IMG/VR virus record: IMGVR_UViG_3300038552_000063
Coordinates: 1-23,014 of that record
Reading direction: 5' to 3' (one strand)
Length of the DNA stretch: 23,014 nt
Source: a virus
Shown here piece after piece: positions 1 to 23,014 of the stretch. Every line of letters starts with the position of its first letter. The first letter of the stretch is position 1. A program made the position numbers and the translations under genes. Below the pieces are notes generated by a model. It was not told the DNA's origin and ran no database searches. It saw only the letters and a list, made by a program, of their open reading frames with translations.

Positions 1-1
1 G

Positions 2-331
2 CTCCTGGGCCGCCTCCCGCCCTGGACCCGGCTGGTCTACTGCTCCTGGGTCCTCTGCCCGCTGCCGGGCCGCCGGGAGGCTCTCGTGGCCGCCCAGCTC
101 GAAGCCGCGATGCCCTGGGCGGAGCACGGCGACGGGGTACTCGAGGAGCTGCGCGCCTGCGGCGGCCTGCCCGAGCCCGGAGCCCGCGACTCGCTCGGCC
201 GCCGGCTGGGCGACGGGCGCGGCCCGCGCGTCACGGCCTGGTCCTGGCGCCAGGTCCGCAGGCTCCGCGACCTCGGGCGCCGAGCCCTGGAGCGGGAACT
301 CCGCCGCGCAGGGCTCCTCGCCACCGAGTAG
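2..331 (+). CDS. Partial hypothetical protein (5' end outside the window)
   Basis: The frame is open from the first bases of the window to a TAG at 329-331, so the gene starts upstream; a GTG at 86 is only an internal candidate. Third positions are almost all G or C, like the genes downstream, which supports coding. The visible part is Arg/Leu/Gly-rich, with a WTRLVYCSWVLCPLPGRRE stretch near the window edge and a basic helical C-terminus (VRRLRDLGRRALERELRRAG). I do not recognise the family. The reading frame continues without another stop for 85 codons beyond the TAG (next entry), so this may be only the first part of a longer protein or of a gene broken by a nonsense change. Confidence 0.55.
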   Translation, partial: LLGRLPPWTRLVYCSWVLCPLPGRREALVAAQLEAAMPWAEHGDGVLEELRACGGLPEPGARDSLGRRLGDGRGPRVTAWSWRQVRRLRDLGRRALERELRRAGLLATE

Positions 332-589
332 GAGGCCCGCGCGCTGCCGATCGCCTACCACCGGCTGCTCGAAAGCGGCGAGTCGCACACGCGGCGCCCC
401 ACGGACTACGGCGCGAGCCGGCGCGCTCCCGTCTGCCGCAAGCGCCCGGCTCCTCCCGAGATCGTGGACGCTCTCCGCTCCGGGTGCTCGCTCTGCGCCT
501 CGGAGCTGCACCCGAACCCGCAGGGTCACCTCCGCCACCTCACGGCGGCCGAGCGCTGCGCGCGCCTCCTCGTCCTCGTCGGCTGGTGA
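332..589 (+). pseudogene. In-frame continuation after amber codon, no obvious start
   Basis: Directly after the TAG at 329-331 the same frame stays open for 85 codons to a TGA at 587-589. Third positions are almost all G or C, so this looks like real coding sequence. The first ATG/GTG in frame is a GTG at about 461, far inside. The peptide includes a Cys-x2-Cys (CSLCASELHPNP) followed by HLRHLTAAERC, which could bind metal. Possible readings are: one gene interrupted by a nonsense mutation or sequencing error; stop-codon readthrough; or a separate gene using a rare start such as the CTG at 344, which has AGGAG at 330-334. Other genes here (3198-4163, 9241-10587, 20500-21147, 22223-22693) end in TAG, so wholesale amber recoding is unlikely. 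Confidence 0.4.
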
Positions 590-940
590 GCGCCTCGTTC
601 CACGTGGCACACTCGTGCTAACTGCCCGCAGCGCAACGGGAAACAAATCCCGAGGCGAATTGTTGCCCACCCTCCGATCGCGGTGCGCTCCACCGAGGCG
701 CCGGCCAGGACTCGAGCCCTCGCTCTACGTGAGGGCGAATCACCACGAACGAGAATCTCCGTTGACAACTGGTCCCCGACGGGTACATGCTCGCCCACGC
801 TGGGGGGTCTTCGCTCGATGCTCGGGTTCGTCACGAGGCGACTACGGCCTGGCGGCATCACCCGCCGAGCGCCGGAAGGTGCCGATCGGATCGTCCCGCT
901 TCGTGTGAGCGCGCCCCACGAAAAAACGGGGGTGAGCGCG
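590..940 (+). other. Non-coding leader region between gene blocks
   Basis: About 350 bases separate the preceding open frame from the first well-supported gene at 941. The stretch is less GC-rich than its surroundings and I find no frame with the usual GC-rich third positions. It holds a small hairpin (CGGGA 637-641 / TCCCG 648-652, loop AACAAA), a TTGACA hexamer at 762-767, and an A-rich run (AAAAAA) followed by a G-rich ribosome-binding site just before 941. It is the longest gene-free stretch in the window and a reasonable place for a promoter driving the rightward gene block. Confidence 0.5.
762..789 (+). promoter_or_regulatory. Possible sigma70-type promoter
   Basis: A perfect TTGACA -35 hexamer (762-767) is followed after 16 bases by TACATG (784-789), a poor -10 match (3 of 6). 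It lies in the non-coding leader about 150 bases upstream of the first gene of the block. In such GC-rich DNA an exact TTGACA is uncommon, but the -10 is weak, so this is tentative. Confidence 0.3.
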
Positions 941-1420
941 ATGGGTCGCAGGGACGAGGAGCGAGAGCGCCGGGACGCGGAGATCGCCCGCGAGGCGCAG
1001 GCCGGTGCCCGAGAGGCGCAGGAGGCGCGCGTCGCGGAGCTGGTGGACGAGAACCGGCGCATGGCGCGCACGGTGGCGGATCTCGTAGAGCGCTGCGGCC
1101 GGGTCGAGGCCGAGCTGCGGAAGGCGCAGGAGTCGCGCCGCGGCGTGCTCGATCACGAGGCCGCGCGGCTGGAGTCGATCCTCGAGCTGCTCTCCCAGGT
1201 GCAGCCCGAGGCGCAGCGGCGGATCGCGCGCTACGTGCTCTCGCGGGCTCACGACCAGGCCGGCATCCCCGACCTCCTCGGGGTGCGGCGCGGGAACGGG
1301 AGCGTGCGGGCCGGAGAGGCGCTGCGTGACCTGGGGCTCACCAGCGAGCGGGCCGGAGAGGCGCTGCGCGACCTGAGCGCAGACCCGCGCGCCTGGAGCC
1401 GGCGCGGAGCCGAGGTGTGA
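941..1420 (+). CDS. Coiled-coil hypothetical protein with a C-terminal 14-residue tandem repeat
   Basis: A 159-residue protein starting at ATG 941, preceded by GGGGGTGA; the frame is open further upstream but loses coding character there. Residues 1-100 are dominated by Glu, Arg and Ala in heptad-like spacing (ERERRDAEIAREAQAG, VEAELRKAQESRRG), predicting a long helix or coiled coil. The C-terminus has two copies of a 14-residue unit built on RAGEALRDL, encoded by a near-perfect 42-base tandem repeat (1306-1333 and 1348-1375). I do not recognise a family. It opens the rightward block, and its TGA overlaps the GTG of the next frame. A structural or regulatory role cannot be told apart from sequence. 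Confidence 0.7.
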   Translation: MGRRDEERERRDAEIAREAQAGAREAQEARVAELVDENRRMARTVADLVERCGRVEAELRKAQESRRGVLDHEAARLESILELLSQVQPEAQRRIARYVLSRAHDQAGIPDLLGVRRGNGSVRAGEALRDLGLTSERAGEALRDLSADPRAWSRRGAEV

Positions 1421-1656
1421 GCCGCCTGCGAGGCGGAAGCCCCGAGGCTCTGTTCCACCGCGTGAGAATCCGGCAGCGAAGCCCGGTGCTCGGGATGCCC
1501 GACCCGGAGTTCCTGCTCGAACTCGACGGGGTGCCGCTCAAGGGCGTCCGCTACTTCCGCCTGGAGAGCGAGCACAACGCCGTGAGCGAGCTGACCGTGC
1601 GGCTGATGGTGGACGACCTGGAGGTCGACGCCGAGCGGCCGGGCGCGCTGACGTGA
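1417..1656 (+). CDS. Small hypothetical protein, beta-type core
   Basis: The frame begins with GTG 1417, overlapping the upstream TGA (GTGA), and gives 79 residues. Coding character is clearer from ATG 1495, which would give about 53 residues; the stretch between holds a perfect 6-bp hairpin (CCGCCT 1422-1427 / AGGCGG 1431-1436). The conserved-looking part is PEFLLELDGVPLKGVRYFRL followed by alternating hydrophobic residues (ELTVRLMVDDLEV), which suggests a small beta domain as in many phage particle proteins. I cannot assign a function. Position between two hypothetical genes gives no further clue. Confidence 0.5.
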   Translation: MSRLRGGSPEALFHRVRIRQRSPVLGMPDPEFLLELDGVPLKGVRYFRLESEHNAVSELTVRLMVDDLEVDAERPGALT

Positions 1657-1669
1657 GGCGGTGGGCGAT

Positions 1670-1951
1670 GTGGCCGATCCGGTGACCGCTGCGATCGTTG
1701 CCGGCGCGCTCGCTTCGGGCGTTGCCCGGGTGCGCGAGGAGGCCGCGAAGCTCGCACCCTGGCCGAGCGACCATGCCCGGGAGCACTGGCTCTCGCGGTG
1801 GCTCCTCACGCAGTTCGCAGCGCTGGACGACGACTGCCCGATCAACGTGCTCGCCTCCGGTGAGGCGGCCGATCTCGATGCGGTGCTCACGCTGCTCCGC
1901 GAGTCGGAGCCGGCGGCGCGCGCCGCAGCGAAGGAGAGCACATGCCTCTGA
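1670..1951 (+). CDS. Hypothetical protein
   Basis: A 93-residue protein from GTG 1670, chosen because GAGGCGG (1655-1661) lies 8 bases upstream; an in-frame GTG at 1661 is too close to that site. It starts MADPVTAAIVAGALASGVAR, a small-residue amphipathic helix, and continues with a Trp-rich helical middle (PWPSDHAREHWLSRWLLTQF) and an Ala-rich C-terminus. There is no clear transmembrane segment. The family is not recognised. It overlaps the next gene by 10 bases, so the two are probably co-translated. Confidence 0.6.
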   Translation: MADPVTAAIVAGALASGVARVREEAAKLAPWPSDHAREHWLSRWLLTQFAALDDDCPINVLASGEAADLDAVLTLLRESEPAARAAAKESTCL

Positions 1952-2295
1952 GCGACGCGCTCCAGCTCCTCGACTCGTTCCTGGCCGTGGCCGAGCCGCG
2001 CGTGGAAGGGCTCATCGACATGAAGGCGACCAGCCTCTCCACGACCATGAAGGCGGCCGTGGAGAAGGCGCTCGCCGACACCCAGGAGATCACGGGAGCC
2101 GCGAAGTCCGCGCGCGGCCTCATCGCCCGCCTGGTCGATCGCGGCTTCCCTGCGCTGCCGACGGTCGTACTCGAGGAGGCGCAGGCCCGCGAGCTGGGGA
2201 TCAACCACGCGGAGCACCTGGCCGCGATGGGCGCCTTCACCACGAAGGAGCCCGCCGCGAGCCTCAACCTGACCGGCGGCCCGGAGCCGGTCTGA
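1942..2295 (+). CDS. Hypothetical protein, LTGG-x-EP C-terminus
   Basis: A 117-residue protein starting at ATG 1942 inside the end of the preceding gene, with AAGGAG just upstream (1930-1935). It is mostly helical, with no membrane segment or catalytic motif that I can see. The last residues (SLNLTGGPEPV) closely resemble the end of the next protein (LGLTGGAEPL), although the bodies of the two differ. That could mark a shared tail for assembly or processing, or a duplicated 3' end. Function unknown. Confidence 0.65.
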   Translation: MPLSDALQLLDSFLAVAEPRVEGLIDMKATSLSTTMKAAVEKALADTQEITGAAKSARGLIARLVDRGFPALPTVVLEEAQARELGINHAEHLAAMGAFTTKEPAASLNLTGGPEPV

Positions 2296-2314
2296 ATCGT
2301 GAGAAGGAGACGAG

Positions 2315-2644
2315 ATGCCGCTCGAAGGAACCGTGACCCTCGGCGTCCAGAAGTACCGCGTGGTGGCGAACCCCATCACGCTCTCGGGCTCGCCCGCCTC
2401 GATCGACGGCGCGCTCCAGGGCGAAGTGCTCCAGGGCGACGTGACCGTGGAGCCCGGCAACGGTCCGAACGACCTCGTGATCCGCCCGAACTCCGGCGCC
2501 GCGCTCGGCGACGCCCTGGTGCGGGTCTTCGGCGACGCCGACCTCGGCGCGGGCGTCGAGCTGATCGAGGACCTCGTGACCGTGCACCTCGTGGCGGAGC
2601 GCGCTGCGAATCTCGGCCTCACGGGCGGCGCCGAGCCGCTCTGA
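2315..2644 (+). CDS. Beta-rich small phage protein
   Basis: A 109-residue protein from ATG 2315 with AAGGAGACG just upstream. The composition is Val/Gly/Leu-rich with alternating hydrophobic residues (DVTVEPGNGPNDLVIRPNSG, DLVTVHLVAERAANLGLTGG), typical of small Ig-like or beta-sandwich proteins in phage particles. The C-terminus matches that of its upstream neighbour. It is followed by a 92-base gap holding a 9-bp hairpin. A particle-associated role is an inference from fold type only; an unrelated beta protein is equally possible. Confidence 0.65.
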   Translation: MPLEGTVTLGVQKYRVVANPITLSGSPASIDGALQGEVLQGDVTVEPGNGPNDLVIRPNSGAALGDALVRVFGDADLGAGVELIEDLVTVHLVAERAANLGLTGGAEPL

Positions 2645-2674
2645 GCTGGAGTTCGGTCAGCACTGCCAGTCCCC

Positions 2675-2708
2675 GGAGCGCCGTCGGACCGTTGCCCGGC
2701 GGCGCTCC
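2675..2708 (+). terminator. Intergenic hairpin, possible terminator or processing site
   Basis: GGAGCGCCG (2675-2683) and CGGCGCTCC (2700-2708) form a perfect 9-bp stem with a 16-base loop, in the gap between the gene ending at 2644 and the one starting at 2737. No U-run follows, so intrinsic termination is uncertain; attenuation or RNA processing are alternatives. Confidence 0.4.
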
Positions 2709-2736
2709 ACCTGGCGGCCTGAGCGAGCGAGGGACC

Positions 2737-3201
2737 ATGGACGTTGTTGTCCGACCAGAGCCCGAGCCGAGCACCCTAGACCGCCTCGTCCTGTGGGCGC
2801 TGGAGCACGCGCGCCAGCACCCCGACGTGGCGAGCGCGAGCGCCTCTCGCAGAGGCCGGCACCTGATGCTCCGCGTCGCTGCCTGGGGGGACGCGGATTT
2901 CGAGCAGCTCCGCGCGCAGCTCCGCTTCCTCGCAGAGCGCGAGGCCGTGAGCGTGGTCGTGGTCGAGTTCCAGCGGCGCGCCGTGCGCGCGCTGGAGCGC
3001 GCCGTGATCGTGGACGGCTACCTCATCCACCAGCTCGAGTGCGGGCACGCGCTCGCTGGGACCGTCGATTCCAGCGGCAGGCTCCCGCGAGCGCGGGTCT
3101 GCCACGAGTGCTCCGAGCGGCTGACCGAGGAAGCGCTCCGGCAGCGAGGCCGCAACCGCCAGGCGATCTCGCGAGCGCGAGCAGGAGGAGCAACAGCGTG
3201 A
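2737..3201 (+). CDS. Zinc-knuckle hypothetical protein
   Basis: A 154-residue protein from ATG 2737 with GCGAGGGACC just upstream. Residues 1-95 form a mixed alpha/beta region with a hydrophobic strand (AVSVVVVEF). The C-terminal part carries a likely metal site: a Cys-Gly-His in HQLECGHALAG and, about 20 residues on, Cys-x2-Cys in ARVCHECSERL. This spacing is typical of small zinc ribbons or treble clefs that bind nucleic acid or protein. A basic tail (RQRGRNRQAISRARAGG) could contact nucleic acid. The gene ends in a GTGA overlap with the next one, so translation is coupled. No family name is supported. Confidence 0.65.
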   Translation: MDVVVRPEPEPSTLDRLVLWALEHARQHPDVASASASRRGRHLMLRVAAWGDADFEQLRAQLRFLAEREAVSVVVVEFQRRAVRALERAVIVDGYLIHQLECGHALAGTVDSSGRLPRARVCHECSERLTEEALRQRGRNRQAISRARAGGATA

Positions 3202-4163
3202 GAAAGATCGAGCGCGACTACTCCAGCCTCCACGCCCCCAGCTCGCTCGGCCCGGGCGGCTTCCTCTCCCGCGCCTCGCGCCTGGTGGACGAGCTGGACT
3301 CCGACCTCGTGACCGCGATCGAGGACTTCAATCAACGCCTGACGGACGTGGCCGGGCCTGCCTCCCTCTCCGTCAACGAGTTCACGAACTCGGGGTTCAC
3401 GCTCACCGGGAAGAACACCCCGTCGAGCTACCTCGTCCGCTGCAACCACTCGGCCGCCGACTTCCAGATCGTGACCGCCGAGACGAGTTCGCTCCTCGTG
3501 ATCTACCCCGGAGCGACGCAGGACAGCGGCATCAACGTCAGGCACAACGCTCAGGGTCGGGCCTCCGCGCCCGCCTCCGCCGGGCACGCCCACTTCAACC
3601 TTCAGGATCTCAACTTCGGCCTGTTCGGAGGCCGCGAGGTGTTCTGGTCCGCGCGGCTGCTCATCCTACGCGACGACTCCGCGAACGCCTGGGACGGGCA
3701 GATCGCGCTCGGGCTCTCGCTGCCCGAGCAAGATTTCATGGTGAACACCACGGGCGCGCTCACGAACTGGCTCAACGACGGCGGGATCGTGTTCCACCTG
3801 GGCCGCGACAAGCAGCTCACGCTCAACGTGCGCGCCGCGACGACGACGCGCGTGGTCGGGACCATCGACCTCTCCGCCGAGCTGGCCGTGGGGCAGGGCG
3901 GGCTCGGGATCGACGTGGGGTTCCACATGATTCAAGACCCGGGCTACCCGTTCGGCGGAGGCGGGAGCGTGCAAATGTACGAGCGCCGCGGCGCGCGCGC
4001 TCCCTGGCGCTCCGTGGGGAGCCCGCTCACCGGGACGGTCTTTCCGACCACCGCGCAGCGCTACGGCTTCCACTGCGAGGTCGGCATGGGTGTCGGTCCG
4101 TACTCGCTGTTCATCGACCACGTGGCGAGCGCGATCACGCGCGAGACGAAGGTGGAGGAGTAG
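3198..4163 (+). CDS. Beta-rich, probably particle-associated protein
   Basis: A 321-residue protein from GTG 3198 (GTGA overlap with the upstream gene; AGGAGG at 3183-3188). A short helical N-terminus (about 1-50, SRASRLVDELDSDLVTAIED) is followed by a long Gly/Ser/Thr/Asn-rich region with alternating hydrophobics (NSGFTLTGKNTPSSYLVRC, KQLTLNVRAATTTRVVGTI, GPYSLFIDHVASAI). This reads as a lectin- or jelly-roll-like beta domain with an N-terminal anchor, as in receptor-binding or head-fibre proteins. The placement upstream of the terminase genes, away from the tail genes, is unusual for a fibre. No catalytic motif is visible. The role is an inference. Confidence 0.6.
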   Translation: MRKIERDYSSLHAPSSLGPGGFLSRASRLVDELDSDLVTAIEDFNQRLTDVAGPASLSVNEFTNSGFTLTGKNTPSSYLVRCNHSAADFQIVTAETSSLLVIYPGATQDSGINVRHNAQGRASAPASAGHAHFNLQDLNFGLFGGREVFWSARLLILRDDSANAWDGQIALGLSLPEQDFMVNTTGALTNWLNDGGIVFHLGRDKQLTLNVRAATTTRVVGTIDLSAELAVGQGGLGIDVGFHMIQDPGYPFGGGGSVQMYERRGARAPWRSVGSPLTGTVFPTTAQRYGFHCEVGMGVGPYSLFIDHVASAITRETKVEE

Positions 4164-4167
4164 AGGG

Positions 4168-4380
4168 GTGCGCCCGTTCGACATGGAGCGCGAGGCGCTC
4201 GCCTACGACGACTGCGCCGCGCAGGCGACGAGCGAAGTGGGACGCGCGCTCTACCGCCTCGGCTCCGCTCTGCTCCGCGTCGGCGCCTCCCTCTGCCGGC
4301 GCCTGGAGCGGCTCGACCCGGAGATCCAGGGCGAGGAGCAGGCAGCGCGGCCTCCGAAGATCCCGGGAGTGATGAGCTGA
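4168..4380 (+). CDS. Small helical hypothetical protein
   Basis: A 70-residue protein. GTG 4168 is chosen because GGAGGAG (4154-4160) lies 7 bases upstream; ATG 4183 is an alternative. It is Ala/Arg/Leu-rich and amphipathic (VGRALYRLGSALLRVGASLC), with three Cys. The family is not recognised. It sits 4 bases after the beta-rich protein and 3 bases before the next gene. Confidence 0.55.
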   Translation: MRPFDMEREALAYDDCAAQATSEVGRALYRLGSALLRVGASLCRRLERLDPEIQGEEQAARPPKIPGVMS

Positions 4381-4383
4381 CCG

Positions 4384-4722
4384 ATGGGCGAGCTGGTCGA
4401 AGCGAACTTCTTCGGAGGAGCCCGCGAGCCGTGGGTCAGCGTGCTCCCGCGCGCTGAGCGGATCGCGCTCGACTTCGCAGAGCAGGAGGGAGAGCCTCCG
4501 GCTCGAGTGCGGAGGGTCTTCCGCGACCTGGAGGCTGGCCGGTTCGACGCGCTCTCGCGCTCCGACACCTTCCTCGTCGTAGACGCTCTCGGCTGCTACG
4601 AGTGCCGCGACGAGATGCTGGAGCAGCTCCACACGGCTCTGTTCAACCTGTGGCTTCTGCAACTGTGGGCGAACGACCTGCGGACACCGGAGCAGATCGC
4701 AGCGGTGAGGAGGGAACGGTGA
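4384..4722 (+). CDS. Hypothetical protein
   Basis: A 112-residue mostly helical protein from ATG 4384. It contains a Cys-x2-Cys (ALGCYECRDEM) and a Trp/Leu-rich helix (HTALFNLWLLQLWANDL). A single Cys pair is not enough to claim a zinc site. The gene ends in a GTGA overlap with the next start. Function unknown. Confidence 0.6.
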   Translation: MGELVEANFFGGAREPWVSVLPRAERIALDFAEQEGEPPARVRRVFRDLEAGRFDALSRSDTFLVVDALGCYECRDEMLEQLHTALFNLWLLQLWANDLRTPEQIAAVRRER

Positions 4723-4913
4723 GCGCGCGCGCCCTCATCGAGCAGACCGCCTCCGGGCGCTGGCGCTGGAGGATCGTGGACCCGCGCGAGGGCGTGCTCC
4801 GCGAAGGCCGCGTCGCCTACGAGCGCCTGGCCGACTGCCGGCGCGGGCTCGCTCGCTTCCGTACCAGGCTCCTGCGAGCAGCGATCGTCGTCGTCAAGCG
4901 CCGGAAGCGCTGA
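4719..4913 (+). CDS. YegP-like (DUF1508-type) small protein
   Basis: A 64-residue protein from GTG 4719, overlapping the upstream TGA, with GAGGAGGG 4-12 bases upstream. The pattern GRWRWRIVDPREGVLREGR, then a Tyr and ADCRRGLARFR, resembles the YegP/DUF1508 fold (a W-x-W strand, a turn, a second strand, then a helix starting near a conserved Asp/Cys). Members are small proteins of unknown function, common in phages and bacteria. The C-terminus is strongly basic (VVVKRRKR). The assignment rests on motif reading only. Confidence 0.55.
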   Translation: MSARALIEQTASGRWRWRIVDPREGVLREGRVAYERLADCRRGLARFRTRLLRAAIVVVKRRKR

Positions 4914-4917
4914 GCCC

Positions 4918-6810
4918 GTGGAGATCCGCGATCGAATCCGCGAGCTGCGCCGCGTTCCTGCGGCCGAGCTGCGCGCGCACCCGAAGAACTGGCGCATCCA
5001 CACGCCGGCGCAGAGGAAGGCGCTCGCTGCGATGCTCGAGGAGGTCGGCTACGGCGCGGCGGCCATCGCCTACGAGTCGCCGCAACATGGTCCCGGGCTC
5101 ACGCTGATCGACGGCCACCTTCGCCAGGAGCAGGCGGCCGACGGGACCGTGCCGGTGCTCGTGCTCGACGTGACGGACGAGGAGGCGGAGAAGCTCCTCG
5201 CGACGATCGACCCGCTCAGCGCGATGGCGACCCCCGACCTCCCGAAGCTCGACGCCCTGGTGGGCGGGCTCGAGTTCAAGAGCCCCACCACGGCTCAGAT
5301 CATGGAGGACGTGGCCGGCATCTACCGCGCGGGCTTCGGCACCGCGAGCGGAGGCACCGGCCAGGAGAGCGCAGCGGCTCCGGTCGTGCGGCTCTCCGAG
5401 CGCTTCGTGGTGCCGCCGTTCTCGGTGCTCGACGGCCGCGCGGGGTACTGGCAGGAGCGGAAGCGGGCGTGGCTCTGCCTGGGCCTGCGCTCCGAGGTCG
5501 GGCGAGGGGAGAACCTGCTCGGCTTCTCGGACACGGTGCTGACCGCAGGGCGCGGCTCGAAGCCGGGCACGAAGGCGGGCAGCGTCCACAACGACCCGCA
5601 GTTCTACCGGAAGAAGCGCGCGGCGGAGCGAGCGATCACGCGCGGCGCTCCCGGCCTCGGGCTCTGGAAAGACCCTGGCACGGGCGCCAGCGCGAACGAC
5701 CCGAGCTACTTCGTGCAGAAGCAAGCAGCGGAGGCCGCGCTCGGGCGCGAGCTGACCAGCGCAGAGTTTGCCGAGCACTACTACGACCCCGGAGACAGCT
5801 TCCGAGGCACGAGCGTCTTCGACCCCGTGCTCTGCGAGCTGGCGTATCGGTGGTTCTCGCCTCCGGGCGGGCGCGTGCTCGACCCGTTCGCGGGAGGCTC
5901 GGTGCGCGGCATCGTGGCCGCCTGCCTCGGGCGCGAGTACGTCGGCATCGAGCTGCGGGAGGAGCAGGTCCGGGCGAACGAGGCGCAGCGGGAGGAGATC
6001 CTCTCGGGCGCTCCTCCGCCCCAGCTCGCCACGCTCTGCGACCCGGAGCAGCTCACGCCCGTGCAGGCGCTCCCGGGCCGGCGCTGGATCAAGCGCGACG
6101 ACCTGTTCGAGTGCAACGGCTCGCGAGGCTCGAAGGCCCGCGCGGCGCTCGCGATCTTGACCGGCGCGAAGGGCTGCACCACGGCCGGCTCGAGGCACTC
6201 GCCGATGGGAGCCCGCGTCGCGCGCGTGGCCGAGCACCTGGGGATTCCCTGCCGCGTCCACTACGCCTCCTCGAAGGAGCTGTCGCCCGAGGAGCTGGAC
6301 GCGCAGACGCACGGCGCCGAGCTGGTGAAGCACAGCGTCAACTACCTCACGGCGCTGCGCTCGAAGGCCAGGGAGGACGCGAAGCGGCGCGGCTGGGTCT
6401 TCGTGGAGCTGGGCGTGGAGAGCGCGGAGTTCGTGGACCTCTCCCGCAAGCAGGTCGCGAACTGCCCGCCCGAGGCGGAGCGCGTGGTGATTCCCGTGGG
6501 CACCGGGATGGCGCTCGCGGCGCTCCTCCACGGGCTCGATGACTACGGGCGATCCGAGCTGCCCGTGCTCGGCGTGGTCGTGGGGATGCAGCCGGAGAAG
6601 TGGCTCAAGCGCTGGGCGCCCGCGAACTGGCAGAGCCGCGTCGAGCTGGTAAAGGCGGCCTCGCCGTTCTCGGAGCCGGCGGAGGACCGCTACCTCTGCG
6701 GCGTCCTCGTGGACGCGCACTACGAGGCGAAGTGCCTCCCGTTCATGCGCGAGGGCGACGTGCTCTGGTCCGTCGCGCTCTCCGCGCACGAGGCGGAGGG
6801 CGGCGCGTGA
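4918..6810 (+). CDS. ParB-like / split methyltransferase (motif I half) / PLP fold-II fusion
   Basis: A 630-residue multidomain protein from GTG 4918. Residues 10-105 are ParB/Srx-like (TLIDGHLRQEQA at 62-73), a module often fused to phage DNA methylases. Residues 155-365 read as the N-terminal half of such a methylase: PPFSVLDGRAGYWQERKRAW (166-185), SVFDPVLCELAYRWF, the SAM-binding motif LDPFAGGSVRGIVA (321-334) and YVGIEL (341-346), whose Glu would bind the SAM ribose. No DPPY-type catalytic motif follows. Instead residues 383-620 resemble fold-type-II PLP enzymes (D-cysteine desulfhydrase, ACC deaminase, tryptophan synthase beta): WIKRDDLF, GSRGSKAR with Lys406 as candidate Schiff-base lysine, TTAGSRHSPMGARVA, and a Gly-rich phosphate loop VIPVGTGMALA (524-534). 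Two similar segments (NDPQFYRKKRAAERA at 225-239, NDPSYFVQKQAAEAA at 260-274) lie in the methylase half. The GTGA overlap couples it to the next gene, which carries the missing methylase half. Confidence 0.8.
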   Translation: MEIRDRIRELRRVPAAELRAHPKNWRIHTPAQRKALAAMLEEVGYGAAAIAYESPQHGPGLTLIDGHLRQEQAADGTVPVLVLDVTDEEAEKLLATIDPLSAMATPDLPKLDALVGGLEFKSPTTAQIMEDVAGIYRAGFGTASGGTGQESAAAPVVRLSERFVVPPFSVLDGRAGYWQERKRAWLCLGLRSEVGRGENLLGFSDTVLTAGRGSKPGTKAGSVHNDPQFYRKKRAAERAITRGAPGLGLWKDPGTGASANDPSYFVQKQAAEAALGRELTSAEFAEHYYDPGDSFRGTSVFDPVLCELAYRWFSPPGGRVLDPFAGGSVRGIVAACLGREYVGIELREEQVRANEAQREEILSGAPPPQLATLCDPEQLTPVQALPGRRWIKRDDLFECNGSRGSKARAALAILTGAKGCTTAGSRHSPMGARVARVAEHLGIPCRVHYASSKELSPEELDAQTHGAELVKHSVNYLTALRSKAREDAKRRGWVFVELGVESAEFVDLSRKQVANCPPEAERVVIPVGTGMALAALLHGLDDYGRSELPVLGVVVGMQPEKWLKRWAPANWQSRVELVKAASPFSEPAEDRYLCGVLVDAHYEAKCLPFMREGDVLWSVALSAHEAEGGA

Positions 6811-8756
6811 AGCCCTGGCAGCGAGGCTACTCCCTCGCCGACCTCAAGCGCGTGAGCGCCTGCTTCGCAGCCCACGAGGCCGGCCTGGTCTTCGGAGCGT
6901 TCGGGCGGACCTCGGAGCAGGCCGTGGCGGAGGCCGCGGCGAAGGGTCGGCTCCGCGCCCTGGCGCGCCCGGGCGGCGAGGTCGTGGCCGCCGCGATCCT
7001 CTCCCGGGTGGGCGCGAGCGTGCGCCGCCTGGACTTCCGCAGGGAGCCCGTCGCGGAGATCGGGAAGGGCGACCTCCTCGTGAAGCGCACGGCGGCGCTC
7101 CCTGGGGCCTCTGCGGCGCTGGTGGGCCTGCTCTCGGAGGCGCTGCTCGCGGAGAGCTTCGGCGGGCCTGGCAGCTCGTGGTGGGAGCTGTGGCAGGAGA
7201 GCCCGGCCGATCTCCGGGTGGCGGAGGCGTTCGGGCTCAGGCTCCAGGGCGTGAGCATCGCTGCCTCCTCCGAGCTGCGCGGCCTCTACCGAGGCGGCCA
7301 GGAGGAGCAGGCGGGCGCGCCGCTGATCGAGCGCCGCGACCTCCTGGGGCTCGCGCGGCTCGGCTACCTCGACACGGAGCCGGCGCGCGCGGAGCTGGAT
7401 GCGCTCGCAGACGGGCTCGGCTGGCAGGACCACTACTCGCACTACAACAAGCGGCGGAGCTGGAGCGCGCTCGCGCTGCGAGGCTACGGAGGCCGCTCCG
7501 ACTTCATCGAGAAGCCGTCGGAGATGGCGAAGGCGTGGCAGGCGGAGAACAAGCCGAAGCTCCGGTGGAAGATCGCCGACACGGCGCTGCGGGCTCAGCT
7601 TCCCGCGTGCTGGGCGCTGGTCGAGGAGATCGCGGAGTCGCTCCGCCTCTCCGACCTCCACCGGGTTCGCCTGATGCGGCTCGCTCCAGGCGGAGGAGAG
7701 CTGACGCGCCACGCCGATATCACGGACCCCGACTCGGGCACGTCGCCCGGGCGGATCGTGAGGCTCCACCTCCCGCTCCAGACGAACGAGCAGGTGCGCT
7801 TCCGCTCCTGGGGGATCGACGGCTCGCAGTTCGGCGCGCACATGGGCGATGGCGAGGTCTGGTACCTCGACACGCGGAAGCCCCACACGGCGAAGAACGG
7901 AGGCGCCTGCGACCGCGTGCACCTCGTGGTCGATGCCGCCGTCACGCCGGAGTTCGCTGAGCTGCTCCAGAACGCGGAGTCGGCGGCCGTGGAGCAGGCG
8001 CGACCCGAGCCCGAGGCTGCGGGAGAGCCGGAGCCCGGCCTCTGTCCGGTCGTGCTCTCGCGCGGCGAGGAGCAGGAGCCGGCGCCGAAGCCGAAGGCGC
8101 AGCCGAAAGCGCGGGCGCGCGCGGACGAGCCCGAGCCTGAGCCTGAGCGCCAGGAGCCGGCGCCCGAGCTGCTCCCGTTCCTGGCGGATCGAGCCTCTGC
8201 ACCGAAGCCGCGATGGATCATGGGCGAAGCGGCCGCAACGCTCGAGGCGATGCCCGAGGCCGAGCGCTTCGACTTCCTGTTCACCTGCCCGCCGTACGGG
8301 AACCTGGAGATCTACTCCGACGACCCGGCCGACCTCTCGGCGGCGCAGAGCTACGAGGACTTCATCGGGCGGTTCGAGACGATCGTGGAGCGGGCCTGCG
8401 CTCGGCTCCGCGACGACCGCTTCGCTGCGATCGTGCTCTCCGACTTCCGAGGGGAGTGGACGGCCGACGGCTGCTACGCGGGCTTCCCTGCCGACTGCGT
8501 GCGGGCCTTCGAGAAGGCGGGCCTGCGGCTCTACAACGAGGCCGTGCTGATCCACCCGGCGGCCACGCTGCCGCTGCGAGCGGCGCGGATCTTCTCCGGC
8601 GGGAGGAAGCTCGGCCGGATGCACCAGGAACTGCTCGTGTTCGTGAAGGGCGACCCGCGCAAGGCGCACGAAGCCTGCGGCCCGCTCGATCTCACGGCGC
8701 TGGAGGAGGCGGCAAGTGGCGAAGCCGAAGCGGCGGAGGAAGCGAGCGCCGACTGA
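6807..8756 (+). CDS. AspH-like 2OG-Fe(II) oxygenase / split methyltransferase (TCPPY half) fusion
   Basis: A 649-residue protein from GTG 6807 (GTGA overlap). Residues 1-165 form an unassigned alpha/beta domain ending in GVSIAASSELRGLY, with a Trp-rich GSSWWELWQES; a GNAT-like fold is possible but motif A is not clear. Residues 205-378 match the aspartyl/asparaginyl beta-hydroxylase type of 2OG-Fe(II) oxygenase: His302-x-Asp304 (TRHADI), RIVRLHLPL, GDGEVWYLDTRKPH with distal His360, and DRVHLVVDA with Arg370 for 2-oxoglutarate. Residues 394-465 are a Pro/Glu/Lys/Arg-rich linker. Residues 468-620 are the catalytic half of an amino-methyltransferase: FDFLFTCPPYGNLEIYSDDP (488-507), LRDDRFAAIVLSDFRGEW, LYNEAVLIHP, RKLGRMHQELLVFVKGDP. 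This half normally follows motif I in the same polypeptide; here motif I is in the preceding gene. The 3' end overlaps the terminase small-subunit gene by 41 bases. Confidence 0.8.
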   Translation: MKPWQRGYSLADLKRVSACFAAHEAGLVFGAFGRTSEQAVAEAAAKGRLRALARPGGEVVAAAILSRVGASVRRLDFRREPVAEIGKGDLLVKRTAALPGASAALVGLLSEALLAESFGGPGSSWWELWQESPADLRVAEAFGLRLQGVSIAASSELRGLYRGGQEEQAGAPLIERRDLLGLARLGYLDTEPARAELDALADGLGWQDHYSHYNKRRSWSALALRGYGGRSDFIEKPSEMAKAWQAENKPKLRWKIADTALRAQLPACWALVEEIAESLRLSDLHRVRLMRLAPGGGELTRHADITDPDSGTSPGRIVRLHLPLQTNEQVRFRSWGIDGSQFGAHMGDGEVWYLDTRKPHTAKNGGACDRVHLVVDAAVTPEFAELLQNAESAAVEQARPEPEAAGEPEPGLCPVVLSRGEEQEPAPKPKAQPKARARADEPEPEPERQEPAPELLPFLADRASAPKPRWIMGEAAATLEAMPEAERFDFLFTCPPYGNLEIYSDDPADLSAAQSYEDFIGRFETIVERACARLRDDRFAAIVLSDFRGEWTADGCYAGFPADCVRAFEKAGLRLYNEAVLIHPAATLPLRAARIFSGGRKLGRMHQELLVFVKGDPRKAHEACGPLDLTALEEAASGEAEAAEEASAD

Positions 8757-9222
8757 TCCTCGCCCCGAGCAGCGCGTCCCGATCGACTACGCCCAGGTCG
8801 AGCGCCTGGCGGGCATCAACTGCACGACCGAGGAGATGGCGTACGTGCTCGGCGTGCACGCGAACACGCTGTTCAACCGCCGCAGGGACGACCCGGAGTT
8901 CCTGGCGGCGGAGGCGCGCGGGCGCTCGGCCGTGAAGATCTCGCTCCGCCACAAGCAGCTTCAGCTCGCGCTTGCGGGCGACCGGACCATGCTCGTGTGG
9001 CTCGGGAAGGTGCTCCTCGGGCAGAACGAGAAGCTGGAGATGCCCACCGCGCAGATTCAGGTCGAGCACACGCACCACCACGACCTCGCGGCGCTGGAGA
9101 AGCCCGCGCACGTGGCGGGCGTGGTCGATGCGCTCCGCGAGTGCGGCGCGCTCGAGTCCGTGCTCGGCTTGCAGGAGGCCGCCGCGAAGAGCGGGAACGG
9201 AGGCGGTGGGCCTGTCCACTGA
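8716..9222 (+). CDS. terS: Terminase small subunit
   Basis: A 168-residue protein from GTG 8716 with GGAGGAGG (8702-8709) upstream. A basic N-terminus (MAKPKRRRKRAP) is followed by a helix-turn-helix-like stretch (NCTTEEMAYVLGVHANTLFN, about 33-52) and then SLRHKQLQLALAGDRTMLVW LGK with a GQNEKLE end, a pattern typical of phage terminase small subunits. It would bind the packaging site and load the large subunit, whose gene follows after 18 bases. His-rich (EHTHHHD) and Gly-rich C-terminal segments lie outside the conserved part. Its first 41 bases overlap the hypermodification gene, so the two are co-expressed. Confidence 0.75.
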   Translation: MAKPKRRRKRAPTDPRPEQRVPIDYAQVERLAGINCTTEEMAYVLGVHANTLFNRRRDDPEFLAAEARGRSAVKISLRHKQLQLALAGDRTMLVWLGKVLLGQNEKLEMPTAQIQVEHTHHHDLAALEKPAHVAGVVDALRECGALESVLGLQEAAAKSGNGGGGPVH

Positions 9223-9240
9223 TGCGGTAGGCTCGCGTCC

Positions 9241-10587
9241 ATGACGGCTCCCCAAGCGCCGGAGGCGCCGCCGCAGAGCCCGGAGTCCACGACCCGGTTC
9301 CTGCATCGGCTGCCGCCCTCGAAGCGGAAGAAGATCGCGCGCGCCTGCTTGCCGAAGCTGACGCCGTACATTCCGCACGCGCCCTGGCCGCGCCAGGCCG
9401 CGTTCCTCCTGCTCCAGCACGAGGAGGCGTTCTACGGAGGCGCGGGCGGAGGCGGCAAGAGCGACGCGCTCCTGATGGCCGCGCTCCAGTACGTGGACGT
9501 GCCGGGCTACTCGGCTCTGATCCTCCGCAAGAGCTACGCGCAGCTCACGAAGTCGGAGGGTCTGATCCCGCGCGCCTGGGAGTGGCTCGGAAAGACGGAC
9601 GCGCACTACCTCAAGGGCGAGAAGCTCTGGACGTTCCCGAGCGGAGCGCGGCTCGAGTTCGGGCACCTCGAGACGGACGGAGCGAAGTTCAACTACGCCT
9701 CTGCGGCGTACCAGTTCATCGGCTTCGATGAGGTCACGGACCTGGAGGAGAAGACCTACACGTTCATGTTCTCGCGCCTGAGGCGAGCTGCGGGCGCAGA
9801 GGTTCCGCTCCGCGTGCGCTCGGCCTCCAACCCGATCGGCCCGGGCTACGATTGGGTCAAGCGGCGCTTCGTGAACCCCGGTGCGAAGGAGCGGCCGTTC
9901 GTGCCGGCGCGCATGGGCGACAACCCGGCGCTGGACACGGAGAGCTACCGGCGCTCGCTCTCGCACCTCGATCCGATCACGCGCGCGCGCATCGAGTCGG
10001 GCGACTGGAGCGTGCGCGAGGCAGGCGGGTTCTTCCGGCGCGAGTGGTTCACGCTGCTCGATGGCGAGCTTCCGATCGGCGGCCAGCTCGTCCGCTACTG
10101 GGATCTCGCCGCCACGGAGCCCTCGCCCGGAGAGGACCCCGACTGGACCGTAGGCTGCCTGGCAACTCGAGGCGCCAACGGACTGTTCGTCATCGCCGAC
10201 GTGAGGCGCATCCGGGCGACGCCCGGGCCGCGCGACGCCTTCATCCGGCAGGTGGCGCAGCTCGATGGCCGGCGCGTGCGCGTGGTGATCGAGCAGGAGC
10301 CCGGCTCTGCCGGCGTGAGTCAGATCGACCACTTCCGCCGCCGCGTGCTGCCGGAGTTTTGGGTGGACGGCGACCGGCCGACGGGAGACAAGGCGACGCG
10401 CGCCGGGCCGCTCGCGAGCCAAGCGCAGGTCGGGAACGTGGCGCTGCTCCTGGGCGAGTGGAACGAGGTGTTTCTCGAGGAGGCCGAGGCGTTCCCGATG
10501 AGCCCGCACAAGGACCAGGTGGATGCGGCGGCGGGCGCCTACAACCGACTGGCGAACCGAGAACCTGGCGACCTCGGGATCTCGTAG
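9241..10587 (+). CDS. terL: Terminase large subunit
   Basis: A 448-residue packaging motor: an ATPase that pumps DNA into the prohead and a nuclease that cuts the concatemer. ATP-binding Walker A is YGGAGGGGKS (65-74); Walker B is FIGFDE (159-164); SASNPIG (194-200) fits the coupling motif. The RNase H-like nuclease domain starts near 280 with RYWDLAATE (Asp288), continues with VVIEQEPGSAG (Glu351/Glu353), and ends with HKDQVDAAAGAYNRL (Asp426). Length and motif order are those of a full-length large terminase. The start ATG 9241 has only a weak GGTAGG 9 bases upstream; it follows the small subunit directly. It ends with TAG, next to the start site of the following small gene. Confidence 0.95.
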   Translation: MTAPQAPEAPPQSPESTTRFLHRLPPSKRKKIARACLPKLTPYIPHAPWPRQAAFLLLQHEEAFYGGAGGGGKSDALLMAALQYVDVPGYSALILRKSYAQLTKSEGLIPRAWEWLGKTDAHYLKGEKLWTFPSGARLEFGHLETDGAKFNYASAAYQFIGFDEVTDLEEKTYTFMFSRLRRAAGAEVPLRVRSASNPIGPGYDWVKRRFVNPGAKERPFVPARMGDNPALDTESYRRSLSHLDPITRARIESGDWSVREAGGFFRREWFTLLDGELPIGGQLVRYWDLAATEPSPGEDPDWTVGCLATRGANGLFVIADVRRIRATPGPRDAFIRQVAQLDGRRVRVVIEQEPGSAGVSQIDHFRRRVLPEFWVDGDRPTGDKATRAGPLASQAQVGNVALLLGEWNEVFLEEAEAFPMSPHKDQVDAAAGAYNRLANREPGDLGIS

Positions 10588-10596
10588 GAGCGAACT

Positions 10597-10875
10597 GTGC
10601 AGCACCCCGTCGCGCTGATCGGAGAGCGAATCCTCACGCCCTGCCCGGCAGGGCTCGTCGTGCCGGCGGTCGTGAACGGGCAGCCCGTGGGCGCAACCGT
10701 GGTGCACCTGTTCGTCCGCAACAACGCGCCTCCGCTCGCCTGCCCGGTGTGCAAGGGTCGCGGTCAGATCGCGCAGGACCCGACGAAGATGGCGAGCCCG
10801 AACATCGGCTACACGGAGCCCGAGGAGCCCGAGCGCGAGCAGAAGGCCGGCCCCAGGCTCGTCGTTCCGAACTGA
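10597..10875 (+). CDS. Small zinc-knuckle protein
   Basis: A 92-residue protein from GTG 10597 with TAGGAG 6 bases upstream, overlapping the terL stop. It has a beta-type first half (LVVPAVVNGQPVGATVVHLF) and one Cys-x2-Cys-x-Gly-x-Gly knuckle (LACPVCKGRGQIA, as in DnaJ-type zinc centres), then a Glu/Pro-rich tail. A single knuckle would need dimerisation or the two other Cys/His to bind zinc. It sits between the terminase and the portal, where phages often have small unassigned proteins. Function unknown. Confidence 0.65.
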   Translation: MQHPVALIGERILTPCPAGLVVPAVVNGQPVGATVVHLFVRNNAPPLACPVCKGRGQIAQDPTKMASPNIGYTEPEEPEREQKAGPRLVVPN

Positions 10876-10877
10876 GG

Positions 10878-10940
10878 CGCGGGCCTCGCTCGCCACCACT
10901 CTCGGCGTCGCCTCCTTCTCGCCGAGGAGGGAGGCCCGCG
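10878..10940 (+). repeat. Nested inverted repeat 1 in terL-portal intergenic region
   Basis: An outer 10-bp perfect stem (CGCGGGCCTC 10878-10887 / GAGGCCCGCG 10931-10940) encloses an inner 7-bp stem (CTCGGCG 10901-10907 / CGCCGAG 10920-10926, 12-base loop). There is no U-run. It immediately precedes a second nested repeat. Confidence 0.6.
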
Positions 10941-10952
10941 TCTCCAGCTTGT

Positions 10953-11036
10953 GCCGCGCCTCGGCTCTGCACGGTTGAGATCCACCGACTCGCGGATCTC
11001 CTCCTCTCACCCCCTATCACGGGGCCGAGGCGCGGC
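10953..11036 (+). repeat. Nested inverted repeat 2, 13-bp outer stem
   Basis: An outer perfect 13-bp stem (GCCGCGCCTCGGC 10953-10965 / GCCGAGGCGCGGC 11024-11036) encloses an inner perfect 7-bp stem (GAGATCC 10977-10983 / GGATCTC 10994-11000, 10-base loop). It lies 14 bases upstream of the ribosome-binding site of the portal gene. It could be a terminator, a leader RNA structure controlling head-gene translation, or a protein-binding DNA site such as a packaging site. Confidence 0.65.
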
Positions 11037-11062
11037 GTCTCTCTCTCAACGGAGGAACAGCG

Positions 11063-13459
11063 ATGGGACTCCGTGAGCGCCTGGCGTCGCGCATGAACCG
11101 CCGGATGGAGCGGTGGTCGCTCGCCCGCATGGTCCCGACGTGGCTCGCTGGGCGCCCGCTGCCGACCGCGCACGACTTCGGGGCGTTCGCTCAGGAAGGC
11201 TACCGGAAGTCGCTCGTGGTCTACGGCTGCGTGCGCGAGCTGTCGTCCTCCGCTGCGGAGCCCGATCTCTGCGTGATGCAGCCGAGCGAGGACGGCGAGG
11301 GCGAGCCCGTCAAGGCGACGCACCCGCTGATGCAGCTCCTCGCGCGCCCGAACCCGGAGCAGTCGCAATACGAGTGGCTCGAGGAGCACTTCACGCACCT
11401 GTGGGTCGCCGGAAACGCCTACGTGCTCAAGGAGCGGTACGAGAGCGGGCGCGTGCGCGCCCTCTGGAACCTGCGGCCGGATCGGGTGCGCCTCGTGCCG
11501 AGCGCTGATGGCGAGGTCGAGCGCTACGAATACAGCGTGGGCGAGGCTGAGCCGCAGGTGCTCAAGCCGGCCGACGTGATCCACAGCAAGCTCCCCGATG
11601 CCGCCGACGACTACTACGGGCTCTCTCCGATCGCGGTCGCAGCCCGCGCGGTCGATCTCGACGCGAGCGCCTTCGACTACCTCCGCGCGTTCTTCCTGAA
11701 CTCGGGCACGCCTCCGGGCCTCCTGAAGTTCAAGAGCGTCTCGATTAACAAGCTGGAGCGCGAGCGCGTGAAGGAGCTGTGGCAGGAGCAGCACAGCGGG
11801 CTCCAGGGCTGGCACTCCATCGGAGTGCTCGATGCCGACGTGGACTACCAGAGCATCGGCTCCACGCTCGATCGGCTGCGCCTCGACGCGGTGTTCGACG
11901 AGACGGAGACGCGGATCTGCGCGGCCTTCGGCGTGCCTCCGATCCTGGCGGGCACGCGAATCGGGCTCCTGCGCGGCACCTACGCGAACTACCAGGAGGC
12001 GCGGCGGCAACTGTGGGAGGAGACGCTGTGCCCGGCGTACGTGCGGGACGGCGACAAGCTCACGGTCGGCCTCGCGCTCGAGTTCGGCCCGGACCTCTGG
12101 ATCGCCTACGACCTGCGGTCCGTGGCCGCGCTTCAGGAGAGCATCGACTCGAAGCGGAAGTGGGCGCGGGAGGGCTTCCTCTCCGGCCTGCTCTCCCGGG
12201 ACGAGGCGCGCTCCGTGGTCGGCCTGGAGGCGATCGACGACGACGAGGAGCCGGTCTACTGGAGCGCGACGAACGGGAAGCTGGTCCGCTCCGACGGCGA
12301 GCCGCTGGTCGAGCCCGTGCTCCCTCCGGCGCTCGCGCCTGGGGCGCCCAGGCCCGGCGCTCCCGTGCCGCCCCAGCTCAACAGAGGGCGCACGCCGCGC
12401 CTCAGGCTCGCCCCAGGCTGCGCCGAGGAGGAGGACGCTCCCGATGCTCCAGGGAGGTCGCGTCCTGCGGCTCCTGGGGGCTCTGGCGCGTCTCCTGGCG
12501 CCGCCGCTCCCGAGCCCGGAGCCGGAGCGGCAGGTGCCGGTGAGCGGGCCTCCAGCGAGCAGGCCGGAGGAGCGGGCGGCGCCGAGCGCCACGCGGGCAA
12601 GGGCGAGCCGGAGTACCGGCTCCTCCACCGGATCGCAGACGAGAACGCGGAGGACCTCGCGCGGGCGTTCCTCGCCAACCGAGGGCTCCGCATCCGAGCG
12701 GTCGAAGTCGAAGCGGTCGCGCGGGCGATCCGGCTCGGGCAGTTCGCGGAAGCCGAGAGGCTCGCCACCGGCCAGGACTTCGCGGAGCGCTTCGAGGAGG
12801 ATCTCCACGCCGGCATCAGCCGCACGGCCACGGAGGCGGGCGTGGCGGTGGCCGCGCGCATGGCGCCGAACGTGCGCCCGCTCCTCGATGTGGGGAACCC
12901 GTTCGCGGCGCGCTGGGCGCGCGAGCACGCCGCCAACCTCGTGCGGGAGATCAACGACGAGACGCGCGACGCGATCCGCTCGGTGATCCGCCGCGCCTTC
13001 GAGCGTGGATGGCCGCCCGAGGTCGCGGCGCGCAGGATTCGCGGCCTCATCGGGCTCACGATCCGCCAGGCGGAGGCGCTCCTGCGCGCCTTCGAGGACC
13101 GCCAGGCGGAGGGCTGGAGCGACGAGCGGCTGCGCGCCTGGATGGGGCGCGAGACGCGGAAGCGGATCAACCGCCGGGCGCGCACGATCGCGCGCACGGA
13201 GACGATCCAGGCGGCCTCGCGCGGCCAGCTCGGGATCTGGCAGGACGCGGCAGCCGCGGGCCTGCTCGAGCCCTCCAGAACGGAGCGGGAGTGGATCGTC
13301 ACGCCCGACGACCGGCTCTGCGAGACGATCTGCCTCCCGATGGCCGGGCAGCGCGTGCGGCTGGACCGCCCGTTCGTCACGCCCGAGGGCTCGGAGATCA
13401 TGACGCCGCCCGCTCACGTGCTCTGCCGCTGCGCCGTTGGCATCGCGACGAAGGACTGA
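11063..13459 (+). CDS. Portal protein fused to MuF-type minor head protein
   Basis: A 798-residue protein from ATG 11063, with CGGAGGAA 8 bases upstream. Residues 1-400 are an HK97-type portal, which forms the dodecameric DNA gate at one capsid vertex: YGCVRELSSSAAEPDL, HPLMQLLARPNP, VAGNAYVLKER, LRPDRVRLVP, DYYGLSPIAVAARAVDLD, and FGVPPILAG (289-297). Residues 415-515 are a Pro/Ala/Gly-rich linker. Residues 520-798 form a helical region ending in a MuF-type head morphogenesis domain: RARTIARTETIQAASRGQ (705-722), TPDDRLCETICLPMAGQRV, and PPAHVLCRCAVG (782-793). MuF proteins sit inside or near the portal and are usually separate genes just after it; here they are one polypeptide. Third-position GC drops in the linker because its codons are GC-rich at positions one and two. 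Confidence 0.9.
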   Translation: MGLRERLASRMNRRMERWSLARMVPTWLAGRPLPTAHDFGAFAQEGYRKSLVVYGCVRELSSSAAEPDLCVMQPSEDGEGEPVKATHPLMQLLARPNPEQSQYEWLEEHFTHLWVAGNAYVLKERYESGRVRALWNLRPDRVRLVPSADGEVERYEYSVGEAEPQVLKPADVIHSKLPDAADDYYGLSPIAVAARAVDLDASAFDYLRAFFLNSGTPPGLLKFKSVSINKLERERVKELWQEQHSGLQGWHSIGVLDADVDYQSIGSTLDRLRLDAVFDETETRICAAFGVPPILAGTRIGLLRGTYANYQEARRQLWEETLCPAYVRDGDKLTVGLALEFGPDLWIAYDLRSVAALQESIDSKRKWAREGFLSGLLSRDEARSVVGLEAIDDDEEPVYWSATNGKLVRSDGEPLVEPVLPPALAPGAPRPGAPVPPQLNRGRTPRLRLAPGCAEEEDAPDAPGRSRPAAPGGSGASPGAAAPEPGAGAAGAGERASSEQAGGAGGAERHAGKGEPEYRLLHRIADENAEDLARAFLANRGLRIRAVEVEAVARAIRLGQFAEAERLATGQDFAERFEEDLHAGISRTATEAGVAVAARMAPNVRPLLDVGNPFAARWAREHAANLVREINDETRDAIRSVIRRAFERGWPPEVAARRIRGLIGLTIRQAEALLRAFEDRQAEGWSDERLRAWMGRETRKRINRRARTIARTETIQAASRGQLGIWQDAAAAGLLEPSRTEREWIVTPDDRLCETICLPMAGQRVRLDRPFVTPEGSEIMTPPAHVLCRCAVGIATKD

Positions 13460-13486
13460 GAGCCGCACCGAACCCTGAGGTGATCC

Positions 13487-13981
13487 GTGGGCGAGACGCT
13501 CCGCCAGTGGCTCGACTCCGTGCTCGGGAAGGCGCTCGCGGTCCTCCTGCTCGCGCTCGGCGCAGGGCTCACGGGCGGCCAGCTCGAACGGCTCGGCTCC
13601 AGGGCGGAGCTTCGCGAGGAGGTCGAGAACGAGGTCGGCACCTCGATCGACCAGCTCGAAGCGGAGGCGCGCTCCGCAGCCGAGAAGCTGGAGAAGCGGA
13701 AGGCGCAGCTCCGCGAGGCGAAGTCGGAGGCGCTCGACTGGCGCGCGGTGCTCGACTACCTGGCCGCGAAGTACGAGACGGAGCAGAAGGCCGCAGAGGC
13801 GCGCTACTCGATGCTCGCCGAGCGGTGCTTGCCGTTCAACGAGCTTGCGACGGACTCCCTGATCCCCGAGGCCGCGCCGCCGGCTCCGCCGGTCGAGCCT
13901 CCGACCGTCTCGCGGAAGGTGCTCGACGCTCTCCCGCTCGAACAGCGCGCCCTCATCCCCGAAGTCCAGGCGAAGGAGTGA
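13487..13981 (+). CDS. Membrane-anchored coiled-coil protein
   Basis: A 164-residue protein from GTG 13487 with CTGAGGTGA upstream. A single N-terminal hydrophobic helix (KALAVLLLALGAGLTGG, about 15-31) is followed by a long Glu/Ala/Lys-rich coiled coil (AEARSAAEKLEKRKAQLREA, residues 40-110) and a Pro-rich segment (EAAPPAPPVEPP). The layout resembles spanin-like or other membrane-tethered phage proteins, but the position between portal and protease is not a lysis cassette. A scaffold-like or injection-related role is also possible. No family is recognised. Confidence 0.6.
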   Translation: MGETLRQWLDSVLGKALAVLLLALGAGLTGGQLERLGSRAELREEVENEVGTSIDQLEAEARSAAEKLEKRKAQLREAKSEALDWRAVLDYLAAKYETEQKAAEARYSMLAERCLPFNELATDSLIPEAAPPAPPVEPPTVSRKVLDALPLEQRALIPEVQAKE

Positions 13982-13985
13982 CCGG

Positions 13986-15518
13986 ATGGCACGCAGGATT
14001 CTCGCGTTCCTGTTCTCGCGCACCGCGAGCCCGCAGAGCGTCGCAGGCGGAGCCGGCTGGTCGCGGCCGGAAGCCGAGCACTGGCTCCGCTCGCACGGGC
14101 GAGCCTCGGAGGAGTGGCGCGAGGACGACGGCGAGCTGCGCTGCGAGATGGGAGCGCCGGCAGGCACCGATGGCGTGGTCCAGACGACCGCCCTCGCCGC
14201 GCTCGGCGTGCACGCCCTGGTCGCCCGCAGCGACGAGCCTGGAGCCGACGACCCGCTGCTCTGCGCTGGCGTGGAGCAGCGGCGCGAGCACGCCGTCCTC
14301 CGGTTCGAGATCGACCGCAACGCGGCCGGAGACGCCCGCACCGGGAAGCGCTTCCGTGGCATCGCGACCGCCTTCGGCGTGCTCGTGGACACCTGGCCGC
14401 TGCGGACCCTGATCCAGCCGGAGGCGTTCGACGACTCGCTCTCGGAGGATCGCGAGCTGTGGAAGGTGCTCTGGCAGCACGACCAGTACGAGCCGATCGG
14501 GAAGCCGACCTCGATGCGGCGCGTGGGGAACGGGATCGAGGTCGAGGGCGTGATCTCCGAGACGCAGCGCGGGCGCGACGCGATGACGCTCCTGCGCGAC
14601 GGCGTGATCGACTCGCTCTCGATCGGCTTCGACGCGATCCGCACCAGCCTCACGAAGATGAACGGCGAGGAGATCCGCCTACTCGAGAAGGGGAAGCTGT
14701 GGGAGGTCAGCCTGGTGACGTGGCCGGCGAACCGAGCGGCGCGCATCACGCAGGTGAACTCCCGCCAGGAGCCGGCGGCGGCGCCTGGTCCCGATGCGCC
14801 CGCGCTCCTGCCGCTCGCTCCGATCGACTACGCCTGGGACGAGGCCGCCGCCCGCCAGCGCGTGCGCCTGTGGGCGGAGAAGGGCGCGGACCTCGACTGG
14901 ACGCGCTACGCGCAGGCGTTCCTCCACGTGGACGGCGAGGCGCCGGAGAAGCTCACGAGCTACCACTCGCAGTTCGCCGACGTGGTGGAGGGCGAGCTGC
15001 GGGCCGTGCCTGCGGCGCTGTTCCACGCCTCGCTCGTCTACGGCTTCGTGGGCGAGGCGCCCTCCAAGCCGATGCTGGAGCGCTACTACGCGGCGCTCGG
15101 GCGCATCCCTCCGTGGAAGCGCTCGCCCGCTCAGCACGCCCGCACGGAGGCGCTCGCCTCCGTTCCCGCCGAGCAGCGGAGCGAGGAGCTGACGCGCTGG
15201 TGCCGCGAGACGCTGCTCCGGCAGGGCGAGGAGGCCGGCCTGTTCTCTGGCGACGCTCTGGCGCGCGACTTCGTTGCCGCGCGCCTGGACGCCGCGATCT
15301 GCGCGGAGCGCCGCCGCGCTGCCGCAGGAGACGCAGCGCAGGCGAGTGCCTCGCTGCACGCAATCACCGGGCTTCAGGGAGTGCGCCGCGCGCTCCTCGG
15401 AGCCGAGCTACCGGCCGACGGGCGGGACGTTCCCGCTCCGGCGCAGCCGGTCGATCAGAACGCCGTCGACGAGAAGCTCGCGCAGGCTGCGCGCGCTCTC
15501 CCGCCGACGCGACGCTGA
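13986..15518 (+). CDS. Prohead protease (HK97 type) with extra C-terminal domain
   Basis: A 510-residue protein from ATG 13986 with AAGGAG 6 bases upstream. Residues 120-260 match the HK97-type (S78) prohead protease that trims the capsid delta domain: KRFRGIATAFGVLVD, IQPEAFDDSL, VLWQHDQYEPIG with candidate catalytic His165, ETQRGRDAMTLLRDGVIDSL then SIGF with candidate Ser212, and LWEVSLVTWPANRAA. Residues 1-70 contain a short GWSRPEAEHWLRSHGRA module seen ahead of some phage proteases. Residues 280-380 form another domain with FLHVDGEAPEKLTSYHSQFA and DVVEGELRAVPAALF ending in RIPPWKR; this appears in other phage head proteins, role uncertain. At 510 residues it is much longer than the roughly 200-residue HK97 protease. 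The major capsid gene follows. Confidence 0.88.
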   Translation: MARRILAFLFSRTASPQSVAGGAGWSRPEAEHWLRSHGRASEEWREDDGELRCEMGAPAGTDGVVQTTALAALGVHALVARSDEPGADDPLLCAGVEQRREHAVLRFEIDRNAAGDARTGKRFRGIATAFGVLVDTWPLRTLIQPEAFDDSLSEDRELWKVLWQHDQYEPIGKPTSMRRVGNGIEVEGVISETQRGRDAMTLLRDGVIDSLSIGFDAIRTSLTKMNGEEIRLLEKGKLWEVSLVTWPANRAARITQVNSRQEPAAAPGPDAPALLPLAPIDYAWDEAAARQRVRLWAEKGADLDWTRYAQAFLHVDGEAPEKLTSYHSQFADVVEGELRAVPAALFHASLVYGFVGEAPSKPMLERYYAALGRIPPWKRSPAQHARTEALASVPAEQRSEELTRWCRETLLRQGEEAGLFSGDALARDFVAARLDAAICAERRRAAAGDAAQASASLHAITGLQGVRRALLGAELPADGRDVPAPAQPVDQNAVDEKLAQAARALPPTRR

Positions 15519-15536
15519 GCACAGGAGGAGCCCACG

Positions 15537-16850
15537 ATGGGTGCTTTCGCCACCGAGCGCGCGCAGGTGATGGAGAAGATGGCCGCGCAGTTCGCGACGC
15601 TGACCGAGATCCGCGAGCGGCTGCACAAGACCGAGGACGCACGCAAGGCCGAGGTGGACACGGAGTTCAATCGCGCCTACGAGGAGTTCGTCGGCCACAA
15701 GCGGACCCTCGACCAGATCGAGACGCTCATCCAGTTCGAGGACAAGGTGCAGGCGGACAAGGACGAGGCGGAGAACCGCCGCCTGTTCCCGCAGCACGGC
15801 TTCCGCCGCAAGGGGCCGGAGGCGGACGCGAAGAAGGAGGCGCACAAGCGCGCCTTCGACGTGTACCTGCGGTCGCCCGCGCACGAGACGAACGCGCTCG
15901 GGCGCGCGGCCGAGCAGCTCAAGGGCTACGGGCCGGAGGAGATGAACGCGCTGCTCGGGACCAACGACGAGCTGGGCGGGTTCACGATCCCCGAGGACTT
16001 CCGCGCCGAGCTGCTCCGCGCCCTCCCGGGCTTCGCGGCCGTGCGCCAGGCCGGCGCGCGGATCGTGCCGACGAGCCGGCAGATCGTCGTGTTCCCGACC
16101 GTGAAGTCGGGCACCGATCCCTACTCGAGCGGGATCACCAACAACGACGAGCAGGCCACGGGCGGCAACATGAACTGGAAGCCGCAGGGATACGTGACCG
16201 GAGGCACGGTCCCGCCGCAGCAGGATCAGCCGCAGTTCGGGCAGGAGCGCATCCCCGTGCACGTCTGGCAGCCGAACGCGGTGGAGCTGAGCCGCGAGCT
16301 GCTCGACGACTCCGTGTTCCCGCTGGAGACGATCCTCGCCCAGCTCTTCGCGGAGACGAAGGCGCTGGACGAGGACTGGGCGTTCCTCAACGGCGACGGG
16401 GTGGGGAAGCCGGAAGGCATCCTCAACGCCGGGTGCGCGACGGTGAACGTGGGCAACCCGATCACCTACAACGGCCTGGTGGACCTGTACTACACGCTCC
16501 GCGCGCAGTACCGGACCCGCTCGGCCTGGATGATGAGCAGCCTGGTGTTCGCGGAGATCGTGAAGCTCAACACCGGAGCGGGCGGGATGCTGATCTTCCC
16601 GCCCAACGCGCCGCCGAACACCCTGTTCGGGCGCACGGTGCACTTCACGGAGTTCCTGCCGAATCCCGGAGCGGCCAACAAGGTGATCCTGCTCGGGGAG
16701 TTCTCGCACTACATCGTCGCGGAGCGCAGCGAGATGCGGATCAACCGCCTCGTGGAGCGCTTCGCCCCGAACATCGGCGTGCTCCCGCACGCGCGCCTCG
16801 GCGGGCAGCTCACCCGCAAGGAGGCGTTCCGCATCGGCGTCCAGAGCTGA
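15537..16850 (+). CDS. Major capsid protein, HK97 fold
   Basis: A 437-residue protein from ATG 15537 with AGGAGG upstream. Residues 1-125 are a charged coiled-coil delta domain (TEIRERLHKTEDARKAEVDT) that acts as built-in scaffold and is removed by the upstream protease. The mature part starts near GTNDELGGFTIPEDF (140-154), continues with VVFPTVKSG, a spine-helix region around LSRELLDDSVFPLETILAQL, DEDWAFLNGDGVGKPEGIL, and ends with VILLGEFSHYIVAERS and LGGQLTRKEAFRIGVQS. The order protease-capsid and this length are standard for HK97-type phages. A strong hairpin follows the stop codon. Confidence 0.93.
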   Translation: MGAFATERAQVMEKMAAQFATLTEIRERLHKTEDARKAEVDTEFNRAYEEFVGHKRTLDQIETLIQFEDKVQADKDEAENRRLFPQHGFRRKGPEADAKKEAHKRAFDVYLRSPAHETNALGRAAEQLKGYGPEEMNALLGTNDELGGFTIPEDFRAELLRALPGFAAVRQAGARIVPTSRQIVVFPTVKSGTDPYSSGITNNDEQATGGNMNWKPQGYVTGGTVPPQQDQPQFGQERIPVHVWQPNAVELSRELLDDSVFPLETILAQLFAETKALDEDWAFLNGDGVGKPEGILNAGCATVNVGNPITYNGLVDLYYTLRAQYRTRSAWMMSSLVFAEIVKLNTGAGGMLIFPPNAPPNTLFGRTVHFTEFLPNPGAANKVILLGEFSHYIVAERSEMRINRLVERFAPNIGVLPHARLGGQLTRKEAFRIGVQS

Positions 16851-16862
16851 GCGACTGATCGA

Positions 16863-16891
16863 GGGGTCGAGCGAGCGGTTCGCTCGACCCC
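16863..16891 (+). terminator. Strong hairpin after the major capsid gene
   Basis: A perfect 12-bp stem (GGGGTCGAGCGA 16863-16874 / TCGCTCGACCCC 16880-16891) with a 5-base GCGGT loop begins 12 bases after the capsid stop codon. The downstream bases are pyrimidine-rich (GCTCTCCTCGCTTC) but not a U-run. A transcript terminator or 3'-end stabiliser, raising capsid over downstream genes, is the likely role. Confidence 0.65.
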
Positions 16892-16951
16892 GCTCTCCTC
16901 GCTTCACCTGCGCGTCGCGATGAACGGCGCGTGGGGGGAGGTTCTGCTTCA

Positions 16952-17362
16952 ATGGCGAACGAAATCGACGGCGTTTCCGACGTGCGCGTGTTCGAGGGGA
17001 TCAGGCCCGCCGTGTACGCGGCGACGGGCAACGGGCAGATCGTGGACCTCGCGGGCTACGAGAGCCCGGTGTTCGTGCTCGCGACCGGCGACTGGACGGA
17101 CGGCGCCTACACCGTGACCTTCGAGCACAGCGACGCCTCCGACATGACGGGCGCCGTGGCGGTGCCGGCGGCCGACCTGCTCGGCGACACCATCCCGACG
17201 CTCGACGCGGTGGGCGACGAGAACAAGGTGTACCGGGTGGGCTACCGCGGCTCGAAGCGGTACGTTCGGGCGGTCATCACGGAGACGGGCGCCGGCACCA
17301 CGGGCATCGCGCTCGCGGGAGCGTGGGTGCTCTCGAACGTGAGGCACCTGAACCGCGCCTGA
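16952..17362 (+). CDS. Probable capsid decoration or head-associated protein
   Basis: A 136-residue beta-rich protein. ATG 16952 is chosen over earlier in-frame codons because the strong GGGGGGAGG (16932-16940) lies about 11 bases upstream and coding character begins there. Features include SPVFVLATGDWTDGAYTVTF, EHSDASDMTGAV, NKVYRVGYRGSKRYVRAVIT and a C-terminal IALAGAWVLSNVRHLNRA. Proteins of this size and pattern commonly follow the major capsid gene in siphophages, where they decorate the shell or belong to the neck. The exact role is inferred from position and fold type. Confidence 0.6.
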   Translation: MANEIDGVSDVRVFEGIRPAVYAATGNGQIVDLAGYESPVFVLATGDWTDGAYTVTFEHSDASDMTGAVAVPAADLLGDTIPTLDAVGDENKVYRVGYRGSKRYVRAVITETGAGTTGIALAGAWVLSNVRHLNRA

Positions 17363-17388
17363 TCCTGGGCGCGCCGGAGGGCTGGGTC

Positions 17389-17769
17389 ATGGCGAAGCGC
17401 AATCGGATGGATCGGCAGAGGGAGAGCCTCGCGGTGCACGAGCCGGAGAGCGGCGAGCACCAGGCCGGTCCTTCCGATGCGCTCGCCCTGGCCGGCCCCA
17501 CGGAGATCGAGCCGGCGCCGGAGCTGGAGGCCGAGGCGCCGCGCTCGCTCGAAGCACCGCAGGCTGGTCCCGAGGAGCCCGATGGCGCCGAGCTGGCAGA
17601 GCCCGAGGAGTTCCTGTTCCAGTGCCCGGGCTGCCCGATGGTCTGGTCGAGCGAGGTCTACTCGAACCGCGACCAGGCAGAGGGCGCCTACAAGAGCCAC
17701 GTCTATCGGCACGCGCACGCGCGCCCCCACGAGAGCGCGCCCGGCTCGAGGTTCACCCGGCATCCCTGA
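17389..17769 (+). CDS. Acidic protein with a C-terminal C2H2-like zinc finger
   Basis: A 126-residue protein from ATG 17389 with GGAGGG about 8 bases upstream. Residues 15-80 are low-complexity and acidic (PTEIEPAPELEAEAPRS, EEPDGAELAEPEEF). The C-terminus carries FQCPGCPMVWSSEV, then a helix ending SHVYRHAHARPH: Cys-x2-Cys, about 23 residues, then His-x3-His, a C2H2-like metal site. It lies between the decoration-type protein and a membrane protein. DNA or protein binding is plausible; no family name is supported. Confidence 0.6.
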   Translation: MAKRNRMDRQRESLAVHEPESGEHQAGPSDALALAGPTEIEPAPELEAEAPRSLEAPQAGPEEPDGAELAEPEEFLFQCPGCPMVWSSEVYSNRDQAEGAYKSHVYRHAHARPHESAPGSRFTRHP

Positions 17770-17787
17770 GGCGAAGGAGGAGGAGCT

Positions 17788-18165
17788 GTGACCTGGGATC
17801 ACCTCCTCATCCAAGCCCTCTCGGAGACGCTCAAGGTCGCGCCGACGACTGCGGTGCTCGTGGCCGCGATCTTCGTCGCGATGCAGCGCGCGGGAAGGGT
17901 CGCCACCGGGACCACGACCGCCGTGCGCGTCACCACGCAGGAACTCGGGCTCCAGCTCGACGGCCTCTCGGGCACGATCGCCGACCTGCGCGCGGCCGTG
18001 ACCGTGCTCAACGCCTCGCTGGTCGAGCTGCGCGTCGGGCACGCCCGGCTCGAGGAGCGCGCCGGGAACCTGGGCGAGCGCGTCGATGTGGTCGAGCAGC
18101 GCGTCGGCTCGATGGAGCGGAGGCTCGATCGCGTGGCGAGCGAGGTGAACAATGGCAGCGACTGA
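17788..18165 (+). CDS. Single-pass membrane coiled-coil protein
   Basis: A 125-residue protein from GTG 17788 with AAGGAGGAGGAG upstream. One hydrophobic helix near the N-terminus (APTTAVLVAAIFVAMQ, about 18-33) is followed by a heptad-rich helix to the C-terminus (LEERAGNLGERVDVVEQRVG). The layout parallels the 13487-13981 protein, though the sequences do not look alike. Spanin-like or tail/virion membrane proteins are options; no endolysin is seen nearby. It overlaps the connector gene by 14 bases. Confidence 0.6.
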   Translation: MTWDHLLIQALSETLKVAPTTAVLVAAIFVAMQRAGRVATGTTTAVRVTTQELGLQLDGLSGTIADLRAAVTVLNASLVELRVGHARLEERAGNLGERVDVVEQRVGSMERRLDRVASEVNNGSD

Positions 18166-18799
18166 CCTCATCACGCTCGATGAGGCGAAGGCGTTCATCA
18201 AGCCCACTCCCGTCGGAGAGGACGCGCTCCTCTCCGCGCTGATCGAAGCGGCCACGGAGTCGATCGAGGCGTGGCTCCAGGGCACGCTTGTCGTGCAGCG
18301 CACGATCGCAGAGCAGTACGAGGCGCCGCACCGCTGGAATCGCTCCTACTGGCCGTCGGGCTGGCCGTCGGCAGGAGGAGCGGGCGCCTCGCCGTACTTC
18401 TTCCTGCGCTCGCGGCCGATCGTCTCCGTGACCTCGATCGCCGACCCGTCGGGGCACTCGATCCCGAGCACGGACTACTCGATCGAGAAGCAGAAGGGCG
18501 TCCTGCTCCTCACGCAGAGCTGGCAGCTCCCGCGCGGAGCGGACGCGCAGCGCTCCTACTACCTCGTGACCTACGTTGCCGGCCTCGTGGCCGACACCGC
18601 TTCGGTCCCCGAGCGCTTCAAGCAGGCCGCCCGCCTGCTCGTGTCGCGGCAGTTCCGCACCCGGCAGCCGGGCATCGAGAGCGGGCGCGTGGGCGACCTG
18701 GCCGTCACCTACCGCGAGCCCGGCTCCAGCTCGAGCGCGGGGTCGCTGCCGAACGAGGTCGCGGTCCTGATCGCTGGAGATCGCACGCTGTGGGTGTGA
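18152..18799 (+). CDS. Head-tail connector protein (HK97 gp6-like adaptor)
   Basis: A 215-residue protein from ATG 18152. The N-terminal DLITLDEAKAFIKPTPVGED and LLSALIEAATESIEAWLQGT are the typical start of gp6-type adaptors, which form a ring under the portal. The middle contains PYFFLRSRPIVSVTSIAD and YYLVTYVAGLVADTASVPE, then RFKQAARLLVSRQF. At 215 residues it is longer than the HK97 version, with an insertion including a Trp/Ser/Gly-rich stretch (HRWNRSYWPSGWPSAGGAG). Its place just before the stopper and tail completion genes fits the role. The end overlaps the next start (GTGA). Confidence 0.8.
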   Translation: MAATDLITLDEAKAFIKPTPVGEDALLSALIEAATESIEAWLQGTLVVQRTIAEQYEAPHRWNRSYWPSGWPSAGGAGASPYFFLRSRPIVSVTSIADPSGHSIPSTDYSIEKQKGVLLLTQSWQLPRGADAQRSYYLVTYVAGLVADTASVPERFKQAARLLVSRQFRTRQPGIESGRVGDLAVTYREPGSSSSAGSLPNEVAVLIAGDRTLWV

Positions 18800-18999
18800 G
18801 GCCCGGAGGAGCGCGTGGGCGGCCTCCGAAGCACTCCGTCGTCTGCCGCCCGGTTCCGCGCGAGAAGCAGGAGGAGCGCGAGGAGGAGCAGCGGGAGGAC
18901 CGGCGCCGCCAGTCCGCAGAGGAGGAGTACCTCCAGCGCCTCGGCTACGGCCGTGGCGAGGCAATCGCGTCGTGGGACTCGGAGCCCTGGGAGGAGTGA
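18796..18999 (+). CDS. Small highly charged protein
   Basis: A 67-residue protein from GTG 18796 in a GTGA overlap with the connector gene. It is Arg/Glu-rich (REKQEEREEEQREDRRRQSA) with a Trp/Glu C-terminus (SWDSEPWEE). Third positions are mostly G or C, which supports coding. It sits between connector and stopper genes. No family or function recognised. Confidence 0.55.
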   Translation: MRPGGARGRPPKHSVVCRPVPREKQEEREEEQREDRRRQSAEEEYLQRLGYGRGEAIASWDSEPWEE

Positions 19000-19002
19000 G
19001 CC

Positions 19003-19329
19003 GTGGGCGTCGTCGCTGACCTCCTCCACATGCTCACGGACACCGTGACCGTGGCACCCCACCAGGCCGACAACGAGTACGGCGTCCCGACCTTCGGCCC
19101 GGGCGTGGATCTGCCGGCGCGCGTGGTGCGGAAGCGCAAGCAGGTGCTCACCGCCGCAGGAGAGCAGGCCGTCTCGGAGTCGATCGCCTACGTGGCGCCC
19201 GGCTCCGTGGTGATCGAGGAGCGCGATCGGGTCACGCTGCCGGATGGCCGGCAGCCGGAGATCCTCTCGCTCGAGGACTTCAAGGACGACGACGGCGAGC
19301 ACGTCGTGACGATCTACTTCCGAGGCTAA
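19003..19329 (+). CDS. Head-tail stopper (head closure) protein
   Basis: A 108-residue protein from GTG 19003 with GGAGGAG upstream. The pattern LLHMLTDTVTVAPHQADNEY, then GVDLPARVVRKRKQV, VVIEERDRVTLPDGRQPEIL and a C-terminal HVVTIYFRG is that of the small beta-barrel head closure proteins that seal the connector after DNA packaging. Size and position after the adaptor support this. It ends in TAA, rare in this window. Confidence 0.72.
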   Translation: MGVVADLLHMLTDTVTVAPHQADNEYGVPTFGPGVDLPARVVRKRKQVLTAAGEQAVSESIAYVAPGSVVIEERDRVTLPDGRQPEILSLEDFKDDDGEHVVTIYFRG

Positions 19330-19342
19330 GGAGGCCCCACGC

Positions 19343-19687
19343 ATGGCGCAGCTCACCCCCGTGATCGTGACCAATCAGGGCGTCAACCCTGCTCCCGTCG
19401 CGGCTGCCGCGGGCGGCGACAAGTTCAAGAACACCGGCCGCCAGTACGTGCGAATCCGCAACTCGAGCGGCTCGAACGCCTACACGGTCACGTTCGTGAC
19501 GGCCGGCACCGTGAAGGGCATCGCCATCGCTGACGTGGCGGTGTCGGTCCCGGCCGGCGTCGGGACGACCCGCGTGGTCGGGCCGTTCGACGAGGGCGTG
19601 TTCAACGACTCCAACGGCGACGTGTCCATCACCTACTCGGGCTCGGCGCCCGCCACCGACCTTCTGGTGGACGTGACGCAGGTCTGA
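19343..19687 (+). CDS. Small beta-sandwich particle protein
   Basis: A 114-residue protein from ATG 19343 with TAAGGAGG upstream. It is Val/Gly/Thr-rich: LTPVIVTNQGVNPAPVAAAA, KFKNTGRQYVRIRNSSGSNA, VGPFDEGVFNDSNGDVSITY. This type is widespread in siphophage head-tail regions, usually of unknown role; a decoration or neck protein is likely. It lies between the stopper and tail completion genes. Confidence 0.65.
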   Translation: MAQLTPVIVTNQGVNPAPVAAAAGGDKFKNTGRQYVRIRNSSGSNAYTVTFVTAGTVKGIAIADVAVSVPAGVGTTRVVGPFDEGVFNDSNGDVSITYSGSAPATDLLVDVTQV

Positions 19688-19690
19688 GCC

Positions 19691-20089
19691 GTGGCGCGCG
19701 GCGTTCGCTGGACCGGAGCCCGAGAGTTCGAGCGCCGGCTCCAGCGGCTCGCGCGCGCGGAGCCTCTGATCCGCGAGGCCGCAAAGACGCTGTTCACCGA
19801 GGCCGAACTCATCATGACGGAGGCGCGGAAGCGGACTCCCGTGGACACGGGCGCGCTGCGCGCTTCCGGCCTGGTCGAGCCTCCCACGGTGAGCGCCGGC
19901 AAGGTCGGCGTCACGCTCGGCTTCGGCGGGCCGGCAGCTCCCTACGCGGTCGTGCAGCACGAGCGCCTGGACTACCACCACACGGTCGGCCAGGCGAAGT
20001 TTCTGGAGCAGCCGTTCGCGGAGGCGGCGCCTCGGGTGCGCCGCGTCATGGCGCAGATCGCGAGGACGATCATCCGACGCACGAGGTGA
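19691..20089 (+). CDS. Tail completion / HK97 gp10-family protein
   Basis: A 132-residue protein from GTG 19691. The central TEARKRTPVDTGALRASG is the signature of the HK97 gp10 family, followed by VGVTLGFGGPAAPYAVVQHE and a C-terminal KFLEQPFAEAAPRVRRVMAQ. These proteins are needed to join or complete tails. Length and position, just before the tail terminator, fit the family. Confidence 0.85.
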   Translation: MARGVRWTGAREFERRLQRLARAEPLIREAAKTLFTEAELIMTEARKRTPVDTGALRASGLVEPPTVSAGKVGVTLGFGGPAAPYAVVQHERLDYHHTVGQAKFLEQPFAEAAPRVRRVMAQIARTIIRRTR

Positions 20090-20092
20090 GCC

Positions 20093-20500
20093 GTGGCGCT
20101 TCTCGAGGAGCTGGCCGCCTACATCGAGGCGATCCCGGGCCTCGGGCTCTCGCGCGCAGGCGGGAACCTCAAGCTCGGCGGGCTGCCGGAGAGCCCGAGC
20201 CGGGTGCTGGCGCTGGTCCCTGCGCCGGGCTCGTCGCCTACGCTGGTGCTCGACTCGAGCGCGCCTGGATGGGACCGCGCGCTCGTGGCGCTGTGGCTCC
20301 GCGACGCGCACGACCAGTTCGATGCAGCTCGCGATGCGGCGGAGACGGTCTACGCGGAGGTCGCGAAGATCGCCAACGCTGATCTCACCGGGAAGCGGTG
20401 GCTCCTGGCGCGGCCGACCTCGCCACCGTTCCTCCTCGAACGCGACGGCCAGCGCCGCCCCGTGATGGCGTTCAACCTGCGGGTGGAAAGGGTGCCCTGA
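20093..20500 (+). CDS. Tail terminator protein
   Basis: A 135-residue protein from GTG 20093, 3 bases after the gp10-family gene. LLEELAAYIEAIPGLGLSRA, PSPTLVLDS-type strands, and a C-terminal RWLLARPTSPPFLLERDGQR then VMAFNLRVERVP match the alpha/beta minor capsid/tail terminator type that caps the tail tube. Assignment rests on motif reading and the standard gene order (adaptor, stopper, gp10, terminator, tube). Its TGA overlaps the next ATG (TGATG... coupling). Confidence 0.65.
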   Translation: MALLEELAAYIEAIPGLGLSRAGGNLKLGGLPESPSRVLALVPAPGSSPTLVLDSSAPGWDRALVALWLRDAHDQFDAARDAAETVYAEVAKIANADLTGKRWLLARPTSPPFLLERDGQRRPVMAFNLRVERVP

Positions 20501-21147
20501 TGGACGAGCGAGATTTCCTACAGATGCTCGACGCCTCGCCTGCCGCAGCGATGGAGCTGCGCGTGCTCGCGCTGGCGCGGGAGTGGGCGAGCACGGGCGG
20601 CGTGCCTGCGGCCGACGAGCTGGAGGAGCTGTTCCCGGCCACGGCGGGCATGGAGTCGTGGACCGCCTGGCGCACCCAGGTCGGCTACTCGATGCCGTGC
20701 CTGGAGGTGCTCCAGGCGATCGAGGAGCGCTCCGAGCACCTGGTGGAGATCGGCGCCGGCCTGGGCTTCTGGACCGCCGTGCTGCGGGCTCGCGCGCAGA
20801 TCGAAGACCTCGTGGCGACCGACGACGCGCCGCGTCCTGGGTCGTTCACGCACGTCGCCCGCCTCTCGGCCACGCGCTCGGTGCAGGGCTGGCCGGAGCG
20901 CGACGTGCTCGTCGCCTCGCCCTCCTACGGCCCGGACCTCCCGTTCGGAGCTGCGATGGCGATGCAGCCCGGGCGCCTCCTGTTCTGGTACGAGGGGAAG
21001 GCGCAGCGCGAGGGTGGCTACCAGGGCGCGGAGATCTTCGCGCGTATGCTCGCCGAGGAGTTCGAGGCCGAGGCGCCGCCGCTCTCGCTGGTGAACGCCT
21101 GGGGGCACACCGACCTGCTCTCGATCCACCGCCGGCTCGCGCGGTAG
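20500..21147 (+). CDS. Class I SAM-dependent methyltransferase-like protein
   Basis: A 215-residue protein from ATG 20500, coupled to the tail terminator gene by a one-base overlap. After a helical N-terminus, residues 85-105 contain the SAM-binding motif I (HLVEIGAGLGFWTAVLRA) followed by an acidic motif (LVATDDAP). The C-terminal half has GRLLFWYEGKAQREGGYQG and SLVNAWGHTDLLSIHRRLAR, as in a bacterial family of small methyltransferase-like proteins. No DPPY or PCQ motif is present, so it is probably not a DNA base methylase of the usual types. It sits between tail terminator and tail tube genes, where it is not expected; the target could be a tail protein. Confidence 0.65.
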   Translation: MDERDFLQMLDASPAAAMELRVLALAREWASTGGVPAADELEELFPATAGMESWTAWRTQVGYSMPCLEVLQAIEERSEHLVEIGAGLGFWTAVLRARAQIEDLVATDDAPRPGSFTHVARLSATRSVQGWPERDVLVASPSYGPDLPFGAAMAMQPGRLLFWYEGKAQREGGYQGAEIFARMLAEEFEAEAPPLSLVNAWGHTDLLSIHRRLAR

Positions 21148-21201
21148 TCGCGCGCTCTCGGCTTTCACGCAAGCAACCACTCCTGATCGGAGGTAGAGAA
21201 C

Positions 21202-21660
21202 ATGGCGTTCGTGTTCGCGCAGGGCACGCTTCTTCAGGTGGGCGACAAGGGCTCGCCGGAAATGTTCTTCACGATCCCGCAGATCTCGGCGATGACGATC
21301 CCGGGCGCGGAGAACGATCTCCTCGAGACGACCAACCACGACTCGGTGAACGCCTTTCGGGAGTTCATCAACGGGCTGCGGGACGGCGGCGAGATCACCT
21401 TCACGCTGTTCTACGACCCGAACCTCCAGGCGCACAACGACCGCGCCGGCACGCCGGGCTCCAGCTCGGACGGCTTCCTCAAGCAGTACAAGAGCCGGGC
21501 GAACTACAACTACCAGATCGTGTTCCCCACCACGCCCAGCAAGCAGTGGAGCTTCGCGGGCCTGGCGCGGCGAGCCGAGCTGGACGCGAGCTTCGACGCG
21601 GTGCTCGCGCTCGACTGCGCGGTCAAGGTGAGCGGCGACATCACCTACCCGACGACCTGA
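21202..21660 (+). CDS. Major tail tube protein
   Basis: A 152-residue protein from ATG 21202 with CGGAGGTAGA upstream. The start AFVFAQGTLLQVGDKGSPE, ISAMTIPGAENDLLETTNHD, NAFREFINGLRDGGEITFTL and the C-terminal AELDASFDAVLALDCAVKVS and GDITYPTT follow the pattern of siphophage tube proteins (lambda gpV-like), which stack as hexamer rings. Length is typical, with no added Ig-like domain. It has its own strong ribosome-binding site after a 54-base gap, as expected for an abundant protein. Confidence 0.88.
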   Translation: MAFVFAQGTLLQVGDKGSPEMFFTIPQISAMTIPGAENDLLETTNHDSVNAFREFINGLRDGGEITFTLFYDPNLQAHNDRAGTPGSSSDGFLKQYKSRANYNYQIVFPTTPSKQWSFAGLARRAELDASFDAVLALDCAVKVSGDITYPTT

Positions 21661-21666
21661 TCTCGG

Positions 21667-22200
21667 GTGAGCCGGCTCTACCTCCGGCGCTGGTCGGAAG
21701 CGGCGGCGCTCAACGAGCGCATCACGGCGCGCGTGTTCGCGGAGCGCCGTCGCTTCCCGGCCTGCAACATCGTGGGCTCGACCGCCTGGTCCTCTGCGAT
21801 GGATCTCCATCGCTGGCAGGCGCCCGAGACGGACGCCCTGTTCGCGTGGATGCGCGAGCAGGTGGCCGAGGCGTGGGACCTCCCCTACCCGTGGGAGCAG
21901 GTGCACGCCGTTGCCTGGGCGAACGTGGCCGAGCAGGGCGCCTTCACAGCGCCCCACGACCACCACCTTGCGGATTGGGCGGCCGTGTACTACGCCTCTG
22001 CGCCTGACGGCTCGGGGAGGCTCGTGCTCGACGGCCACCCAAGCGGCGCGCCCTCCGGTGCGATCCCTCCCGAGCCCGGCCTCCTCCTGATCTTCCCTGC
22101 CACCTGGCGGCATCGCGTGGAGCCGACCCTCTCGGCTATCCCGCGCGTCTCGATCGCCGCCAACTTCCACAGTCGCAATTTCGAGAACATGGGACCGTGA
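21667..22200 (+). CDS. 2OG-Fe(II) oxygenase-like protein in the tail module
   Basis: A 177-residue protein from GTG 21667. The C-terminal half matches the small phage/bacterial 2OG-Fe(II) oxygenase family (prolyl-hydroxylase-like): FTAPHDHHLADWAAVYYASA (first metal ligands expected in the His/Asp cluster), GSGRLVLDG, EPGLLLIFPATWRHRVEPTL (distal His in WRHRVEP), and IPRVSIAANF with Arg for 2-oxoglutarate. The N-terminus contains SAMDLHRW. It sits between the tail tube and tail assembly chaperone genes, 6 bases after the tube stop. Hydroxylation of a virion protein is the simplest inference; activity cannot be shown from sequence. Confidence 0.75.
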   Translation: MSRLYLRRWSEAAALNERITARVFAERRRFPACNIVGSTAWSSAMDLHRWQAPETDALFAWMREQVAEAWDLPYPWEQVHAVAWANVAEQGAFTAPHDHHLADWAAVYYASAPDGSGRLVLDGHPSGAPSGAIPPEPGLLLIFPATWRHRVEPTLSAIPRVSIAANFHSRNFENMGP

Positions 22201-22222
22201 AACCGAAGGGGGGAACGCAAGC

Positions 22223-22693
22223 ATGGCAGCGCCGGTCGTCTATCTGAGCGCCGACGAGATCCTCAACGCAGCCGACCACGAATACATCGAGGTCGCGGTG
22301 CCGGAGTGGCAGCCTCCGGGCCTGGACGCGGCGCACCACAAGCCGCTCCGCCTCCGCACGCTGACCGCGGACGAGGCCGCCTCCTACCAGAAGCGGATCG
22401 CGAAGACCACCCGCGACCCGCGCACGGGAGAGGTGAAGGTCGACCTCGATCTCACCGAGATGAAGGTGCTCCTCGTGGGCATGACGGCCGTGGACGGGAA
22501 CGGCGCGCGCCTGTTCAACGACGCGCAGATCCGCGCGCTCGGCGCCAAGAGCGAGCGGGCGCTCACGCGCGCCTTCGAGGCCGCGAACCGGCTCAACTCG
22601 ATGGGCGCGAAGGGGGTGGAAGATGCGGTAAAACTCTCCGAGCTGACCCAGCTCGACGGTTCCTCTACCGCCTCTGCCTCCACCTCGGACTAG
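22223..22693 (+). CDS. Tail assembly chaperone (G-type)
   Basis: A 156-residue protein from ATG 22223. LSADEILNAADHEYIEVAVP, EWQPPG, LRLRTLTADEAASYQKRIAK and FEAANRLNSMGAKGVEDAVK match the first component of siphophage tail chaperones, equivalent to lambda gpG, which with G-T binds the tape measure and recruits tube protein. The last 20 residues (after Lys137) are Ser/Thr-rich, as usual when the true partner is made by frameshift. It lies after the tube gene and before T and the tape measure, as expected. It ends in TAG. Confidence 0.82.
   Translation: MAAPVVYLSADEILNAADHEYIEVAVPEWQPPGLDAAHHKPLRLRTLTADEAASYQKRIAKTTRDPRTGEVKVDLDLTEMKVLLVGMTAVDGNGARLFNDAQIRALGAKSERALTRAFEAANRLNSMGAKGVEDAVKLSELTQLDGSSTASASTSD
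22628..22634 (+). other. Candidate -1 frameshift site in tail chaperone gene
   Basis: Within codons GCG GTA AAA CTC, Lys-tRNA on AAA (22631-22633) can re-pair one base back on AAA (22630-22632) because of the A run, moving ribosomes into the frame that encodes the T domain. GGTAAAAC is not an ideal X-XXY-YYZ heptamer; a run of five G at 22612-22616 is an alternative site. The T-type sequence begins inside the overlap and has no start codon of its own there, which supports frameshifting near this point. Confidence 0.6.
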
Positions 22694-23014
22694 CCTCGCC
22701 GCGCCACCTGCTCCGGCGCATCACGCACCGCGAGCTGGTCGAGTGGGCCGCCATGTACCGGCTCGAGCCCTGGGGCGAGGAGCGTGCGGATCTCCGCTCG
22801 GGCATCGTCGCCTCGGTGATCGCGAACGTGCACCGGAATCCGAAGAAGCAGCGGAAGCCGTGCCAGCCGGTCGATTTCATGCCCGATTTCGCGGGCGAGC
22901 GGAAGCGCAAGAAGGACGACACCGTGCTGACGCCCGAGCAGTCGGTCGCAGCCGTGGAGATGCTCCTCGCCTCGGGCTGGGGCGGGAAGGTGACGGAGGG
23001 CTCCAGTGGCCGAG
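22633..23014 (+). CDS. T domain of tail assembly chaperone G-T, frameshifted and partial
   Basis: In the -1 frame relative to the G gene, sequence is open from the shift region to the window end (127 codons, no stop). It reads RRFLYRLCLHLGLASPRHLL, RITHRELVEWAAMYRLEPWG, EERADLRSGIVASVIANVHR and QPVDFMPDF, the signature of lambda T / DUF4035-type tail assembly proteins. The FLYRL start lies upstream of the G stop codon and lacks a start codon, so expression as a G-T fusion (G residues 1-137 joined to T) is expected. The 3' end is outside the window but probably close, as a likely tape measure start is at 23006. Confidence 0.82.
23006..23014 (+). CDS. Possible start of tape measure protein
   Basis: GTG GCC GAG at the last nine bases, in a different frame from T, is preceded by CGGAGGG (22994-23000) at 5 bases spacing. 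In siphophages the tape measure gene follows G-T with a short overlap, so this is the expected place. Only three codons are visible. Confidence 0.35.

Follow-up and report, generated by a model that had tools for sequence, protein, structure and literature searches.

Predicted DNA hypermodification systems confined to viruses, with several enzyme activities built into one split methyltransferase

Domain organisation of genes G1 and G2

The window, a stretch of 23,014 nucleotides covering positions 1 to 23,014 of the virus record IMGVR_UViG_3300038552_000063, contains two overlapping genes, G1 and G2, directly upstream of the terminase genes (Table 1). A first-pass annotation made from the sequence alone had proposed that these genes encode a ParB-like domain, an amino-methyltransferase (MTase), a fold-type-II PLP domain, an N-terminal domain left unassigned and an AspH-like 2OG-Fe(II) oxygenase. 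We found both genes and all of these domains by Pfam and PHROGs profile matches, with the active-site residues (PLP Lys, oxygenase HxD..H..R, DPFAGG and CPPY) intact. The start codon of G1 is GTG, and the true start of G2 is the GTG at 6807, not the mechanical ORF start at 6600, in agreement with the start of stand-alone homologues (M-x-x-WQ-x-G). GC3 was 0.92-0.94 in the frames of both genes, which, together with the domain E-values, rules out chance.

Table 1. Features of the G1-G2 locus in the window
Feature	Coordinates	Strand	Basis
Gene G1, 630 aa: ParB-like domain, MTase SAM-binding half, PLP enzyme	4918..6810	+	Pfam and PHROGs matches; L084 alignment
ParB-like domain, DGHLR motif at 5110-5124	4918..5367	+	phrog_15396 E 9e-15
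Conserved family-specific segment VPPFSVLD..WQERKRAWL..GLRSE.GRG	5389..5517	+	Invariant columns, alignments A2 and A8
MTase first half, SAM-binding motif I DPFAGG at 5881-5898	5797..6003	+	PF01555; 2zie profile match
PLP enzyme, D-cysteine desulfhydrase/ACC-deaminase-like	6040..6771	+	PF00291; PDB profile matches 1j0a, 4d8t
GTGA overlap, G1 stop/G2 start	6807..6810	+	Sequence
Gene G2, 649 aa: GNAT-like, AspH-like oxygenase, linker, MTase catalytic half	6807..8756	+	Pfam, PHROGs; L084 alignment
GNAT-fold domain without conserved CoA pyrophosphate motif	6828..7307	+	AF2 model, VIA, Foldseek
AspH/cis-P4H-type 2OG-Fe(II) oxygenase	7392..7967	+	PF05118 E 2e-12
Pro/Glu/Lys-rich linker	7968..8171	+	Sequence
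MTase second half, motif IV CPPY at 8286-8297	8154..8735	+	phrog_498 E 2e-50, phrog_12517 E 2e-46

The ParB-like domain of G1 had a second PHROGs match (phrog_620, E 1e-5), was below threshold for ParB_N in the Pfam profile search, and shared 51% identity with the ParB gene of a Tet/JBP-type operon, L037. The PLP enzyme, which matched PALP (PF00291, E 5e-10) over aa 380-553, has the features of fold type II, namely the fold, the PLP-binding Lys406 in GSKAR (6127-6147; invariant in alignment A10) and the Gly-rich phosphate loop PVGTGMA (6493-6513), with both lysine and loop conserved. In the VIA fold comparison, a structure model of a relative's PLP enzyme matched 1j0a with a Z of 24; because VIA matches for the MTase-PLP model were confined to its PLP part, the MTase halves were judged by profiles. 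ACC deaminase and serine/threonine dehydratases scored about as well as D-cysteine desulfhydrase, and the domain scored far below the NCBIfam TIGR01275 cut-off, so that its likeness to desulfhydrase or ACC deaminase is one of similarity only.

The N-terminal domain of G2, which the first-pass annotation had left unassigned, has a GNAT fold. A sequence search of PDB gave nothing useful, and the assignment comes from structure prediction alone: the AF2 model (pLDDT 86.6) aligned with 2pc1 by VIA (Z 14.0, 152 residues, rmsd 3.4) and with 5jtf by Foldseek (E 4e-6). Across 47 sequences, about half of which were gap-rich at this point, no conserved glycines were found at the CoA pyrophosphate loop (Q/RxxGxG/A) after strand 4; this lack of a CoA motif counts against the DNA-modification reading favoured below. 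Mom, the DNA modification enzyme of phage Mu, also has a GNAT fold. The adjoining oxygenase scored 47.5 bits against a cut-off of 22.6 for Asp_Arg_Hydrox (PF05118), and its iron-site residues His302 and Asp304 (RHADITD, 7707-7727) and His360 (KPH), together with the 2OG-binding Arg370 (DRVH), were invariant in 47 sequences. Matches to L-proline cis-4-hydroxylase (4p7w; E 2e-9 and 5e-9) and TIGR04531 indicate an affinity to amino-acid hydroxylases. The G2 oxygenase belongs with 4p7w and the PF05118 family by its iron and 2OG residues, but, unlike them, is joined to a GNAT-like domain and to one half of a DNA MTase. The AspH family also includes protein and lipid hydroxylases, a second observation that counts against the favoured reading.

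A divided and circularly permuted methyltransferase

The MTase is divided between the two genes, with the SAM-binding half (DPFAGG) in G1 and the catalytic half (CPPY) at the C-terminus of G2. The first-pass annotation had put the amino-methyltransferase in the first gene; the SAM-binding half does lie there (PF01555, E 2e-7, aa 312-353), whereas the catalytic half forms the C-terminal third of G2, which its domain list had left out even though phrog_498 matches it strongly. As judged by profiles, both halves are present only in G1 and G2 together and in neither gene alone. Specifically, the G1 half covers positions 177-218 of the 221 in PF01555 and matches residues 224-268 of 2zie, the G2 half matches 2zie residues 23-102, and the parts of G1 and G2, or of their relatives, that phrog_498 and PF01555 cover complement each other. 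The motif order, I before IV, is thus a circular permutation relative to 2zie, and the class order of IV before I in one chain was not found. By sequence, then, the enzyme is homologous to the beta-class DNA amino-methyltransferases (N6_N4_Mtase, PF01555) but rearranged, and its permutation seam carries the PLP, GNAT-like and AspH-like domains. Motif I is of the DPFxGxG type, being DPFAGG in G1 and DPFAGGSV in 60/68 relatives. Motif IV does not conform to [DNS]PP[YFW]; G2 and 70 of the 72 family members have CPPY, in which PPY is kept and the first residue is Cys, a departure that leaves even plain methyl transfer uncertain.

The view in the first-pass annotation that the two genes form one unit is strengthened by this split, by the translational overlap and by L084, a colinear fusion from a different virus. 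This single ORF of 1275 aa is 44% identical to G1 and G2 combined; G1 aligns end to end with its aa 97-673 (44.5% identity) and G2 with its aa 680-1257 (44%). L010 and L012 are further fused forms.

Related loci and known systems

Among 75 GNAT-AspH loci (non-redundant clusters at 90% identity), a related MTase was found in 40, a PLP enzyme in 31 and both in 26, so that the gene set, which the first-pass annotation had suggested seeking in other phages, does recur. The MTase was fused or nearby in most of 58 PLP loci, and insertion inside the MTase domain was seen in many viruses. Some loci have the MTase and GNAT-AspH without a PLP gene, so that the PLP step is not obligatory, which also counts against the reading favoured below. 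The set is virus-restricted, with one locus in 84,980 species genomes. A single GNAT-AspH sequence used as query gave no match in viral_contigs, where relatives were retrieved with alignment queries. PADLOC reported no defence system and almost only generic type II MTase matches.

GNAT-AspH also occurs in a second gene set. Tet_JBP and the P-loop kinase PF18751 each lay beside it in 13/13 Tet-type records and in 0/18 MTase-type records, and ADDT (amino-acid:DNA transferase) in 5/5 versus 0/24; L036 and L040, which showed no ParB-Tet-ADDT pattern and carry other MTase-like genes, were left out of the 13/13 tallies. Since components of G1 and G2 are found repeatedly alongside known or predicted hypermodification genes, DNA hypermodification is well supported by context. 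Families of Tet/JBP-kinase-ADDT hypermodification operons are reportedly described in Iyer et al. 2013. These operons, as in genes 1-5 of Mycobacterium phage LilMcDreamy, share with the present locus a ParB-like gene, the GNAT-AspH protein and a position upstream of terminase, but entry is by Tet/JBP oxidation followed by kinase and ADDT, with no amino-MTase or PLP enzyme. No Tet_JBP, ADDT or P-loop kinase 3 was found in the window record, which is possibly incomplete, and we rejected its assignment to that type.

ParB fusions of phage N6_N4 DNA methyltransferases have been surveyed (PMC12704722). Those of phrog_498 have, like G1 and G2, the ParB-like domain and an MTase permuted in the same way, bearing DPFAGGSVRG and CPPY, but their MTase is in one chain and they lack the PLP, GNAT and AspH domains. 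Closer are the ParB-MTase-PLP proteins of Pseudanabaena phage Pam4 and Erythrobacter phages R6L and ZS04 (33-36% identity over G1), with PLP at the same MTase seam; unlike G1 and G2, they are one ORF without GNAT-AspH, and no published function for them was found in the literature searched. The CmoA-CmoX-CmoY carboxymethylcytosine pathway (PMC12783734) likewise uses a SAM-type DNA transferase, often near ParB, and another enzyme elaborates the handle with an amino acid, but its chemistry is at C5 of cytosine with Cx-SAM. A simple CmoA-type carboxymethyl supply was rejected for the present type, PF08003 being absent from 15 related records, although these may be fragments and a host CmoA could serve.

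The exact combination, of which the first-pass annotation knew no described example, was absent from the cultured phage records searched and not found in the literature searched, whose coverage excluded Iyer et al. 2013; nor is it described in work on MetaGPA, phosphorothioation, jumbo phages or Pam4. The full set is thus known only from metagenomes, with cultured partial relatives in LilMcDreamy, Pam4, R6L and ZS04.

Possible modification pathway and alternatives

We consider it reasonably probable that the phage proteins G1 and G2 act as a single complex that modifies DNA bases. The ParB-MTase unit would bind phage DNA and attach a group derived from SAM to an exocyclic amine (adenine N6 or cytosine N4), and the PLP and oxygenase modules would then elaborate this mark. 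GNAT-AspH would most likely hydroxylate an amino-acid-like substituent on the base, since the same protein serves the Tet/JBP-kinase-ADDT pathway, the predicted product of which is an aminoacylated base. The end use would presumably be protection from host nucleases before packaging. A more tentative and rather doubtful proposal is that the CPPY 'methyltransferase' moves the 3-amino-3-carboxypropyl (acp) or another amino-acid-bearing group of SAM, rather than methyl, to the base, such that PLP acts on a DNA-bound alpha-amino acid and GNAT-AspH hydroxylates. If true, the system would be the DNA equivalent of acp modification in tRNA and would reach aminoacylated DNA by a second route, parallel to Tet/JBP-kinase-ADDT.

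Alternatively, the ParB-MTase may make ordinary N6-methyladenine or N4-methylcytosine, with PLP and AspH being cargo, fused only for convenience, that would provide or adjust a small molecule by acting on free amino acids. The many MTase relatives without PLP and AspH (e.g., Vincenzo, HCTV-2 and phiFL3A) and the use of free amino acids by the PDB homologues of both enzymes are in keeping with this, but we regard it as unlikely: in many viruses the insertion lies within the MTase domain, L084 is a colinear ORF with several enzymes, and GNAT-AspH is shared with the Tet/ADDT pathway, all of which favour a common DNA-bound substrate. That pathway's tailoring protein and the fusion to a ParB-DNA-MTase also make it quite improbable that the complex modifies a protein or metabolite instead of DNA, for example a host or capsid protein that it would hydroxylate or acetylate; protein-modifying enzymes do exist in the AspH and GNAT superfamilies, but the GNAT domain is without a CoA motif. 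Slightly less probable still is a PLP domain serving as a D-cysteine-desulfhydrase-like sulfur donor for a thiolated base or sulfur-containing DNA mark. D-cysteine desulfhydrase is among the closest solved relatives and a PAPS-reductase-like feature lies nearby in phage ZS04, but the other PLP enzymes named above score about equally, we saw no sulfur-transfer partner in the window, nor one conserved among the loci read, and such a scheme would leave the oxygenase without an evident role.

A further alternative bears on the gene break alone and does not conflict with the preferred DNA-modification reading. G1 and G2 lie in different frames and L084 runs as a single ORF across the same point, as would be expected if one ORF had been broken by an assembly indel, gene decay or a programmed frameshift; the start-stop overlap, a G2 start coinciding with that of stand-alone homologues, and the retention of all catalytic residues and coding GC3 in both ORFs make this improbable.

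The same parts lie next to one another in many uncultured phages, a recurrence that points to a mode of phage DNA decoration not yet described. One tailoring protein, GNAT-AspH, is found with two mutually exclusive gene sets predicted to provide the DNA handle. Because cultured partial relatives exist, the nature of what is added to phage bases once the first mark is in place can be tested directly, and the family would aid annotation of many phage genes now labelled hypothetical, terminase or queuine transferase.

A methyltransferase divided between two genes

In the 23,014-base IMG/VR virus record taken entire as the window (GC 71%), terminase, portal, head and tail genes lie downstream of two genes, G1 and G2, with the GTG start codon of G2 overlapping the stop of G1 as GTGA and a coding GC3 of 0.92-0.94 in both frames. 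The first-pass annotation had described a two-gene, multi-domain system here, and our analyses confirm and extend it: all named domains are present, the methyltransferase is split and a GNAT fold is added. It had also correctly placed an amino-methyltransferase in the pair, but missed that a single enzyme is spread across both genes. Specifically, PHROG family 498, a family of phage DNA methyltransferases, hits G1 at the DPFAGG region of the SAM-binding first half and, in a separate and stronger match, the last third of G2 at the CPPY region of the catalytic second half; neither G1 alone nor G2 alone can be a methyltransferase. A profile of contiguous relatives aligned in swapped order to the beta-class methyltransferase 2zie, its second half with residues 23-102 and its first half with residues 224-268, indicating that the family is a circular permutation of a beta-class amino-methyltransferase. 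CPPY replaces [DNS]PP[YFW] in 70 of 72 family members. Phage fusions of ParB with N6_N4 methyltransferases are documented (PMC12704722).

The extra domains are inserted at the join of the two halves, and this seam is an insertion hotspot. In the window it holds the PLP enzyme, the gene break, the GNAT-like domain, the AspH-like oxygenase and a linker; in Pam4, R6L, ZS04, the related viral locus L007 and some 18 further loci of IMG/VR it holds the PLP enzyme without GNAT-AspH; and in loci L008 and L118 it holds the PLP enzyme and a further insert, Cys-rich in both and preceding the second half. That G1 and G2 are one functional unit is strongly supported, because locus L084 encodes a single ORF of 1275 aa (in the order ParB, methyltransferase first half, PLP, GNAT-AspH, methyltransferase second half) with end-to-end identities of 44.5% to G1 and 44% to G2, and because in L010 and L012 ParB-methyltransferase is fused with GNAT-AspH, PLP being the next gene. 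The sequence MKAWQKG inside the L084 ORF sits exactly at the position of VKPWQRG, the beginning of G2.

Features of the window and of related viral loci
Locus	Position	Feature
Window, G1	4918-6810	630 aa; ParB-like domain, motif-I part of N6_N4 DNA methylase, PALP-family PLP enzyme
Window, G2	6807-8756	649 aa; Asp_Arg_Hydrox
Window	21667-22200	Second 2OG-Fe(II) oxygenase ORF (PF13759, E 6e-14; phrog_81, E 7e-21)
L003 (LilMcDreamy)	855-1787	Annotated queuine tRNA-ribosyltransferase; matches Tet_JBP instead
L003 (LilMcDreamy)	3761-4333	Annotated terminase small subunit; matches P-loop kinase 3 instead
L004 (Glutamicibacter phage Montesquieu)	4973-7483	Stretch with a free-standing PLP enzyme of the G1 type
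L008	7742-8356	Cys-rich insert between PLP and methyltransferase second half; weak DUF3109 match only
L018	6751-7371	207-aa N6_N4 methyltransferase-like gene after GNAT-AspH
L031	6758-7378	207-aa N6_N4 methyltransferase-like gene after GNAT-AspH

The GNAT-like, oxygenase and PLP domains

The N-terminal domain of G2, previously left unassigned, adopts a GNAT fold in a confident predicted structure (first 195 residues, modelled with 46 relatives; pLDDT 86.6), matching 2pc1 with Z 14.0 (152 residues) and ArsN with a Foldseek E of 4e-6. Since the CoA pyrophosphate loop showed no conservation across 47 sequences, we think that this domain may be substrate-binding or otherwise altered, rather than an ordinary acetyltransferase. 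In the oxygenase, His302, Asp304, His360 and Arg370 are invariant among 47 relatives; among solved structures the closest to it is L-proline cis-4-hydroxylase, and a weak match links it to a family of putative hydroxylases of non-proteinogenic amino acids. The PLP domain, with its catalytic Lys conserved, is similar to ACC deaminase and D-cysteine desulfhydrase (Z 24 for a predicted model of the relative L087). These are resemblances, and any reaction assigned to either enzyme from them would be putative.

The window's second oxygenase, unrelated to the AspH-like one, belongs to the tail module, where its neighbours are the major tail protein on one side and the tail assembly chaperone on the other. 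In phage Montesquieu, the PLP enzyme has an alpha-glutamyl/putrescinyl thymine pyrophosphorylase on one side and a P-loop gene on the other, which further ties this PLP family to thymine hypermodification.

Recurrence and a second operon type

Alignment-based scans fetched 74 and 80 loci for AspH and 58 for the PLP enzyme, and GNAT-AspH formed 75 clusters at 90% identity. Within the fetched stretches, 40 of the 75 clusters had a related methyltransferase, 31 a PLP enzyme and 26 both; some loci carry the methyltransferase and GNAT-AspH with PLP absent, L018 and L031 being loci without it. The remaining clusters were mostly of a second operon type, or fragments. Among 84,980 species genomes of prokaryotes, just one had a GNAT-AspH of this type, and LilMcDreamy was the only carrier found among 50,697 cultured phage records. 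The taxonomy of Limnohabitans phage DC33 (L005) looks wrong: the record is labelled Inoviridae, yet it has a gene for a terminase-like protein and an AspH-GNAT gene pair in that order.

In the second type, made up of LilMcDreamy and 24 IMG/VR sequences that form a well-supported clade, GNAT-AspH typically lies beside a ParB-like gene, Tet_JBP, ADDT (amino acid:DNA transferase) and P-loop kinase 3. Tet_JBP and the kinase were each present in 13 of 13 second-type records versus 0 of 18 methyltransferase-type records, ADDT was present in all 5 versus none of 24, and the permuted methyltransferase was not found in any Tet/ADDT-type record searched. Because the records may be fragments these absences are provisional, yet the two types differ strongly. 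The window ParB domain shares 51% identity with a ParB gene of the second type and at most 40% with ParBs of its own type, suggesting module exchange between the types.

Possible chemistry

Most simply, GNAT-AspH would act on an amino-acid-like group carried by DNA, because it is common to both pathways and resembles amino-acid hydroxylases. According to its Pfam description, ADDT is named after the attachment of amino acids to DNA, a naming reportedly found also with Iyer and colleagues in 2013. In the window's pathway, the SAM-dependent enzyme, acting alone or together with the PLP enzyme, would have to supply the amino-acid-like group. The CPPY motif is compatible with aminocarboxypropyl transfer, although no demonstration of it, and we consider it unlikely that the "methyltransferase" transfers this group. 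A precedent for an elaborated SAM-type handle is the carboxymethylcytosine pathway, in which such a handle is then amidated with glycine; ParB neighbours were noted near its genes, and no N6 or N4 equivalent was found in that study (PMC12783734). The hypermodification reading proposed at first pass is partly supported: the functional unit stands on strong evidence, and the chemistry is putative. G1 and G2 together are probably a form of phage DNA hypermodification that is new as a variant.
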